NCBI RefSeq assembly: GCF_000621725.1
Contig: NZ_JHXM01000010.1
Location: 1 to 64,000 of the forward strand
Length of the DNA stretch: 64,000 bases
Direction of reading: 5' to 3'
Origin: Xylanibacter brevis ATCC 19188
GTDB taxonomy: Bacteria > Bacteroidota > Bacteroidia > Bacteroidales > Bacteroidaceae
Every line of letters starts with the position of its first letter. The first letter of the stretch is position 1. Of the stretch, positions 1-64,000 are shown piece by piece. The notes under the pieces were generated by a model. The model made no database searches. It worked only from the letters and a program-made list of their open reading frames with translations, and was not told the DNA's origin. The position numbers and the translations under genes are program-made.

Positions 1-52
1 TGTAAAGACGGTGACGTCAAAGCCGAGCTGTACTAATTGCCCGAAAGCTTTC
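1..52 (+). rRNA. 23S ribosomal RNA, 3' end (partial)
   Basis: The first ~50 bases (GAGCTGTACTAATTGCCCGA and flanks) resemble the 3' end of Bacteroidales 23S rRNA, and a 5S gene follows about 140 bp later, as in a normal rRNA operon. The 5' portion lies outside the window. The exact 3' end is estimated. Confidence 0.8.
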
Positions 53-190
53 GCTTAAACGCGCTTTTACTTTCAACTGTATGGTTTTGCCTTATGGTTA
101 TACTATCAGTTCTTGTGTGCAAGATGTCTACCTATACGGTTGACGTAATTGTCAATTATCAATTGTCAATTGTCAATACGAAACGAATAT

Positions 191-303
<113 letters not shown>

Positions 304-308
304 TACAG

Positions 309-346
309 AGAGCCCTGATTCAACACTGAGTCAGGGCTCTTTTTTG
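309..346 (+). terminator. rRNA operon terminator
   Basis: A perfect 10-bp stem (AGAGCCCTGA at 309-318 with TCAGGGCTCT at 331-340), extendable with a G-T pair, followed directly by a T-run. It is a classic Rho-independent terminator closing the rRNA operon. Confidence 0.9.
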
Positions 347-390
347 TGCCCCCCCCCTCCTGGCCTCCCCAAGGGGGAGGAACAAGGGCC

Positions 391-544
391 AGCCCCACCG
401 CCCCCATGCATTTTTTTGCATTCTTGCAAAAACAATCTCGCGCCCTTATTATTGTTTCAAAAGAATAGCCCCGCCGCCCCCATGCATTTTTTCTGCATTT
501 TTGCAAAAACAAATTTCCCGCTTGTTATAGTTTCCAAAAATTAT
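391..544 (+). repeat. Imperfect ~76-bp tandem duplication ahead of the next gene
   Basis: Two adjacent copies, 391-466 and 467-~544, share AGCCCC(A/G)CCGCCCCCATGC, then a GCATTTTT..TGCAT..TTGCAAAAAC block, then a TTATT/TTATA-GTTT tail. They are roughly 80% identical with a few indels. The second copy contains the TTG element of the promoter used by the gene at 563. The stretch 350-562 has no convincing gene. Confidence 0.7.
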
Positions 545-554
545 TGTATCTTTG
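522..554 (+). promoter_or_regulatory. Bacteroidetes-type promoter for the gene at 563
   Basis: TTG at 522-524 and TATCTTTG at 547-554, 22 bp apart, match the Bacteroidetes sigma-ABfr pattern (TTG..TAnnTTTG). The ATG at 563 is very close to the predicted start of transcription, so the leader would be only a few bases long. Confidence 0.5.
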
Positions 555-562
555 CCTGCGAA

Positions 563-1081
563 ATGAATCAATTGATACGATCATATATCGCACTGAAGCG
601 AATCACGCATTCCTTGGGGTTCGGCATTCAGTCGCCTACCGACTACCGCTTCTCGCGCTCGGTGATCAACGAGTCGTGGCCTTATTATGCCTACGACGAC
701 TTCGACGCCGAGCCCGACTGGCTGAAACGGAAGCTGGGCAAGCTCTACTTCCGACTGACGAACTTCCGCCAGCCTAGCACTATTATAGATATGGTGGGCG
801 CAGCACCTTATGCTAAGAGAGCATGCCCAGGGGCTGAGGTGGTGAAGAACACGGACCATGTGGATATTGCCTTTGTACCTATCGAATGCGAATACCAGCA
901 ACTGCTGGACATGTGTGATGACCATTCTATCGTGATCTTCGAAGGTATTCACCGTAAGTTGCCGCTGTGGCACTGCATCGAATACGATCAGCGCACCACG
1001 ATTACCTTCGACCTTTACTACTGCGGTATCGTGATGTTTAACCGTAAGCGGTCAAAGCAAAACTACCTAATCAACTTCTGA
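563..1081 (+). CDS. Degenerate class I methyltransferase-like protein
   Basis: A 172-residue protein. Its N-terminus (about residues 10-30, HSLGFGIQSPTDYRF) and C-terminus (YYCGIVMFNRKRSKQNYLINF region) match, from memory, a conserved Bacteroidales family of SAM-dependent methyltransferase-like proteins. Those are usually about 230 residues. The position expected for the glycine-rich SAM motif reads TIIDMVGAAPYAKR here, so cofactor binding is doubtful and the central fold looks shortened. The ATG at 563 was chosen because it follows a promoter directly and begins the conserved region; upstream in-frame codons lie in repeats. No partner gene suggests a substrate. The function is unknown. Confidence 0.7.
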   Translation: MNQLIRSYIALKRITHSLGFGIQSPTDYRFSRSVINESWPYYAYDDFDAEPDWLKRKLGKLYFRLTNFRQPSTIIDMVGAAPYAKRACPGAEVVKNTDHVDIAFVPIECEYQQLLDMCDDHSIVIFEGIHRKLPLWHCIEYDQRTTITFDLYYCGIVMFNRKRSKQNYLINF

Positions 1082-1118
1082 CTACTCTATACCTTTTAAC
1101 CTTATATGACTTAAACCT

Positions 1119-1676
1119 ATGATTAAGATCTACACACGACGTGGCGACAGCGGACTGACCGACCTGATAGGTGGCATCCGCATCAAGAAGAACGATGTAC
1201 GGCTGGAGGCCTATGGCACGGTAGATGAGCTGAGCTCGCATCTGGGGCTGCTGGCAGCCTGGATGGAGGGTGACGATGAGCATGACACCGTGCTACGCAT
1301 CCAGAACGATCTGTTCTATGTAGGTTCGCACCTGGCCACCGACCAAACCACCACACGGCTCTTTGCCTCGGCCATCCTTCCGGAAGGAGAGACCACGATG
1401 CTCGAGGAACATATAGATCTGATGCAGGCCCAGTTGCCCGAACTCCACGGGTTTATACTGCCTGGAGGCTGTCAGGCAGCAGCGCAGGCACATGTCTGTC
1501 GTACCGTCTGCCGACGAGCAGAAAGGCGTGTCTTGACGCTTGCAGAGGTGGCACCGGTAGATGACGACGTGATTCATTTTTTGAACCGTCTGAGCGACTA
1601 TTTGTTTGTTTTAGCAAAAAAAATCAATTTTCATGCTGGTCGCAATGAAATAATGTGGGAAAATGCTTGCAAATAA
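1119..1676 (+). CDS. PduO-type cob(I)alamin adenosyltransferase
   Basis: A 185-residue protein that transfers the 5'-deoxyadenosyl group of ATP to cob(I)alamin to make adenosylcobalamin. The family ATP-binding N-terminus is present (TRRGDSGLTDLIGG, residues 5-18, then VRLEAYGTVDELSSHLGL). So are the later CRRAERR segment and LNRLSDYLFVLAKKINF near the C-terminus, both typical of PduO/MMAB ATRs. Length is normal for the family. The ATG sits 37 bp after the preceding stop, so the two may be cotranscribed. In Bacteroidales the cofactor serves methylmalonyl-CoA mutase in propionate formation, which is inference here. No cobalamin riboswitch is seen upstream. Confidence 0.93.
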   Translation: MIKIYTRRGDSGLTDLIGGIRIKKNDVRLEAYGTVDELSSHLGLLAAWMEGDDEHDTVLRIQNDLFYVGSHLATDQTTTRLFASAILPEGETTMLEEHIDLMQAQLPELHGFILPGGCQAAAQAHVCRTVCRRAERRVLTLAEVAPVDDDVIHFLNRLSDYLFVLAKKINFHAGRNEIMWENACK

Positions 1677-1696
1677 AAATATTTTTGTTATTTTTG
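1667..1696 (+). promoter_or_regulatory. Promoter for the DUF2795 gene
   Basis: TTG at 1667-1669, a 19-bp spacer and TATTTTTG at 1689-1696 fit the Bacteroidetes consensus. The TTG element lies inside the last codons of the adenosyltransferase gene, so the small downstream gene probably has its own start of transcription. Confidence 0.55.
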
Positions 1697-1735
1697 CACA
1701 CCTAAATCAGTAAAAATTTCAAAAACTATAAAACT

Positions 1736-1957
1736 ATGTATTGGACTCTAGAATTAGCATCAAAGCTGGAAGACGCACCCTGGCCTGCAACAAAAGATGA
1801 ACTCATTGACTACGCCATGCGTTCAGGTTGTCCTTTGGAGGTTCTCGAGAACCTGCAGGAGATTGAGGATGAGGGCGATGTCTATGAAAGTATCGAGGAT
1901 ATCTGGCCCGACTATCCCACGAAAGAAGATTTCCTCTTCAACGAGGATGAGTATTGA
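1736..1957 (+). CDS. DUF2795 small acidic protein
   Basis: A 73-residue, strongly acidic protein starting MYWTLELASKLEDAPWPATK and ending FNEDEY. It matches the conserved Bacteroidetes DUF2795 family across its whole length, including the DELIDYA and LENLQEIEDEG segments. The molecular role is unknown. It has its own promoter and a terminator after it. Its last six codons are repeated exactly at 3279-3296, 1.3 kb downstream, beyond the HTH/DUF2975 pair. Confidence 0.88.
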   Translation: MYWTLELASKLEDAPWPATKDELIDYAMRSGCPLEVLENLQEIEDEGDVYESIEDIWPDYPTKEDFLFNEDEY

Positions 1958-1999
1958 TCATTTAATTATGCACTGATTTTACGTAACTAATTAAAAATA

Positions 2000-2044
2000 A
2001 GCAGCATGGATAAATCACCAAGATTTTCCATGTTGCTTTTTTCG
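2000..2044 (+). terminator. Terminator after the DUF2795 gene
   Basis: Stem AGCAGCATGGA (2000-2010) with TCCATGTTGCT (2027-2037), one G-T pair, then a T-run. The run of A before the stem on the other strand could also stop the convergent HTH/DUF2975 transcript. Confidence 0.8.
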
Positions 2045-2082
2045 GTCTTTTAAGTCTATCACTTACAGCCAGAGGGCGGCAA

Positions 2083-2286
2083 CTATTCCCTATACTCAAG
2101 AATGTCGCCCGGCTGACAATCTAAAGCTTTACAGATAGCCTCGAGGGTGGAGAAGCGGATGGCTCTTGCTTTTCCAGTCTTAAGGATGGAGAGGTTAGCC
2201 TGGGTGATGCCGATTTTCTCGGCAAGTTCTTGAGATGACATCTTTCGTTTAGCCATCATCACGTCTACATTAACTATGATACTCAT
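2083..2286 (-). CDS. Small XRE/Cro-type HTH regulator (YozG-like)
   Basis: A 67-residue protein that is almost entirely a helix-turn-helix domain: SSQELAEKIGITQANLSILKTG is helix-turn-helix sequence, followed by RFSTLEAICKALDCQPGDILEY, the usual C-terminal half of small YozG-like Cro/CI proteins. It probably binds DNA as a dimer. The gene lies 13 bp downstream of a DUF2975 membrane protein gene on the same strand. That pairing is common in bacteria and suggests a membrane protein plus dedicated regulator. The start at 2286 keeps the conserved N-terminal IIVNVDVMMAKRKMS segment. Confidence 0.9.
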   Translation of the reverse strand: MSIIVNVDVMMAKRKMSSQELAEKIGITQANLSILKTGKARAIRFSTLEAICKALDCQPGDILEYRE

Positions 2287-2299
2287 AGCATTAGGATGT

Positions 2300-3001
2300 T
2301 TAAACGGTAAGATCTTGTTCTTCTTTCAACTCCTTGCCCATCAGGATGATTTGCGAGATGATCATCAGTGCCAAACCTGTGATGATATACATGCTGTCGC
2401 ATTCATTCTTGAATACGATGTAATAGTTAGCTATATGTACATGACTAATAAAATACTGTGTCGATATGTATGAAACAGCAAAAGTATAAAGATAAAGGGT
2501 GGTGAGAAGAATACCTGTTGTTTCTAGGTACTGAGCTACTTTGCTCACAAATATCTCACCTCTACGAATGCTTCGGATAAGTTTAAAGACCAAGATTCCT
2601 ATCCATACCAAAACAACGGCAACTACCAGCAGTGATGAGAGTATGAGAATCCTGGGATAATATGACTGCACTTGTGAAGCAGGTACTTCAAGGTTCACCT
2701 TATTCAGATTAACCCTGTAGGTCTTCCCTGACGATTTAGACAGAATCACCTTTTGGTTTGGCAGATTCCTCGGCTCAACATTTACCGTATAAGAAAAGTA
2801 TCGATGTCTGGTAGTGCGGACTTCCCCATTAGGAAGCGTGTCGGTGCTCATAAACTCTGGAGGACATTCTACTAATTCCAATTTTTCTTCAGCATCTGTC
2901 GAACAGGTGGAATAAGTGCTGTAATGGAACGTGTTGGAAGCGGCAAGAAAAATGATTGCTACAACAAATATGGTGCTGTAAATCTTTAGCTTTTTGTTCA
3001 T
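2300..3001 (-). CDS. DUF2975 membrane protein
   Basis: A protein of about 233 residues with an N-terminal hydrophobic segment, a ~90-residue probably extracytoplasmic region, and three further membrane segments (ILILSSLLVVAVVLVWIGILV, ILLTTLYLYTFAVSYI and MYIITGLALMIISQIILM). The C-terminal half, LIRSIRRGEIFVSKVAQYLETTG, is the typical DUF2975 signature. The ATG at 3001 (MNKKLK) is preferred; an in-frame ATG at 3010 would add three residues. It is cotranscribed with the HTH gene that follows by 13 bp, from the promoter at 3044-3075. The role is unknown, and the HTH protein is its likely regulator. Confidence 0.8.
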   Translation of the reverse strand: MNKKLKIYSTIFVVAIIFLAASNTFHYSTYSTCSTDAEEKLELVECPPEFMSTDTLPNGEVRTTRHRYFSYTVNVEPRNLPNQKVILSKSSGKTYRVNLNKVNLEVPASQVQSYYPRILILSSLLVVAVVLVWIGILVFKLIRSIRRGEIFVSKVAQYLETTGILLTTLYLYTFAVSYISTQYFISHVHIANYYIVFKNECDSMYIITGLALMIISQIILMGKELKEEQDLTV

Positions 3002-3043
3002 AATCAACATAAATTTATTGTTAGTCGATAATTAATTTCGGTG

Positions 3044-3075
3044 CAAAAGTAAACATTATTATTTTAATCTCCAAA
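3044..3075 (-). promoter_or_regulatory. Promoter of the DUF2975-HTH operon
   Basis: On the minus strand, TTTG (3075-3072), a 20-bp spacer and TACTTTTG (3051-3044) match the Bacteroidetes consensus well. The operon ATG follows about 43 bp further on. Confidence 0.6.
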
Positions 3076-3278
3076 GAAAAACAGAACTTTTTTATCGAAT
3101 ATCAATAAAAACTGTTTCGTTCATAAAGAAAAAGGTGTACAGGCCACAAGTGGACTCGATAGTTTGTTTGTCTAACCCGCCAACAAATCGCCTTTGATGG
3201 TCTCAGACCGTGCAGTTTATTTGGCTAAAAATAGTTAATATTGGTGTAAGTGTTTGATAATTAGTTACGAACCAAGTT

Positions 3279-3299
3279 TTCAACGAGGATGAGTATTAA
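3279..3299 (+). pseudogene. Remnant of the DUF2795 3' end
   Basis: Codons for FNEDEY plus a stop, identical over 19 bp to the end of the intact DUF2795 gene. Nothing upstream resembles the rest of that gene. It is followed by its own terminator hairpin, as a real gene end would be. It may be the original 3' end displaced by an insertion, or the last trace of a tandem copy. Confidence 0.55.
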
Positions 3300-3330
3300 A
3301 TAGTAGATTTCTATCTATCTAATCAGATAT

Positions 3331-3374
3331 CAGCGAGATAAGCAAATGTTATTTGTTTGTCTCGCTGGTGTTTT
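3331..3374 (+). terminator. Terminator after the DUF2795 remnant
   Basis: A 17-bp stem, CAGCGAGATAAGCAAAT (3331-3347) with ATTTGTTTGTCTCGCTG (3351-3367), two G-T pairs and a three-base loop, followed by GTGTTTTA. It is strong in the plus direction. Confidence 0.75.
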
Positions 3375-3541
3375 ATAGTAGTTTTGAATTGTTCGGAATT
3401 TCCGAACAGTTCTCTATCTGTCAACCTTTACACGTTGCGGTTTAATCGCTAAATAAAACTAAATCTTTATAGAAGAGTGGTTCGTTCAAATGGAAAATAA
3501 CTACTTTTGCAGTATAAAACAATTCATTAAATAACGGTATT

Positions 3542-3991
3542 ATGGATTTATTCGATCAAATTAGTGAAGATATTAAGGCCGCGATGAAAGCTCGCGACAA
3601 GGTGCGTCTGGAGACACTTCGCAACATCAAGAAAGTATTCCTGGAGGCAAAGACGGCACCAGGTGCCAACGACACACTGTCTGATGCTGATGCACTGAAG
3701 ATTATCTCAAAACTGGCTAAGCAGGGCAAGGAAACAGCTGCTACCTATACTCAGGCAGGACGCCAGGATCTGGCTGACGCAGAGTTGGCACAGGTGGAGG
3801 TACTTGAGACTTATCTGCCGAAACAACTTTCTCAAGAGGAGATAGAGGTAGAGGTGAAGAAGATTATTGCTGAGGTGGGAGCCACAAGCATGAAAGAGAT
3901 GGGAAAGGTAATGGGCACCGCCAGCAAGCAGTTGGCTGGAAAGGCCGATGGCCGCATCATCTCTGAGATTGTGAAGAAGCTCTTGGCATAA
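3542..3991 (+). CDS. GatB/YqeY domain protein
   Basis: A 149-residue protein of the YqeY family, related to the C-terminal tRNA-interacting tail domain of the GatB amidotransferase subunit. The N-terminal helical part (DLFDQISEDIKAAMKARDKVRLETLRNIKKV) and the C-terminal part (EVGATSMKEMGKVMGTASKQLAGKADGRIISEIVKKLL) both match the family, and length is typical. The stand-alone protein has no firmly established function. A TACTTTTG -7 element lies 33 bp before the ATG with no clear -33 element. It is a single-gene unit followed by a hairpin. Confidence 0.92.
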   Translation: MDLFDQISEDIKAAMKARDKVRLETLRNIKKVFLEAKTAPGANDTLSDADALKIISKLAKQGKETAATYTQAGRQDLADAELAQVEVLETYLPKQLSQEEIEVEVKKIIAEVGATSMKEMGKVMGTASKQLAGKADGRIISEIVKKLLA

Positions 3992-4033
3992 CCTCTGTCT
4001 CTGGGTCTCATCATAGGCTATATAATAAAGCAC

Positions 4034-4070
4034 AAGCCTCAATTCCCGATGCTTAAGGGAATTGAGGCTT
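4034..4070 (+). terminator. Hairpin after the YqeY-like gene
   Basis: A perfect 14-bp stem, AAGCCTCAATTCCC (4034-4047) with GGGAATTGAGGCTT (4057-4070). The downstream T-run is weak (GACTTTAG), so termination may be only partial. Confidence 0.6.
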
Positions 4071-4208
4071 GACTTTAGATAATGCATAAAAGTAAAAAGT
4101 ACAAATCTTTTTGTGTTTTTTTTAATGTGGCGGTATGGAACAAGGTGTGGAATCGTACGTCGGCTACTTAATGAATGCTAAATATGACTGATTTTCAAGT
4201 AGATTTTG

Positions 4209-4216
4209 TAATTTTG
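4209..4216 (+). promoter_or_regulatory. -7 element upstream of fhs
   Basis: TAATTTTG, 33 bp before the ATG of fhs, fits the Bacteroidetes -7 consensus. No exact TTG is found at the expected distance upstream. Confidence 0.4.
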
Positions 4217-4249
4217 CATCCGATATTCATGAATATCCCATAAACGACT

Positions 4250-5926
4250 ATGAAAACAGACATACAGATTGCACGCGAATGCGAGTTGAAACCCATTGGC
4301 GAAATTGCAGAAAAGCTTGGTATCGATAAGGAAAATATTGAGCCTTATGGCCGTTATATGGCTAAGGTGCCTTTTTCGCTTATTGACGAAGAGAAGGTGA
4401 AAAAGAGTAAGCTGATTCTTGTGACAGCGATTAGTCCCACCAAGGTCGGTATCGGTAAGACAACCGTCAGCATCGGTTTGGCTATGGGCTTGAACAAGAT
4501 TGGTAAGAATGCTTCCGTATCACTGCGTGAGCCATCGCTGGGACCCTGTTTTGGCATGAAAGGCGGTGCTGCCGGTGGTGGCTATGCTCAGGTGCTGCCC
4601 ATGGAGAAAATCAATCTCCATTTTACGGGCGACTTCCATGCAGTGACCTCTGCTCACAATACCATCAGTGCTCTTTTAGACAACTACCTTTATCAGCATC
4701 GGAAAGAGGGCTTCTCGCTGCGTGAGATCTACTGGAAACGTGTGCTCGACGTGAACGACCGTGCGCTGCGTAATGTGGTGACGGGACTTCGTGGCGACGG
4801 CGTGGTCTCTGAGACAGGATTCGATATTACACCTGCCTCCGAGTTGATGGCCATCCTCTGTCTGGCTACCAGTGAAGAGGACCTGCAGAGACGTATAGAA
4901 AACATCCTGTTGGGTATCACCTCAGACGGAAAGCCATTCCGTGTACGCGATATGGGTGTAGCTGGCGCTATCACCGTGTTGATGCGCGATGCTCTTTCGC
5001 CTAACCTGGTACAGACCACCGAGCAGACACCTGCCTTTATCCATGGCGGTCCGTTTGCCAACATCGCTCATGGCTGTTCAAGCGTGATGGCAACGAAGAT
5101 GGCTATGACCTATAGCGACTATGTTGTGACAGAGGCTGGCTTCGGTGCTGATCTTGGTGCAGAGAAGTTCTTTAACATCAAGTGCAGAAAGGCTGGGCTG
5201 CAGCCTCAGTTGGTGGTCATCGTGGCTACCACACAGGGTCTGAAGATGCATGGCGGCGTAGCTCTGGATCGCATCAAGGAACCCAATGCCGAGGGTCTGA
5301 AGGAGGGACTGAAGAACCTGAACCGTCATATCAACAACATGCAGAGTTTTGGACAGCCAGTGATTGTCACACTGAACCGTTTTGACACCGATACCGAGGA
5401 AGAGATAGCCATTGTTCGTAAGAACTGCGAAGACCTTGGCGTGGGCTTCGCTGTGAACGAGGCCTTCCTGAAGGGTGGCGATGGTGCAGTGGAACTGGCA
5501 CAGAAGGTGGCAGACACCATCGGTCGAATACAGCCGTTGCCCGTGAACTTCACTTATCCTGAGAATGATACGATAGAAGGCAAGATAGAGAAAGTATGTA
5601 AGCGCATCTATGGCGCTGCTGCCGTGGAGTTCAGCAAGACTGGCATGAGGAAGCTGGAGTCTATTAGAACGATCTTTGCTGACGACAAGGACATCTGTCA
5701 TTATCCTGTCTGCATAGCCAAGACGCAATATTCGTTTTCGGCCGACTCCACACGCTATGGCTCGCCCGAAGGCTTTACCATCCGCATTCGTGATGTTATC
5801 CTGAACTGTGGTAGTGAGATGATTGTAGCTATTGCAGGTGATATGCTCCGCATGCCAGGACTGCCAAAGAGTCCGCAGGCCGAACGCATCACCATTGTGA
5901 ACGGTGAGATAGAAGGATTGTCGTAG
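4250..5926 (+). CDS. fhs: Formate-tetrahydrofolate ligase
   Basis: A 558-residue cytosolic enzyme that joins formate to tetrahydrofolate using ATP, giving 10-formyl-THF for purine and one-carbon metabolism. The P-loop region reads [16 protein letters not shown] (residues ~64-79), followed by the family block [27 protein letters not shown] and later [20 protein letters not shown]. Length matches the family. It is a single gene with its own promoter and terminator. With pflB in the same window it fits capture of fermentation formate, which is inference. Identification is secure from several family blocks. Confidence 0.97.
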
Positions 5927-5949
5927 TCAGCATCGACATTATAAAAAAC

Positions 5950-5994
5950 AAGGAAGAAGAGGTTGACCTGTTCAGGCGGACTCTTCTTCCTTTC
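5950..5994 (+). terminator. Terminator between convergent fhs and the GH cluster
   Basis: A 12-bp stem, AAGGAAGAAGAG (5950-5961) with CTCTTCTTCCTT (5981-5992), followed by TTCT on the plus strand and preceded by an A-run, so it can work in both directions. Confidence 0.75.
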
Positions 5995-6046
5995 TAACAA
6001 TCATTATTACAAACTAAAACTTAGTATGTCTCTCTGTGCCGGTGAC

Positions 6047-9000
6047 TCATTTTAAAAGCACTTTCTTTTGCCCCTTCAGAAAGATCCCATGCAGATTGGC
6101 AGAGGGATTTACAACCTGTCCTAAGAGATTGTAGCAGTGCCCAGAGGTGTCGGTGTGCTGGTGGGTGGATGCTTGTGGAAAACGAATCCCGGATGCCCCG
6201 TACTCTTTTGGCGTCACCTGGAAATTGTCAAACCGCATGACGGTGTTGTGTGTACGGAAGCCCGCACGTCCGGTGATGTATGGTTTGGGGTCGGTATATG
6301 TGATGATGGGTGTCTCCATGTCGTCAATATAACAACGGATGGTGGCCCCTTCAACCTCAACTTTCATGTGATGCGGAACAGAGGGCGAAATGGTCTTGTT
6401 GACGGTGGTCAGGGTCTGCCAGCCATAGTTGTGCTTGCCCAGTGCCACTGAAGTGGCGCCCGCCATGAAGATGTATCCCTGCAGGAAGTCGGTTCCCAAT
6501 ACGGGGTTATCGTCGGCACCGCCCGTAGATGCATTGGTGGTGCGGAACAGCAGACCACCGTTCATGTCGTTGCTGGTGTAGATGACGTCGCACTCCACGG
6601 TATAGTCTGTGAGGTGGATGTCTTCGAAACCGCCCATCAGCATCTTTCCGTAACGGCCCGTTGATTCCAGTTGCCCATTCTGAATGGTCCAATTGCCTTC
6701 GCGATAGCCCCATTCATTGCTGAAGCCATTGTCGAAGTTGTCGGCCATGACATGTGGATGGGCTACACCAGGTTTGAAGGTGTACTCATAGAAGGATGGT
6801 GCACCATCGAGAACCTCTATCGAGAACGTATGTCGTCCGCCCTTCATCGAGAGGTTATAGATGGGCATGGTGGTAACCACCGAATTCGTTGCTGGCAACT
6901 CGATATCGTTGGCAATAGCCTTTCCGTCCAACAGCAGTCGAATGCGGGCTGTTGCCGAAGCATTGTATCGTAGGCCGAGGTTATAGATGTTGTCTTTCTG
7001 AATATTTACATGATAGGAAATCTTGCTGCCGGTGGCACTCTTCAGATAGTTGGACGTACCCACAGTCATGCCGTAGGATGTCAGCACAACATCCGCGCTC
7101 TTCTCCTTGCACATGGAAGCAGCCATGAGGCCCGGCACAGGCAGACTATAATCACGGATGCCACTACCATCAACGTAGGGGCTGATGGCTGTGTAAGAGA
7201 AGTCAGCAGCAGCACCATGTGTGATATAGCCAATCTGACCTCCATTCGTCTTTCTGATGATTTGGCATTTTTTCATGCCGTCAACATAGATATACGTAAA
7301 ACGCTCGTTCTTCTCAATGCGGATAGCATGCCAGCATGCTGGATCGAAGTCGGCAGGCAACGCTATGGTTTTGTCGAGTAGGGTAGAGCCATTCACATAA
7401 AAGATAACCTCCATCTTCTTCTCGGCAGCGTTGATGAGCGCCTCACCATAGTTTTCTGCATCCTGATAAGAGAAGATGGCACCGAAAGAGCCCGTAGCTG
7501 TGGAAGAACGAAGGGTGAACTCTGCCGTGTATTGTTCGTATGCCCCTTTGTCGAAAATGATGGATTGCTGACCCTCTGTGGCAGTCTGAGTCAGATGGTC
7601 ACTATTGGCTATCTTCCACTGGTCACCACTCAAAATGGTCCAGTCTTTGCCCAGTTCCTGACGCTCGAAATAGTCGTTGGCAGCAACGATGGGCTTGTCT
7701 TGTTCCCAATTGGTGGGGCCTGTCATCATCAACTTGTCGCCACACCATCCGATGCGTTCAAAGTTGAGCAGACGGCGAGCTTTGTTGTCCTGCAGGTTGT
7801 GGTAGCAGAAATAATAGGTGTCAAGATCTGGACCCACGAAGGCCGTTCCGTGTCCAAGAGCCTTATGGGTGGGTGTCTCTGTGTCAATCAGAATCGGGTT
7901 CTGGTCGCTTTGTGGGCGGAAGCCCGATAGCGGACTGCTGTTGCTGATGGCATAGTCGATGCGATAGCCGTTGGTCCACACGTGGTTGCCGGTGTAAAGC
8001 AGATAATAGAGCCCGTTGCGCTTGAACACGCATGGTCCCTCTGTCCATTGCCCTGTCATGCAGCATCCAAGATCTACATCATCACCATACGAGAGGTGCG
8101 TGGGCATGGTGCAGCCCCGAATGCCACCATTGTTGGCATGATAGAAATACCAGCTGCCATTGTCGTCGATAAACATAGAACCATCAATGTCGCGTCCCAT
8201 GTTGCCTGTCTGATGAACAAACGGACCCAGCGGACTGTCGCTTGTAAGCATATAATGGCCGCCGCCTCGTGGCGATGTGCACATATAGAACTTGCCGTTC
8301 CAATAGATGACCTCGGGCGCATAGGCCACAGCCGTTGTCTCGTCGGTACAACAAATATAGGAAGAAGACCAGTTTACCAAGTCTTTCGAACGCCAGCAGT
8401 AGATGTTGCGGTCGCCAGCGCTGACATAGAGATAGTAGTAGCCTTTATACTTCATGATGTATGGATCGCCCAGACTTCTGTTGTCAAGTCCTGGCAGTAC
8501 CATGGGGTTGACCCACTCATCAGTCTGTGGGATTGGGTCGATTTGTGGTGTGGTCTTTAACCATACCAGTTCGTCATAGGTCATTTGACCATCAATACGT
8601 AACCATCCATCCGACAAGGTTCCTGAGGTGAACGGATTCTCTTGACTAAAATCTTCGTCTAAGATGACTTGCGGTGTGTTGCTGTCGGCCTCTTTCTTTG
8701 TGATACGTACATTATCGAAAGATGCCTTCTCCGTCTTTCCAAGAGTGCCATCGTGTGATTGTCTGAATCCCATATTGGCGTATTGGAACTGTCCGTTCCG
8801 TTCATCGATAAGTATATCGTTAATATAGGTGCAGGCGTATTTTTCGTCTTCAACTTCAATGCGTATGTTGAATGGTTTTTCAACACCGATGTTCGCCTCC
8901 GAAGGTATGGGAATCTCAGCCAAGAGACTTGGATTGCCACCTGTCCAGCGATGTGGACGTAACAGTGGATGCGCAGGATCGGCAACGTTGACTTGCCACA

Positions 9001-11356
9001 TGTAGAAATTCTGTGCGTCGGTCGAAGCAAAACAGATGCCTGCGCTAAGCTGATGGATGTTGACACGAGCCTCAATGGTGTATGATGAATGTTGTTCGAT
9101 GGCTATTTCGCCTGTAGCATTCTTGTTGAGCAAGGCATCGTCAACAAGAAAAATGCTCTGGTTGGGGCGAAGCGTGATGGTCAGCATGGCATCATCACCG
9201 CTGGCTGTAAGGAGTGCAGGTTGGTCTGCGCCGTTATGAGGATTAAGAAGTGTCATTGATGCCGATGGAGACACATCCTTAAGACGAATGGTGCATTCGG
9301 CACTTGATGTGTCGATATTACCGAAGTAGTAAACATGATGTCCGTCAACTACCTTATGTAGGTAATTGAAAGGATGCTTACCACTGGTGAACTGTACGTC
9401 GGGCTGTGGTAACAGAGTGTCAAGAGCCGTCTTCATGCTCTCGGCTGTTGGCGTAGGAACGAATAAGGCAGGCGTATGCTGGCCTTCGCCATTCAACATA
9501 CGATTGATGGTTTCTGCGATGCTGGTATCAGAACCTTTTGAGTCGGCACAACGCTTGGGCAACTGAGTGGTGAAAATGACACCAACCCCCTGTTCCCACG
9601 CTTCTTCAATTTTTTGAAGATTAGACGAGGAAATGGTTGACATGCCTGGCACAATAATCACCTTGAAGTGTTCCGTGTTGATGGTGTTAAGCATGTTCAG
9701 TTGTCCGTTGGATACCTCACAACGGTCATCGATGACTTCCGGATGAAGGTAGGTGAAATCGCACCCCAGTTCATCGGTTAGAAGACGTGATATCTCAGGA
9801 TAATCGGTTCCTTCAACATCGACACCACCTTGGTAGAATCCTTTTGGACCGTCAAGATAATGACCTGCATAGAGTGTCTGAATAGGATATACCATTGCAA
9901 CATCTGCTACATGGCGTGAAGGACGAGCCAGCAGGTAGTTCAAACGAGCCAGAAAACTATTGAAACGAGGTAGCTCAGCTTTGTAGAGAGGGTTGCGCCA
10001 AGACAGTTCTGGCAGGAATGTGACATCGCCATTGTTATACCACACGGCATGAGGTATGAGATGATTGATGCCTTTGGTATATTGCTCAATGGCAATGTGA
10101 TAGAGTTCCTCGATAGGCAGATTCCCCATGTCGCCATAGGTCTCAGACATGACATAGGTCTTATCCCAGCAGTTGGCAGAAGACGACACCACCTTATAGA
10201 AATTCTCTGTAGGGCGTCCGCCACCGATCTTGTCGATACCAGGCATAGAGAGATATTTGCCAACTAGCATCAAGTCGCCAGCCACACTTGTAGGGTTGGC
10301 AATCTCTTCCTGATCTTGGTGTCCTGTAGCCAGAATGCCATGTGCACTGGCCCAATCACTGATGGTCTTCATGAATCCTTCGCTATAGAGCGCAGAATGA
10401 AGACCGAAAAGCAAGTTGCGGACCCATGGCGTGCGTTCTCCGATATTATACCATAGGGCAGGGTAGAGCTCTTCGGGTGAAAAGCCGTAACGTCGTTCAA
10501 ATTGCTCGTTGAAGTCGCTGGTCCACATGCGTCCTTGTGCACGATACATGGTTGGCTCGTCGAAGAATGTTGAGACGATGGTTTTACCAAAGTCATTAGA
10601 ATACTGCTTAAAATAGGCTTCGTGCGTATCTTGAATAAACAGTTTAACAGCCTCTGGAGAGAGGTAATCAACGTTGGGGTCGCCATCGGTGATGCACTGA
10701 CATACCATGATGTGCCAACCTGTTTCATCTGGAGCTGTCCAAGTGAGTCGTTTCGTGTCCTCGTTGAGATTTGAGCGCAGATTGATAATCTGCTTGCTTT
10801 CAGAGTTCCATGCAACGACAGACATCAGCTTGCCGGTATAAGTCAACAGACGATTGAATGTAGCACCACGATCAATGCGATACTCAATCTTGTCAAGCCG
10901 CTTGACGGTATGATCAGGATGGTTGTTCATAAAGGTTTTGACGCCAGACCCATTGATGGCTCCCATACTGCCAGAGGGGAACCCATATTCGTCGTATATC
11001 GACATGTGGGCTCCTAACTGGCGTGCTTTCTCGATGGCACGGGCATAGAGCGCGAAATAGTCGGTAGAGAGGTACGAAGGACGAAAGTTGGTACCAAATG
11101 GCAGTATAGCACAACCACCATAACCATCGGTGTTGACCATCTGCTCAAGTTGCTCCTCAAGTGTTGAGGCATTGATGGTCGTGTTGTTCCAGAACCACAA
11201 TGGTATGGGCCTGTAGTCCATGGGAGGCGTACGGAATAGTTTGGTCTCAAAGGTGACAGCTTCAGACGTGTTGTCGGCGGTGGTCTGCATAGGTTGAACC
11301 ATCGACAGCATAGCAACGATGGTTAATCTTGCAGCATTCAGCGTTTTTCTAATCAT
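6047..11356 (-). CDS. Secreted GH106-like and GH43 chimeric glycosidase with T9SS sorting domain
   Basis: A 1769-residue exported protein. After an N-terminal signal sequence comes a GH106-like TIM-barrel region (DYRPIPLWFWNN near residue 50, IYDEYGFPSGSMG, FFDEPTMY near 265, SETYGDMGN), an amidotransferase-like subdomain and a beta domain. Next is a lectin-like module (about 755-940) shared with the next two proteins, then a GH43-type propeller (about 945-1290). The propeller keeps three acidic residues: D in GDPYIMKYKG (~964), D in DIDGSMF (~1057), E in TEGPC (~1105). Further lectin-like and CBM-like modules follow, and a T9SS-type tail (YNLLGQVV to LKGQKKVLLK). A pectin-type substrate such as arabinose/rhamnose decorations is inference. 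It is the last gene of a three-gene minus-strand group. Confidence 0.8.
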   Translation of the reverse strand: MIRKTLNAARLTIVAMLSMVQPMQTTADNTSEAVTFETKLFRTPPMDYRPIPLWFWNNTTINASTLEEQLEQMVNTDGYGGCAILPFGTNFRPSYLSTDYFALYARAIEKARQLGAHMSIYDEYGFPSGSMGAINGSGVKTFMNNHPDHTVKRLDKIEYRIDRGATFNRLLTYTGKLMSVVAWNSESKQIINLRSNLNEDTKRLTWTAPDETGWHIMVCQCITDGDPNVDYLSPEAVKLFIQDTHEAYFKQYSNDFGKTIVSTFFDEPTMYRAQGRMWTSDFNEQFERRYGFSPEELYPALWYNIGERTPWVRNLLFGLHSALYSEGFMKTISDWASAHGILATGHQDQEEIANPTSVAGDLMLVGKYLSMPGIDKIGGGRPTENFYKVVSSSANCWDKTYVMSETYGDMGNLPIEELYHIAIEQYTKGINHLIPHAVWYNNGDVTFLPELSWRNPLYKAELPRFNSFLARLNYLLARPSRHVADVAMVYPIQTLYAGHYLDGPKGFYQGGVDVEGTDYPEISRLLTDELGCDFTYLHPEVIDDRCEVSNGQLNMLNTINTEHFKVIIVPGMSTISSSNLQKIEEAWEQGVGVIFTTQLPKRCADSKGSDTSIAETINRMLNGEGQHTPALFVPTPTAESMKTALDTLLPQPDVQFTSGKHPFNYLHKVVDGHHVYYFGNIDTSSAECTIRLKDVSPSASMTLLNPHNGADQPALLTASGDDAMLTITLRPNQSIFLVDDALLNKNATGEIAIEQHSSYTIEARVNIHQLSAGICFASTDAQNFYMWQVNVADPAHPLLRPHRWTGGNPSLLAEIPIPSEANIGVEKPFNIRIEVEDEKYACTYINDILIDERNGQFQYANMGFRQSHDGTLGKTEKASFDNVRITKKEADSNTPQVILDEDFSQENPFTSGTLSDGWLRIDGQMTYDELVWLKTTPQIDPIPQTDEWVNPMVLPGLDNRSLGDPYIMKYKGYYYLYVSAGDRNIYCWRSKDLVNWSSSYICCTDETTAVAYAPEVIYWNGKFYMCTSPRGGGHYMLTSDSPLGPFVHQTGNMGRDIDGSMFIDDNGSWYFYHANNGGIRGCTMPTHLSYGDDVDLGCCMTGQWTEGPCVFKRNGLYYLLYTGNHVWTNGYRIDYAISNSSPLSGFRPQSDQNPILIDTETPTHKALGHGTAFVGPDLDTYYFCYHNLQDNKARRLLNFERIGWCGDKLMMTGPTNWEQDKPIVAANDYFERQELGKDWTILSGDQWKIANSDHLTQTATEGQQSIIFDKGAYEQYTAEFTLRSSTATGSFGAIFSYQDAENYGEALINAAEKKMEVIFYVNGSTLLDKTIALPADFDPACWHAIRIEKNERFTYIYVDGMKKCQIIRKTNGGQIGYITHGAAADFSYTAISPYVDGSGIRDYSLPVPGLMAASMCKEKSADVVLTSYGMTVGTSNYLKSATGSKISYHVNIQKDNIYNLGLRYNASATARIRLLLDGKAIANDIELPATNSVVTTMPIYNLSMKGGRHTFSIEVLDGAPSFYEYTFKPGVAHPHVMADNFDNGFSNEWGYREGNWTIQNGQLESTGRYGKMLMGGFEDIHLTDYTVECDVIYTSNDMNGGLLFRTTNASTGGADDNPVLGTDFLQGYIFMAGATSVALGKHNYGWQTLTTVNKTISPSVPHHMKVEVEGATIRCYIDDMETPIITYTDPKPYITGRAGFRTHNTVMRFDNFQVTPKEYGASGIRFPQASTHQHTDTSGHCYNLLGQVVNPSANLHGIFLKGQKKVLLK

Positions 11357-11384
11357 TATTGCGTGTTCGAATTAATAGTCAAAT

Positions 11385-11419
11385 AGAGAAAGAGGACGGA
11401 GTCGTATAGTTCCGCCCCC
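11385..11419 (-). terminator. Possible terminator after the 630-residue protein
   Basis: On the minus strand, GGGGGCGGA (11419-11411) pairs with TCCGTCCTC (11400-11392) with G-T pairs over 9 bp, then a pyrimidine-rich CTTTCTC tract. It may separate the GH106-like/GH43 gene from the two upstream genes. Confidence 0.45.
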
Positions 11420-11437
11420 TTTCATCAATCATCATTA

Positions 11438-13330
11438 TTACTTAACAAATTTCTTTCCTGATTTAATATAGATGCCTTTCTTTGTCTGTGACATGTTCAC
11501 GTGGCGTCCCTGCAAGTCGAAGCTTTGGATGTTGTCATGCAGTTTTTGATTGCCGACGGTGCGAATGTCAGTAGAGATATTGTCAATGAACAACAGTGCA
11601 TCAGTCGTCTCTTCGGGAACAGTGAAATAGGCTCCCAAGGCTGGCATGTTTTCTTCCTCAGTAGCCTTTTTCAGGTTATAGTTGTCGCCCAACAAGTAGA
11701 ACGTCTTCCCGTCAGCAGTAGTTGACATGGGTGCCAGCAGACCACAGAATGCAAATCCTTCGTGAGTTTCAGATGTGGCTTCCTCGCAAACAAGGTCTAT
11801 GCCAGTCAGTTCGATGGGGTCATTGATGTCTTTGGTGGGGAATACAAGATAGGGCTTTCCAGCTTCTGTTCCAGTGGTGATAGAAGAGAAAAAGAACGAA
11901 GAAGTGCTTGCGTCAATATTGCTGAGAGCAGCCACACGAGAATCTTCTCCGAAGAGTGATGTCAATTGTTCAGCTGAAAGTGCAAAGGGCAAACAGAGCG
12001 TGTTCCATTGGTTGGCAACAAATGTTTTCTTTAGTGTGATGTCACTACCCATTAACACCGGCAAGTTGGTGTTGTCTTCATTTTCGCTGATGAGCAAAGA
12101 GACCAGTGGATTCGCCTCTTGTAATAAGCGAGCTGCATAGGAACCGGCAGGAACATCTATAACCAGCTGGTTGTTGACGACACTTGTCAGTTCGTTGACG
12201 TCAAGATTGAAATAACGAGATTGACCACCGGTGAAATTGTCGTAGAGAACCACTGTAGGCTCGCCTTCGGTGTCATAAGTAGTCACTTTGATGTTGTCGA
12301 TAAGACTCTTGTGCTCTATGTTGTTGGAACCATCAGCGCGGAAACCGATGCCGCCAAGATTGAGCAACTCAAGGTCGGTTATATCGTTCTGTTTGAAGGT
12401 GTCTTGTAGCTTGTCGTCTATATAGGTATATACGACGTTGCCGTCAACCTCAATCTTGATGTGATGTGGATTCAAGAAATCCTCAGCATTGAAGTCGGGG
12501 AATCGAGCACCAGCGGCGTGAGCTTTCCATTGCTCATTGCCACGGTCCAGATGGTAGTAGATGTTGGCTGAGCCATCGTTATAATAGTTGGGTGAAATCT
12601 GCCACATGTAGTTGCTGCCATTTTCATTCAGACCGAAGATGATAGAGATGTAGCCCTTCTCGATAGTTAAGTCGGCTTCTACAGCGTAGTGCATGTCAAT
12701 GCCCTGTTTGAACATGTTGTCAGGAAAATAGCGACGTTCAGAGAGATCAACTCCATCGGTGCGAAGCGTGCCGTCTTCCCATATAGGATTATTCGTCCAG
12801 TTACCATCTGTCTCATCAAAGTCCTCGAAATAGAGAATTTTCTGAGAATCATCATCGGTAATCTTGAAATAGTCGAACGAGGCTGATTCATTGGTGTTAC
12901 CATCATGATCCTGACGTGTGCCAATCATGCCATAACGGAAATCGCCATCGCGCTCATCAATAAGAACGTCAACATCATCGGCTGCTTTACGTAGGTAGGT
13001 GCGGGCATGGCTACCATTCGTAATCTCAATCTTGGTGATAAACCAATCGGTGGTGTTCAGTGTCACATCGCCGGTGCCTTTCTCTTCAAGCAGAGCTCCA
13101 GGATTCCAGTGGTGTGGCCGGAAGAGTGAGCGGTCGCCATTCTCTCCCACGTTGTACTGCCACATGTAGAGATTGCCACCTTGCCCTTGGCAGGCTGAGA
13201 AGATAATTCCCGCGCCGATAGCATTGATTTTGAACTTTGTTTCGATGGTGTAGTTGTTGGTAAATGTGTAACACCATGTCTGGACACTTGCCATAAATAC
13301 AAGTGCCATAGTTAAAAATAATTTTTTCAT
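11438..13330 (-). CDS. Secreted multi-module protein without a recognised catalytic domain, T9SS tail
   Basis: A 630-residue protein with a signal peptide (MKKLFLTMALVFMASVQTWC). It has two concanavalin-like modules: one at about 20-165 (NLYMWQYNVG, FRPHHW, DVLIDERDGDFRYG) and one at about 165-355 (NYMWQISPNYY, YTYIDDKLQDTF). A third beta-rich domain carries NQWNTLCLPFAL, a motif seen in many Prevotella surface proteins. It ends with a T9SS-like tail (SFDLQGRHVNMSQTKKGIYI to GKKFVK). No glycosidase motif is visible. It lies 11 bp after the GH78 gene on the same strand, so it is probably cotranscribed and may bind the same polysaccharide; that is inference. Confidence 0.75.
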   Translation of the reverse strand: MKKLFLTMALVFMASVQTWCYTFTNNYTIETKFKINAIGAGIIFSACQGQGGNLYMWQYNVGENGDRSLFRPHHWNPGALLEEKGTGDVTLNTTDWFITKIEITNGSHARTYLRKAADDVDVLIDERDGDFRYGMIGTRQDHDGNTNESASFDYFKITDDDSQKILYFEDFDETDGNWTNNPIWEDGTLRTDGVDLSERRYFPDNMFKQGIDMHYAVEADLTIEKGYISIIFGLNENGSNYMWQISPNYYNDGSANIYYHLDRGNEQWKAHAAGARFPDFNAEDFLNPHHIKIEVDGNVVYTYIDDKLQDTFKQNDITDLELLNLGGIGFRADGSNNIEHKSLIDNIKVTTYDTEGEPTVVLYDNFTGGQSRYFNLDVNELTSVVNNQLVIDVPAGSYAARLLQEANPLVSLLISENEDNTNLPVLMGSDITLKKTFVANQWNTLCLPFALSAEQLTSLFGEDSRVAALSNIDASTSSFFFSSITTGTEAGKPYLVFPTKDINDPIELTGIDLVCEEATSETHEGFAFCGLLAPMSTTADGKTFYLLGDNYNLKKATEEENMPALGAYFTVPEETTDALLFIDNISTDIRTVGNQKLHDNIQSFDLQGRHVNMSQTKKGIYIKSGKKFVK

Positions 13331-13341
13331 TGTTTAGGCTG

Positions 13342-16300
13342 TTAGTTGATGATAATGGTTTTTGATTTATCGCCTTTGACGATATAAATTCCTTTTTTTA
13401 AGTTGTGTTGATCGAGGTCAGTACAAATATAGCGGCCTTGCAAATCATAGATAAGGTTGGCCTTCAGCTTACCCTCTGTGGCAGAGGGTAAGTGAATGGC
13501 CGTGGTCTTAAGTTTCGTTGTGAAGCGATAGCTGCCAGAACCCAGTCGATAGACCTGACAACCATTCTCGAAACCGACGTACTCTACGCCCTCAGCTTCG
13601 TTGGCGGGCAGGCTGCCTTCGAAGACAGTCGTATTCTCATTGGCCACGGGAAGATAGAGCGTGGCTGTGCTATTGGCAGGGATGGTGCAGTCGTAGGTGA
13701 TATCGTCTTGATCTGTGGTTTGCCAGCCGGAACATATTTCTCCATAATGGCTCTGGTGATAACCCTTGGCACTGGTGATGATTTCCTGTCCAGTAGGCAA
13801 CGTGGTGCGACAATCGGGTTGCGGTTGCAGAATGATATGACGGAAGCCAGGCTCTTTCGGGTCGTATTCAATGCCGAGCATATAGCGGTACATCCATTCG
13901 CCCACTGCACCATAAGCATAATGGTTGAAAGAGTTCATGCCCGGATCGCCGAAGCCACTCTCCACGGTATAGCTGTTCCATCGTTCCCAGATGGTTGTGG
14001 CACCCTGGTCAACGCTGTAGAGCCACGAAGGACAGTTGCGCTGCAGAAGCAGGTCGTAGGCATAGTCGTTGAGACCGAAACGCGAAAGGGTGGTGTTGAG
14101 AATGGCAGTACCGGCGAAGCCAGTGTTGAGCTTATAGCCATTGACGCGGATATTGCGCGATAGCAGGTTCTTGAACTTCTCTATCTCAGCATCGTCTTCC
14201 AGCAGGTTGTAGTCGAGTGCCATGAGATAGGCTGTCTGTGTGTTTTGACGTATAGAAGGCGTGATGTAACGACTACGGAACTCTGCCTTGATGTTCTGAT
14301 AGAGTTCTTGATATGTCTGTGCTTTCTGTGCATAATCGTCGTTGTCGGTTTGACTGAGAGCCATAGACATTTGACTCATCAGTTGTGCAACTAGTCCATA
14401 ATAGGCTACGGCAATGTAGCGTGTGTCAGTATTGACAAACGAAAGCCAGTCGCCCCAGGTCAGTCCACCACCATTATATTTATAGCCATCGAATACCTGC
14501 CTAGAGAGGTAGTTCATGTAGCGGGTCATAGACTCATAGTTCTCGCGGAGCACTTCCTTGTTGCCCGTCATCATATAAAGATTGTAAGGAACCAGAATAC
14601 CAGCATCTGCCCATACGGTCTGTCCGAAGGGGGTGCCCCAACATTCGGGTGCAACACCAGGATAGGCGCCTTCTCCGTTTTGACCATCGCGCATGTCTTG
14701 CATCCATTTGCGATAGAACGACTCCATGTTGGCATTGAAAAGGCCTGTGCGAGAAAATACCTGTGTGTCGGCTGTCCATCCCAAGCGCTCGTCGCGTTGC
14801 GGACAGTCGGTGGGAATGCTAAGCAGATTGCCTCGTTGTCCCCAGGTGATATTCGAGAAGAGTTGGTTGACCAGCGCATTACTTGTTTCTACAGAGCCAG
14901 TGCCTTCTGTTGAAGAACTGATGGGCTGAGCCTCGATAGACAGGATTTCAACATCGTCACTGGGAGTAATCTCGCAATAACGGAATCCGAAGAATGTGGT
15001 AGAGGGATGATAGCTCTCGCCATCCGCATCACCGCGCAGGGTGTAGTAGAGTGACGCTTTTGCCGAACGCAGGTTTGCTAGATATGGCGTACCTCCAGGT
15101 CCATCGTTGCCACGGCTGCGTTCACCGGTGTCATTAAGCATTTCGACGAAGCGTATCTTCAGTCGGTTGCCTGTCTGTCCTTTCACTTTGAAGTTGACCC
15201 ATCCTACAATGTTCTGACCGAAGTCGATGACCACCGACTGACCTTTCTTCAATGAAATAGTGCCATCACCCTCTTGTGTTGATATGACATTGGCCATGCC
15301 AAAGTCTGTGCCTGTTGACTTACTGCCTTCGTGAATGGTAGCAGTGCGTATATGCTGGACAAGGTCGGGCAGTGTCAACACATATCCGCCGGTGAACGCG
15401 TTCACCTCACCATTGAACTCGTGGTTTTCTTCCACGCCGTTCCAGTCGCTATCGTCATAGTCGGCGGCAGTCCAAGACGAGGCAACTCTCGCATCATAGA
15501 TTTCACCATCGTAAATATCGCCCAGCTTTAGTGCACCCTTCTTGGACGAAAGCCAGCTGAGGTCGCTGACAATCACGTCTTGCGTGTTGTCGTCGTAAGT
15601 GATGAGAAGTTTAGCAAGAAAACCCTCGGTGGGAGAACCATAGGCACCATGCATCACAGCACCAGCCCACCAACCTGGAGTTACGATGGCTCCAATGGCA
15701 TTCTTTCCTTCTTGCAGCAGAGAGGTGACATCGTGCGTGCTATAGAATACGCGCTTACGATATTCGGTCCATCCTGGTTTCAACTCTTCGTAGATGGTAG
15801 TGCCATCGGGCTGAACATGTCCTGCACGCTGGCCGTTCACAAACAGGTCATATACGCCGAGACCTGACGTGAAGAGCGTGGCAGAAAGAACCTTCTTGTT
15901 GACGAAGAACGTCTTGCGGAACATCGGCATGCCGTCTGTGGTGGTCTGCATGACCTTCTTTTCGCCAGATGCTGATTTGACATGGCACATCTGGTTGTTC
16001 AAGAACTTCTCGACGTCAGCATCAAAGAAATGGTCGGACGACAGGGCCTCGAAGTCCTCGTTTATCAACACAGAAGGCGCGCCCTCGCTGTTATATTGCG
16101 TCAGCACGATATTGTCGAAATAGGCCTCCTCGCCGGTGTTGTTGTCAACGCGCATGCCGATATTGCCCATCACGGCGCTGCCGCTATTGTCGTTGAAGGT
16201 GTCCACGAGGATATCGTCAATATAGGTGCTGATGACACCATTCTTCACTTCTATCCTGTAGTGATGCAGATGGCCGGTAAGGTCGGCTTTTGAGAACTGG

Positions 16301-17475
16301 GTGAACTGAGCATCGTTCCAGGTCAGGTTGCCATTGACATAGACATGGTGTCGAACAGAGGGATTGGCATTGTCGTTAACATTGATTTGCCACATATGAT
16401 AGGTGTTTCCTGAGGTAGCAGAAAAGACGACGGCTGCGGCAGCCTTAACGATATACATGTCGTAGTCGATACTGAAGTGTGTCGTTTCCTCGTTAGCATC
16501 CTTCTGCCAAACAAGCACGTGGTTGTTGGTAGAGCCCACGATACGCAGTTTTCCATCGGTTACGGTGCCACCTGAGAAGAGGCTGCCAGAAGAGAAATCT
16601 TCGGAGAAAAGTACGGTTTCATCGGACTTCTTGACTTTGATGTCGTCGTAAACTCCTACTTCGGGTAGTCCGTCGCGCTCACCATGATCCTCGCGCATGC
16701 CAATCTTGCCAAATTTAAAGTTGCCGGTGCGCTCGTCAACCAGCACATCGTTGATGTATGTGCGTGCGAGCGAGGCATTGGTCACTTCGATGCGTAATGT
16801 AAACTCGTCAGTATTGTTCAGAGCTACTTTCCCTGTGAGATTGATGTCTGCAAGACAGGCAGGATTGCCATTGCTCCACACATGCGGGCGCAGACGAGGA
16901 TAGTCGCCCTCGGTATTCAGCTGCCAGTAATAGAAGTTGCCGGCATCCTGCATGGCAAAGCATAGGCCTGCAGCTGTGTGCTCGATGGTTATCTTGCTCT
17001 CAACGGTGTAGTCGGCAATCACCTCGGGCGTCTGGCCAGAGGCATAATCACTATATTGAATCCATTTGGCGTTGCTCCATCCTGAACCCAGCAGGCCTGT
17101 GTCGAAACAAGCCTTTTCTGTGGAAGTGGCCTTGCCACCTTTGTTGTCACAGACCGTCACTTGCCAATGGTAGCGCGTAGCCGGTTGTAAAGGCAGGTCC
17201 TTGATGGTGACGTGGGCGGATTCACTGCTCTCCACCATTCCCGAATCGTAGATGGGTTGAGCGTCGTTTGCATCGTTAAAAATCATTAGTTGATAAGCAG
17301 TTTGCACCACATTTCGTTCGTCGGAATGCAGTTGCCATGAAAATTGAGGCGACAGTACATCAATGCTATTAGGATTGCGCAAAGATTGTACGCGCAGGTG
17401 GTCTACCGTAAGAGCATAAGATGAAATGCTACTGACAGTCATTACGAATAGACTTAAAATACTTGTTTTAAACAT
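13342..17475 (-). CDS. GH78 alpha-L-rhamnosidase with inserted lectin-like modules, T9SS tail
   Basis: A 1377-residue exported enzyme predicted to release terminal alpha-L-rhamnose. Order: signal peptide; Fn3-like domain (VQSLRNPNSIDVLSPQFSWQL to about 130); two lectin-like modules (about 150-470) matching those in the two neighbouring proteins; a rhamnosidase N-domain (FVNGQRAGHVQPDGTT, TPGWWAG); a beta domain (IDFGQNIVGWVNFKVKG); an (alpha/alpha)6 catalytic domain with TDCPQRDERLGW (acidic D895 and E896) and IWERWNSY; a C-terminal beta domain; and a sorting tail (YDLQGRYICTD to KGIYIVKGDKSK). Ordinary GH78 enzymes lack the ~300-residue lectin-like insertion. It is first in the three-gene group. 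A -7 element, TACCTTTG, lies at 17526-17519 on the minus strand. Confidence 0.92.
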   Translation of the reverse strand: MFKTSILSLFVMTVSSISSYALTVDHLRVQSLRNPNSIDVLSPQFSWQLHSDERNVVQTAYQLMIFNDANDAQPIYDSGMVESSESAHVTIKDLPLQPATRYHWQVTVCDNKGGKATSTEKACFDTGLLGSGWSNAKWIQYSDYASGQTPEVIADYTVESKITIEHTAAGLCFAMQDAGNFYYWQLNTEGDYPRLRPHVWSNGNPACLADINLTGKVALNNTDEFTLRIEVTNASLARTYINDVLVDERTGNFKFGKIGMREDHGERDGLPEVGVYDDIKVKKSDETVLFSEDFSSGSLFSGGTVTDGKLRIVGSTNNHVLVWQKDANEETTHFSIDYDMYIVKAAAAVVFSATSGNTYHMWQINVNDNANPSVRHHVYVNGNLTWNDAQFTQFSKADLTGHLHHYRIEVKNGVISTYIDDILVDTFNDNSGSAVMGNIGMRVDNNTGEEAYFDNIVLTQYNSEGAPSVLINEDFEALSSDHFFDADVEKFLNNQMCHVKSASGEKKVMQTTTDGMPMFRKTFFVNKKVLSATLFTSGLGVYDLFVNGQRAGHVQPDGTTIYEELKPGWTEYRKRVFYSTHDVTSLLQEGKNAIGAIVTPGWWAGAVMHGAYGSPTEGFLAKLLITYDDNTQDVIVSDLSWLSSKKGALKLGDIYDGEIYDARVASSWTAADYDDSDWNGVEENHEFNGEVNAFTGGYVLTLPDLVQHIRTATIHEGSKSTGTDFGMANVISTQEGDGTISLKKGQSVVIDFGQNIVGWVNFKVKGQTGNRLKIRFVEMLNDTGERSRGNDGPGGTPYLANLRSAKASLYYTLRGDADGESYHPSTTFFGFRYCEITPSDDVEILSIEAQPISSSTEGTGSVETSNALVNQLFSNITWGQRGNLLSIPTDCPQRDERLGWTADTQVFSRTGLFNANMESFYRKWMQDMRDGQNGEGAYPGVAPECWGTPFGQTVWADAGILVPYNLYMMTGNKEVLRENYESMTRYMNYLSRQVFDGYKYNGGGLTWGDWLSFVNTDTRYIAVAYYGLVAQLMSQMSMALSQTDNDDYAQKAQTYQELYQNIKAEFRSRYITPSIRQNTQTAYLMALDYNLLEDDAEIEKFKNLLSRNIRVNGYKLNTGFAGTAILNTTLSRFGLNDYAYDLLLQRNCPSWLYSVDQGATTIWERWNSYTVESGFGDPGMNSFNHYAYGAVGEWMYRYMLGIEYDPKEPGFRHIILQPQPDCRTTLPTGQEIITSAKGYHQSHYGEICSGWQTTDQDDITYDCTIPANSTATLYLPVANENTTVFEGSLPANEAEGVEYVGFENGCQVYRLGSGSYRFTTKLKTTAIHLPSATEGKLKANLIYDLQGRYICTDLDQHNLKKGIYIVKGDKSKTIIIN

Positions 17476-17518
17476 AAGAGGTTAATTTATAGTTTGATTA
17501 GGTATGTGAAACGTGTGG

Positions 17519-17526
17519 CAAAGGTA
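17519..17526 (-). promoter_or_regulatory. -7 element of the GH cluster promoter
   Basis: TACCTTTG on the minus strand, 43 bp before the GH78 start codon. No clean TTG is seen about 20 bp upstream of it. Confidence 0.45.
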
Positions 17527-17602
17527 CATCAAAATTCAAGTGAGATAAGGAAAAAAACTATTCAAAAAAGGATAATTTCTTTCAACAGGCTGAATGGGGC
17601 GG

Positions 17603-17778
17603 ATTACTTACTTTGCTTTTTGAGAAGCTACCTTTGCTTTTTGAGATAAGTGGTTTTTTGACACCAGAAAAGTGCCACTTTCATTACGGCAAAGCGGCAC
17701 TTTCATTACGGCAAAGCGGCACTTTAGTACGACTAAAGTTATACTTTGCCGTAACCAAAGCTATACTTCGCTATGACC
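17603..17778. repeat. 22-bp-period palindrome array A
   Basis: The 310-bp gap between the GH78 gene and the transporter gene holds a strict 22-bp array and no gene. Units start at 17669, 17691, 17713, 17735 and 17757; each begins with a 13-bp imperfect palindrome of type AAAGnnnnACTTT (AAAGTGCCACTTT, AAAGCGGCACTTT twice, AAAGTTATACTTT, AAAGCTATACTTC) followed by a 9-bp linker. Three more diverged units precede them at 17603, 17625 and 17647, the first two sharing CTTTGCTTTTTGAGA. The period of 22 rules out a coding repeat. The function is unknown. Confidence 0.8.
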
Positions 17779-17785
17779 AACGTGT

Positions 17786-18712
17786 TTATTTGGAATCGGA
17801 ACTGTAGAATTTTGCCACCAGCGCACCGCTGATGTTGTGCCAAACACTGAACACGGCACCAGGGATGGTGGCAAGTGGGAAGGTGGCAAAATGAAGTACG
17901 GCCAGTGATGAGGCCAACCCGCTGTTTTGCATGCCTACCTCGATGCTGAGGGCCACACACTTGGGTTTCTCAAGACGGAGCAGGCGCCCCAACAGGAAAC
18001 CCACGGACAGGCCCAGCAGGTTGTGAAGCATGACAACGAGGACAACCACCATGCCGCCAACCAGCAGACGATCGGCACTGTGAGCCACGATGATGCCAAC
18101 GACCAGCGCAATGACTACCGATGAGAAAGCGGGTAGATAGGGTGTGACAGCCTTTGTAAGGCTGGGTAGGAAGTGCTGACAAAGCAATCCTGCCACGATG
18201 GGCGCGATGACCACATAGACGATGCTCTGCAGCATGCCCAGTGTATCAACATCTACCATCGTACCTGCCATGAGCCAAACCAGAAAAGGTGTCAGCAGCG
18301 GAGCCAACAAGGTAGAGGTGGCCGTCATACCGACAGACAGCGGAAGGTCGCCCTTGGCCAGATAGGTGATAACGTTAGAAGCGGTACCACCAGGACAGCA
18401 GCCCACCAGGATGACACCCAGCGCCAGCTCTTTGGGTAAGGCGAAAAGCCAAGACAGCGTCCAAGCCAGCAACGGCATGACGGTGAATTGTGCCAGACAA
18501 CCGATGAAGATATCCTTTGGACGACTCAGCACGATGCGGAAATCATGAGGTGAGAGCGTCAGTCCCATGCCAAACATGATGACGCCGAGCATGGGGTTGA
18601 TGGTCCAGGTGTCTATCCAAATAAAAGAATTGGGAAACAACAAAGAAATACCTGCAACGAGCAAGACCATGAGTCCCATCCAACGGGCTATGAAATTACA
18701 AATACTTTTCAT
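17786..18712 (-). CDS. Bile acid:sodium symporter (BASS) family transporter
   Basis: A 308-residue inner-membrane protein with about nine to ten hydrophobic segments. The family cation-site motifs are present: GCCPGGTASNVITYLAKGD (about residues 104-122) and EVGMQNSGLA (about 261-270). The N-terminus and length agree with bacterial YocS/ASBT-like members. Family members move bile acids or other organic anions with sodium; the substrate here cannot be told. The start at 18712 places the first membrane segment correctly. It is divergent from pflB. The 3' end abuts repeat array A. Confidence 0.92.
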   Translation of the reverse strand: MKSICNFIARWMGLMVLLVAGISLLFPNSFIWIDTWTINPMLGVIMFGMGLTLSPHDFRIVLSRPKDIFIGCLAQFTVMPLLAWTLSWLFALPKELALGVILVGCCPGGTASNVITYLAKGDLPLSVGMTATSTLLAPLLTPFLVWLMAGTMVDVDTLGMLQSIVYVVIAPIVAGLLCQHFLPSLTKAVTPYLPAFSSVVIALVVGIIVAHSADRLLVGGMVVVLVVMLHNLLGLSVGFLLGRLLRLEKPKCVALSIEVGMQNSGLASSLAVLHFATFPLATIPGAVFSVWHNISGALVAKFYSSDSK

Positions 18713-18774
18713 ATAAATATAAGGTAAGGCAGAAAATAGGTGCTTTTAATATGCCTCTGACTATTAATTGAGTG

Positions 18775-18833
18775 CAAAGATAAGCATTTTTACAAGAAAG
18801 TGTTTCGATTGCGCAAAAAAAGTATTACCTTTG
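18775..18833. promoter_or_regulatory. Divergent -7 elements for the BASS gene and pflB
   Basis: TATCTTTG on the minus strand (18782-18775) faces the transporter gene, and TACCTTTG on the plus strand (18826-18833) faces pflB. Spacing to a TTG element is unclear for both, so only the -7 elements are called. Confidence 0.45.
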
Positions 18834-18872
18834 CACCCGAAAAGATTGAATAAGGTATTTTAAATAAGTATT

Positions 18873-21119
18873 ATGAGAAAAGAATGGAGAGGTTTTAAAG
18901 GAACCAAGTGGACTTCAGAGGTCAATCTGCGAGATTTTATTCAGAACAACTACACGGCTTACGAAGGCGATGAGTCATTCCTGGTAGGTCCTACCGAGGC
19001 AACCGACCAGTTGTGGGGTCGTCTGCAGGAACTCCAGAAAGAAGAGCGTGCCAAGGGTGGTGTGCTCGACATGGAGACTGAGATCGTGTCAAGCATGACT
19101 GCTTATGGTCCTGGATACATCGACGAGAGCAAGAAAGACCTGGAGAAGGTAGTAGGTCTGCAGACCGATAAACCCCTGAAGCGTGCATTCATGCCCTTCG
19201 GTGGTATCAAGATGGCAGAGCAGGCTTGCACAAACTATGGTTACAAGCCCTCAGAAAAATTGCACGAGATCTTTACCAAGTATTGCAAAACCCACAACGA
19301 CGGTGTGTTCGACGCATATACCGAGGAGATGAAGCATGTACGTCACAACCACATCCTGACTGGTCTGCCCGATACTTATGGCCGTGGCCGTATCGTAGGT
19401 GACTATCGTCGTGTGGCTCTGTACGGTATCGACTTCATCATTGCCGAGAAGGAAGCTGACAAGCGCAACTGTGGCGCCGGCGTGATGAGCGATGATATCA
19501 TCCGTCAGCGCGAGGAGATCTCTATGCAGATCAAGGCTCTGAAGGAGATGAAGGCCATGGCTCAGATCTATGGTTTCGATATCTCTCAGCCTGCTAACAA
19601 CGCACGCGAGGCCGTTCAGTGGCTGTACTTCGGCTATCTGGCTGCCATCAAGACTCAGAATGGTGCTGCCATGTCTGTAGGTCGTGTGTCAACATTCCTC
19701 GATATCTATATCCAGCGTGACCTCGAAGAGGGTACACTGACTGAGAGCGAAGCACAGGAGCTGATCGACCACCTGGTAATGAAGTTCCGTATGGTGAAGT
19801 TCGCTCGTATTCCTTCATACAATGAGCTCTTCTCTGGCGACCCCGTATGGGCAACACTGGAAGTAGGTGGTATGGGCATGGACGGTCGTCACATGGTGAC
19901 CAAGAACGACTACCGTTTCCTCCACACACTGGAGAACATGGGTCCTTCACCCGAGCCTAACCTCACCGTGCTGTACTCTCCCCGTCTGACAGCCAACTTC
20001 AAGAAGTATGCTGCCATGATTTCGGTGAAGACCAGCTCTATCCAGTACGAGAACGACGAGGTAATGCGTCCTGTATGGGGCGACGACTATAGCATCTGCT
20101 GCTGCGTAAGTGCTACACAGACCGGTAAGGAGATGCAGTTCTTCGGTGCACGTGCCAACCTGGCTAAGTGTTTCCTCTATGCTTGTAACGGTGGTGTTGA
20201 TGCTAAGACACGTGAGCAGGTCGCTCCTGGTTTCCGTCCTATCAAGGATGAATACCTCACATGGGAGGAACTGGAGCCTCGCTTCGACCAGGCTATGGAC
20301 TGGTTGGCTGGTGTTTATGTGAACACTCTGAACCTGATTCACTACATGCACGATAAGTACTTCTATGAGGCTGCCGAGATGGCCCTGATCGATACCAACG
20401 TACGTCGTACCTTCGCTACCGGTATCGCTGGTTTCTCTCACGTGGTTGACTCAATCTCTGCTGTGAAGTATGCTAAGGTGAAGATGATCCGCGACGAAGA
20501 GGGCTTCAACGTTGACTATGTAGCTGAGGGCGACTTCCCCCGCTATGGTAACGATGACGACCGCGCTGACGAGATTGCAGTATGGTTGCTGAAGACCTTC
20601 GTTAAGAAGATCCGCAAGCACGCTACCTATCGTAACGCTACTCCTACTTGCTCTATCCTGACCATCACTTCTAACGTGGTTTACGGTAAGTACACCGGCA
20701 ACCTGCCCGATGGTCGTCGTGCTGGTACTCCTCTGTCACCTGGTGCTAACCCCAGCTACGGTGCTGAGAAGAACGGTCTGTTGGCTTCGCTGAACTCTGT
20801 GGCTAAGCTGCCTTACGAGTATGCACTCGATGGTATCTCTAACACACAGACCATCAGCCCCAACACGCTGGGTCACAACGACGAGGAGCGTGCCACCACA
20901 CTGGTTCGCGTGATGGACGGTTACTTCAGCCGTGGTGCTCACCACCTGAACGTGAACGTGTTTGGCGTTGACAAGCTGCGCGATGCTATGGAGCATCCCG
21001 AGAAGCCCGAGTACGCTAACTTCACCATCCGTGTATCTGGTTACGCTGTGAAGTTCATCGACCTGACTCGTGAGCAGCAGGAGGATGTAATCGCACGTCA
21101 GTCGCACGAGAGCCTCTAA
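18873..21119 (+). CDS. pflB: Pyruvate formate-lyase (formate C-acetyltransferase)
   Basis: A 748-residue glycyl radical enzyme that splits pyruvate with CoA into acetyl-CoA and formate under anaerobic conditions. The active-site cysteines are in [20 protein letters not shown] (about residues 409-428), and the glycyl radical loop near the C-terminus reads [17 protein letters not shown], with the radical glycine in SGY. Length is that of classical PFL. Codon use is very biased, as in a highly expressed gene. pflA follows after 32 bp on the same strand, so the enzyme and its activator form one unit. Confidence 0.97.
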
Positions 21120-21151
21120 GTCAGGCTGTCGAGTATAACCGAATAACTAGT

Positions 21152-21892
21152 ATGACTAGCAAAGGCTATATACATTCCACCGAATCCTTCGGCTCCGTTG
21201 ATGGGCCGGGGATTCGGTTTCTGATTTTCTTGCAGGGTTGCCACATGCGCTGCCGCTACTGTCATAACCCAGACACATGGAAAATTGGTGATGGCGAGAA
21301 GGCAGGCACAGAGGTTACCGTCGATGAGCTCCTCAAAAAAGCCGAGCGTTATCGCAGCTACTGGGGCGAAGAAGGCGGCATCACGGTGAGTGGCGGCGAG
21401 GCCCTGTTGCAGATTGACTTCCTGATAGATCTCTTTGAGGAGGCTAAGCGTCGAGGTATCAATACATGTCTGGACACTTCTGCCCAACCGTTTAACCGCA
21501 ACACAGATTTCTTCTCGAAGTTTGAACGACTGATGCAAAGCACCGATCTGGTGCTCCTGGACATTAAACACATAGACTCGGAGCGCCATCAGTGGCTGAC
21601 AGGTCATCCCAATGAGCGCATCATAGACTGTGCCCGCTATATGGACGAAATAGGACAACCCATGTGGATTCGTCATGTGCTGGTGCCTGGTATTACCGAC
21701 GACGAAGAACAACTGACGCGTCTGCGTGCCTTCATCGACACACTGCACAATGTGAAAAAGGTAGAAGTGCTGCCTTATCACACGTTGGGCACTTTCAAAT
21801 GGGAACAGCTTGGCGTAGAATATACGCTGAAGGATGTACCAACACCTACTTCAGAACAAATTAAAATGGCAGAGCGGATACTGGTGAAGTAG
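21152..21892 (+). CDS. pflA: Pyruvate formate-lyase activating enzyme
   Basis: A 246-residue radical SAM enzyme that installs the glycyl radical on PflB. The cluster motif is GCHMRCRYCHNPDTW (CX3CX2C, about residues 29-43), preceded by ESFGSVDGPGIRFLIFLQG, the PFL-AE signature. Later segments VSGGEALLQ and DIKHID are also typical. It directly follows pflB. The ATG at 21152 gives the expected N-terminus. Confidence 0.96.
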   Translation: MTSKGYIHSTESFGSVDGPGIRFLIFLQGCHMRCRYCHNPDTWKIGDGEKAGTEVTVDELLKKAERYRSYWGEEGGITVSGGEALLQIDFLIDLFEEAKRRGINTCLDTSAQPFNRNTDFFSKFERLMQSTDLVLLDIKHIDSERHQWLTGHPNERIIDCARYMDEIGQPMWIRHVLVPGITDDEEQLTRLRAFIDTLHNVKKVEVLPYHTLGTFKWEQLGVEYTLKDVPTPTSEQIKMAERILVK

Positions 21893-21946
21893 CCGCTTTT
21901 TCCTATTATTATATAATAAAAGGAGAACCCTTACGTTATAATAAAC

Positions 21947-22885
21947 GTGTTTAGGCGAATTCTGTTGATATTGGCCCTCAGTGTTGTGACGGTGCTTGAA
22001 GTCAGTGCACAATACGATCCTTCGTTCAGTCATTACTGGACGATGGAGACCTCGTTCAACCCTGCTTCTGCGGGAAAACAGGAGAAAATCAACTTTGTGG
22101 GAGCCTACAACATGACGCTGACTGGTTTTGAGCATAGTCCTAAGACCATGTATGTCTCTGCCGACATGCCTTTCTTTATGCTTGGCGGGTATCATGGCGT
22201 CGGTGCACGCATCATCAATGATGCTATCGGTCTCTTTTCGCATAAGACATTCGCTTTGCAATATGCCAACAAACAAAAACTGTTTGGTGGAACGCTGAGC
22301 ATCGGCTTGCAGGCAGCAATGCTGAGCGAAACGTTTAATGGTTCGAAACTGGATCTTGAAAAAGGTAGCGACCCTGCTTTCTCTACGTCGGAAATAACCG
22401 GTTCTGCCTTTGATCTGGGTGCAGGACTCTACTATCAGCAACGTCACTGGTATGTTGGCGCTTCGGTGCAACATGCACTGGCTCCTACCGTAGAATTGGG
22501 CGAAACTAACGAAATTGCAGTGTCGCAGACGTATTATTTTACCGGTGGATGCAATATTCAACTGAGAAATCCGTTCTTATCAATACAGCCCTCTGTTTTA
22601 GGACGCTTCGACGGTGTGGGCTATAGGGCCGATGTGACGAGCCGACTAACCTATAAGCATGAAAACAGAGTCATGTATGCCGGCTTAGGCTACAGTCCTA
22701 GCAATTCGGTGACAGTGTTCTTGGGGGGCGACTTCCATGGTGTTCGACTGGGCTATGCCTACGAGATATATACCAATGACGTCAGTCTGGGAAATGGTTC
22801 CCACGAGCTGTTTGTCGGTTATCAGACCGACATTGACCTGTTTAAGAAGGGTCGCAATCGTCATCAGTCAGTAAGACTGCTTTGA
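21947..22885 (+). CDS. porP: PorP/SprF-like T9SS outer-membrane protein
   Basis: A 312-residue protein with a signal peptide (residues 1-21, ending VSA-Q) and the family opening QYDPSFSHYWTMETSFNPASAGK, typical of PorP/SprF proteins that attach to the outer-membrane side of the type IX secretion system. The rest is beta-barrel-like with alternating aromatic strands. It is followed by gldKLMN, the usual order in Bacteroidales. The start is GTG at 21947; an AAGGAGAA stretch about 20 bp upstream is too far to be an ordinary ribosome site. Symbol porP is by family resemblance and context. Confidence 0.88.
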   Translation: MFRRILLILALSVVTVLEVSAQYDPSFSHYWTMETSFNPASAGKQEKINFVGAYNMTLTGFEHSPKTMYVSADMPFFMLGGYHGVGARIINDAIGLFSHKTFALQYANKQKLFGGTLSIGLQAAMLSETFNGSKLDLEKGSDPAFSTSEITGSAFDLGAGLYYQQRHWYVGASVQHALAPTVELGETNEIAVSQTYYFTGGCNIQLRNPFLSIQPSVLGRFDGVGYRADVTSRLTYKHENRVMYAGLGYSPSNSVTVFLGGDFHGVRLGYAYEIYTNDVSLGNGSHELFVGYQTDIDLFKKGRNRHQSVRLL

Positions 22886-22916
22886 CCATCAAAAGAATAA
22901 AACGAAGCTTAAGAAT

Positions 22917-24380
22917 ATGAAGAAGAATGTAATGATAGTACTAAGCGCCATGATGGTGTTGCTGCTTGCCAGTTGTTTTGGCGGCAAGGAGACAACATCT
23001 ACTGGCGGTGAGCTGACTGGAGCATCAGGACGCGCGTTCTCTGAACCTGCTCCTTATGGCATGGTTCTTATCAAGCGTGGTCATCTGCGTATGGGCATGG
23101 AATCTGTTGACTCGCTCTGGGGCAAACAGACACCTGTGAGAGATATCTCAGTGGAGGGATTCTGGATGGATGATACCGAAATCACCAATTCGGAATACCG
23201 CCAGTTCGTGAACTATGTCCGCGACTCTATCATCCGTCAGCGTCTGGCCGATCCTAACTACGGTGGCGATGAGAGCTACATGATTGTGGAAGATAAGAAC
23301 GGCGACCCCATCAAACCTCATCTCAACTGGAAGAAGAACCTGCCCCGTAAACCCAATGACGAGGAGCTGCGCGCCATGGAGAGCGTCTATGTGACCAATC
23401 CCGTGACGGGCGAGAAGATGCTCGACGCCAGTCAGATGAACTTTCGTTACGAGGTATATGACTATACAGAGGCTGCACTGCGACGCAACCGCCTGAACCC
23501 CGAAGAGCGTAATCTGAATACGGATGTTCAGGCCAACCCCAACGAAGAGGTATGGATCTCTAAGGACACGGCTTATATCAATGACGAAGGACGTATCGTA
23601 CGCGAGACCATCAACCGTCCTCTTTCTGGTCCTTGGGATTTCTTGAACACATACATTGTCAATATATACCCTGATACGACATGCTGGGTGAACGATTTCC
23701 CCAATGCCGATAACGAGGTGTATATGCGCAACTACTTCTCGGCTCCTGCCTATAATGACTATCCCGTGGTCGGCGTGACATGGGAACAGGCCAATGCCTT
23801 CTGTGCTTGGCGTACAGAGTATTTGCTGAAAGGATTGGGTGCTGCTGCCCGCTATGTACAGCGCTATCGTCTGCCGACAGAGGCTGAGTGGGAGTATGCT
23901 GCTCGTGGTAAAGACCAAAACGAGTTCCCCTGGCAGAACGAGGATGTGGCCAGCGGAAAAGGATGCTTTTTTGCTAATTTCAAACCCGACAATGGTAACT
24001 ATACCAAGGATGGCAACCTGATAACCAGTCGTGCCGGTATCTACTCAGCCAATTCTAATGGGTTGTTTGATATGGCCGGTAATGTGGCTGAGTGGACATC
24101 CACTATTTATACCGAGGCTGGCGTAGATGCCATGAATGACATTAACCCTCAGTTGAAGTATAATGCTGCCAAGGAAGACCCCTATCGCTTGAAGAAGAAG
24201 AGCGTACGCGGTGGTTCGTGGAAAGATCCCGAGAGCTATATCCGTTCGGCATGGCGCTCATCGGAGTATCAGAACCAGCCTCGTTCATACATAGGCTTCC
24301 GTTGTGTGCGCAGTTTGGCAAACACCACAAGTGATAAGGCTCGTCCTGCAAAGGCAAGCGCTAAGAAGACAAGGAAATAA
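22917..24380 (+). CDS. gldK: T9SS lipoprotein GldK/PorK
   Basis: A 487-residue lipoprotein: the signal ends in a lipobox (LLLASC, Cys at about residue 20). The body is an FGE-sulfatase-like domain with YGMVLIKRGHLRMGMES, GFWMDDTEITNSEYRQFVNYV, RLPTEAEWEYAARG, GLFDMAGNVAEWT and RGGSWKDPESYIRSAWRS. In the T9SS, GldK/PorK forms a periplasmic ring with GldN/PorN under the outer membrane. It precedes gldL by 18 bp in the order K-L-M-N. A basic, lysine-rich C-terminal tail is present. Confidence 0.95.
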   Translation: MKKNVMIVLSAMMVLLLASCFGGKETTSTGGELTGASGRAFSEPAPYGMVLIKRGHLRMGMESVDSLWGKQTPVRDISVEGFWMDDTEITNSEYRQFVNYVRDSIIRQRLADPNYGGDESYMIVEDKNGDPIKPHLNWKKNLPRKPNDEELRAMESVYVTNPVTGEKMLDASQMNFRYEVYDYTEAALRRNRLNPEERNLNTDVQANPNEEVWISKDTAYINDEGRIVRETINRPLSGPWDFLNTYIVNIYPDTTCWVNDFPNADNEVYMRNYFSAPAYNDYPVVGVTWEQANAFCAWRTEYLLKGLGAAARYVQRYRLPTEAEWEYAARGKDQNEFPWQNEDVASGKGCFFANFKPDNGNYTKDGNLITSRAGIYSANSNGLFDMAGNVAEWTSTIYTEAGVDAMNDINPQLKYNAAKEDPYRLKKKSVRGGSWKDPESYIRSAWRSSEYQNQPRSYIGFRCVRSLANTTSDKARPAKASAKKTRK

Positions 24381-24398
24381 CTAAAAATTTGAAGTAGA

Positions 24399-25259
24399 AT
24401 GACTATTTACAGTAAATTCAATATCGTCTATCGCTTGCAGAAGTGGATAGATAGTGTTCCAGGACAGACATTCTTGAACTATGCTTATAGCTGGGGTGCC
24501 TCTATCGTTATCTTGGGTACGCTCTTCAAACTGACCCACTTGCCTGGTGCCAACTTCTTCCTGTTCTTGGGTATGGGCACCGAGGTGTTCGTGTTCTTTA
24601 TTTCGGCTTTTGACCGTCCTTTCGACAAGACAGCCGATGGCATGGAGTTGCCTACGCATGTGGGAATGGTTGCTGGTGGTCAGGTACCGGAAGGCAATAT
24701 TGAAGACCTTGACATCCCCGAGACTCAGGGCAATCAGCCCGCTGCTGCTATTGGTGGCGGTGTAGCTGGTGGCGGTACCATCATCATCGGTGGTGGTGTG
24801 GTCGGCGGCGTTGCCGGTGGTCAGCCAGCTGCAGTTGGTTCGGGTGCTGCTGAGGCTGTCAATACAGAAGCGATCGCAGCTGTTTCTTCGTCGGTAGGTA
24901 CCATGGCTGGCGGTACAGTAGTATCTCCTGCACCTGCTGTCAACCCCGAACTGGAGGAGGCTACTTCAAATTATGTGGATGAACTGAAACGACTCACCGA
25001 GATGTTGCAGAAGGTATCCGTGCAGAGCGAGCGCCTGACGCGCGACAGTGAGGAAATGGAGAACCTCAACCGCACGCTCACCGGCATCTGCAAGGTTTAC
25101 GAGATGCAGTTGAAGGGTGCAAGTCAGCAAATCGGTACTATCGATGAAATCAATGAGCAGACCCGCAAGATGGCCGATCAGATTGTAGAGCTCAATAAGA
25201 TCTATGCTCGTATGATTGAGGCAATGACGGTGAATATGCCTAAGAATCCTCTAAGTTAA
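24399..25259 (+). CDS. gldL: T9SS motor protein GldL/PorL
   Basis: A 286-residue inner-membrane protein. Two membrane helices lie near the N-terminus (WGASIVILGTLFKL at about 32-45; FFLFLGMGTEVFVFFISAF at about 52-70), as in GldL, the partner of GldM in the proton-driven T9SS motor. A conserved glutamate lies in the second helix (GTEVF). After it comes a glycine/alanine/valine-rich low-complexity stretch (about 105-185) and a coiled-coil C-terminal region (about 190-275). The GV-rich stretch looks longer than I would expect. It sits between gldK and gldM with tight spacing. Confidence 0.94.
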   Translation: MTIYSKFNIVYRLQKWIDSVPGQTFLNYAYSWGASIVILGTLFKLTHLPGANFFLFLGMGTEVFVFFISAFDRPFDKTADGMELPTHVGMVAGGQVPEGNIEDLDIPETQGNQPAAAIGGGVAGGGTIIIGGGVVGGVAGGQPAAVGSGAAEAVNTEAIAAVSSSVGTMAGGTVVSPAPAVNPELEEATSNYVDELKRLTEMLQKVSVQSERLTRDSEEMENLNRTLTGICKVYEMQLKGASQQIGTIDEINEQTRKMADQIVELNKIYARMIEAMTVNMPKNPLS

Positions 25260-25273
25260 GTGGCTTTTATATT

Positions 25274-26833
25274 ATGGCTATAAAGAAAAGACCAGTATCT
25301 CCACGCCAGAAGATGATCAACCTGATGTATGTCGTCTTGATGGCTATGCTTGCGCTGAACGTCTCAAACGAGGTGCTCAACGGCTTCTCTATTGTGGAGG
25401 AGAGCCTGAATCGCACGACGGCCAATGCGTCTAAGGAGAGTGCTGCAATATATGAGGATTTCGAACAGCAGATGGCTTCTAATCCTCAGAAGACGAAGGA
25501 GTGGTATGACAAGGCTCAGATGGTGAAGCACATGTGCGACTCGCTCTATAACTTTGCTGCCGAACTGAAGCTTGCCATTGTGAAGGAAGCTGATGGTGAA
25601 GATGGAGATCCTGCTAACATCAAGAACAAGGAAGACCTTGAAGCTGCCAACCAGGTGATGCTGGCTCCGGGACGCGGTCGTGGCGAAGAGCTGCGTCAGG
25701 CCATCAACTCATTCCGTGAACGGATGTTGAAGATGGTGCCCGATCCTGCACAGCAGAAAATCATTGCAAGCAATCTGACTACCGAGGTGCCTCACACTGG
25801 ATTGGGTAAGAACTGGCAGGAGTATATGTTTGAGTCTATGCCTACATCGGCTGCAGTCACTTTGTTGTCTAAGCTGCAGAGTGATGTTCGCTATGCAGAG
25901 ACGGAAGTGCTGCATACGCTGATTCAAAATGTCGATGTGAAGGATATCCGTGTGAATGCACTTGATGCTTTTGTGATTCCTAACTCGCAGACCATCGTTC
26001 GCGGTGACAAGTTCTCTGCCCATATCGTAATGGCTGCCGTGGATACCACGCAGGTGCCCGATATCTATATCAATAATCAGAAGATGAACCTGAAAGATGG
26101 TCTCTACGAGACTGTCTGCGGTAAGACGGGCGATTTTACTCTGAAGGGATTTATAGAAACGGTGAATGGTAATGGTGATAGATTGCGTCGCGACTTTGAA
26201 CAGAAGTACACCGTGGTGGATCCCAGCGCAACGGTATCTGCTGATTTGATGAACATGTTGTATGCTGGCTATAATAACCCTATCAGCATCTCTGTGCCTG
26301 GTGTCCCCCAGAATAAAATTACGGCCACGATGACTAATGGCTCGCTGACCTCGGCAGGTCCTGGCAAGTTTATTGCTCGTCCGTCGAAAATTGGTGAGAA
26401 TGCGATTATCACTGTCACTTCTACTAATACAGGTCGCCCTCAGCAGATGGGACAGTTTGCTTTCCGTGTGCGACGTTTGCCCGATCCTACACCTTATATA
26501 GATATAAAGGATGAGAAAGGTAATCCCGTTCGTTTCAAGGGTGGTGGCATGTCAAAGGCCAGTCTGATGTCGCTCGATGGCATCGGTGCTGCTATCGATG
26601 ATGGTATCCTGGATATTGGCTTCCGCGTTATCTCGTTTGAGACGGTGTTCTATGATAACATGGGTAATGCCGTACCTTGGGTGGGCGAGGGCAGTAAGTT
26701 CTCTGCACGCCAGAAAGAAACCTTCCGCAAGTTGACGCGCAATCGCCGCTTCTATATCTCACGTGTAAAGGCTATTGGCCCTGATGGTATAGAGCGTACG
26801 TTGCCCACGTCGATGGAGATTATTGTGAAGTAG
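25274..26833 (+). CDS. gldM: T9SS motor protein GldM/PorM
   Basis: A 519-residue protein anchored by one N-terminal helix (MINLMYVVLMAMLALNVSNEVLNGF, about 14-38) with a large periplasmic part of four domains that spans toward the GldKN ring. N-terminal KKRPVSPRQKMINLMY and C-terminal VRRLPDPTPYIDIKDEKGNPV are typical family segments. With GldL it forms the energised T9SS motor. It begins 14 bp after gldL ends. Confidence 0.95.
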   Translation: MAIKKRPVSPRQKMINLMYVVLMAMLALNVSNEVLNGFSIVEESLNRTTANASKESAAIYEDFEQQMASNPQKTKEWYDKAQMVKHMCDSLYNFAAELKLAIVKEADGEDGDPANIKNKEDLEAANQVMLAPGRGRGEELRQAINSFRERMLKMVPDPAQQKIIASNLTTEVPHTGLGKNWQEYMFESMPTSAAVTLLSKLQSDVRYAETEVLHTLIQNVDVKDIRVNALDAFVIPNSQTIVRGDKFSAHIVMAAVDTTQVPDIYINNQKMNLKDGLYETVCGKTGDFTLKGFIETVNGNGDRLRRDFEQKYTVVDPSATVSADLMNMLYAGYNNPISISVPGVPQNKITATMTNGSLTSAGPGKFIARPSKIGENAIITVTSTNTGRPQQMGQFAFRVRRLPDPTPYIDIKDEKGNPVRFKGGGMSKASLMSLDGIGAAIDDGILDIGFRVISFETVFYDNMGNAVPWVGEGSKFSARQKETFRKLTRNRRFYISRVKAIGPDGIERTLPTSMEIIVK

Positions 26834-26858
26834 TGAAGAAATAAGAGTTAAGAAAGAT

Positions 26859-27899
26859 ATGAAGAGACTATTATTCTTATTGATGATAACGCTGGTGGCT
26901 GGTGGCGCAATGGCGCAACCCAAGCAGCGTCGTAATCAGCAGACTGCTGAGAAAAAACAGCAGCAGTCAAATTCTCAGGGAATGACACAGCGCATGCGCA
27001 TTCAGTATCCCACGGCACTCGATATGCCCGAGGATGTGGTGTGGCGTCGTGATATCTACCGCGAGATAGACCTCAGTCATGAAGCTAATGCGGGCCTTTA
27101 TGATCCTGTGGAGCCTGTTGGCAAACAGATGAATCTGTTCACTTATATCTTCAAATTGGCTCTTCAGGGCTATATCCCTGTGTACGAATACCGTCTGGAT
27201 GGCAACGAGGTACTGGAGGCCAGTGCCAAGATTGACATGAAGACCGTGCTCGACAACTATCATATCTTCTATGAGGAGAAAGACGGTAAGCTAAAGGTGG
27301 ATAACAGTGATATTCCTTCTTCTGAGGTGAAGATGTACTATCTGAAGGAGAGTGCCTATTATAACCAGGCTAATTCCACTTTCCATATCAAACCGTTGGC
27401 ATTGTGCCCTGTGATGTTGCGCGAAGATGACTTCGGTGGTGAGGCTGCTAAATATCCCTTGTTCTGGGTGAAATATAGTGAGGTGGAACCTTATCTCAGT
27501 CGTCAAACCGTGAAGACCAGTGATATCAACGATGCCGCAGTGATGAACATGGACGACTATTTCACACTGAATAAGTATCAGGGTAAGATCTATAAGACGG
27601 CGAATCGTCTTGGTAAGACCTTGGCGCAGATAGCAGGAAACGATACCACCAAGTTGTCTTCTGAGCAGAAACGCATTGAGAAAGAACTGGAGAATTTCCG
27701 CAATGGCATCTTTGGTGAAAGAGAGAAACCTGCAGAGCCCGATAGCGTAGCCGCTAATACGGCAAAGGATAAAAAGACGGCTACACGTAGGACGCGCACT
27801 ACTGCAAAGAAAGAGAAAGTGACGAAGACCAAAACGAAGAGTTCTTCGGGCGGAGGTTCCTCGGCAGCACGTGTCTCCGTGCGCAGACAGCGACATTAA
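26859..27899 (+). CDS. gldN: T9SS protein GldN/PorN
   Basis: A 346-residue periplasmic protein with a signal peptide (ending GGAMA-Q). The family core is present: PEDVVWRRDIYREIDLSHEANAGLYDPVEP, NLFTYIFKLALQGYIPVYEYRLDG and LALCPVMLREDDFGG. It pairs with GldK in the periplasmic ring. The C-terminal ~60 residues are lysine/threonine/serine-rich (KKTATRRTRTTAKKEK onward) and probably disordered. It closes the K-L-M-N order; the next barrel gene starts 9 bp later and is probably in the same operon. Confidence 0.94.
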   Translation: MKRLLFLLMITLVAGGAMAQPKQRRNQQTAEKKQQQSNSQGMTQRMRIQYPTALDMPEDVVWRRDIYREIDLSHEANAGLYDPVEPVGKQMNLFTYIFKLALQGYIPVYEYRLDGNEVLEASAKIDMKTVLDNYHIFYEEKDGKLKVDNSDIPSSEVKMYYLKESAYYNQANSTFHIKPLALCPVMLREDDFGGEAAKYPLFWVKYSEVEPYLSRQTVKTSDINDAAVMNMDDYFTLNKYQGKIYKTANRLGKTLAQIAGNDTTKLSSEQKRIEKELENFRNGIFGEREKPAEPDSVAANTAKDKKTATRRTRTTAKKEKVTKTKTKSSSGGGSSAARVSVRRQRH

Positions 27900-27908
27900 T
27901 ATCTAGAT

Positions 27909-28550
27909 ATGATGATACAAGGGAGGTTCATACAAAGATTATATCTGACGGCGATGGCATTGTTTCTGACGATGTCATCGTTCGCGCAAGATATACAGAT
28001 AGGCGCCAAGGGTGGATTTGACCTGACGTCTATGGAGTTTTCAAGTGGTGATCTTGACAAGAGCAACCGTGCAGGTTTCTTCATTGGTCCCAGCATGCGT
28101 ATAGATACACCTGTGATGGGACTCTCTGTCGATGTGTCGGCACTCTATGATCAGCGTAACATCAAGGTGGGCACACGCACGCTCACACAAGAAAGTCTGG
28201 TGGTGCCGGCCAATGCTCGTTTCGGGGTGTCTATCGGCGATCTGCTGGGCATCTTTGTCAGTGCTGGTCCTCAGTTGAGCTACAATCTGGGTAAGTCTTC
28301 TTTCCAGTGGGAAGACATTGATCACTATCGTAAGCACTTCACCTTCCAAGAGACCACCCTTAGCATCAACCTTGGTGCGGGTGCCAAGATTGGTGGCAAC
28401 CTTGAAGCTGGCATCTATTATAACGTGCCCCTAGGCAAGACTGCCGACTTTACCTGGGATACGCTGGCTTCAGAACTTCAGGATTTAGATATGCACACCG
28501 CCAAGTCTAAGACCAACGCTTGGCGTATTTCCGTTTCTTATTATTTCTAA
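27909..28550 (+). CDS. Outer-membrane beta-barrel protein after gldN
   Basis: A 213-residue protein with a signal peptide (cleavage near SSFA-Q, residue ~26) and an eight-strand-type small barrel pattern: IQIGAKGGFDLTSMEF at the start, GFFIGPSMRI, LNLGAGAKIGGNLEAGIYYNVPLG-like strands and a terminal WRISVSYYF with C-terminal Phe, the usual outer-membrane insertion signal. It resembles the porin-family/PorT-like barrels found in Bacteroidetes, but I cannot assign it to PorT itself. Its position 9 bp after gldN hints at a T9SS accessory role, which is inference. Confidence 0.8.
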   Translation: MMIQGRFIQRLYLTAMALFLTMSSFAQDIQIGAKGGFDLTSMEFSSGDLDKSNRAGFFIGPSMRIDTPVMGLSVDVSALYDQRNIKVGTRTLTQESLVVPANARFGVSIGDLLGIFVSAGPQLSYNLGKSSFQWEDIDHYRKHFTFQETTLSINLGAGAKIGGNLEAGIYYNVPLGKTADFTWDTLASELQDLDMHTAKSKTNAWRISVSYYF

Positions 28551-28553
28551 CGC

Positions 28554-30824
28554 TTGACCTACGCAGACGTCATATTGCCCGTGCCGTTAGACGGCCTTTT
28601 TACCTATGCTGTTCCTCAGTCGATGGAAAGCACAGTGGCAACAGGCATGCGTGTGTTGGTACCCTTTGGTAAAAGCAAGACCTATATTGCTATCATTGCT
28701 CGTCTTCATCAGCAGAAGCCAGAAGGCTATGCCGTGAAGGATATTCTTCAGCAGATAGACTCTTCCCCCATTCTGTTTCCACAGCAGCTCAGGCTATGGC
28801 AATGGATCTCCGATTATTATATGTCGCCCATTGGCGAGGTCTATAAGGCTGCTCTTCCTGCAGGACTGAAGGCAGAAGATGGCTATCGTCCTCGTACAGA
28901 GACTTATATCCGTCTGACCGCCAACTACCGTCAGGAGGCTTCTCTGCATGTGGCGCTCAACATTTTGAAGCGCGCTCCCAAACAGTTGGAAGCCTTTATT
29001 GGTTATCTCTCACTGTCGCGATGGGACACCATCGATGGCGATACCTGTCGCGAGAGCGTGATAGAAATCACACGCGAGGAACTGATGAACTCCACCGGTG
29101 CAACACTTCCCACGCTCAATCAGTTGATAAAGCGTGGCTTTCTTGAGACCTACGAGGTGGAGGTGGGACGCCTGAATCACGGCGGTGAGCCACACCCAGA
29201 GCTCGTCAAGGCGTTGAACCCAGCTCAGCAGGATGCCTACAATCAGATTCTGATGTCGTTCATGAAGAAGAACGTCACTCTGTTGCATGGTGTCACCTCT
29301 AGCGGCAAGACGGAGATTTTCATTCATCTTATTCAGCGCGAGATAGAGCAACACCGCCAAGTGCTCTACCTCTTGCCCGAGATTGCACTCACCGTCCAGA
29401 TGATGCAGCGCTTGCAGCGCGTCTTTGGACTTCGTTTAGGTATCTATCACTCTAAGTATAGTGATGCCGAACGTGTGGAGATATGGCAGAAGCAGCTCTC
29501 TGATAATCCTTACGACATCATTCTTGGTGCTCGTTCTGCGGTGTTCCTGCCTTTTAAGAACTTGGGGCTGGTCATCGTTGACGAGGAACATGAAACCAGC
29601 TATAAACAGCAAGACCCCATGCCGCGCTATCATGCTCGCAGTGCTGCTATCATGTTGGCGCAGAAGGGCGCGCGTGTGCTTCTTGGCACTGCCACCCCAT
29701 GTGTGGAGTCCTATCATAATGCGAAGACTGGAAAGTACGGACTTGTTGAACTGAAAGAGCGCTACCAGGGCATCGAACTGCCCGAGATTCAGGTTGTGGA
29801 TACTCAAGACCTGCAGCATCGTAAGATGATGAATGGTCCGTTCTCACCTCTTTTATTAGCACGCGTACGCGAGGCTTTGGATCGTGGCGAACAAGCTATT
29901 CTATTTCAGAACCGTCGAGGATGGGCTCCGATGGTAGAATGTAAGCAGTGTGGTTGGGTGCCTCGTTGCGAACATTGTGACGTCAGCCTGACATTGCACC
30001 GCAGTATGAACCAACTGACGTGTCATTACTGTGGTTTCACCTATCGTATCCCCACCGAGTGTCCGGCCTGCGGTTGTAAGGACCTGCAGGGCCGTGGCTA
30101 TGGCACCGAGAAGATAGAAGACCAGATACGCGATATCTTCCCCGATGCACGTATCTCGCGTATGGACCTCGACACCACGCGCACCCGCAATGCCTACGAG
30201 CGTATTATCAGCGATTTCTCTGCCGGACGTACCAATCTGCTCATTGGCACTCAGATGATCAGTAAGGGTCTTGACTTCGATAAGGTCAGTGTGGTTGGTA
30301 TCCTTAATGCCGATACCATGCTCAACTATCCCGACTTCCGTGCCTATGAGCACGCCTTCATGATGATGGCACAGGTGAGTGGTCGTGCCGGTCGTAAGGG
30401 AAAGCGTGGCTTGGTGATTCTCCAGACGAAGAATCCTCAGTTGCCTGTCATTCAGCAGGTGGTTCGCAATGACTATCAGGCGCTCTATCAAGACATGGTG
30501 GCCGAGCGTCAGTTGTTCCATTATCCTCCTTATTATCGCCTGATTTACGTGTATCTGAAACACAAGAACGATGATGTGGTCAATACTGCCAGTCTCGAAT
30601 TCGGTACTCGCCTGCGTCAGTGGTTTGGCGGTCGTGTGCTTGGTCCCGACAAACCAGCCGTGGCAAAAGTAAAGACCTTGTGCATCCGTAAGATGGTTCT
30701 CAAACTTGAGAACGGCATCGATATGCCCAAGGTCCGTCAATATTTAACGCTTGCCCAACAGCAGTTGCTGCAAGACAAGCGTTATAGTTCACTTCAGATC
30801 TATTATGATGTAGATCCTCTGTAG
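28554..30824 (+). CDS. priA: Primosomal protein N' (PriA helicase)
   Basis: A 756-residue 3'-5' DNA helicase that restarts stalled replication forks. Walker A is GVTSSGKTE (about residues 245-253), the DEAH-like box is VDEEHE, and the zinc-binding insert has paired cysteines (CKQCGWVPRCEHCDVSL, CHYCGFTYRIPTECPACGCK). Helicase motifs GTATP and GRAGRKGKRG are present. The start is TTG at 28554: it gives the expected N-terminus (TYADVILPVPL), and the preceding stop at 28548 is in the same frame, so nothing longer is possible; the first ATG would remove about 23 conserved residues. Confidence 0.95.
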   Translation: MTYADVILPVPLDGLFTYAVPQSMESTVATGMRVLVPFGKSKTYIAIIARLHQQKPEGYAVKDILQQIDSSPILFPQQLRLWQWISDYYMSPIGEVYKAALPAGLKAEDGYRPRTETYIRLTANYRQEASLHVALNILKRAPKQLEAFIGYLSLSRWDTIDGDTCRESVIEITREELMNSTGATLPTLNQLIKRGFLETYEVEVGRLNHGGEPHPELVKALNPAQQDAYNQILMSFMKKNVTLLHGVTSSGKTEIFIHLIQREIEQHRQVLYLLPEIALTVQMMQRLQRVFGLRLGIYHSKYSDAERVEIWQKQLSDNPYDIILGARSAVFLPFKNLGLVIVDEEHETSYKQQDPMPRYHARSAAIMLAQKGARVLLGTATPCVESYHNAKTGKYGLVELKERYQGIELPEIQVVDTQDLQHRKMMNGPFSPLLLARVREALDRGEQAILFQNRRGWAPMVECKQCGWVPRCEHCDVSLTLHRSMNQLTCHYCGFTYRIPTECPACGCKDLQGRGYGTEKIEDQIRDIFPDARISRMDLDTTRTRNAYERIISDFSAGRTNLLIGTQMISKGLDFDKVSVVGILNADTMLNYPDFRAYEHAFMMMAQVSGRAGRKGKRGLVILQTKNPQLPVIQQVVRNDYQALYQDMVAERQLFHYPPYYRLIYVYLKHKNDDVVNTASLEFGTRLRQWFGGRVLGPDKPAVAKVKTLCIRKMVLKLENGIDMPKVRQYLTLAQQQLLQDKRYSSLQIYYDVDPL

Positions 30825-30839
30825 GAGGTCTCTTTATTC

Positions 30840-32450
30840 TTAAATGTGGATGTCGCAACCGATACCGATCACACGGTTGGTACGGGTGAAGGCGTCGCTC
30901 TCTCCAGCAGTGGGATAGTTGTTGCGTTTGTAGTTGTCGTAGTAGGTTTGGAAGTAACCACCTTTCAGTGTGATGTTGTCGTTCACCTTATAGTTAGCAC
31001 CAAAACCAAGACTATAGCTGTTTACTACGAACGACATATCGTTCATGTATTCATCTGTCAGACCATAGCGTGTCAGCTGTCCACCCAGTGAGATGGTGAT
31101 GCGGTCGTTGACGTCCCACTCAGCACCTGCCAGCACCTCCCATGAGTTGTTGTCCAGCTTATGCTGTGTATTGCCATACCAGTTGGCGTCCTTGTCAAAG
31201 TAGTAGTGTCCGCCCAGGTTCAGACGCAGTGGATCGATGGGCGTCCACATGGCACCCAGTGTCAGCAGGGCAGGCTGGTCTTCGTTCACCTCCTCGCTGT
31301 CGCGGAACTTATTGACAGATTCAATCTCGCTGGCTTCAAAGACTGTTGACTCGTTCTTCATTCTGATTTCAGTCTTAAACTCGTACTTTGCAGCCAGATT
31401 GAAGCGGTTGAAGCGATAGTCGATACCAATCACAGGAGCAATACCCACGCTCGACTGGTTGCAGAGCAGGTTCACACCGTCTGAGTATTTTGACAACTGA
31501 GCCAGACGTGTGCTGCTGGCGTGCAGTTGATCGCGACTGCCCTCCAACTGTGCCTTCTGAGCTGCCAGTTCTGTGTATTGAGGTGTGTTCGTCATGTTGT
31601 TAGCCTCCAGCTGACTCATGCCGTTGCTCACCTGGGTGATCATGCCGTTCAGTGTGCTGATACAGCCCTGAGCCTGAGCTTCTACCTGTGGCAGGAAGCT
31701 ACCGAAGTTCATGTATGAAGGAGCGATGTCGCCGCTAAATCCAACCTGGATATTGCTGATACGCGCCTTGTAGGTGGCGGTACCATAGAGCAGTCGCAGA
31801 CCACCATATACCGACAGGTCGTCGTTCAGTTTGTAGGCTGTACCCAGTTGGAAGCCGAAGTAGTACTGGCGTCCCTGCATATAGCCGTCCATGTCGTAGC
31901 CGATGATATTGTATTCAGGCAGAACAGCTGGCTGACCATTCATTTTCAGCATGCCGTTGATTTGCTTAGCAGCACCGTCGAGCGTCATCAGTCCGCTGGC
32001 AATGTTACCAACTACGCGCTCAAACGAGCCCAGACCGTTGTCAAAGTTGCAGGCACCGCCACCGCCGGGCACTGAGAAGTTGAACTGCAGACTCCAGTCA
32101 CCTTTGTTCCAAGCAGCCTGAATAGAGGGAATACATGGAGCATCGGCCACACCCTCATAAGTCTTTGTGGTCTGTCCATTGTTCTTCTTGCCATACTTAA
32201 AGTATTCGCTGGTTGACTCAATGGTACGTGTCTGGTGAGCATATTGCCAGTTGAATCCCAGGTGGAATCCCTCGGGCAGGAAGACAACACCTGCAGGGTT
32301 CGAGTAAACACCGTCCAGACTGATGGCAGCGTCGCGTGCAGGGTTTCTCAAAAAATCGATGCTTTGATTCGTGTTGGTTAAGATACCACCTGCATTCGCT
32401 GTGGTGGCTGCTGCCAGCAGAAGGCTGGCCAAAATTGATTTTGTTTTCAT
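30840..32450 (-). CDS. OmpP1/FadL-family outer-membrane protein
   Basis: A 536-residue protein with a signal peptide (cleavage near NA-GGIL, residue ~20) and the FadL/OmpP1 opening NQSIDFLRNPARDAAISLDGVYSNPAGVVFLPEG. The body is a long beta-barrel, ending VIGIGCDIHI. Members move hydrophobic compounds through the outer membrane; the substrate is unknown here. An unusual helical, glutamine/alanine-rich stretch at about residues 255-325 (GCISTLNGMITQVSNGMSQLE onward) interrupts the barrel. It is convergent with priA. A -7 element TACCTTTG lies upstream at 32492-32485 on the minus strand. Confidence 0.9.
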   Translation of the reverse strand: MKTKSILASLLLAAATTANAGGILTNTNQSIDFLRNPARDAAISLDGVYSNPAGVVFLPEGFHLGFNWQYAHQTRTIESTSEYFKYGKKNNGQTTKTYEGVADAPCIPSIQAAWNKGDWSLQFNFSVPGGGGACNFDNGLGSFERVVGNIASGLMTLDGAAKQINGMLKMNGQPAVLPEYNIIGYDMDGYMQGRQYYFGFQLGTAYKLNDDLSVYGGLRLLYGTATYKARISNIQVGFSGDIAPSYMNFGSFLPQVEAQAQGCISTLNGMITQVSNGMSQLEANNMTNTPQYTELAAQKAQLEGSRDQLHASSTRLAQLSKYSDGVNLLCNQSSVGIAPVIGIDYRFNRFNLAAKYEFKTEIRMKNESTVFEASEIESVNKFRDSEEVNEDQPALLTLGAMWTPIDPLRLNLGGHYYFDKDANWYGNTQHKLDNNSWEVLAGAEWDVNDRITISLGGQLTRYGLTDEYMNDMSFVVNSYSLGFGANYKVNDNITLKGGYFQTYYDNYKRNNYPTAGESDAFTRTNRVIGIGCDIHI

Positions 32451-32484
32451 TTCAATTTAAAACTTTGTTGAAAAAATTCGGCTG

Positions 32485-32492
32485 CAAAGGTA
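32485..32492 (-). promoter_or_regulatory. -7 element of the OmpP1/FadL-like gene
   Basis: TACCTTTG on the minus strand, about 35 bp before the start codon. No exact TTG at the standard spacing. Confidence 0.4.
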
Positions 32493-32547
32493 TAGAGTTT
32501 GTTTTAAAACTTTTTTAATACATCGCCTAGATTAAGATAAATTAACT

Positions 32548-32594
32548 AAAAAACTGCACAAACTTGCACAAAAAGTGCAGTTTGTGCAGTTTTT
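32548..32594 (-). terminator. Terminator after the PgpH-type gene
   Basis: A long stem: AAACTGCACAAAC (32551-32563) pairs perfectly with GTTTGTGCAGTTT (32580-32592), and the interior TGCAC/GTGCA extends it with one bulge. T-runs flank it on both strands. It lies downstream of the minus-strand phosphodiesterase gene. Confidence 0.8.
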
Positions 32595-32625
32595 CGTTGC
32601 ACAAAAGTGGGTTTAAGTGTGCATT

Positions 32626-34689
32626 TTATGCGCCGTTTTTCTTCTCTTCAGGGTAGCTGATACGGGTGTGATAGATTGTTTTCAGCTTTTCTATCATCAC
32701 GGTTTGTGCGTATGCAATGTCGCGGAAGGTGATAGGACACTCGCGGAAATAGCCCTCTTCCACCATGCTGTTAACAATTTTGTTGACCAGTGTGCGGATG
32801 CTCTGCTCCGTATAGTCTGGCAGCGAGCGTGAAGCAGCCTCCACGGCGTCGGCCATCATCAGGATGGCTTGCTCCTTGGTGAACGGGTTAGGACCGGGAT
32901 AGGTGAACAGCAGTTCATCGATATCCTCGTCGGGATGCTCGTTCTTATACTTGATATAGAAGTATTTTGCCTTGCCCAGGCCGTGGTGTGTGGCAATAAA
33001 GTCACGAATCTGGTTGGGCAGGTTATGCTGGTTGGCCAGTTTCAGTCCCTCGGTGACGTGGCTGATGATCATCTGTGCGCTCTCAATATACGATAGTTGG
33101 TCGTGAGGACTGATGCCGCCCGATTGGTTTTCGGTGAAGTAGATGGGGTTCTGTGTCTTGCCGATGTCGTGATACAGAGCTGCCGTACGCACCAGTTGCG
33201 GGTTGCCGCCAATCTTACGTGCTATCTCAGCAGCCAGGTTGCCCACCTGGATAGAGTGCTGGAAGGTGCCGGGCGCTACCTCGCTCATGCGTCGCAGCAG
33301 GTCCTTGTTCATGTCGCTCAACTCAATCAGCGTGATGTCTGACGTAAACCCGAAGAACTTCTCGATGAGATAGAGTAGAGGGTAACAGCAGAACAGGATG
33401 ATGCCGCTCAGCACCAGGAACACATATTCAGTATGCTCTATGCGCTCGATGTTGCCAGAACGAATCATAAACACTGCCAGGTTGGCCAGCATGGCCACAC
33501 TCGATGTGATGATGGCGGTCCAGAACAGTTGTGAACGGCTCGACAGTTCCCTCAGCGAGAAGATGGCTGCCAGTCCTGCAGCTATCTCTACGGATATAAA
33601 CTCCAGTGGGCGTTGCAGCATGGTGGCACAGATCAGCACCACCACCACATGAGCCATGAAGGCCGTTCGTGAGTCCATAAACACGCGGATGAAGATGGGC
33701 ACGATGGCGAAAGGCAGCAGGAACACATGGAATAGGTTGTGTTCTACCAGCAGCGACGCATCCACCGTGGCCAGCACGATGAGTGCATAGATCATCATGG
33801 CCGAGCGAATACGCTCGAAATAGTCGCGGCGATAGATGCTCAGATAGATGGTGAAAGCACCTATGAGTAGTGTCACAAAGAGCAGTTCGCCCACTACCGT
33901 ACTGTTAAAGGTGGATTCAGACTTATGTCTCAGTTCTATCTCTTTCAGGTACGAGGTGATGATCTGAAACGTATGCTCGTCAACCAGATCGCCACGGCTC
34001 ACAATCTTCTGACCTCGTTGCACCACGCCAATAGCCAGTGGCACGCTGGCCACCAGGTCTTCCATGCTCTCCTCGCTGCGCGACTTGTCGTAGGTCAGGT
34101 TGGGTACCAGATAGTTGTTGATGTCCATCTTAGAGATGGCCTCGTGGTAGTACATCAGGCCTGGGTCCAGCCTCAGTCGTTCGTAGGCTTCCACGGGGGT
34201 CAGCACCGAACCGGCGTCAATGCTTGTGGCCTCTTTGTCGTCAATGCGGCGTATCGCTCTCACCGTGTCTTCTGCCACTTTCATGGGTTTCTTCGTATCC
34301 ACAATGCCCTGCTTGTAGAGTACGCGAATGCGAGAGCTTACCGCGTTGATAAAACTGCCGGAAAGTCCAGGTTGCTTCTGTCTTATCTCCGTGATAAACA
34401 GATGCTCCATTTGCTGTCCTTTCTCCTTGTCGTAGATGTAGTATGGCTCATAGTCCTTCAGCACCTGTCTTCTTTCCTGTTGTATCACAGAGTCGCTTTT
34501 GTAAACGGGGAAGTCGAATTGTGCTATCAGGTCGTTATGCCGCCACACCTTGTCCATCTCCACTTTGAACGAAGGCTTGTTGTCTCGTGGCATAAACCAC
34601 ACGATGAAGAGTACGGTGCCAAGCATCAGGGCAATGCGTTTTGCGATGTCTTGCCACGTCAGTTCTATCTTAAAGTTAATACCTTTCAT
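32626..34689 (-). CDS. pgpH: 7TM-HD phosphodiesterase (PgpH-type)
   Basis: A 687-residue membrane enzyme of the PgpH family, whose characterised members hydrolyse cyclic di-AMP. One N-terminal membrane helix (ALMLGTVLFIVWFM), an extracytoplasmic 7TMR-HDED-type domain (about 40-270), seven membrane helices (about 275-460), then a cytosolic HD domain with VRTAALYHDIGKTQNPIYF and FIATHHGLGKAKYFY carrying the metal-binding His/Asp residues. Length fits the family. Whether this organism uses c-di-AMP cannot be seen here. It is a single gene followed by a strong terminator. Confidence 0.92.
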   Translation of the reverse strand: MKGINFKIELTWQDIAKRIALMLGTVLFIVWFMPRDNKPSFKVEMDKVWRHNDLIAQFDFPVYKSDSVIQQERRQVLKDYEPYYIYDKEKGQQMEHLFITEIRQKQPGLSGSFINAVSSRIRVLYKQGIVDTKKPMKVAEDTVRAIRRIDDKEATSIDAGSVLTPVEAYERLRLDPGLMYYHEAISKMDINNYLVPNLTYDKSRSEESMEDLVASVPLAIGVVQRGQKIVSRGDLVDEHTFQIITSYLKEIELRHKSESTFNSTVVGELLFVTLLIGAFTIYLSIYRRDYFERIRSAMMIYALIVLATVDASLLVEHNLFHVFLLPFAIVPIFIRVFMDSRTAFMAHVVVVLICATMLQRPLEFISVEIAAGLAAIFSLRELSSRSQLFWTAIITSSVAMLANLAVFMIRSGNIERIEHTEYVFLVLSGIILFCCYPLLYLIEKFFGFTSDITLIELSDMNKDLLRRMSEVAPGTFQHSIQVGNLAAEIARKIGGNPQLVRTAALYHDIGKTQNPIYFTENQSGGISPHDQLSYIESAQMIISHVTEGLKLANQHNLPNQIRDFIATHHGLGKAKYFYIKYKNEHPDEDIDELLFTYPGPNPFTKEQAILMMADAVEAASRSLPDYTEQSIRTLVNKIVNSMVEEGYFRECPITFRDIAYAQTVMIEKLKTIYHTRISYPEEKKNGA

Positions 34690-34855
34690 GTAGATAAGTC
34701 TTTGTTTCTGGCAGCAAATTTATACATTATTTCGCATACAACCAAGGTTTTAACCGAAATTATAGCAATGTGACAGCGGTGAAACGGCTTCAAAAGGTTT
34801 GATTGCGTCACCCCCGAATCGCCACGTTACACCTATTTAAATAAAATTAGGAAAA

Positions 34856-34889
34856 TTGATGGCTGAATGATTAAAAATTAGTACCTTTG
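34856..34889 (+). promoter_or_regulatory. Promoter of gltX-waaA
   Basis: TTG at 34856-34858 and TACCTTTG at 34882-34889, separated by 23 bp, which is slightly long for the consensus. The ATG of gltX follows about 31 bp after the -7 element. Confidence 0.5.
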
Positions 34890-34920
34890 CACCAAAATAT
34901 AAAAAGAACTAAAAAAACAC

Positions 34921-36438
34921 ATGGCAGAAAGAAAAGTGAGGGTGCGCTTTGCACCCAGTCCCACAGGACCCCTTCATATCGGTGGCGTACGTACCGCCTT
35001 GTACAATTATCTGTTCGCCAAGCAGCATGGTGGCGATCTGGTGTTCCGTATTGAGGATACCGACACCACGCGCTTTGTGCCCCAGGCTGAGGCCTACATC
35101 ATCGAAGCCTTCAACTGGTTGGGCATCAAGTTCGACGAAGGCGTATCTTTCGGTGGTGAGCATGGCCCCTATCGTCAGAGCGAGCGTCGCGACATCTACA
35201 AGAAGTATGTGAAGCAGCTGCTGGACAACGGTAAGGCTTATATCGCCTTTGATACCCCCGAGGAGTTGGCCCAGAAGCGTGAGGAGATCGAGAATTTCCA
35301 GTACGACAATAAGACCCGCACCATGATGCGCAACTCGCTGACCATGCCTCAGGAAGAGGTGGAGAAGCTGATTGCCGAGGGCAAGCAGTATGTGGTGCGC
35401 ATCAAGATTGACGCTGGCGAGGAAGTGCTTGTTGACGATATGATTCGCGGTGAGGTGCGCGTGAAGAGCGACATCCTCGATGATAAGGTGCTCTATAAGA
35501 GTGCCGACGAGCTGCCCACCTATCACCTGGCCAACATCGTTGATGACCACCTGATGGAGATCACCCACGTGATCCGTGGTGAGGAGTGGTTGCCCAGTGC
35601 CCCCTTGCATGTGCTGCTCTACAAGGCCTTTGGCTGGCAGGACACTATGCCCCGCTTTGCCCACCTGCCCTTGTTGCTGAAGCCCGATGGCAAGGGTAAG
35701 TTGTCTAAGCGCGATGGCGACCGTCTTGGTTTCCCCGTGTTCCCCCTCGACTGGAAAGATGAGCAGGGCAACGTCACCTCTACGGGCTATCGTGAGCAGG
35801 GTTACTTCCCCGAGGCTGTCATCAACTTCCTTGCTCTGTTGGGATGGAACCCTGGCACCGAGCAGGAGCTCTTCACCCTCGACGAACTGGTGCCTCTGTT
35901 CGATATCTCTAAGTGTTCAAAGGCCGGCGCTAAGTTCGCCTACGAGAAGGGCATCTGGTTTAACCACGAGTATGTCCTGAAGAAGAGTGCAGAGGAGATT
36001 GCCCGTCTGTGGGAACCCGAGGTGCGTGCTCATGGCGTCAATGACTCGTTCGACCGCATCGTTAAGGTCTGCGAGATGATGAAAGACCGTATCAGTTTCG
36101 TCAAGGAGCTGTGGCCTCTCTGTTCATTCTTCTTTGAGGCTCCCACCGCCTATGACGAGAAGACAGCCAAGAAGCGCTGGAAGGAAGACTCTGCTCAGGT
36201 GATGACCGAGCTCATCGGCGTGCTTGAGGGTATTGAGGACTTCTCGCTCGAGAACCAGGAACAGATTGTTCACGCTTGGGTTGAACAGAAAGAGTATAAG
36301 TTGGGCAACGTGATGAATGCTTGGCGTCTGACGCTCGTTGGTGAGGGTAAGGGTCCTGGCATGTTCGATATCTCAGCCTTCTTGGGCAAGGATGAAACCA
36401 TTGCCAGAATGAAACGTGCCATCGAAGTGCTGGGCTAA
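34921..36438 (+). CDS. gltX: Glutamyl-tRNA synthetase
   Basis: A 505-residue class I synthetase charging tRNA-Glu. The HIGH-type motif is in [20 protein letters not shown] (residues ~8-27), and the KMSKS-type motif is [15 protein letters not shown]. Length and the C-terminal helical anticodon-binding part are normal. Its TAA stop shares one base with the ATG of waaA, so translation is coupled. Confidence 0.97.
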
Positions 36439-37685
36439 TGTTATACAACCTGATCATATATCTATATCTTCTTGGAGTGGCTATCTATAGCCGCTTCAAC
36501 GAGAAGGTGCGTAAGATGTGGCGTGGTGAGCGCGATGCTTTCCGCGTGTTGCGCGAAAAGGTAGATCCCAATGCTCGCTATGTGTGGTTCCATGCAGCCT
36601 CGTTGGGCGAGTTTGAGCAGGGCCGTCCCTTGATCGAACAGATCAAGCGCGAGCATCCCGACATCAAGATCCTGCTCACGTTCTTCTCACCCTCAGGCTA
36701 TGAGGTGCGCAAGAACTACGAGGGTGCCGACATCATTACCTATCTGCCCCTCGACACCATCACCAATGCACGTCGTTTCCTGCGCATCATACGTCCAGAG
36801 ATGGCTTTCTTCATCAAGTATGAGTTTTGGTACAACTACCTGCACATACTGAAGCATCGCCATGTACCCGTATATAGCGTGTCCAGTATCTTCCGCGACG
36901 GACAGGTGTTCTTCCGCTGGTATGGTCGTCAGTATGGTCGTGTGCTGAAGTGCTTCACCCATTTCTTCGTGCAGAACGAGAAGAGTCGTGAGTTGCTGGC
37001 AGGCATTGGCCTGACCAATACGACGGTGGTTGGTGACACCCGTTTCGATCGTGTGCTCCAGATCAAGGCCGCTGCCAAGCAGTTGCCCATCGTTGAGGCT
37101 TTCGTTAAGGATGCTCCACATGTGTTTGTGGCCGGCTCTTCGTGGCAGCCCGACGAGGAGATCTTCATCAAGTATTTCAATCAGCATAAGGATTGGAAAC
37201 TGATTATCGCCCCTCACGTGATAGGTGAAGACCACCTCCAGCAAATCGAGAAACTGCTCGAAGGTCGCAAGGTCATCCGCTATACGGAGGCAGAATCTCA
37301 CCTCTCAACACTCACCTCTCAACTCTCATCTTTCGACGTTCTCATCATCAACTGCTTCGGCCTGCTCAGCAGCATCTATCGCTATGGTGATGTGACCTAT
37401 GTCGGTGGCGGTTTTGGTGTTGGCATCCACAACACGTTGGAGGCCGCCGTGTGGGATGTTCCCGTGTTCTTTGGTCCCAACAATCAGAAGTTCCAGGAGG
37501 CCCAGAAGTTGAAAGCCTGCGGTGGAGGATTAGAGATTTCAAGTTATGAAGACTTCGAGCGTCAGATGAATCTCTTTGATGCTGATGCTCAAAAGATAAC
37601 GTCCGCCGGTCAGGAAGCCGGCAAGCTGGTGCAACAACTGGCTGGTGCCACACAAAAAGTGTTGAGCGGCGTACAAATCAAATAA
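36438..37685 (+). CDS. waaA: Kdo transferase
   Basis: A 415-residue GT30 enzyme that adds 3-deoxy-D-manno-octulosonic acid to lipid A during lipopolysaccharide synthesis at the inner membrane. An N-terminal hydrophobic segment (LIIYLYLLGVAIYSRF) is followed by WFHAASLGEFEQGRPLIEQI, with the conserved glutamate, then FFIKYEFWYNYL, SSIFRDGQVFFRW and the nucleotide-sugar part YVGGGFGVGIHNTLEAAVWDVPVFFGPN. It overlaps gltX by one base (TAATG). Family identity is secure. Confidence 0.95.
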   Translation: MLYNLIIYLYLLGVAIYSRFNEKVRKMWRGERDAFRVLREKVDPNARYVWFHAASLGEFEQGRPLIEQIKREHPDIKILLTFFSPSGYEVRKNYEGADIITYLPLDTITNARRFLRIIRPEMAFFIKYEFWYNYLHILKHRHVPVYSVSSIFRDGQVFFRWYGRQYGRVLKCFTHFFVQNEKSRELLAGIGLTNTTVVGDTRFDRVLQIKAAAKQLPIVEAFVKDAPHVFVAGSSWQPDEEIFIKYFNQHKDWKLIIAPHVIGEDHLQQIEKLLEGRKVIRYTEAESHLSTLTSQLSSFDVLIINCFGLLSSIYRYGDVTYVGGGFGVGIHNTLEAAVWDVPVFFGPNNQKFQEAQKLKACGGGLEISSYEDFERQMNLFDADAQKITSAGQEAGKLVQQLAGATQKVLSGVQIK

Positions 37686-37689
37686 AAAT

Positions 37690-37724
37690 GAAAAGCGGCT
37701 GTGCATCGAGCATAGCCGCTTTTC
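37690..37724. terminator. Bidirectional terminator between waaA and the small lipoprotein gene
   Basis: A 15-bp stem, GAAAAGCGGCTGTGC (37690-37704) with GCATAGCCGCTTTTC (37710-37724), one G-T pair. The convergent genes end on each side, and T-rich sequence follows in both directions. Confidence 0.8.
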
Positions 37725-37729
37725 GTTTC

Positions 37730-37966
37730 TCACTTTTTCTTGCCTTTCGCCTCTTTTGTTTTGATGGTGTCAGGCTTCTCCTTCTGCAGATAGGCAGGTG
37801 GTGGTCCATAGACCACGCGTATATCTCCCTCTTTGATCATCTCCGGAGCAGGTGCGGGCTTTGTCTCCTTTACTACGTTCTTGCTCGATTTGCAGGCACC
37901 AAAGCCCAGTGCTGCAATCGCACCGGTCAGCAAGATGTTCGTAGTCTTCAGTACTTTCTTTTTCAT
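37730..37966 (-). CDS. Small lipoprotein paired with a radical SAM enzyme
   Basis: A 78-residue protein. Residues 1-24 are a lipoprotein signal (KKVLKTTNILLTGAIAALGF) with the acylated Cys at 25 (GFGAC). The mature part is short, proline- and lysine-rich, and contains YGPPPAY at residues 53-59. It lies 55 bp downstream of a radical SAM/SPASM gene on the same strand. From memory, Bacteroidetes carry a recurrent pair of a SPASM radical SAM protein and a small lipoprotein with a Tyr-Gly-x-Pro motif (rSAM/lipoprotein system). The likely inference is that this is the substrate or partner. The function is unknown. Confidence 0.7.
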   Translation of the reverse strand: MKKKVLKTTNILLTGAIAALGFGACKSSKNVVKETKPAPAPEMIKEGDIRVVYGPPPAYLQKEKPDTIKTKEAKGKKK

Positions 37967-38021
37967 ATCCTCAAGTGTTTATGTTCAGTCTTCTTTAGTA
38001 TTCTCTTTTTTAATCCCCTTT

Positions 38022-39080
38022 TTACATGATCTCTTTTAAGCTACATTTGATCAGTCGCCCTTCCGCTGTCCTCAGATGTAGCCCGTTGCCCTCACAGTAT
38101 CGCCAGTGTTTGCAGTTGGCACACTGGTCACGTTTCATCCATTCGCGATGTCGATGAGGCTGGTAGCGGTTCTCCCACACCTCCATAAAGTCATCTTGGT
38201 AGATGTTTCCCTGTGAAAAGTCAGAGCGGATGCTGGTGCATGCCCCGATAGCGCCATCGATGAGCACCGACCCGACGGTGATGCCGGCAGCACAGCGGAA
38301 CAACCAGTCGCGCACCTCACCTTCGTAGTCTGCGAGATAGCCCTCGCAGCTATAGTTGGCACGGATGCGTCCCTCGTGTCGTGTGTCGCGTATGAAGTCC
38401 AGCAGACCGCGTGTCTTGTCGGGTGGCAGTTGCAACAGCGGGTCGTTGGCGGCTCGTCCCATCGGGAAGATGGGAAACAGGCGCCAGTCGCTGACGCCCT
38501 TCTCTATCAGAAACTCCTTGATGTCGTTCAGCTGGTCGTAGTTGCGCTGGTTCACGCACGTCACCACGTCATACTTGATGTCGCCATCGTTCACCAGCAG
38601 GTCGATGGCAGCGCTGGCACGCTTGAAACTCTCCGGATGACAGCGCAGCCAGTTGTGGTTGTCTTCCAGTCCGTCCAGACTGATGGCCACCGAGCAGAGG
38701 CCTGCCTGCCGGAGTGCCCTAAACCGCTCTTCGTCGAGGTAGAGACCGTTGGTCACCATGCCCCAAGGGAAGCCCCGTTCCATGATGCCGCGGCCACACA
38801 GTTCCAGGTCGTCGCGCATCAGCGGTTCGCCGCCGCTCAGAATGATAAAGACCTCGTTGGGATTACATTTGCGGGCTACGCTGTCCAGCACGCGGAAGAA
38901 ATCCTCGCGAGGCATGTCGGCCTGTTGCGCCTCGTGCTTGCAGTCGCTGCCACAATGCCTGCAGTGCACGTTGCAGCGCAAGGTACACTCCCAAAACAAC
39001 TGTCGTAAAGGGTGTAGTTGTTGCAGGTTATGGTTGCGCAAGCGGTTGGCCTCAAGGGCTATTCTTCGGCGTAGCTCCAT
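38022..39080 (-). CDS. Radical SAM/SPASM protein (rSAM/lipoprotein system type)
   Basis: A 352-residue protein with the radical SAM motif CNVHCRHC (C36, C40, C43), GGEPLM and NGLYLDEE segments, and a C-terminal SPASM region with extra cysteines (FRCAAG, IGACTSI, DQCANCKHWRYCEGNG, IKCSLKEI). SPASM enzymes usually hold additional iron-sulfur clusters and modify peptides or proteins. It is followed on the same strand by a 78-residue lipoprotein. The combination fits the Bacteroidetes rSAM/lipoprotein pair known only from comparative genomics. The reaction is not known. A promoter lies at 39106-39135. Confidence 0.85.
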   Translation of the reverse strand: MELRRRIALEANRLRNHNLQQLHPLRQLFWECTLRCNVHCRHCGSDCKHEAQQADMPREDFFRVLDSVARKCNPNEVFIILSGGEPLMRDDLELCGRGIMERGFPWGMVTNGLYLDEERFRALRQAGLCSVAISLDGLEDNHNWLRCHPESFKRASAAIDLLVNDGDIKYDVVTCVNQRNYDQLNDIKEFLIEKGVSDWRLFPIFPMGRAANDPLLQLPPDKTRGLLDFIRDTRHEGRIRANYSCEGYLADYEGEVRDWLFRCAAGITVGSVLIDGAIGACTSIRSDFSQGNIYQDDFMEVWENRYQPHRHREWMKRDQCANCKHWRYCEGNGLHLRTAEGRLIKCSLKEIM

Positions 39081-39105
39081 CGTTTAAAAATGTTATTCGA
39101 TGTTG

Positions 39106-39152
39106 CAAAGATACAAATGATTTTTGTAAACACAAAAACTTTCGTATTTTTG
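39106..39152. promoter_or_regulatory. Divergent promoters for the radical SAM gene and the metallophosphoesterase gene
   Basis: Minus strand: TTG (39135-39133), a 19-bp gap, TATCTTTG (39113-39106) toward the radical SAM gene. Plus strand: TTG (39124-39126), an 18-bp gap, TATTTTTG (39145-39152) toward the metallophosphoesterase. The two promoters overlap, so their use may be mutually exclusive. Confidence 0.55.
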
Positions 39153-39171
39153 TACCTCAAAAAACAAAATA

Positions 39172-40266
39172 ATGAGATTTATGTGGATGATGGTTTTCTT
39201 GCTGATGCCTCTGCTGGGCATCGCATATATTGGTTGGCACGTATGGACATTAGTGCCCTTGTCGCCCTGGTTCCGTGGCGGTCTGATAGGCTTTGGCCTA
39301 TTGTCTTTCTTCCTGTTGTTTCTTAATCTGGGTCGTGTGATCGACCACTTGCCGCTGGGCCTAGCTCGCCTGAGCTATGACGTGGGCGACAGTTCTGTCA
39401 TCGTGCTGCTTTACCTGGTGCTCATCTTTCTGGTGCTCGACCTTGGCCGTCTTGTGCGTCTGATACCTGCAGCGTGGTTGCACCAAAACTTCTATACCAC
39501 CATGGCCATCACCTTGGGCATGTTTGTGGTGTTCATGGCCGGCAACCTGAAGTATCATCACAAGAAACGAGTGGAGCTGAACCTTACCACCACTAAGACC
39601 CTTCGCAAGCCCTTGAAGCTGGTGATGCTGAGCGACCTGCACCTAGGCTATCATAACCCCCGCACTGAGTTGCACCGTTGGGTGGATATGATCAATGCCG
39701 AACATCCAGACTATGTGCTGATAGCAGGCGACATCATCGACATGAGCATGCGTCCGCTCTTAGAAGAAAACATGGCCGAGGAGTTTCGTCGCATTAAGGC
39801 ACCCGTCTATGCCTGCTTGGGCAATCATGAGTTCTATGCCGGTGTGCCAGAAGCCCACCAGTTCTATCTGGCTGCTGGCATCCATTTGCTGGTGGATGAG
39901 GCTGCCGTCGTCGATAGAAGTCTGGTCGTTGTGGGCCGCGACGACCGTACAAACCTGCACCGCATGCCGATTGATGAGTTGGTGACCAACCGCGATCTTT
40001 ACACCATTGTCCTCGATCATCAGCCTTACAATCTGGAGCGTGCCGAGGCTGCAGGCGTTGACTTTCAACTAAGTGGCCACACCCATCGTGGACAGGTGTG
40101 GCCAATATCTTGGATCACGGATCGCCTCTACGAATGCTCGTGGGGCAGTCATCAGCGTGGCGCCACCCAGTACTATGTCTCGTCGGGCATAGGCATCTGG
40201 GGCGGTAAGTTCCGCATTGGCACCCAGAGCGAGTATGTCGTAGCTACTCTCCGTTCTGTTCGTTAA
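39172..40266 (+). CDS. Membrane-anchored metallophosphoesterase (YkuE-like)
   Basis: A 364-residue protein. Residues 1-130 contain about four membrane segments. The catalytic domain follows with the calcineurin-type motifs MLSDLHLG (D and H), IAGDIID, CLGNHEF and SGHTHRGQVWP, which bind two metal ions. It resembles YkuE-like phosphoesterases; the substrate is unknown, possibly a lipid or UDP-sugar derivative. Its 3' end overlaps the convergent carbonic anhydrase-like gene by 23 bp. Confidence 0.88.
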   Translation: MRFMWMMVFLLMPLLGIAYIGWHVWTLVPLSPWFRGGLIGFGLLSFFLLFLNLGRVIDHLPLGLARLSYDVGDSSVIVLLYLVLIFLVLDLGRLVRLIPAAWLHQNFYTTMAITLGMFVVFMAGNLKYHHKKRVELNLTTTKTLRKPLKLVMLSDLHLGYHNPRTELHRWVDMINAEHPDYVLIAGDIIDMSMRPLLEENMAEEFRRIKAPVYACLGNHEFYAGVPEAHQFYLAAGIHLLVDEAAVVDRSLVVVGRDDRTNLHRMPIDELVTNRDLYTIVLDHQPYNLERAEAAGVDFQLSGHTHRGQVWPISWITDRLYECSWGSHQRGATQYYVSSGIGIWGGKFRIGTQSEYVVATLRSVR

Positions 40267-40759
40267 GATAGTATTTCGAATATTCTACGTAGTGCTTGGC
40301 ATTGTCGGTCTGTCCCGGACGTACAGGCTTGATATACTTAGCAGGCACGCCTCCCCATATCTCACCGGCAGGAATCTTGGTGTTCTGTAGCACCAGGGCT
40401 CCTGCCGCTACTATTGCGCCTTCGCCCACCTCGCAACCGTCCAGTAGGGTAGAGCCCATACCTATTAGTGCGTTGTCGTGGATGGTGCAGGCATGCACCG
40501 TCACGTTGTGGCCTATCGTCACGTAGTTGCCAATGTGTGTAGGCCCCGTCTCGTGGGTCACGTGCACACAACTGCCGTCCTGAATGTTGGTGCAGTTGCC
40601 GATGGTGATAGGGGCCACGTCGCCACGTACCACCGCGTTGAACCACACCGAGCACTCGTCGCCCATCGTTACATCACCCACGATGGTGGCATTCTCACTA
40701 AAATAACAGTCTCGCCCCCATTTGGGAGCGAGACCGCGATATGATTTAATCAAAGCCAT
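40244..40759 (-). CDS. Gamma-carbonic anhydrase-like left-handed beta-helix protein
   Basis: A 171-residue protein. Repeated hexapeptides (ATIVGDVTMGDECSVWFNAVVRGD, IGNCTNIQDGSCVHV, IGNYVTIGHNVTVHACTI) form a left-handed beta-helix, with the metal-ligand histidines of the gamma-class carbonic anhydrases in HVTHE and GHNVTVH. Many such homologues (YrdA/PaaY type) have uncertain activity. The ATG at 40759 (MALIKSYRGLAPKWG) is chosen over an upstream start at 40807, whose extra residues come from an intergenic repeat. The 3' end overlaps the convergent gene by 23 bp. Confidence 0.9.
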   Translation of the reverse strand: MALIKSYRGLAPKWGRDCYFSENATIVGDVTMGDECSVWFNAVVRGDVAPITIGNCTNIQDGSCVHVTHETGPTHIGNYVTIGHNVTVHACTIHDNALIGMGSTLLDGCEVGEGAIVAAGALVLQNTKIPAGEIWGGVPAKYIKPVRPGQTDNAKHYVEYSKYYLNEQNGE

Positions 40760-40765
40760 ACCTGA

Positions 40766-40832
40766 ATTGTTAATTGTCCGCTCGGCTCCGCCGCTTGGCT
40801 TTGCCAAGAATTATCAACTATCAATTATCAAT
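40766..40832. repeat. TCAATT-type intergenic repeat with hairpin
   Basis: Between the carbonic anhydrase-like gene and mdh lie AATTGTTAATTGTCC and, inverted, ATCAACTATCAATTATCAAT, with a perfect CTTGGC/GCCAAG hairpin (40794-40808) between. A similar ATTGTCAATTATCAATTGTC run occurs near the 5S gene (about 149-176). This looks like a small dispersed intergenic element; the hairpin could also terminate mdh transcripts. Confidence 0.5.
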
Positions 40833-40835
40833 TGC

Positions 40836-41822
40836 TTACAGGTTGGTATTGTCCTTTGCCCAGTCCTCTACAGCGGGGATGATGCCCAGAGAGATGATCT
40901 CGTCGCGCATCTTCTGCAGGTGCTCGTAAGAAGCCTGCAGTGCAGCCATCTCCTCAGCAGTACCCTCGGGCTGTGTGAAGTGCACACCGTCCTTGTCGAT
41001 AACGGTAGGCATAGCCATCATCACGTTCTTGAAGCCGTAAGCGTTTACATAGCAACCAGCAGGCCACTTGAAAGGCTCACCACCCATAGCACCCTCGATC
41101 ATCTTCACAGCCTGATAAGCAGGGCTCTGGAATGAAGAGCGGCCACGGAGCTTGATGATGTTGCTACCACCCTGTGTGGTCATGTGCTTGATCTCTGCCC
41201 AACGCTCCTCAGAGAGAGGAAGCTCGCAGAGGGGCTTGCCGTCGATCAGAGCCTTGCTGGCGAATACAGCCATCTGCTCGCCGTGACCACCGTAGGTGTA
41301 AGCATTAGTCACCTTGTCCTGACGTACACCGAACTCCTGAGCCAGCTGCTGCTGAAGACGGGTAGAGTCGAGTGCTGCCAGAGAGGTCAGCTGGTTGGGC
41401 TTCAAACCTGAGTGAATCAGGGCTGTCAGAGCGGTAACGTCAGCGGGGTTGAAGATTACAACCACGTGCTTCACGTCTGGGCAGTACTTCTTGATGTTCT
41501 CACCGAAGTCAGCTGCGATCTGGCAGTTACCCTTCAGCAGGTCCTCACGGGTCATACCCTCCTTACGGGGAGCACCACCAGAAGAGATGATGTACTTAGC
41601 ACCAGTGAAAGCCTCTTTAGGATCTACGGTGTAAGAGATGTTTGCACCGGGGAAGGCGCAGTGGCACATCTCGTCGTAAACGCCATGAACACCGGGCTCA
41701 TAAATATCATACAAGCAGATGTTAGGAGTCAGACCCAGCATCAGCACACTCTGAACCATGTTAGAACCGATCATACCACCGGCACCAACAATTACCAATT
41801 TCTCGTCAGTTAAAAATGCCAT
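40836..41822 (-). CDS. mdh: Malate dehydrogenase
   Basis: A 328-residue NAD-dependent enzyme interconverting malate and oxaloacetate. The Rossmann motif GAGGMIGSN is at residues ~11-19, with the LDH/MDH-type segments SSGGAPRKEGMTREDLL, IFNPADVTALTALIHSG, LDSTRLQQQLAQEFGV and YGGHGEQM, the last with the catalytic His. ATG at 41822 gives the normal N-terminus (MAFLTDEKLVIVGAGG); an upstream in-frame start would lie before the -7 element TAATTTTG (41878-41871, minus). It fits the succinate branch of fermentation. Confidence 0.93.
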   Translation of the reverse strand: MAFLTDEKLVIVGAGGMIGSNMVQSVLMLGLTPNICLYDIYEPGVHGVYDEMCHCAFPGANISYTVDPKEAFTGAKYIISSGGAPRKEGMTREDLLKGNCQIAADFGENIKKYCPDVKHVVVIFNPADVTALTALIHSGLKPNQLTSLAALDSTRLQQQLAQEFGVRQDKVTNAYTYGGHGEQMAVFASKALIDGKPLCELPLSEERWAEIKHMTTQGGSNIIKLRGRSSFQSPAYQAVKMIEGAMGGEPFKWPAGCYVNAYGFKNVMMAMPTVIDKDGVHFTQPEGTAEEMAALQASYEHLQKMRDEIISLGIIPAVEDWAKDNTNL

Positions 41823-41870
41823 AATTTCTTTAGTGTTTTTTATATTATTTACTGTTATTCTTGAATGCTG

Positions 41871-41878
41871 CAAAATTA
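41871..41878 (-). promoter_or_regulatory. -7 element of mdh
   Basis: TAATTTTG on the minus strand, about 49 bp before the mdh start. It lies immediately downstream of the terminator of the preceding operon. No clear TTG at standard spacing. Confidence 0.45.
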
Positions 41879-41879
41879 C

Positions 41880-41918
41880 AAAAAAAATGCGGAAGTAAAG
41901 TCAGAACTTCCGCATTTA
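41880..41918 (-). terminator. Terminator of the TolB-like/barrel/lipoprotein operon
   Basis: On the minus strand, AAATGCGGAAGT pairs with ACTTCCGCATTT (12 bp), followed by a run of eight T. It is positioned just after the stop of the lipoprotein gene. Confidence 0.8.
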
Positions 41919-41979
41919 ATAACGTTAAATATTGATAATAGGTAGCCTTTTGTAAACTGCATTTGCCAAAACCATGGTC

Positions 41980-42738
41980 TTAGGGATATGCAGTCTTAAC
42001 ATCGCTAAAGAAATAATTGTTATTTTCGTCTTTTAGATAGGCTCTATAGTAGAACCATGAGTAATTGTTGTAGTCAAAATCGCTGCGTTGTATATTGAAA
42101 TACAAATACCATGGCGATATCCCGTCTGGATTTGATGGCGTGGTGGTATATGTATATTTCAAGCCGTAGTTTGACATAGTCAAATTATACGATGTACCAT
42201 ACAACATTCCGATTTCTTTTGGCGTTCCCTTGAACTTCTCGATGGTAATGTCAAACATGTATGTAACATCGTTTTTTCCATGCCATGCGCAATCTACTTC
42301 AGCTTCTTGGGGCGTTGTAAATTTTTTCCACTCACTACGTACTACTTGTCCTGCATAATCACTCACATACTCGCAGTAATAGTATGTCGTGTTTGGTTCC
42401 AGACCTTCGATTTTCCATTCGTTGTATCTTGGATATGATGAACTTGATACATTATATTTTCTGTAATATTGCTCAAATACCGTGTCATTTCTTACGTATA
42501 ACCGCACATCAAGACTACCATAAGATCCGCTGCCACGGCTCGTATTTCCGTCATCAGTGCCATACGATATGTATGCTGTTTGCGCATTTACCTCAGTAGC
42601 ATCTCCAGCAGTTATTGTTGTGGGAAAGCGTTTTAAAGACCACTCGGATATATCATGAACGTCTGTGCAACTTGTCATTCCAACTAGTAGACCGAGAATG
42701 ATTGCATGATAAATGTTTCTTATCTGTTTCATAGTCAT
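41980..42738 (-). CDS. Fn3-like lipoprotein
   Basis: A 252-residue protein with a lipoprotein signal (lipobox VGMTSC, Cys near residue 24). The mature part has a fibronectin III-like pattern, with WKIEGLEPNTTYYYCEYVSDYAGQVVRSEWKKFTTP at about 110-145 as the typical closing strands. The rest is tyrosine/asparagine-rich. It is more AT-rich than neighbouring housekeeping genes. It is the third gene of a minus-strand operon, 13 bp after the barrel gene. Probably anchored at the cell surface or outer membrane; the function is unknown. Confidence 0.7.
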   Translation of the reverse strand: MTMKQIRNIYHAIILGLLVGMTSCTDVHDISEWSLKRFPTTITAGDATEVNAQTAYISYGTDDGNTSRGSGSYGSLDVRLYVRNDTVFEQYYRKYNVSSSSYPRYNEWKIEGLEPNTTYYYCEYVSDYAGQVVRSEWKKFTTPQEAEVDCAWHGKNDVTYMFDITIEKFKGTPKEIGMLYGTSYNLTMSNYGLKYTYTTTPSNPDGISPWYLYFNIQRSDFDYNNYSWFYYRAYLKDENNNYFFSDVKTAYP

Positions 42739-42751
42739 TGTTGTTTAGTGA

Positions 42752-43327
42752 TTAAAAGCAATACGAGACGTTGAATGATACGGCTCCGACATCTCCACCG
42801 TGAAAGTTCATATATCCCGCACCAATCATTAGATTGTTGATACGCAAAGAAAGACCGGCTTCTCCACCCAAAGCATAAGTATCATTATCACGAACAATAT
42901 AATCACCATATCTAAGATTGTAACTAACCTGGCTATTAGCCAAGCCTACACCTAAATTCAGATAAATAGGACACCATAAGCGCAGCATTCCACCTATGGT
43001 AGCAGCTTGAAATACATGATTGGCTTTGCCGTTTTTTAGCATGTAGTAATAGCCAATATCTTCATAATAACCAGAATATTGATGCGAATCGTCCTTCAAT
43101 GTTCCGTTGAGTAGTATCCTGCCGTAGAAACCAACGTTCTTAACCATACCTGCATGCACGCCAAAAGCGGGGCTACTGCCAGGAAATGCTATGTCTGCAC
43201 CTGCGAAAAACTGCCAACTTTCGGGCGGCGTGTTCCACCAATTGGCTGTTGTGTATCTCTGGGCATTTGCATGCTGGATACCAATCATCATGCAAAGCAG
43301 ACTAAGGATAAAGATTGTCTTCTTCAT
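42752..43327 (-). CDS. Outer-membrane barrel-like protein
   Basis: A 191-residue protein with a signal peptide (cleavage near NA-QRY, residue ~22). The rest is rich in aromatic and glycine residues in alternating strands (FQAATIGGMLRLWCPIYLNLGVGLA, LSLRINNLMIGAGYMNFHGG) and ends FNVSYCF, with the C-terminal Phe of outer-membrane barrels. It lies in an operon between a TolB-like propeller gene and an Fn3-like lipoprotein gene. I do not recognise the family. Confidence 0.65.
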   Translation of the reverse strand: MKKTIFILSLLCMMIGIQHANAQRYTTANWWNTPPESWQFFAGADIAFPGSSPAFGVHAGMVKNVGFYGRILLNGTLKDDSHQYSGYYEDIGYYYMLKNGKANHVFQAATIGGMLRLWCPIYLNLGVGLANSQVSYNLRYGDYIVRDNDTYALGGEAGLSLRINNLMIGAGYMNFHGGDVGAVSFNVSYCF

Positions 43328-43351
43328 AAAATAAAAAGATTTAGTATTGTG

Positions 43352-44356
43352 TTAGAACGGGAACTTCATACTCCAGATATTGCAATGGATGGTCTTCTTT
43401 TGTGAGCGGTTAGACAAGAAGAAAATTGTCTTTCCGTCTTTTGAGAATACTGGACAGCAGTCCATGGCAGGATGGTAGGTGAGTTGGGTGAACTGCGTGC
43501 CATCAATACGAACGGCAAACAAGTCGAGATTCTGTTTCCTTGAGACACTTGATTTTGAGTTGCCCTCACAAACTATCCATTTGCCGTCTGGCGACATGGT
43601 GGGATTTGTGAATCCTCTCTCTTCATCGCTGAGAATAAGCGTTTCCTGACCTTTTACATAGTTGACGAGCCATATCTCACTCTGACCTCTGGCAGTGTTG
43701 CGCACGCAAAGGAATTCTTCGTTGCTGTTGCCCACGGGCCAAGGATTGTATCCTCTTGCACAAGAAATAAGTGAGCCGTCTTCCAGATTATAAGACCATA
43801 TTGATGCACCGCCGTTACCTTCGTAACGTGTGAAGAATAGGGTCTTTCCATCGGCAGCCAATATAGGATCGTCATCACTGGCTGCGTTTGTGATTTGTTG
43901 CATCACGCTACCTGCATGCGAGTTGATTACACAGATTTTACTGTTGCTGCCATTGGTGTAGTCAGCAAAGTAAACCTTGTCATCACTTCCCCATGAGACA
44001 CTTCCTACATTACGAAACGTACGTTGTGTAGCAGCGCTTATAACCGTAGCCTTTCTAATCATGACATTGCCCTTTTTGTCGCTGATGTTAATGTAGGCCA
44101 GTTCGTTGCCATCTGGTGAGATGTCCATGCGGCGGAATGTAGTCCAATAGAATTTCTGCTTGGCAGAGCAACCAATGATGCTTGACTGGAACGAATACGG
44201 CCTGGTTGTGTAAATATGACCTAAACTCAAATTGTCGTCGGTGATTTTTCGAAGGTTTAGTCCTACCTCTTCCTGCATCGTTTCTTCAATTGGATGGCCT
44301 GCAAAGACGCCCAAGGTGAAAAGTGTGAACACTTGAAGTATAAAAAGTTTCTTCAT
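43352..44356 (-). CDS. TolB-like beta-propeller protein
   Basis: A 334-residue exported protein with a signal peptide (LFILQVFTLFTLGVFA-G). It holds WD40/PD40-like repeats: RMDISPDGNELAYINI, DPILAADGKTLFFTRY, NPTMSPDGKWIVCEG and CPVFSKDGKTIFFLS, the S-x-DGK pattern of TolB propellers. ATG at 44356 (MKKLFIL) is chosen because it begins a proper signal peptide; an upstream in-frame ATG adds 12 residues without one. It is the first gene of a three-gene envelope operon, with promoter at 44419-44449. Substrate or partner unknown. Confidence 0.75.
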   Translation of the reverse strand: MKKLFILQVFTLFTLGVFAGHPIEETMQEEVGLNLRKITDDNLSLGHIYTTRPYSFQSSIIGCSAKQKFYWTTFRRMDISPDGNELAYINISDKKGNVMIRKATVISAATQRTFRNVGSVSWGSDDKVYFADYTNGSNSKICVINSHAGSVMQQITNAASDDDPILAADGKTLFFTRYEGNGGASIWSYNLEDGSLISCARGYNPWPVGNSNEEFLCVRNTARGQSEIWLVNYVKGQETLILSDEERGFTNPTMSPDGKWIVCEGNSKSSVSRKQNLDLFAVRIDGTQFTQLTYHPAMDCCPVFSKDGKTIFFLSNRSQKKTIHCNIWSMKFPF

Positions 44357-44418
44357 AAGGTTGGTATTAAAGTCCATTCCTTTGATGGACAATGAGTTGG
44401 GTTACTAGTTATTATCTG

Positions 44419-44449
44419 CAAATATAAAGGATATATTTGTATTTTCCAA
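44419..44449 (-). promoter_or_regulatory. Promoter of the TolB-like operon
   Basis: Minus strand: TTG (44449-44447), a 20-bp spacer, TATATTTG (44426-44419). A good match to the Bacteroidetes consensus, about 62 bp before the chosen start codon. Confidence 0.6.
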
Positions 44450-44640
44450 ATTTTATGTCATTTTTTTTATATATGTTGTTCTGTGCTATTATCAGAGTGT
44501 TGAATATATAGATCATGTTTTACTGGGAGATAGACCGCGAGCTCTTTCTCTCGTTTAATTGTGATAACGCCGGCTCCGTCGTCGTTTCATGCTTTAGTTT
44601 GACCTGAATGGACGACCTACTCCGTACGTTTTGCAAATTA

Positions 44641-44816
44641 AAAGTGGCCCTTTTGTCCTCCAATAGTATAAGTTTTGCTCCGCATCTAGACTCTAGAAAC
44701 GGTCATTCTAGACTCTAGATGGAGCAATTCCAGACTTTAGATGGAGCGGCTCTAGACTTTAGAATGCTGACTTCTAGACTCTAGATGCGACGTAAAAGTG
44801 GCACTTTTGTTTCATT
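44641..44816. repeat. 22-bp-period palindrome array B
   Basis: The 630-bp gap at 44357-44986 has no gene. It holds the minus-strand promoter, AT-rich sequence, then eight 22-bp units starting at 44641, 44663, 44685, 44707, 44729, 44751, 44773 and 44795. The outer units have the core AAAGTGGCCCTTT and AAAGTGGCACTTT. The second is diverged. The five central units have cores TCTAGACTCTAGA (three times), TCCAGACTTTAGA and TCTAGACTTTAGA. Each 13-bp core is an imperfect palindrome followed by a 9-bp linker. Diverged units in the same 22-bp phase continue to about 44904 (for example AACGGTCACCGGT at 44883). Confidence 0.85.
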
Positions 44817-44918
44817 GATCATTGACTATTGGTTATTGACCAGGCTGCTATTGCCTCGTAAAACTAACGCTTTTCAATGTTCAACGGTCACCGGTCAATG
44901 ACAAAAACTCCTTTTTCC

Positions 44919-44949
44919 TTGGCGGTTGAGGGAAAAAGTATTAATTTTG
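44919..44949 (+). promoter_or_regulatory. Promoter of the aminopeptidase P gene
   Basis: TTG (44919-44921), a 20-bp spacer and TAATTTTG (44942-44949), a near-ideal Bacteroidetes promoter. It begins right after repeat array B fades out and supports the ATG at 44987 as the start. Confidence 0.65.
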
Positions 44950-44986
44950 CGATATCTTGTTTAATTGCAGAAAAGAAAAAAGATCA

Positions 44987-46765
44987 ATGATGATATCAGA
45001 ACGACTGACAGCGCTCCGCGAACTGATGCGCCGCGAGCATCTGAGCGCTTTTATTTTCCCCAGCACCGATCCGCATCAGGGGGAGTATGTGCCCGACCAC
45101 TGGAAGGGACGTGAGTGGATCAGCGGGTTCGATGGTTCGGCAGGCACTGCCGTGGTGACGCTTCACAGTGCTGCGCTATGGACAGACTCCCGCTATTTCA
45201 TTGCTGCCGCCGACCAACTCAAGGATACCGAGTTTCAGTTGATGAAGCTGAAGATGCCTGGTACGCCGACCATTGCAGAGTGGCTGGGACAAGAGCTGAA
45301 GACCATCCAAAGTCCCGAGGTGGGCATCGATGGCATGGTCAGTTCGACGCGCGATGTGCGCGACCTGATCCAGGAACTGCGTCAGCAGGGAGGACTCACG
45401 CTGCGCACCAATCTAGACCCGCTGAAGCAGATATGGCAGGATCGTCCGGCCATCCCCGAGAACAAGATTGAGTTGCAACCACTGGAGTATGCCGGCGAGA
45501 CGGCACACGACAAACTGGCGCGCATCCGAAAGGCTCTGCGTCGTCAGCATGCCAACGGTATGCTGATGGCATCGCTCGATGATATTGCCTGGACGCTGAA
45601 CCTGCGTGGTACCGATGTGCACTGCACACCGCTGTTTGTGGCCTATCTGTTGGTGTCGTCTGTCGAAGCAACGCTCTATGTCAATCCCGTAAAGCTGACC
45701 GACGAGGTCAAGGCGTATCTGGCTGCCGAGGGCGTGATGATCCGTGGCTACGAAGAGATTGCCGATGGGCTGAAGCACTATTTCGAATACAACATCCTGA
45801 TGGACCCCGACGAGGTGAACTACACCCTCTCGCAGATGGTGACCAGAAAGGTGGTTGAGTCCGAGTCGCCCGTGAAGCGCATGAAGACGCTGAAGAACGA
45901 TGTTGAGATAGAAGGTTACCACAAAGCGATGCTGAGAGACGGCGTAGCGATGGTGAAGTTCTTGAAGTGGCTGACGGAGCATCCTGACGTGACGCAGTTG
46001 ACAGAGCTGACCATTGACGAGAAGCTCACCGCCCTGCGTGCCGAGCAACCGCTCTATCGCGACTTGTCTTTCGATACCATTGCAGGCTATGCTGCCCATG
46101 GTGCCATTGTGCATTATGAGGCAACGCCCGCCACGGCCATACATCTGAAACCCGAAGGACTGTTGCTGTTGGACAGTGGTGCTCAGTATCAAGACGGAAC
46201 GACAGACATCACCCGTACCATAGCCTTAGGACCGGTGACCGACGAAGAGAAAAAGATCTATACGCTGGTGCTGAAAGGCCATATCGCCCTGTCGCGTGCC
46301 ATCTTCCCTGAGGGCACCAGTGGCACCCAACTGGATGTGCTGGCCCGCCAGTATATGTGGCGCGAAGGACTGAACTACCTGCATGGCACGGGCCATGGCG
46401 TCGGATCCTACCTCAACGTGCACGAAGGTCCCCACCAGTTCCGCATGGAATGGAAACCAGCTCCGCTCGTGGCCGGCATGACCATCACCGATGAGCCAGG
46501 TCTCTATCTGGAAGGGAAGTTTGGTGTCCGCGTAGAAAACACGCTGTTGGTGGTACCGGCCATGGAGACCGCCTTTGGCCGCTATCTGCAGTTCGAGCCC
46601 CTCACGCTTTGTCCTATCGATAAGCGCCCCATCATGATGGAGATGCTGACCGACGAAGAGCGCCAATGGCTCAACGACTATCATGCTCTGGTCTATGAGC
46701 GTCTTTCTCCTTGTCTAAACGATGAAGAGAACGAATGGCTCAGAGCACAAACCTCGAAGATTTAA
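44987..46765 (+). CDS. Xaa-Pro aminopeptidase (aminopeptidase P)
   Basis: A 592-residue M24-family peptidase that removes N-terminal residues before proline. Two creatinase-like N-terminal domains (about 1-310) precede the pita-bread catalytic domain. Metal ligands are visible in LLLDSGAQYQDGTTDITRTI (two Asp), HGTGHGVGSYLNVHEGP (His) and TITDEPGLYLEGKFGVRVEN (two Glu). Length matches the three-domain class. The start is one of two adjacent ATG codons (44987/44990), 38 bp after the -7 element. The stop is directly followed by the end of the convergent RDD gene. Confidence 0.94.
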   Translation: MMISERLTALRELMRREHLSAFIFPSTDPHQGEYVPDHWKGREWISGFDGSAGTAVVTLHSAALWTDSRYFIAAADQLKDTEFQLMKLKMPGTPTIAEWLGQELKTIQSPEVGIDGMVSSTRDVRDLIQELRQQGGLTLRTNLDPLKQIWQDRPAIPENKIELQPLEYAGETAHDKLARIRKALRRQHANGMLMASLDDIAWTLNLRGTDVHCTPLFVAYLLVSSVEATLYVNPVKLTDEVKAYLAAEGVMIRGYEEIADGLKHYFEYNILMDPDEVNYTLSQMVTRKVVESESPVKRMKTLKNDVEIEGYHKAMLRDGVAMVKFLKWLTEHPDVTQLTELTIDEKLTALRAEQPLYRDLSFDTIAGYAAHGAIVHYEATPATAIHLKPEGLLLLDSGAQYQDGTTDITRTIALGPVTDEEKKIYTLVLKGHIALSRAIFPEGTSGTQLDVLARQYMWREGLNYLHGTGHGVGSYLNVHEGPHQFRMEWKPAPLVAGMTITDEPGLYLEGKFGVRVENTLLVVPAMETAFGRYLQFEPLTLCPIDKRPIMMEMLTDEERQWLNDYHALVYERLSPCLNDEENEWLRAQTSKI

Positions 46766-47479
46766 TTAGATTTCCTCAAGCGCATAGTACTGATAATCGC
46801 GTACGATGCGCTGTAAGAATGCTGTATCGCTGGCTTCCTGCCGCTCTATGCCCAGCTTCTGTGCCACCTTGTTGGCCAGGGCGGCAGTGCGTGGCAGGAA
46901 GTCATCGTTTTTCATGGCCAGTGTGCGACTGATAATCTCTATCTGCTCTAACGATAGGTCGGCAGCCTGCGGGTAGCGCGGCTTGTAGTTGCTTTCCAGA
47001 AAGTCATACTCGTCCAGGCTGACCTGGATATCCTTGTATTTTTTCAGTTTGACGACCATTGTGCCTGCGGCCATGTCGCCTATGCGCTGGTTGCGTCGGT
47101 TCAGTATCATGACCAGCACACCGGCATAGCTCAGCATAGGACCGTCAATCAGATACATCAGCCAGCGAATCAGGAAAGCACCAATGGTCGGTGTCGAGCC
47201 ATCGGCTTTCACCACGCGCGTCTTCATCAGCATCTTTCCAACCGACTGTCCGTTGTTGAACAGTTCGCAAAGCAGCGTATAGAAAAATAAGGGCAGAACC
47301 ACCACTAAGATATTGGTTGAGAATCCGGCATTCAGTTCTTTCAGGACCCTTGCCATCAAGACTGCGTAGGCCAGCATGACGCACCAGTCTATCAACTGTG
47401 CAGCGATGCGGTCGCCCACACTGGCGGGTGTCAGCTGCAGTTGCACGTATTGTCCTGTAAGAAAACTTGGTTCCGACAT
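46766..47479 (-). CDS. RDD family membrane protein
   Basis: A 237-residue protein. The N-terminal RDD domain has AAQLIDWCVMLAYAVLMA (with R-D near its start), two further hydrophobic segments (ILVVVLPLFFYTLLCELF, FLIRWLMYLIDGPMLSYAGVLVMIL) and GQSVGKMLMKTRVV. The C-terminal ~90 residues are a charged helical extension. The ATG at 47479 (MSEPSFLTGQYVQL) is preferred to one 11 codons upstream. It is divergent from the SpoIIM-like gene, a common Bacteroidetes neighbourhood. Function unknown. Confidence 0.85.
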   Translation of the reverse strand: MSEPSFLTGQYVQLQLTPASVGDRIAAQLIDWCVMLAYAVLMARVLKELNAGFSTNILVVVLPLFFYTLLCELFNNGQSVGKMLMKTRVVKADGSTPTIGAFLIRWLMYLIDGPMLSYAGVLVMILNRRNQRIGDMAAGTMVVKLKKYKDIQVSLDEYDFLESNYKPRYPQAADLSLEQIEIISRTLAMKNDDFLPRTAALANKVAQKLGIERQEASDTAFLQRIVRDYQYYALEEI

Positions 47480-47509
47480 ATTTTGGCAAGGTTTAGTTTG
47501 AAATCGCTG

Positions 47510-47568
47510 CAAAATTAGTGTTTTTTCTTTAAAATCGTTGCAAGTATAAGTTTTTTTATATACTTTTG
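47510..47568. promoter_or_regulatory. Divergent promoters for the RDD gene and the SpoIIM-MoxR operon
   Basis: Plus strand: TTG (47538-47540), 20 bp, TACTTTTG (47561-47568). Minus strand: TTG (47543-47541), 23 bp, TAATTTTG (47517-47510). The two -33 elements touch back to back, so the two transcripts likely share control. Confidence 0.6.
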
Positions 47569-47599
47569 CCCACGAAATTAGTCAATCCAATAACCGTCA

Positions 47600-48568
47600 G
47601 TGAAAGAAGTAACTTTTATCAGACAAAACCTTGACAAATGGAGACGTTATGAAAAGGTGCTCGAAGAAGAGGTCTTTTCTACGCCTGATGATTTGGCAGA
47701 TGCTTATATCGACGTTACTTCAGACCTGGCTTTCTCACAGACACACTATCCACAGTCACGTATCACGCTCTATTTGAACAACCTCGGTATATCTATACAC
47801 AACAAGATATACCGCAACAAGCGTGAGCGCTGGACCCGTATCTATACGTTTTGGACCCAAGAGGTGCCCGCCACTATGTGGGATGCCCGTCGCGAGTTGC
47901 GCTGGTCACTGCTGATTTTTCTGCTGTTCTCCTTTGTTGGTGCTTTGTCGCAATGGTTCGATCCAGAGTTCTCGCGCCTCATCATGGGCGATAGCTATGT
48001 GGATATGACGCTCGACAATATCGCTAAGGGGTCGCCGATGGCGGTCTATGATAGTACGGAAGAGGGTGCGATGTTTGTACAGATTACCCTGAACAATGTC
48101 AGGGTGTCTTTCTTTATCTTTGTCATGGGCATCTTTACAAGTCTTGGTACGGGTTTTCTTCTCATGCGGAACGCGGTGATGCTGGGTGCTTTTCAAACCT
48201 TCTTTGCTCAGCATGGGCTGCTCTATGAGTCGGCATTGGCCATCTGGTTGCACGGCACGCTGGAGATTTCTGCCATCGTCATTGCCGGTGCTGCCGGTCT
48301 GGCCATGGGCAATGGATGGCTGTTTCCCGGCACTTATTCCCGTATGGATGCCTTCCGCCGGGGTGTGAAACGCGGTTTGAAGATTGTTGTTGGTACGGTG
48401 CCTGTGTTCATCGTGGCTGGCTTTATCGAGAGTTTTGCCACTCGCCATGTGGACATGGGCGATGCATGGCGCCTAGGCATCATCGCGTTCTCGGCTCTTT
48501 TTATTGTCTATTATTTTGTTGTATTACCATATTTAAAACATCATGAATCAGGAAAAACTACAAACTGA
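47600..48568 (+). CDS. SpoIIM/DUF95-like membrane protein
   Basis: A 322-residue protein with a cytosolic N-terminus (about 1-100) and about five membrane segments (LLIFLLFSFVGALSQ, VSFFIFVMGIFTSLGTGFLL, ISAIVIAGAAGLAMGNGWLFPG, VVGTVPVFIVAGFIESFATRH, LGIIAFSALFIVYYFVVLPYL). The segment LHGTLEISAIVIAGAAGL is typical of the SpoIIM/DUF95 family. The start is GTG at 47600, which gives the conserved N-terminus (KEVTFIRQNLDKWRRYEKVLE). It overlaps the next gene by 26 bp. Such proteins often accompany MoxR/DUF58 operons in Bacteroidetes; the role is unknown. Confidence 0.85.
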   Translation: MKEVTFIRQNLDKWRRYEKVLEEEVFSTPDDLADAYIDVTSDLAFSQTHYPQSRITLYLNNLGISIHNKIYRNKRERWTRIYTFWTQEVPATMWDARRELRWSLLIFLLFSFVGALSQWFDPEFSRLIMGDSYVDMTLDNIAKGSPMAVYDSTEEGAMFVQITLNNVRVSFFIFVMGIFTSLGTGFLLMRNAVMLGAFQTFFAQHGLLYESALAIWLHGTLEISAIVIAGAAGLAMGNGWLFPGTYSRMDAFRRGVKRGLKIVVGTVPVFIVAGFIESFATRHVDMGDAWRLGIIAFSALFIVYYFVVLPYLKHHESGKTTN

Positions 48569-49541
48569 ACTCTACGTTACACGAGACTTCGGAAGGAAAT
48601 TGTCGGACACCATAGAATTTATCCGCAGCAACTGGCGCTTGCTGTTGCGCTACGAGACCTATCTGTTGCTGCCAATCAGTGTGATACTGGCCTTCTTTAC
48701 GAATAATCTCGTTTCCGATTATTCTGGCATGCTTACTGGCATGATGGGAGTTACCATGTATGGATCAGGCCTTTATCGTAACTATGACAATATATTGGAG
48801 TGGTTCATCAATCTGTTTGGCACTTTTGTCTGCTACGGAGCGGCCTTTATAGCTCTCAGTGCAGTAGTCTATGCCGTGATTTACTTCGTTTTCTTCACCG
48901 ATAAGAAAATGACGGAAGTCAGTTTCGAGGAGCTGAACCCCCGCCTATGGTATTATGCAAAGCGTTCCCTCGTTTTGTCGCTGGTGACACTGGTGCTGTG
49001 CATCGTGGCTTCGATTGCGCTGGTGGTGGTATTAGTAGGCCTCACCTTCCTGTTTAGCAGCATGCGCTTTGCCATTCTCCCGATATATCTGTTCATTATC
49101 TTGGCCGTTGTCGCTGTGACAATACCCCTACTGCTGGTGACGCCCATCTATATGCTGGAGCCAGAATGCTCAGTTGTCAATGCCTTTATGAAGGCCTTCC
49201 GCTTGGGCTTTGCTACATGGGCAGGCGTGTTTGCTGTGTCGTTTGTGATAGGACTTGTGAGTACCATTTTCGAGATGGTCACCACGATGCCTTGGTATGT
49301 GATGATTATCACTAAACATATCTTTACGTTGGCACACGATGGTGATGCCGGCATGACGGGCTCGTTCCTTTTCAGCTTTACGCAGTACCTGTTCTGCATT
49401 CTTCAATGCTTTGGTATGATGGTTGCCTCGACCCTCTCAATAGTGGGTATCACTATCCAGTATGGTCATGCTGCCGACAAAATCGACGGACGTGGCGTTG
49501 CCCAACATATTGACCATTTTGACCAGTTCGATAACGTCTAA
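48543..49541 (+). CDS. Multi-pass membrane protein in the MoxR operon
   Basis: A 332-residue protein with about six membrane segments (LLLPISVILAFFTNNLV, AAFIALSAVVYAVIYFVFF, SLVTLVLCIVASIALVVVLVGLTFLF, ILPIYLFIILAVVAVTIPLLLVTPIYML, AGVFAVSFVIGLVSTIF, and one near the C-terminus). I do not recognise a named family. The conserved-looking segment LEPECSVVNAFMKAFRLG resembles integral membrane proteins found in this operon type. It overlaps the SpoIIM-like gene by 26 bp and is followed by a DUF4129 gene after 14 bp. Confidence 0.75.
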   Translation: MNQEKLQTELYVTRDFGRKLSDTIEFIRSNWRLLLRYETYLLLPISVILAFFTNNLVSDYSGMLTGMMGVTMYGSGLYRNYDNILEWFINLFGTFVCYGAAFIALSAVVYAVIYFVFFTDKKMTEVSFEELNPRLWYYAKRSLVLSLVTLVLCIVASIALVVVLVGLTFLFSSMRFAILPIYLFIILAVVAVTIPLLLVTPIYMLEPECSVVNAFMKAFRLGFATWAGVFAVSFVIGLVSTIFEMVTTMPWYVMIITKHIFTLAHDGDAGMTGSFLFSFTQYLFCILQCFGMMVASTLSIVGITIQYGHAADKIDGRGVAQHIDHFDQFDNV

Positions 49542-49555
49542 TTGCAGATAAGACC

Positions 49556-50191
49556 TTGGAGGCTCTCGATACCTTACAGATAGACAGCGCGCAGGTTGCC
49601 ATGTGGCAACAGGATGGCCGGCACGACTACAACCGCGAACTGATGGGCGGTGGCGAAAGTCTGCTGGAATGGCTGCAGCGTGTCGTCATGGGATGGTTCG
49701 AAGAACTGTTCTCTGCCGCAGTGCACGACGAAAGGGTGCAGTGGCTCCTGGCTGCGTTGGGGGTGGTGATCGTTGTTGCTGTCGGCTGGTTTGTATGGCG
49801 AAAGCGCCTCAAGCTGTTCAGCAGCAGTCATCGCATCGACGCGCTCGACTATGAACTCGAGGGAGATACCATCTATGGTGTGGACTTCGTCCAGTTGATA
49901 CAAGAAGCCATGGCGCGCGAGGACTATGGTCAGGTGGTGCGCCTGGTCTATCTGCAGACGTTGAAGATGCTGAGCGACGCAAGGCGTGTCAACTGGCAGG
50001 CCTCTAAGACACCCACACAGTATGTGGCTGAGGTAAGGCAGGAAGACTTTACAGAACTGTCGCACCTGTTCATGCGTGTGAGATACGGTAATTTCACGGC
50101 CACGAAGCAACTGGCAGAGCGGATGAATATCCTGCAAGAGAATGTTGAACGCTGGCTCAACCAACCGACGGAAGGAGGTGAGGAGGCATGA
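49556..50191 (+). CDS. DUF4129 domain membrane protein
   Basis: A 211-residue protein with one membrane helix (LLAALGVVIVVAVGWFVW, about 64-81) and a C-terminal DUF4129-like helical domain (AMAREDYGQVVRLVYLQTLKMLSDARRVNWQASKTPTQYV). This domain usually sits next to MoxR/DUF58 genes. The likely start is TTG at 49556; no ATG or GTG lies in frame before the helix, and an ATT at 49541 is the only alternative. The stop overlaps the ATG of the DUF4350 gene (ATGA). Confidence 0.8.
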   Translation: MEALDTLQIDSAQVAMWQQDGRHDYNRELMGGGESLLEWLQRVVMGWFEELFSAAVHDERVQWLLAALGVVIVVAVGWFVWRKRLKLFSSSHRIDALDYELEGDTIYGVDFVQLIQEAMAREDYGQVVRLVYLQTLKMLSDARRVNWQASKTPTQYVAEVRQEDFTELSHLFMRVRYGNFTATKQLAERMNILQENVERWLNQPTEGGEEA

Positions 50192-51417
50192 AGATCAATG
50201 TGAAGTTTGTCATCGTGATATTACTGCTGGTGGCAGTGGCGTTCGCCATTGAATACCAGATGCCCCGCCGTTTCTCTTGGGAATACTCGTTCAGTCATGA
50301 GGACGACCAGCCTTTCGGCTGTATGATCATGGACAGCGTGCTGTCGGCATCGCTGCCTCATGGCTACGAAGTGCAGAATAGCACCTTCAGAGAGATGCTC
50401 GAGGATAGCACGATAAAGGCCCCCATAGGCATCATCGCTCTGACAGACCAGCGCATGGCGGATGCATCACGCGCCTATAGGTTGGCCAAACGTGGTCATG
50501 TAGTGCTGTTGGGATGTAGCAACGCAAATGATTTGAAAGATTCGTTGCACTTTGAAGTGACGTGGCGCACCCGCTTTATTCTCAACGAGATGACTGGTCA
50601 GGACGCCGTCAAAGGTCGCCTGAGATGGATAGGGCAGGAAAGTGGCTATGCCAATCATCCAGCTGTCTATTCCGTATATAATAAGTTGATTACGGAACGC
50701 ATCATTTTGGATGAGAATGCCGTGTGCACACCGCTGTTGCAATACGAAATGGTATCTGCTAACAACCTTAGCGACACGTGTGTAGTGGCGGCGTCGTTCC
50801 CAGTGGGCAAAGGTGAACTGATTGTGCTGTCGGCCCCGTTGCTGATGACCAACTATACGATGCTCGATGATGGTAGCTCGGCAGTCATCGGTCGATTGCT
50901 AGACCATATGAAGCATCTGCACGTCGTCCGCACACAGAGATACATGCAGGCTACGGCCCACAACCAGATATCGCCCTTCTATGTGCTCCTGCAAAAGCCC
51001 CCATTGCGCTGGGCACTCTACCTGTCGGTTATCACCATTTTATTATTAATGGTGTTCACCGCCCGCCGCCGTCAGCGCGCCATACCAGTGGTAAAGGCCC
51101 CTGAGAATCGCAACTTGGAGTTCGTGAAACTCATTGGCAGCCTCTATTGGCAGGAGCATAACCATGCCGACCTCATCAAGAAGAAACTAAGCTACACGGC
51201 TGAGACGGTGCGCCGCGAGACGGGCGTGGACATCATGGACGAACAATCCATGAAGAAGAACATGGACCTGCTGGTGAGACTCACCGGTATGGATGGCCAG
51301 CGACTCAACGATATCGTGATCAATGCCAAGGTGGCAGCTTCGGGGATGTACGACGTCAGCGACAAAGAACTGAAGGCACACATTGCCGATTTGAATGAAA
51401 TGACTCAAAACCTATAG
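50188..51417 (+). CDS. DUF4350 domain protein
   Basis: A 409-residue protein with an N-terminal membrane helix (FVIVILLLVAVAFAIEY), a DUF4350-like periplasmic domain (about 25-260, similar to GATase-like folds, with SFPVGKGELIVLSAPLLMTN), a second helix (WALYLSVITILLLMVFTAR) and a cytosolic helical C-terminus. It is coupled to the preceding gene by a 4-bp overlap and precedes moxR by 4 bp. The role in the MoxR system is unknown. Confidence 0.82.
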   Translation: MKINVKFVIVILLLVAVAFAIEYQMPRRFSWEYSFSHEDDQPFGCMIMDSVLSASLPHGYEVQNSTFREMLEDSTIKAPIGIIALTDQRMADASRAYRLAKRGHVVLLGCSNANDLKDSLHFEVTWRTRFILNEMTGQDAVKGRLRWIGQESGYANHPAVYSVYNKLITERIILDENAVCTPLLQYEMVSANNLSDTCVVAASFPVGKGELIVLSAPLLMTNYTMLDDGSSAVIGRLLDHMKHLHVVRTQRYMQATAHNQISPFYVLLQKPPLRWALYLSVITILLLMVFTARRRQRAIPVVKAPENRNLEFVKLIGSLYWQEHNHADLIKKKLSYTAETVRRETGVDIMDEQSMKKNMDLLVRLTGMDGQRLNDIVINAKVAASGMYDVSDKELKAHIADLNEMTQNL

Positions 51418-51421
51418 ATAT

Positions 51422-52399
51422 ATGACACAAGAGAACAACGAACAAAGAATAGACCTGACGGCTTTTGCCGAGCGTATCAACGAGCTGCGCAAGCAGATCT
51501 CGCAGGTCATCGTCGGACAGGATGAGGCTGTGACACTGTTGCTGACAGCCATTCTGGCCAATGGTCATGTGCTGATAGAGGGTGTGCCCGGTGTGGCCAA
51601 GACGCTGCTGGCCCGCCTGGTGTCTAAGTTGATAGACGCCCGCTTCAGTCGTGTGCAGTTCACGCCCGACCTGATGCCTAGCGATGTGCTGGGCACCAAC
51701 GTGTTCAACATGAAGACGTCTGAGTTCGACTTCCACGCCGGTCCTGTGTTTGCCGACGTGGTGCTGGTGGACGAGATCAACCGTGCGCCCGCCAAGACGC
51801 AGGCCGCCCTCTTCGAGGTGATGGAGGAACGACAGGTCACCATCGACGGTGAGACCCATCAGATGGGACAGTTCTATACCATCCTGGCTACGCAAAACCC
51901 TGTAGAACAGGAAGGTACTTATAAACTGCCCGAGGCACAGACCGACCGCTTTATGATGAAGCTGACCATGGGCTATCCCTCGATAGACGAGGAGGTGGCC
52001 ATCCTGCAGCGTCATCATGAGAACACTCGACTGACCTCGCTCGACGAGGTGAAGCCCGTGCTAACCAAAGACGAACTGATAGAACTGCGACAGATGTTGC
52101 AACAGGTGTTTGTGGACCCTGTGTTGCTGCGCTACATTGCTGGCATCGTGCAACAGACGCGCGAGAGCAAGGCGGTGTTCCTCGGTGCCTCACCCCGTGC
52201 ATCGGTGGCCATCCTGCAGGCCTCTAAAGCCCATGCCCTGTTGGAGGGACGTGACTTCGTGGCCCCCGACGATGTGCACTTTGTGGTGCCCAGCGTGCTG
52301 CAGCACCGCATCATCCTCACGGCCGAGGCCGAGATGGAGGGCATCACCCCCTTGAAAGCCATCCATCGTCTGATGGAGAAAGTGGAGGTTCCTAAATAA
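51422..52399 (+). CDS. MoxR-family AAA+ ATPase
   Basis: A 325-residue cytosolic AAA+ ATPase. Walker A is GVPGVAKTLLAR (about 47-58), Walker B is VVLVDEINRAP (about 115-125), sensor 1 is LATQNP, and SPRAS lies in the C-terminal lid. MoxR proteins act as chaperones that mature or remodel partner complexes, often with DUF58 and VWA proteins. Its neighbours here are DUF4129, DUF4350 and DUF58. Start ATG 4 bp after the preceding stop. Confidence 0.94.
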   Translation: MTQENNEQRIDLTAFAERINELRKQISQVIVGQDEAVTLLLTAILANGHVLIEGVPGVAKTLLARLVSKLIDARFSRVQFTPDLMPSDVLGTNVFNMKTSEFDFHAGPVFADVVLVDEINRAPAKTQAALFEVMEERQVTIDGETHQMGQFYTILATQNPVEQEGTYKLPEAQTDRFMMKLTMGYPSIDEEVAILQRHHENTRLTSLDEVKPVLTKDELIELRQMLQQVFVDPVLLRYIAGIVQQTRESKAVFLGASPRASVAILQASKAHALLEGRDFVAPDDVHFVVPSVLQHRIILTAEAEMEGITPLKAIHRLMEKVEVPK

Positions 52400-52419
52400 A
52401 TAATAAGGTAAAAGGAAAG

Positions 52420-53724
52420 ATGTTTCTGACTCGTCGCTTCTATCTGCTGATGACAGTCGTCATCCTGCTGACGGCTGCTGGCTTTGCCATCGCGCCTTTG
52501 TTCGTGGTGGGCAGGGTCTTGTTGCTGTTGCTCTCCATCGTTGTGGCTGCCGATGTGTGGCTGCTGTGGAGCCGACGGGGCATCACGGCCATGCGACTAA
52601 TGTCGGAACGTTTTTCTAATGGTGATGACAATGATGTGCGCATCCGTCTGGAGAGCAACTATGGCTTCCCTGTGGATGTCGAGGTCATCGACGAGATACC
52701 CTTCGTCTTCCAGCGGCGCAACGTGAGTTTCCGTGCGGCATTACCTGCCAAGGGCGAGGCCACAGTGAAGTATCAGTTGCGCCCCACGCATCGAGGCGTC
52801 TATGGTTTCGGTCGCGTGCGTGTCTTCGCTGCCACCCGTCTGGCCCTGGTGCAGCGCCGCTACACCTGCGATGAGGCTCGTGATGTGAAGGTCTATCCCT
52901 CGTATATGATGCTGCGCCAGTACGAACTGCTGGCCATCAGCAACAACCTCACGGAGATGGGCATCAAGCGCATTCGCCGCATTGGTCATAACACGGACTT
53001 CGATCAGATCAAAGATTATGTTGTGGGCGATGACTATCGCACCATCAACTGGCGCGCCACCGCCCGCCGCCACCAACTGATGGTGAACGTCTATCAGGAG
53101 GAGCGGGCTCAGCATGTGTATGCCATCATCGACAAAGGGCGCATGATGCAACAGGCCTTTCAGGATATGACGCTGCTCGACTATGCCATCAATGCCTCGC
53201 TGGTGCTGTCGTTTGTGGCGGTCAACAAACAGGATAAGGCGGGACTCATCACCTTTGCCGACCAGTTTGAGACCTTCGTGCCGGCCTCCAACCAGCCCGG
53301 CCACATGCAGACCATGCAGGAGACACTCTATGCCGAGCAGACCGTCTTTGGCGAGACCGACTATTCGGCGCTGCTCGTGGGACTGGCCAAGCACGTGAAC
53401 CGCCGTTCGCTGCTGGTGCTCTTCACCTCGTTCACCTCGATGGCTGCCCTTCGCCGCCAGCTACCGTTCCTGCGCCAGTTGGCCCTTCGCCACCGTCTGC
53501 TTGTGGTGTTCTTTGCCGATGAAGAGCTCCGAGAATACGTCACCACCGAGGCGCGCACCGTGGAGTCGGTCTATCAGCATGTCATCGCCGAGAAGTTCCA
53601 ATACGAGCAGCGCACCATCGTGCAGACCTTGCGTCAGTACGGCATCCAGTCGCTGCTCACCACACCGAAAAATCTGTCGGTAGAGGTCATCAACAAATAT
53701 CTGGAGATTAAGTCAAAGTTCTAA
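52420..53724 (+). CDS. DUF58 domain protein
   Basis: A 434-residue protein. Two N-terminal membrane helices (residues ~8-60), a beta-rich region, then the DUF58 motif DYVVGDDYRTINWRATARRHQLMVNVYQEER (about 203-233), and a VWA-like C-terminal half (HVYAIIDKGRMM; SLLVLFTSF). The DxGxxx-type metal site reads DKGRM rather than the DxSxS of a classical VWA. It closes the MoxR operon, which has no separate VWA/BatA-BatB genes in this window. Confidence 0.9.
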   Translation: MFLTRRFYLLMTVVILLTAAGFAIAPLFVVGRVLLLLLSIVVAADVWLLWSRRGITAMRLMSERFSNGDDNDVRIRLESNYGFPVDVEVIDEIPFVFQRRNVSFRAALPAKGEATVKYQLRPTHRGVYGFGRVRVFAATRLALVQRRYTCDEARDVKVYPSYMMLRQYELLAISNNLTEMGIKRIRRIGHNTDFDQIKDYVVGDDYRTINWRATARRHQLMVNVYQEERAQHVYAIIDKGRMMQQAFQDMTLLDYAINASLVLSFVAVNKQDKAGLITFADQFETFVPASNQPGHMQTMQETLYAEQTVFGETDYSALLVGLAKHVNRRSLLVLFTSFTSMAALRRQLPFLRQLALRHRLLVVFFADEELREYVTTEARTVESVYQHVIAEKFQYEQRTIVQTLRQYGIQSLLTTPKNLSVEVINKYLEIKSKF

Positions 53725-53835
53725 AACTTTTGCTCTTTATGCTCACTCCGCATCCGCTCTTTTTTCGCTATATGGCGGATGCTGATTTGCGAAACTGCCG
53801 CTTTTGCTTCGTTAAACAATAGCTATTGACGCGCA

Positions 53836-54011
53836 AAAGTGCCACTTTTGTCATGCAATACTAAAGGTTTTGGTGTCGTTCTAGGGGCTGGAATGGTCGC
53901 ATCCAGGGGCTAGACCGACTCCATGCAGGGGCTAGATTGACCGCATCTAGGGGCTAGAATGCGCCATTCCAGGGGCTAGACCATTCACGAAAGTGCCACG
54001 ATAGCTCGTAA
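53836..54011. repeat. 22-bp-period palindrome array C
   Basis: The 602-bp gap between the DUF58 gene and rpsU holds no gene. Eight 22-bp units start at 53836, 53858, 53880, 53902, 53924, 53946, 53968 and 53990. The first and last have cores AAAGTGCCACTTT and AAAGTGCCACGAT. The second is diverged. The five central ones read TCTAGGGGCTGGA, TCCAGGGGCTAGA (twice), TGCAGGGGCTAGA and TCTAGGGGCTAGA, each with a 9-bp linker. Upstream in the same phase lie AACAATAGCTATT (53814) and AAACTGCCGCTTT (53792). An 8-bp inverted repeat, GCATCCGC/GCGGATGC, at about 53750-53782 may end the DUF58 transcript. Confidence 0.85.
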
Positions 54012-54217
54012 AGAGTTGAAGTATTGATATTAAAACCAATACTCTTGTTGTATGAAACTAATACTTCTATAATCCAGCAAGGTTCTGCTGGCATCGGCGC
54101 TTCGACGGGGTAGGGAAGGACGTTTGCAAGGGCTGTTTGAGGGCAGTTTAGGCGCAGGAAGAATAGGAGCCAAAAAGACGTAACTATCACAAAAACAGCA
54201 AAAAACTCGCTAAAAGC

Positions 54218-54248
54218 TTGGCAGTTTCCTGGAAAAGTAGTACCTTTG
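54218..54248 (+). promoter_or_regulatory. Promoter of rpsU
   Basis: TTG (54218-54220), a 20-bp spacer and TACCTTTG (54241-54248). A near-ideal consensus promoter, giving a leader of about 70 bases before rpsU. Confidence 0.65.
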
Positions 54249-54326
54249 CACCCGCATTTCGTGTGCACTATGCCCGAACTATGCGCTAATGTATAACATT
54301 TTAAACAATTAAAGTCAAAAAACAGT

Positions 54327-54518
54327 ATGATTATTGTACCCGTAAAAGAAGGCGAAAACATTGAAAGAGCCCTCAAGAAGTTTAAGAGAAAGTTTGAGAA
54401 GACAGGTGTTGTTAAGGAGCTGCGTCGTCGTCAGCAGTTTGACAAGCCCTCTGTCCTGAAGCGCCTGAAGATGGAGCATGCCATCTACGTTCAGCAGCTT
54501 CGCACCAACGAGGAATAA
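54327..54518 (+). CDS. rpsU: Ribosomal protein bS21
   Basis: A 63-residue basic protein of the 30S subunit. MIIVPVKEGENIERALKKFKRKFEKTGVVKELRRRQQFDKPS is the bS21 signature. In Bacteroidetes bS21 takes part in masking the anti-Shine-Dalgarno sequence, consistent with the lack of SD sites in this window. It is followed by xerC and hpf. Confidence 0.96.
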   Translation: MIIVPVKEGENIERALKKFKRKFEKTGVVKELRRRQQFDKPSVLKRLKMEHAIYVQQLRTNEE

Positions 54519-54613
54519 AATTTTCTCTTGAAAATTTGGTAGTTTCATAAAATTTCCGTAAATTCGTTGCCGAAAACCACTATAAATGGTACTTTAAGCA
54601 ACAGCAACGTGAA

Positions 54614-55489
54614 ATGATTGACCTCTTCCTCAATTACTTGCGCTACGAACGGAATCGCAGTGAGCTGACCGTTCTGACGTATGAGAAAAGTCTAAAACAC
54701 TTTGAAGCATACTTCAAGAGCAAGGAGGATAGTCTGGATTGGGTATCGGTGGATGCCGATGTGATCCGTTCTTGGATGGAAGACATGATGGACAGAGGCG
54801 ACAAGGCTACAACCGTAGGCACCGGACTCTCAGCAGTTCGCTCGTTCTATAGGTTCGCCCTCGCCAGAGGATTGGTCAAGAAGGATCCCGCACATCAGGT
54901 GCAGGCACCCAAGAAGCAGAAGCCCTTACCACAATTCGTGAAAGAAGGGCAGATGGATGTACTATTGGATGCGGCCTGTGGAGATGATTATAAGACGGTA
55001 CGTGCGCGTACCATTATTATATTACTCTATGAGGCGGGATTGCGAAGGGCAGAGTTGATAGGCCTGGACGATGACGATGTGGATTTTGCTGCGATGCAGT
55101 TGAAAGTGACTGGTAAGCGCAATAAGCAACGTCTGATACCTTTCGGCGAAGAGATGGCCGCACAGTTGAAAAACTATATGGCCGTTCGCGACGAACAGGT
55201 GGATAAACAGTCTAAGGCTCTCTTTCTGGGACGAAATGGGCAGCGCATCTCTCAGACTACAGTATATAATATTGTGAGAGAACAGTTGCAACAGGTATCG
55301 ACCCTGAAGAAACGCTCGCCGCATGTGCTACGTCACAGCTTCGCCACGGCTATGCTGAATCACGATGCCGGACTGGAAAGCGTCAGGAAGTTGCTGGGAC
55401 ATGAAAGCCTGGAGACAACCGAGATCTATACGCACACCACGTTTGAGCAGTTGAGGCGAATTTACAAAGAATCCCACCCTAGGGGTTGA
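54614..55489 (+). CDS. xerC: Tyrosine recombinase XerC-type
   Basis: A 291-residue site-specific recombinase. N-terminal SAM-like DNA-binding domain (about 1-90) and C-terminal catalytic domain with Arg in EAGLRRAELIGL (about 147), H-x-x-R in HVLRHSFA (H237, R240), His in LLGHESL (H263) and the nucleophile Tyr272 in TTEIYTH. Its size and its place between rpsU and hpf in a housekeeping block suggest the chromosomal dimer-resolution recombinase rather than an element integrase. XerC versus XerD cannot be decided from sequence alone. Confidence 0.88.
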   Translation: MIDLFLNYLRYERNRSELTVLTYEKSLKHFEAYFKSKEDSLDWVSVDADVIRSWMEDMMDRGDKATTVGTGLSAVRSFYRFALARGLVKKDPAHQVQAPKKQKPLPQFVKEGQMDVLLDAACGDDYKTVRARTIIILLYEAGLRRAELIGLDDDDVDFAAMQLKVTGKRNKQRLIPFGEEMAAQLKNYMAVRDEQVDKQSKALFLGRNGQRISQTTVYNIVREQLQQVSTLKKRSPHVLRHSFATAMLNHDAGLESVRKLLGHESLETTEIYTHTTFEQLRRIYKESHPRG

Positions 55490-55527
55490 TCTTTATAGTT
55501 TAACTTTTAAAATAATAGGAGGTAACT

Positions 55528-55827
55528 ATGGAAATTAAGATTCAGTCGATCCATTTCGACGCTACCGAGAAATTAGAGGCGTTTGTTGAGAAGAAAGTCG
55601 CCAAGTTAGAAAAGTCGTACGAAGATATTCAGAAAGTAGAGGTGCAATTAAAGGTCGTGAAGCCTGCAACCGCTCAAAATAAAGAAGCGAGCTTGTCAGT
55701 GGCTGTGCCTGGAAATACATTACATGTAGAGAAGGTAAGCGACACATTTGAAGAGAGTATAGACCTCTGCGTTGACACAATGAAGGTGCAACTGCAGAAA
55801 TTCAAGGAAAAATTGAGAAATTACTAA
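55528..55827 (+). CDS. hpf: Ribosome hibernation factor HPF/RaiA-like
   Basis: A 99-residue short-form ribosome-associated protein. MEIKIQSIHFDATEKLEAFVEKKVAKLEK and the C-terminal SIDLCVDTMKVQLQKFKEKLRNY match the HPF/YfiA fold (beta-alpha-beta-beta-beta-alpha). It binds the 30S decoding region in slow growth. The long C-terminal dimerisation domain is absent. An AGGAGGTAA stretch just before the ATG is a rare clear Shine-Dalgarno-like site in this window. Confidence 0.92.
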   Translation: MEIKIQSIHFDATEKLEAFVEKKVAKLEKSYEDIQKVEVQLKVVKPATAQNKEASLSVAVPGNTLHVEKVSDTFEESIDLCVDTMKVQLQKFKEKLRNY

Positions 55828-55928
55828 AAAAAACTTGGAAAAGTTTTGGTAATTCAAAAATAAGTCGTAACTTTGCAGCCGTTTTCCAACAGGTCGTAAA
55901 TCTGAAACGAGAGCGGCTGCTTTACAAA

Positions 55929-56002
55929 GCCTCTTTAGCTCAGTTGGCCAGAGCACGTGATTTGTAATCTCGGGGTCGTTGGTTCGAATCCGACAAGAGG
56001 CT
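55929..56002 (+). tRNA. tRNA-Thr (TGT anticodon)
   Basis: Full cloverleaf: acceptor GCCTCTT/AAGAGGC, D arm GCTC/GAGC, anticodon loop TTTGTAA (anticodon TGT), T loop TTCGAAT. The anticodon stem CGTGA/TCTCG contains a T-T mismatch at its third pair. First of four clustered tRNAs upstream of tuf. Confidence 0.9.
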
Positions 56003-56051
56003 CTACAAGAGTGAAAAGCAAGCGCTCGACAAGTTGGGACGCAAAGATTTT

Positions 56052-56134
56052 GGGTGTTTTCCAGAGTGGCCAAATGGGGCAGACTGTAAATCTGCTGTCT
56101 TTCGACTTCGGTGGTTCGAATCCATCAGCACCCA
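56052..56134 (+). tRNA. tRNA-Tyr (GTA anticodon)
   Basis: An 83-base type II tRNA with a long variable arm. Acceptor GGGTGTT pairs with AGCACCC; the anticodon stem CAGA/TCTG flanks the loop CTGTAAA (anticodon GTA); T loop TTCGAAT. CCA is not encoded. Confidence 0.92.
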
Positions 56135-56152
56135 CTCTCAAGAGATGTTTTT

Positions 56153-56225
56153 GCGGAAATAGCTCAGTTGATAGAGCACTAGCCTTCCAAGCTGGGGGTC
56201 GCGGGTTTGAGCCCCGTTTTCCGCT
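56153..56225 (+). tRNA. tRNA-Gly (TCC anticodon)
   Basis: Acceptor GCGGAAA/TTTCCGC, D arm GCTC/GAGC, anticodon loop CTTCCAA (anticodon TCC), T stem GCGGG/CCCGT. Discriminator T. Confidence 0.93.
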
Positions 56226-56237
56226 CTATAAACAAAT

Positions 56238-56309
<72 letters not shown>

Positions 56310-56375
56310 CTCTCGAGGAAATAAGGAGGAGCAAAAACATAGTAATTAAATCAATATTAATAAAACAACAAAACA

Positions 56376-57560
56376 ATGGCAAAAGAGACATTTGTGCGCA
56401 CCAAACCGCACGTAAACATTGGTACTATTGGTCACGTTGACCACGGTAAGACTACTCTGACCGCTGCTATTACAACTGTACTGGCTAAGGCTGGTCTTTC
56501 TGAGGTTAAGTCTTTCGACCAGATCGACAATGCTCCCGAGGAGAAGGAGCGTGGTATCACTATCAACACTGCACACGTAGAGTACGAGACTGCTACTCGT
56601 CACTATGCACACGTTGACTGCCCAGGACACGCTGACTACGTTAAGAACATGGTAACTGGTGCTGCTCAGATGGACGGTGCTATCCTTGTTGTAGCTGCTA
56701 CCGACGGTCCTATGCCTCAGACTCGTGAGCACGTTCTGCTCGCTCGTCAGGTAAACGTTCCCCGTCTGGTTGTATTCCTGAACAAGTGTGATATGGTTGA
56801 GGATGAGGAAATGCTGGAGCTCGTTGAGATGGAGGTTCAGGAGATCCTTTCTCAGTACGAGTTCGAGGACGAGACTCCTATCATCCGCGGTTCTGCACTC
56901 GGCGCACTGAATGGTGTTGAGAAGTGGGAGAAGAAGGTAATGGAGCTGATGGATACCTGCGACACATGGATTCAGGAGCCTCCTCGTGCTACCGACAAGC
57001 CTTTCTTGATGCCTGTTGAGGATGTGTTCTCAATCACTGGCCGTGGTACTGTTGCTACTGGTCGTATCGAGACTGGTGTTATCCACGTTGGTGACGCTGT
57101 TGAGCTGCTCGGTCTTGGTGAGGATAAGAACTCAGTTGTAACTGGTGTTGAGATGTTCCGCAAGCTCCTCGATGAGGGTCAGGCTGGTGATAACGTAGGT
57201 CTGCTGCTCCGTGGTATCGATAAGAACGAGATCAAGCGTGGTATGGTTCTCTGCCATCCCGGACAGATCAAGCCTTTCAAGAAGTTCAAGGCTTCTATCT
57301 ACGTTCTGAAGAAGGAAGAGGGTGGTCGTCACACTCCATTCGGAAACAAGTATCGTCCTCAGTTCTACCTCCGTACTATGGACTGCACCGGTGAGATTCA
57401 TCTCCCCGAGGGTGTTGAGATGGTAATGCCTGGTGATAACGTTGAGATCACCGTTGAGCTCATCTACGCCGTAGCACTGAACAAGGGTCTGCGTTTCGCT
57501 ATCCGCGAGGGTGGTCGTACCGTAGGTTCTGGTCAGATCACAGAGGTCTTCGAAGACTAA
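56376..57560 (+). CDS. tuf: Elongation factor Tu
   Basis: A 394-residue GTPase that brings aminoacyl-tRNA to the ribosome. G1 is GHVDHGKTT (about 19-27), effector region [16 protein letters not shown]3 DCPGHADY and G4 NKCD. Domains II and III follow and end [11 protein letters not shown]. Codon use is strongly biased. It sits between a four-tRNA cluster and tRNA-Trp, the usual Bacteroidales order, so tRNAs and tuf are probably one transcript. Confidence 0.98.
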
Positions 57561-57617
57561 TTCTAGAACATAGGTCATTCGGCTTGCCGATGATGCCTAT
57601 ACACTAGATAATATAAC

Positions 57618-57643
57618 AAGCCCCCGCTCAAGGGTGGGGGCTT
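57618..57643 (+). terminator. Hairpin between tuf and tRNA-Trp
   Basis: AAGCCCCC (57618-57625) pairs with GGGGGCTT (57636-57643). Only a weak T-rich tail follows, so it may be a partial terminator or processing site. Confidence 0.6.
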
Positions 57644-57647
57644 ACTT

Positions 57648-57720
57648 ACGGGAATAGCTCAGTTGGTAGAGCATCGGTCTCCAAAACCGAGGGTCGTGGG
57701 TTCGAGTCCTCCTTCCCGTG
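57648..57720 (+). tRNA. tRNA-Trp (CCA anticodon)
   Basis: Acceptor ACGGGAA/TTCCCGT, D arm GCTC/GAGC, anticodon stem TCGGT/ACCGA with loop CTCCAAA (anticodon CCA), T loop TTCGAGT, discriminator G. Directly precedes secE. Confidence 0.95.
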
Positions 57721-57737
57721 CGAAATAGAATAAGAAG

Positions 57738-57938
57738 ATGAATATTATTAAGAAGTTCTTTACATACTGCCAGACTTGCTACAATGAGTTGGCACATCAA
57801 GTTACCTGGCCCTCACGTCAGGAACTTACTGGTAGTGCAGTTCTCGTTCTTACCGCTTCATTGATTATCGCTTTGGTAGTCCTTGCTATGGATAAGATCT
57901 GGGGACTGGTGACCGACGTTCTTTACATGGGTATTTAA
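57738..57938 (+). CDS. secE: Preprotein translocase subunit SecE
   Basis: A 66-residue inner-membrane protein of the SecYEG channel. A short amphipathic part ([16 protein letters not shown], the family motif) precedes one membrane helix ([19 protein letters not shown]). This is the single-helix form of SecE. Followed 7 bp later by nusG. Confidence 0.93.
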
Positions 57939-57945
57939 TAGAAAG

Positions 57946-58491
57946 ATGGCTGATACAGGAAAAAAATGGTATGTTCTGAAGGCCGTCAGCGGTAAAGAAG
58001 CTAAGGTCAAAGAGTATCTGGAGGCATTGATGAAGAATGATCAAACTCTGGCTAACAATGTTGGTCAGATTTTGTTGCCTACCGAAAAATATGCTCAGCT
58101 TCGTAACGGCAAACGTGTTGTCAAGGAGAAACTGTTCCTCCCTGGCTATGTTTTGGTTGAAGCTCGCCTTGATGGTGAGACAGCCCACACTCTGCGTTTC
58201 ATCCCTAATGTGCTTGGCTTCTTAGGTGGTATGGATAACCCAAGCCCCGTACGCCAGGCTGATATTAACCGCATTCTCGGTACTGTTGAAGAGACTGCTA
58301 TCCGCACGGAAGAGGTTGCAGTGCCTTACATGGTCGACGAGGCTGTGAAGGTGACAGATGGACCTTTCAGTGGTTTCAGCGGTGTTATCGAGGAGGTTAA
58401 TGCCGAAAAGCGTAAGCTGAAGGTGATGGTTAAGATTTTCGGTCGTAAGACACCTTTGGAACTCGCATTCAATCAAGTAGAAAAAGAATAG
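57946..58491 (+). CDS. nusG: Transcription elongation/antitermination factor NusG
   Basis: A 181-residue factor with an NGN domain ([36 protein letters not shown]) and a C-terminal KOW domain ([40 protein letters not shown]). It binds RNA polymerase and links it to the ribosome or Rho. It is 7 bp after secE and upstream of the ribosomal protein genes. Confidence 0.96.
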
Positions 58492-58586
58492 GGCACAATT
58501 GTTACGATGTGTCTGTTCTAGTATACGGTCACAGGAGGCTTCCACTCCTTGGCTTATATGACAATCAATAATAATAATAAACAGAA

Positions 58587-59027
58587 ATGGCTAAAGAAGT
58601 TGCTGGATTAATCAAATTACAGATTAAAGGTGGCGCTGCGAATCCCTCGCCTCCCGTAGGACCTGCACTGGGTTCAAAGGGTATTAACATCATGGGATTC
58701 TGCAAAGAGTTCAACGCCAGAACCCAGGATAAGGCAGGAAAGATTCTTCCTGTTGTTATCACATACTATGCTGACAAGTCATTCAGTTTCGTCATCAAAA
58801 CTCCTCCCGCTGCTGTTCAGCTGATGGAGGCTGCCAAGGTAAAGGGTGGTTCTTCTGAACCTAACCGTAAGAAGGTAGCTACCGTTACATGGGATCAGGT
58901 ACGCGCTATCGCAGAGGATAAGATGGCTGACCTCAACTGTTTCACAATTGAGTCTGCTATGAAACTGATTGCTGGTACAGCTCGTAGCATGGGTATCACT
59001 GTACAAGGGGAGTTCCCTGGTAAATAA
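58587..59027 (+). CDS. rplK: Ribosomal protein uL11
   Basis: A 146-residue 50S stalk-base protein. [40 protein letters not shown] and GTARSMGI near the C-terminus are family signatures. It starts after a 95-bp gap containing possible hairpins (CAGGAGGCTTCC..CTCCTTGG) that could carry leader control; that part is not certain. Confidence 0.97.
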
Positions 59028-59050
59028 CAATAACTTCAATTTTTAGAACA

Positions 59051-59743
59051 ATGAGTAAACTGACAAAAAATCAAAAGTTGGTAGCTGATAAGATTGAAGC
59101 AGGGAAAGCATACTCTCTCAAAGAGGCCGCTACACTGGTTAAGGAAATCACCACAACCAAGTTTGAGGCTTCAGTAGATATCGATGTACGCTTGGGCGTT
59201 GATCCACGTAAGGCTAACCAGATGGTTCGTGGTGTTGTTTCACTGCCGAACGGTACTGGTAAGGTAACACGTGTACTCGCTCTCTGTACTCCTGATCAGG
59301 AGGCTGCCGCTAAGGAAGCTGGTGCCGACTATGTTGGTCTCGACGAGTATATCGAGAAGATCAAAGGTGGTTGGACTGATGTTGATGTGATTATCACAAT
59401 GCCCTCATGCATGGGTAAGTTGGGCCCCTTGGGTCGTGTACTCGGTCCTCGTGGCTTGATGCCTAACCCAAAGAGTGGCACTGTTACTATGGACGTTGCT
59501 AAGGCAGTGAAGGAAGTAAAGCAGGGTAAGATTGACTTTAAGGTTGATAAGGCTGGTATTGTACACACCTCAATCGGTAAGGTTAGCTTCACTGCTGATC
59601 AGATCTATGAGAATGCTAAGGAGTTTATCTCTACCATTATCAAGCTGAAGCCCGCTGCCGCTAAGGGTACATACATGAAGAGTATCTTTATTTCAAGCAC
59701 TATGAGTAAGGGTATCAAGATAGATCCTAAATCAGTTGAATAA
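59051..59743 (+). CDS. rplA: Ribosomal protein uL1
   Basis: A 230-residue 50S protein. [34 protein letters not shown] and [19 protein letters not shown] are family blocks. It contacts 23S rRNA and in many bacteria represses its own mRNA. Located 23 bp after rplK. Confidence 0.97.
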
Positions 59744-59763
59744 CTCGTTAAAAGTTTAGTAAA

Positions 59764-60279
59764 ATGAAAAAGGAAGTAAAAGATACTATTATCGTAGAAC
59801 TCGGAGAGCAGCTGAAGAAGTTCCCTCACTTCTATCTGGTTGACCTGACCGGACTGAATGCAGAGGCTACTAGCGACCTGCGTCGTAAGTGCTTCAAGAA
59901 TGAGATTAAGCTTCTCGTTGTGAAGAACACTCTTCTCCACAAGGCTTTCGAAGCTTCAGAAATCGATTTCTCACCTCTTTACGAGTGCTTGAAGGGCAAT
60001 ACCGCCGTAATGTTCTGCAATACGGCTAATGTACCTGCTAAGCTTATCAAGGAATATAAGAAGGAAGGTATCCCTGCATTGAAGGGTGCTTATGCCGAGG
60101 AGAGCATCTTCGTTGGTGCTGACAAACTTGACGAGCTTGTTGCTATCAAGAGCAAGAACGAACTTATCGCCGAAGTTGTGGCTCTGCTGCAGTCGCCGAT
60201 CAAGAATGTTGTTTCTGGCCTTAATGCCGGTGGCAAGATCCACGGCCTGCTTGACGCTGTCGCTGAGCGTAACAAATAA
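59764..60279 (+). CDS. rplJ: Ribosomal protein uL10
   Basis: A 171-residue stalk protein. [44 protein letters not shown] is the N-terminal rRNA-binding half, and the C-terminal helix binds L7/L12 dimers. Only 20 bp separate it from rplA, so the separate rplJ leader known from E. coli is absent. Confidence 0.96.
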
Positions 60280-60329
60280 GCGAAAAAGTAATTTCATTCA
60301 CATTAAAAACAATTAAAATTTTAAATAAA

Positions 60330-60710
60330 ATGGCAGATATCAAAGCTATTGCAGAAGAGTTGGTAAACCTTACTGTAAAAGAAGTTAACGAGTTGGCAAC
60401 AGTCCTGAAGGACGAGTATGGAATTGAGCCTGCTGCTGCAGCCGTTGCTGTAGCTGCTGGTCCCGCTGCTGGTGGCGCTGCTCCCGCAGCTGAGGAGAAG
60501 ACCTCTTTCGATGTAATCCTGAAGGAGGCTGGCGCTGCTAAGTTGCAGGTTGTAAAGGCTGTTAAGGAAGCTTGCGGCCTGGGCCTGAAAGAGGCTAAGG
60601 ACCTGGTAGACGGTGCTCCTGCTACTGTAAAGGAAGGCCTGTCTAAGGAAGAGGCTGAGAACCTGAAGAAGGCTATCGAGGCTGCTGGTGCCGTAGTTGA
60701 GCTGAAGTAA
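60330..60710 (+). CDS. rplL: Ribosomal protein bL12
   Basis: A 126-residue acidic stalk protein: N-terminal dimerisation part ([25 protein letters not shown]), an alanine-rich hinge ([22 protein letters not shown]), and the C-terminal factor-binding domain ([42 protein letters not shown]). Followed by hairpins and rpoB. Confidence 0.97.
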
Positions 60711-60733
60711 TTTTAAGCACAACAATATTTTAT

Positions 60734-60820
60734 GGTTAGGGACTCTCAAGTAGAGGGTTCCTAGCCTTTTCTTGTCTTTTTATAGATCCGGTTTGACCGG
60801 AGACTCCGGAATCTCCGGCT
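60734..60820 (+). terminator. Attenuator-like hairpins between rplL and rpoB
   Basis: GGTTAGGGACTCTC (60734-60747) pairs with GAGGGTTCCTAGCC (60753-60766, with mismatches) and is followed by TTTTC. A second inverted repeat, CCGGAGA/TCTCCGG, lies at about 60799-60820. They could reduce rpoB transcription relative to the ribosomal proteins, as in other bacteria. Confidence 0.6.
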
Positions 60821-60843
60821 TTATAGAATCATTACATTATCAT

Positions 60844-63800
60844 ATGACATCGAAAGTAATAGACAACAGAGTAAACTTTGGTAGCGTCAAGAATCCTATG
60901 CCGCTGCCGGATTTCCTCGATGTGCAATTAAAGTCTTTCAAAGACTTCCTGCAGTTAGACACTCCGCCTGAGGAACGCAAGAACGACGGTTTGTATAAGG
61001 TGTTCGCAGAGAACTTCCCTATCACTGATACTCGTAATAATTTCGTCCTTGAGTTCTTGGATTACTATATCGACCCACCTCGCTACACCATCGACGAGTG
61101 TCTGGAGCGTGGTCTGACCTATAGTGTACCCTTGAAGGCCAAGCTGAAGTTGTACTGCACGGACCCCGATCACGAGGATTTCGGAACAGTGATCCAGGAT
61201 GTGTTCCTCGGTCCTATTCCTTATATGACTGCTAACGGCACATTTGTGATAAATGGTGCCGAGCGCGTTGTCGTTTCACAGTTGCACCGTTCTCCCGGCG
61301 TGTTCTTCGGTCAGAACGTGCATGCAAACGGCACCTTGCTGTATTCAGCTCGTATCATTCCATTCAAGGGATCTTGGATTGAGTTCGCTACCGACATCAA
61401 CAATGTGATGTATGCGTACATCGATCGTAAGAAGAAGTTGCCTGTTACTACACTGCTGCGTGCCATCGGTTATGAGACCGATAAGGACATCCTGCAGATT
61501 TTCGACCTCGCCGAGGAGGTGAAGGTCAATAAGACAGCTCTGAAGAAGGTAGTTGGCTGCAAGCTGGCTGCACGTGTGCTGAAGAGCTGGAACGAGGACT
61601 TCGTAGATGAGGATACCGGTGAGGTTGTATCAATCGAGCGTAACGAGGTGATCATGGATCGTGAGACCGAGATCACTGAGGACAACTTGATTGACATCCT
61701 GGAGAGTGGTGCTCAGACGATTCTGGTTCACAAGGACGAGAATACGGCTCAGGACTTCTCTATCATCTTCAATACGTTGGCTAAGGACCCCTCAAACTCA
61801 GAGAAAGAGGCTGTGCTCTACATCTATCGTCAGTTGCGTAATGCTGACCCTGCTGATGATGCCAGCGCTCGTGAGGTGATTCAGAACCTGTTCTTCTCTG
61901 ACAAGCGTTATGACTTGGGTGATGTGGGTCGCTACAGAATCAATAAGAAGTTGGGACTCGACACCGATATGGATGTTCGTGTGCTGACTAAAGAAGATAT
62001 TATCGAGATTATCAAATATCTCATCCAGCTGATCAACTCTAAGGCTGCTGTCGATGATATTGACCACCTGTCAAACCGTCGCGTACGCACCGTTGGTGAA
62101 CAGCTGTCTAACCAGTTCTCGATTGGTTTGGCACGTATGAGCCGCACCATTCGTGAGCGCATGAACGTACGTGACAATGAGGTGTTCACACCTACCGACC
62201 TGATCAACGCCAAGACAATCTCTAGCGTGATCAACTCATTCTTCGGTACCAACCCACTGTCACAGTTCATGGACCAGACCAATCCTCTGGCAGAGGTTAC
62301 TCACAAGCGTCGTCTCTCGGCCCTCGGTCCTGGCGGTCTGTCTCGTGAGCGTGCCGGCTTTGAGGTGCGTGACGTACACTACACTCACTACGGTCGTCTG
62401 TGTCCTATTGAGAGCCCTGAAGGACCAAACATCGGTCTGATTTCTTCGCTCTGTGTATATGCTAAGATCAATGAGTTGGGCTTTATCCAGACTCCTTACC
62501 GTAAGGTGGAGAATGGTGTGGCCAACTTGAATAATGATGATATCGTATTCCTGACCGCTGAGGAGGAGGAGAACTTTATCATTGGTCAGGGTAATGCACC
62601 TCTGAACGATGATGGTACCTTCATCCGTCCTGTCGTTAAGTGTCGTCAGGATGCCGACTTCCCCGTTGTTCCTCCCTCAGAGGTGAACCTGATGGATGTA
62701 TCTCCTCAGCAGATTGCCTCTATCGCTGCATCTCTGATTCCTTTCTTGGAGCACGACGATGCTCACCGTGCACTGATGGGATCTAACATGATGCGCCAAG
62801 CTGTGCCTCTGCTTCACAACGAGGCTCCTATCGTAGGTACCGGTATTGAGAAGCAGGTTTGTGAGGACTCTCGCACCATGGTGACTGCCGAGGGCGACGG
62901 TGTGATTGAGTATGTTGATGCTACCACCATCCGCATCCTGTACGATCGTACGGAGGATGAGGAGTTCGTAAGCTTCGAGCCTGCGCTGAAGGAATACCGC
63001 ATCGCTAAGTTCCGTCGTACCAACCAGAACATGACCATCGACCTGCGTCCTATCTGTAACAAGGGCCAGCGCGTGAAGAAGGGTGATATCCTGACTGAGG
63101 GTTATGCTACTGAGAATGGCGAGCTGGCACTGGGTCGCAACCTGTTGGTGGCTTACATGCCTTGGAAGGGTTACAACTATGAGGATGCTATCGTACTGAA
63201 CGAGCGTATCGTTCGTGAGGACGTGCTGACCTCTGTTCACGTGGATGAGTACTCTCTCGACGTGCGTGAGACCAAGCGTGGTATGGAGGAGTTCACTTCT
63301 GATATTCCTAACGTCAGCGAGGAAGCTACTAAGGACCTCGACGACAATGGTGTGATTCGCGTCGGTGCTCGCGTAGAGCCAGGCGATATCCTGATTGGTA
63401 AGATTTCACCTAAGGGTGAGAGCGATCCTTCACCTGAGGAGAAGCTGCTTCGTGCCATCTTCGGTGATAAGGCTGGCGATGTGAAGGACTCTTCACTGAA
63501 GGCTAACCCCTCACTGACTGGTGTCGTTATCGATAAGAAGTTGTTTGCACGTGCTATCAAGACTCGTCAGACCAAGATGCAGGACAAGCAGATCCTGGCT
63601 AAGATCGACGAGGAGTACGAGGCAAAGGTTGAGGACCTGAAGGATATCCTGGTTGACAAACTGCTGGAGCTGACCAAGGGCAGAACTTCACAGGGTGTGA
63701 AGGACTACACTGGTGCAGAGATTATCTCTAAGGGCTCTAAGTTCACCATGACAAACCTGAAGAACCTGGAGTATGGTGACGTGCAGACCAGCAACTGGAC

Positions 63801-64000
63801 AAATGATGAGCACAAGAACACACTGATTGCTCAGCTCATCATCAACTATATGAAGAAGTACAAGCTGCTTGATGCAGAGATGAAGCGTAAGAAGTTCGCT
63901 ATCACCATCGGTGACGAGCTGCCTTCAGGCATTCTGCAGATGGCTAAGGTATATGTAGCTAAGAAACGTAAGATTGGTGTGGGTGATAAGCTGGCCGGTC
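60844..64000 (+). CDS. rpoB: RNA polymerase beta subunit (3' end outside the window)
   Basis: An open frame from ATG 60844 to the window edge gives 1052 complete codons of a protein normally about 1270 residues in Bacteroidetes. N-terminal [20 protein letters not shown] and [23 protein letters not shown] are RpoB blocks. The rifampicin pocket region, at about 62250-62410, reads [20 protein letters not shown] then [16 protein letters not shown]. It keeps the residues equivalent to E. coli Q513, D516, H526 and S531, so no classic resistance change is seen. It starts 133 bp after rplL behind attenuator-like hairpins. Confidence 0.97.

Follow-up and report, generated by a model that had tools for sequence, protein, structure and literature searches.

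Intergenic palindrome arrays phased at 22 bp in a rumen Prevotella genome as candidate sites for a cooperative DNA-binding protein

Dispersed repeats in bacterial genomes are usually attributed to selfish elements of the REP or MITE type or to RNA structures. REP, BIME and REPIN elements are short intergenic palindromes present in dozens of copies, and CRISPR and TIGR loci are guide-RNA arrays. Regularly spaced protein-binding sites are known from plasmid iterons and parC/ParR-type centromere arrays, in which sites about one or two helical turns apart are bound cooperatively; these occupy one locus per replicon and consist mostly of direct repeats, whereas the arrays described here are built of inverted half-sites and occur by the dozen on the chromosome. 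Noc, SlmA and MatP have tens of palindromic sites distributed over the chromosome and untied to gene function, but theirs are single sites and those reported here form phased multi-unit arrays, with no consistent extra ParB-family gene in the genomes that carry them.

Among elements already described, REP-type repeats and the BrickBuilt minisatellite come closest, as far as the accessible parts of the sources go. Within the accessible REP-type literature (PMC3116915, PMC3733652, PMC3686654), REP/REPIN elements associated with RAYT are given as a palindrome of 20–40 nt bearing a GTAG or CGTC tag (PMC3733652). The accessible portion of PMC4596501 presents BrickBuilt of Porphyromonas gingivalis as a MITE minisatellite with 23-nt tandem repeats at 19 intergenic places, a strain-variable unit number, and leader and tail segments with terminal inverted repeats, and refers to 41-, 23- and 22-nt tandem repeats described earlier in P. 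gingivalis W83. The arrays reported here resemble REP, BIME and REPIN elements in being short, intergenic palindromes in dozens of copies, and are unlike them in their 22-bp pitch, characteristic unit number and 13-bp cores, in the occurrence of other palindromes at the same pitch by species, and in having no association with IS200-type transposases; the GTAG or CGTC tag is absent from the composition of unit and linker. They share with BrickBuilt the presence of short tandem repeats at intergenic places of a Bacteroidales genome, whereas 13-bp palindromes and an 11/22-bp register are not described in the accessible portion of PMC4596501. Open-licence PubMed Central text yielded no description of such arrays, an absence that is not proof, and phased palindrome arrays of this kind are not described in the accessible parts of PMC5771137, PMC4596501 and PMC8040213.

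The window, that is, the whole stretch of 64,000 nucleotides analysed here, contains three arrays, the first of which (array A) lies in the gap between two minus-strand genes. The features to which the text refers are as follows:

13342–17475, minus strand: GH78-type alpha-L-rhamnosidase gene, its start facing the gap that contains array A
17612–17646, plus strand: direct repeat, two copies of TTTGCTTTTTGAGA starting at 17612 and 17633, 21 bp apart
17669–17778, no strand assigned: array A, five 22-bp units, each a 13-bp core plus a 9-bp linker, with cores AAAGTGCCACTTT, AAAGCGGCACTTT (twice), AAAGTTATACTTT and AAAGCTATACTTC
17786–18712, minus strand: SBF (sodium/bile acid symporter family) gene, its stop 16 bp from the end of the last core of array A
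44641–44807, no strand assigned: array B, eight in-phase units, with an inner block of five TCTAG-type units at 44685–44785 and edges AAAGTGGCCCTTT and AAAGTGGCACTTT
53836–54002, no strand assigned: array C, eight in-phase units, with an inner block of five TCYAGGGGCTRGA-like units at 53880–53980, AAAGTGCCACTTT at 53836 and a degenerate AAAGTGCCACGAT at 53990

The units of array A start at 17669, 17691, 17713, 17735 and 17757, a pitch of exactly 22 bp, and contain, in that order, 6, 5, 5, 5 and 3 palindromic pairs out of 6. The original prediction of five units at 22 bp was borne out, far above chance in both shuffles and Markov simulations: AAAGNNNNACTTT has 11 matches on the two strands of the window, representing seven distinct sites, against 0.44 expected over 100 shuffles (maximum 3), and the window contains three chain hits, defined as three successive palindromes at 22 bp with at least 5 of 6 pairs each, compared to a mean of 0.005 and a maximum of 1 in 200 simulations. 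When spacings from 14 to 44 bp were scanned in the window, chains appeared at 22 and at its double, 44, only. Three older units had also been proposed in the same phase upstream (17603, 17625 and 17647), but these are not palindromic, with 2, 0 and 2 of 6 pairs, and the region is that of the TTTGCTTTTTGAGA repeat, which is itself non-palindromic and outside the 22-bp register. The compensating changes claimed for the middle bases were likewise not found, as TGCC is palindromic while CGGC and TTAT break one pair each and the CTAT unit has two broken inner pairs and one lost outer pair. The core of array A had been identified as the flanking unit of arrays B and C, and AAAGTGSCACTTT does stand at one edge of each, at 44795 in array B, with AAAGTGGCCCTTT opposite, and at 53836 in array C. 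Arrays B and C are of a composite kind and array A is a plain AAAG array. Membership of a single genome-wide family explains these three observations, originally made separately, as one thing.

Other features of the window were recorded alongside. Downstream of array C come a small ORF (54327–54518) and then a tyrosine recombinase gene (54614–55489). Heptanucleotide tandem repeats (AATTGTC, AATTATC and TCTCAAC; 147–177, 40809–40833 and 37296–37328) are possible slippage sites, and a tandem repeat with a 76-bp unit in 1.9 copies occupies 391–539.

Intergenic arrays of this type number in the dozens in the rumen Prevotella genome, array A among them. A search of its 3.49 Mb for the word AAAGTGSCACTTT gave 50 places, against none for the reversed control, and TCTAGNSNCTAGA repeated at 22 bp gave 84 forward matches here and 0 in 23 other genomes searched. 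Fifty-six stretches, each some 6 kb long and enclosing such a place, were examined (37 selected by a single 13-base word, 16 by a TCTAG pair and three by other AAAG units), making 57 with the window. Composite arrays in these stretches have outer AAAG...CTTT-frame units, often decayed, and inner blocks that differ, built from TCTAGASTCTAGA, TCYAGSSSCTRGA or, less often, CGACTTAAGTCG, and the several palindrome classes share the layout of 13-bp core and 9-bp linker. Since 16 of the 57 stretches had been picked by a TCTAG pair at 22 bp, the 37 single-word stretches were tallied apart; there, of 145 spacings between adjacent units, 142 are divisible by 22 bp and 144 by 11 bp. Over all 57 stretches, the corresponding figures for successive strict units are 237 and 240 of 241. 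Spacings of 33 bp are half-unit shifts, as at the junction of a TCTAGA block with a TCTAGCCCC block. In a motif-free scan of the 57 stretches, the number of chain hits was 143 for a spacing of 22 bp, 91 for 44 bp and 15 for 33 bp, and every remaining spacing from 14 to 45 bp gave 0 or 1.

The number of units is also narrowly distributed. Exactly five units are present in 19 of the 24 TCTAG blocks of the single-word stretches and in 33 of 47 overall, where seven more have four. Among 36 arrays of genome G095, 24 have four units, ten have three and two have five, and all 64 spacings are 22 bp, although these places were picked by three units at 22 bp, which builds the spacing into the search and places arrays of fewer than three units outside it. 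A wider spread of unit numbers would be expected from slippage alone. Two pairs of identical or nearly identical arrays lie 3–4 kb apart in G095 (G095:C6:45555 / 49509 and G095:C9:12023 / 15077), perhaps copied with local duplication. Outside the arrays, another dispersed repeat, some 260 bp long (L033, 3879–4136; L112, 2477–2736), has 82% identity between its copies.

Placement was determined from gene calls made with our own simple hexamer caller. All 51 blocks in this genome, and all 33 rows (31 places) from other genomes, are clear of predicted genes. Here, 29 blocks lie between tandem genes, 15 between convergent genes, five between divergent genes and two at an edge, compared to 180 tandem, 36 convergent and 39 divergent background gene pairs in the same stretches, and 23 of the 29 tandem blocks are closer to the 3′ end of a gene than to a start (medians 140 and 253 bp). 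Given this tendency, the earlier statement that array A lies upstream of the promoter of a glycosidase cluster, while literally true (it begins 193 bp from the rhamnosidase start codon), is uninformative. Of 25 places in G095, 18 are tandem, four divergent, one convergent and two at an edge, and 25 of 26 distances from the first base of an array to a gene start exceed 140 bp. Divergent placement is commoner in other species than here, at 8 of 33 rows or 7 of 31 places, a set in which six rows miss a neighbour and L149/L188 and L150/L197 are two places listed twice; this keeps an operator role alive in those species. A Pfam scan of 69 of the 94 listed neighbours found no family in more than two of them, and no recurrent cas/tas effector beside the arrays. 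A gene family travelling with the arrays was rejected as a candidate, the largest protein cluster in the 57 stretches having three members.

To follow the arrays over a short evolutionary distance, this genome (G000) was compared with the sister isolate RUI122 (G040), in which 20 of 26 array loci, L041 included, have an ortholog among our stretches. Array A is exactly one 22-bp unit shorter in the sister, and a 22-bp indel at an array unit separates four more pairs (L024, L009, L003 and L037, the last, in pair L181/L037, sitting amid other gaps), so that gain or loss of whole units, as in intergenic tandem repeats of about 22–23 bp, is seen in five orthologous pairs; several other orthologous arrays have no indel. 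Three short arrays (L016, L018 and L019) have gaps of 1–6 bp at their edges, and irregular gaps at L006, L026, L034 and the flanks of L024 and L033, where flanks differ or are cut, were left uninterpreted. Across 19 aligned pairs, 44 of 1650 core positions, 115 of 1137 linker positions and 1557 of 20107 flank positions differ. Because the sister loci were picked by exact AAAGTGSCACTTT, which favors conserved anchors, the TCTAG units, which played no part in that choice, are reported separately, and in these 12 of 533 core positions (2.3%) differ vs 43 of 363 linker positions (11.8%; P = 6e-9). The contrast is weaker in decayed AAAG-like units (33/610 vs 37/423, P = 0.04), and an in-phase non-array control showed no clear difference (187/2296 vs 157/1583, P = 0.06). 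Pair L175/L027, in which the arrays differ, was excluded from both counts, and L041/window entered the all-unit count and not the TCTAG count. Two loci compared with the complete genome G134 gave 46/273 in cores vs 71/189 in linkers (P = 8e-7), with one unit pair retained that is out of class. These results indicate that the sequence of the linker is nearly free and that its length is not. Extra DNA abuts an array in this genome only at L006 (2006–3003), by eye with a DUF559-like gene, and in the sister only at L174 (395–1346), by eye with a higBA-like toxin–antitoxin pair; the arrays may be insertion hot spots.

Beyond the sister genome, a core-blind frame pattern of three AAAG-N5-CTTT units at 22 bp was found in 32 of 200 same-genus genomes, at up to 134 places, compared to five matches in three genomes for its reversed control, and at the level of the order in 3 of 393 genomes, including G383 from a different family, which has six matches. 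Several relatives share the pitch and have other palindromes, and the centers between AAAG and CTTT are genome-specific: AAAGGTTACCTTT in G010 and G161, AAAGCAGCCCTTT and AAAGCTATGCTTT in G012, AAAGCTATGCTTT in G185 and AAAGACSGTCTTT in RUG12198 (L047), with AATCAAWTTGATT blocks in G006. The 22-bp phasing, whose loss in close relatives was to count against the original prediction, persists in the relatives examined, with the same or a different palindrome. The proposal that AAAG...CTTT is the ancestral or anchor unit stands in part. It forms the outer layer of many composite arrays in the genome, its frame has the distribution just given, and at L175/L027 a TCTAG block sits inside an AAAG array here where the sister has AAAG-type units only; against this, the exact word AAAGTGSCACTTT is rare elsewhere, being present in 8 of 40 genomes searched and, outside this genome, exceeding two sites in G006 only.

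A motif-free scan of 69 loci from relatives gave a modest excess at 22 bp, with six hits against 0–3 at other spacings, of which one is the array A ortholog and two are one plain tandem repeat; all-spacings totals for the added stretches were swamped by L137, a low-complexity contig of 340 bases, and were not used. No 22-bp chain was found in 240 kb from the array-negative relatives G003, G009, G016 and G007, to which G007 contributed 20 kb and of which G003 has two AAAG matches elsewhere. This is a weak test, as the array-bearing G006 also has no chain in 60 kb. The 24 AAAGTGCCACTTT sites of G134 are spread over both arms, with no domain pattern by eye, chains within an N-masked stretch and all-spacings totals of that scan being disregarded. 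A viral collection of a stated 2.9 million contigs contained the AAAG triple pattern in two contigs, at three stretches, and neither the TCTAG pair pattern nor the AATYA triple pattern in any contig. Viral spread of the arrays was rejected on this near-absence. In one of the two contigs, provirus IMGVR_UViG_2558860931_000002, there are two four-unit AAAGCATAGCTTT arrays (L218, 6507–6585; L219, 6883–6961), one of which starts directly after the stop codon that ends a long phage ORF. Although the cores of both arrays have the same direction, two of the linkers in one array are found inverted in the other. The other contig, IMGVR_UViG_3300022666_000121, has a three-unit AAAGCCAGGCTTT/AAAGGGGGGCTTT array (L220, 4845–4901), with a long phage ORF some 1 kb downstream whose product, judged by eye, resembles a portal protein.

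Several explanations other than a DNA-binding protein were weighed against these data. A selfish MITE- or REP-like element that spreads arrays between genes, and is tolerated as it avoids promoters, would fit the dispersal of the copies, the runs of units, linkers included, that are common to L117/L113 and L002/L010, the all-against-all similarities of up to 338 bp, the TCTAG block missing from the orthologous sister locus and the arrays in viral contigs. It is nevertheless an unlikely explanation, as orthologous fixed copies keep constrained cores, which is unexpected of dead copies, and linkers mostly differ from unit to unit. The 45 longest of 755 similarities, all but L033/L112 of them within phased array stretches, revealed no common leader or tail and no terminal inverted repeat around the arrays. 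IS200-type (RAYT-like) transposases do not track the arrays either, being present in 16 of 32 array genomes vs 111 of 200 overall, with G056, G205, G095 and G012 outside the 111; this genome does have four matches to IS200-type (Y1) transposases. A RAYT/REP system was rejected on this lack of association. That the arrays are guide-RNA loci akin to CRISPR or TIGR, with the 9-bp linkers as spacers, is scarcely credible. This would account for a variable segment of constant length between conserved repeats, but there are dozens of short arrays rather than one, no gene family accompanies them among the 69 neighbors scanned, sister linkers differ at about the flank rate, and the linkers of G095 are not unconstrained as spacers are, with T or C at position 1 in 98% and A or G at position 2 in 99%.

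An element acting as RNA, in which the transcribed array forms a long hairpin serving as terminator, attenuator or RNA-processing site, would agree with the tendency of arrays toward 3′ gene ends and with the folding of six of seven sequences at z-scores of −5.7 to −8.5. Two of those six are the two strands of array A, and such scores would be expected of any tandem palindromes, while array C, in which all five centers have the same orientation, shows no better folding than shuffled sequences (z = −0.65). A hairpin has no need of a constant 9-nt linker, and the array A region has four Rfam matches with E-values of 0.49–0.84, far below gathering scores. The RNA element, which we hold to be very improbable, was rejected despite the good folding scores because array C remains unfolded and linker length is nearly constant. 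Covariation of the palindrome arms, which the original prediction had expected, was not convincing. In 136 units of G095, each half of which approximates YRAAAGGY, and in 231 TCTAG unit copies from this genome, the innermost of the six pairs (6-8) is clearly coupled (0.625 vs 0.489 expected and 0.645 vs 0.493 expected, respectively), and the other five pairs of both sets are without convincing coupling (P 0.03 to 1.0, the lowest value being weak coupling of pair 1-13 in G095). Between the sister genomes, one double change leads from palindrome to palindrome and two break a pair, and 21 single changes break a pair while eight make one. Base-paired stems or small RNAs are thus unsupported, and compensating stems were rejected on these pair statistics; with only the innermost pair clearly co-varying, the half-sites appear to be read independently, and a protein dimer reading two arms fits the pair and folding data better than a paired stem. 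If such proteins were gene-specific and each array an operator of its neighbor, several palindrome classes would suggest several proteins, and the divergent places of other species would be in keeping with this. The rarity of divergent blocks here, the long distances to gene starts in G095 and the lack of a common family among the scanned neighbors make control of individual genes improbable.

Our preferred reading, to which we assign a probability of about 0.6, is that the arrays are phase-locked sites for a putative DNA-binding protein that would be dimeric and bind cooperatively. The arrays combine a constant pitch with conserved half-sites and a free linker sequence, are intergenic, gain and lose unit-sized segments and differ in palindrome by species, and from these features we infer protein binding, a dimeric and cooperative mode of binding and an architectural role. 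The 22-bp unit would comprise two inverted 11-bp half-sites, with a putative homodimer occupying each 13-bp core. With one core per 22 bp, or roughly two helical turns, neighboring dimers could be packed side by side, and the packed dimers would form a nucleoprotein patch whose size is characteristic, usually five units here and usually four in G095. Counting against the model is the helical repeat of B-DNA, 10.5 bp per turn, by which 22 bp corresponds to 2.1 turns; without slight underwinding of the DNA, an array of five units would be turned through roughly half a rotation. Since the arrays are intergenic, more often near 3′ ends and unaccompanied by a particular gene family, a chromosomal role is the likeliest, and their role is probably chromosome-level rather than gene-specific; this could be nucleoid organization or another genome-wide bookmark, as opposed to control of a given operon. 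The patchy occurrence of the frame among same-genus genomes is odd for a housekeeping organizer.

Tests of candidate families turned up no binding protein, a further point against the model. ParB_N counts do not track the arrays: PF02195 is found once in G000, G205, G095 and G012 and twice in G056, G082 and G003, and about as many array-negative genomes have at least two. An expansion of ParB/Noc was rejected because array genomes have no consistent additional ParB-family gene, and an expansion of AsnC/Lrp (FFRP) was rejected on 1–4 copies in array-rich vs 1–3 in array-poor genomes (33 genomes).

In the evolution of such sites, the pitch would be kept while the recognized sequence is replaced, as with AAAG...CTTT units that have other centers, the TCTAG inner blocks of this clade and AATCAAWTTGATT in G006. 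Spacing is preserved where sequence changes between species, and the core is constrained where the linker drifts at about the rate of the flanks, which points to a physical constraint of helical pitch imposed by a putative protein. It is a tentative possibility, less probable than the binding of a dimer as such, that the arrays belong to a previously undescribed chromatin-like organizing system of Prevotella and some relatives, in which dozens of intergenic docking patches keep the 22-bp pitch, the recognition sequence is repeatedly replaced and a family of dimeric binders co-evolves with it, a replacement of sequence at kept pitch that can be likened to the turnover of satellites and centromeres in eukaryotes. 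If this is true, an abundant genus of the gut and rumen would gain a genome-wide DNA-organizing system.
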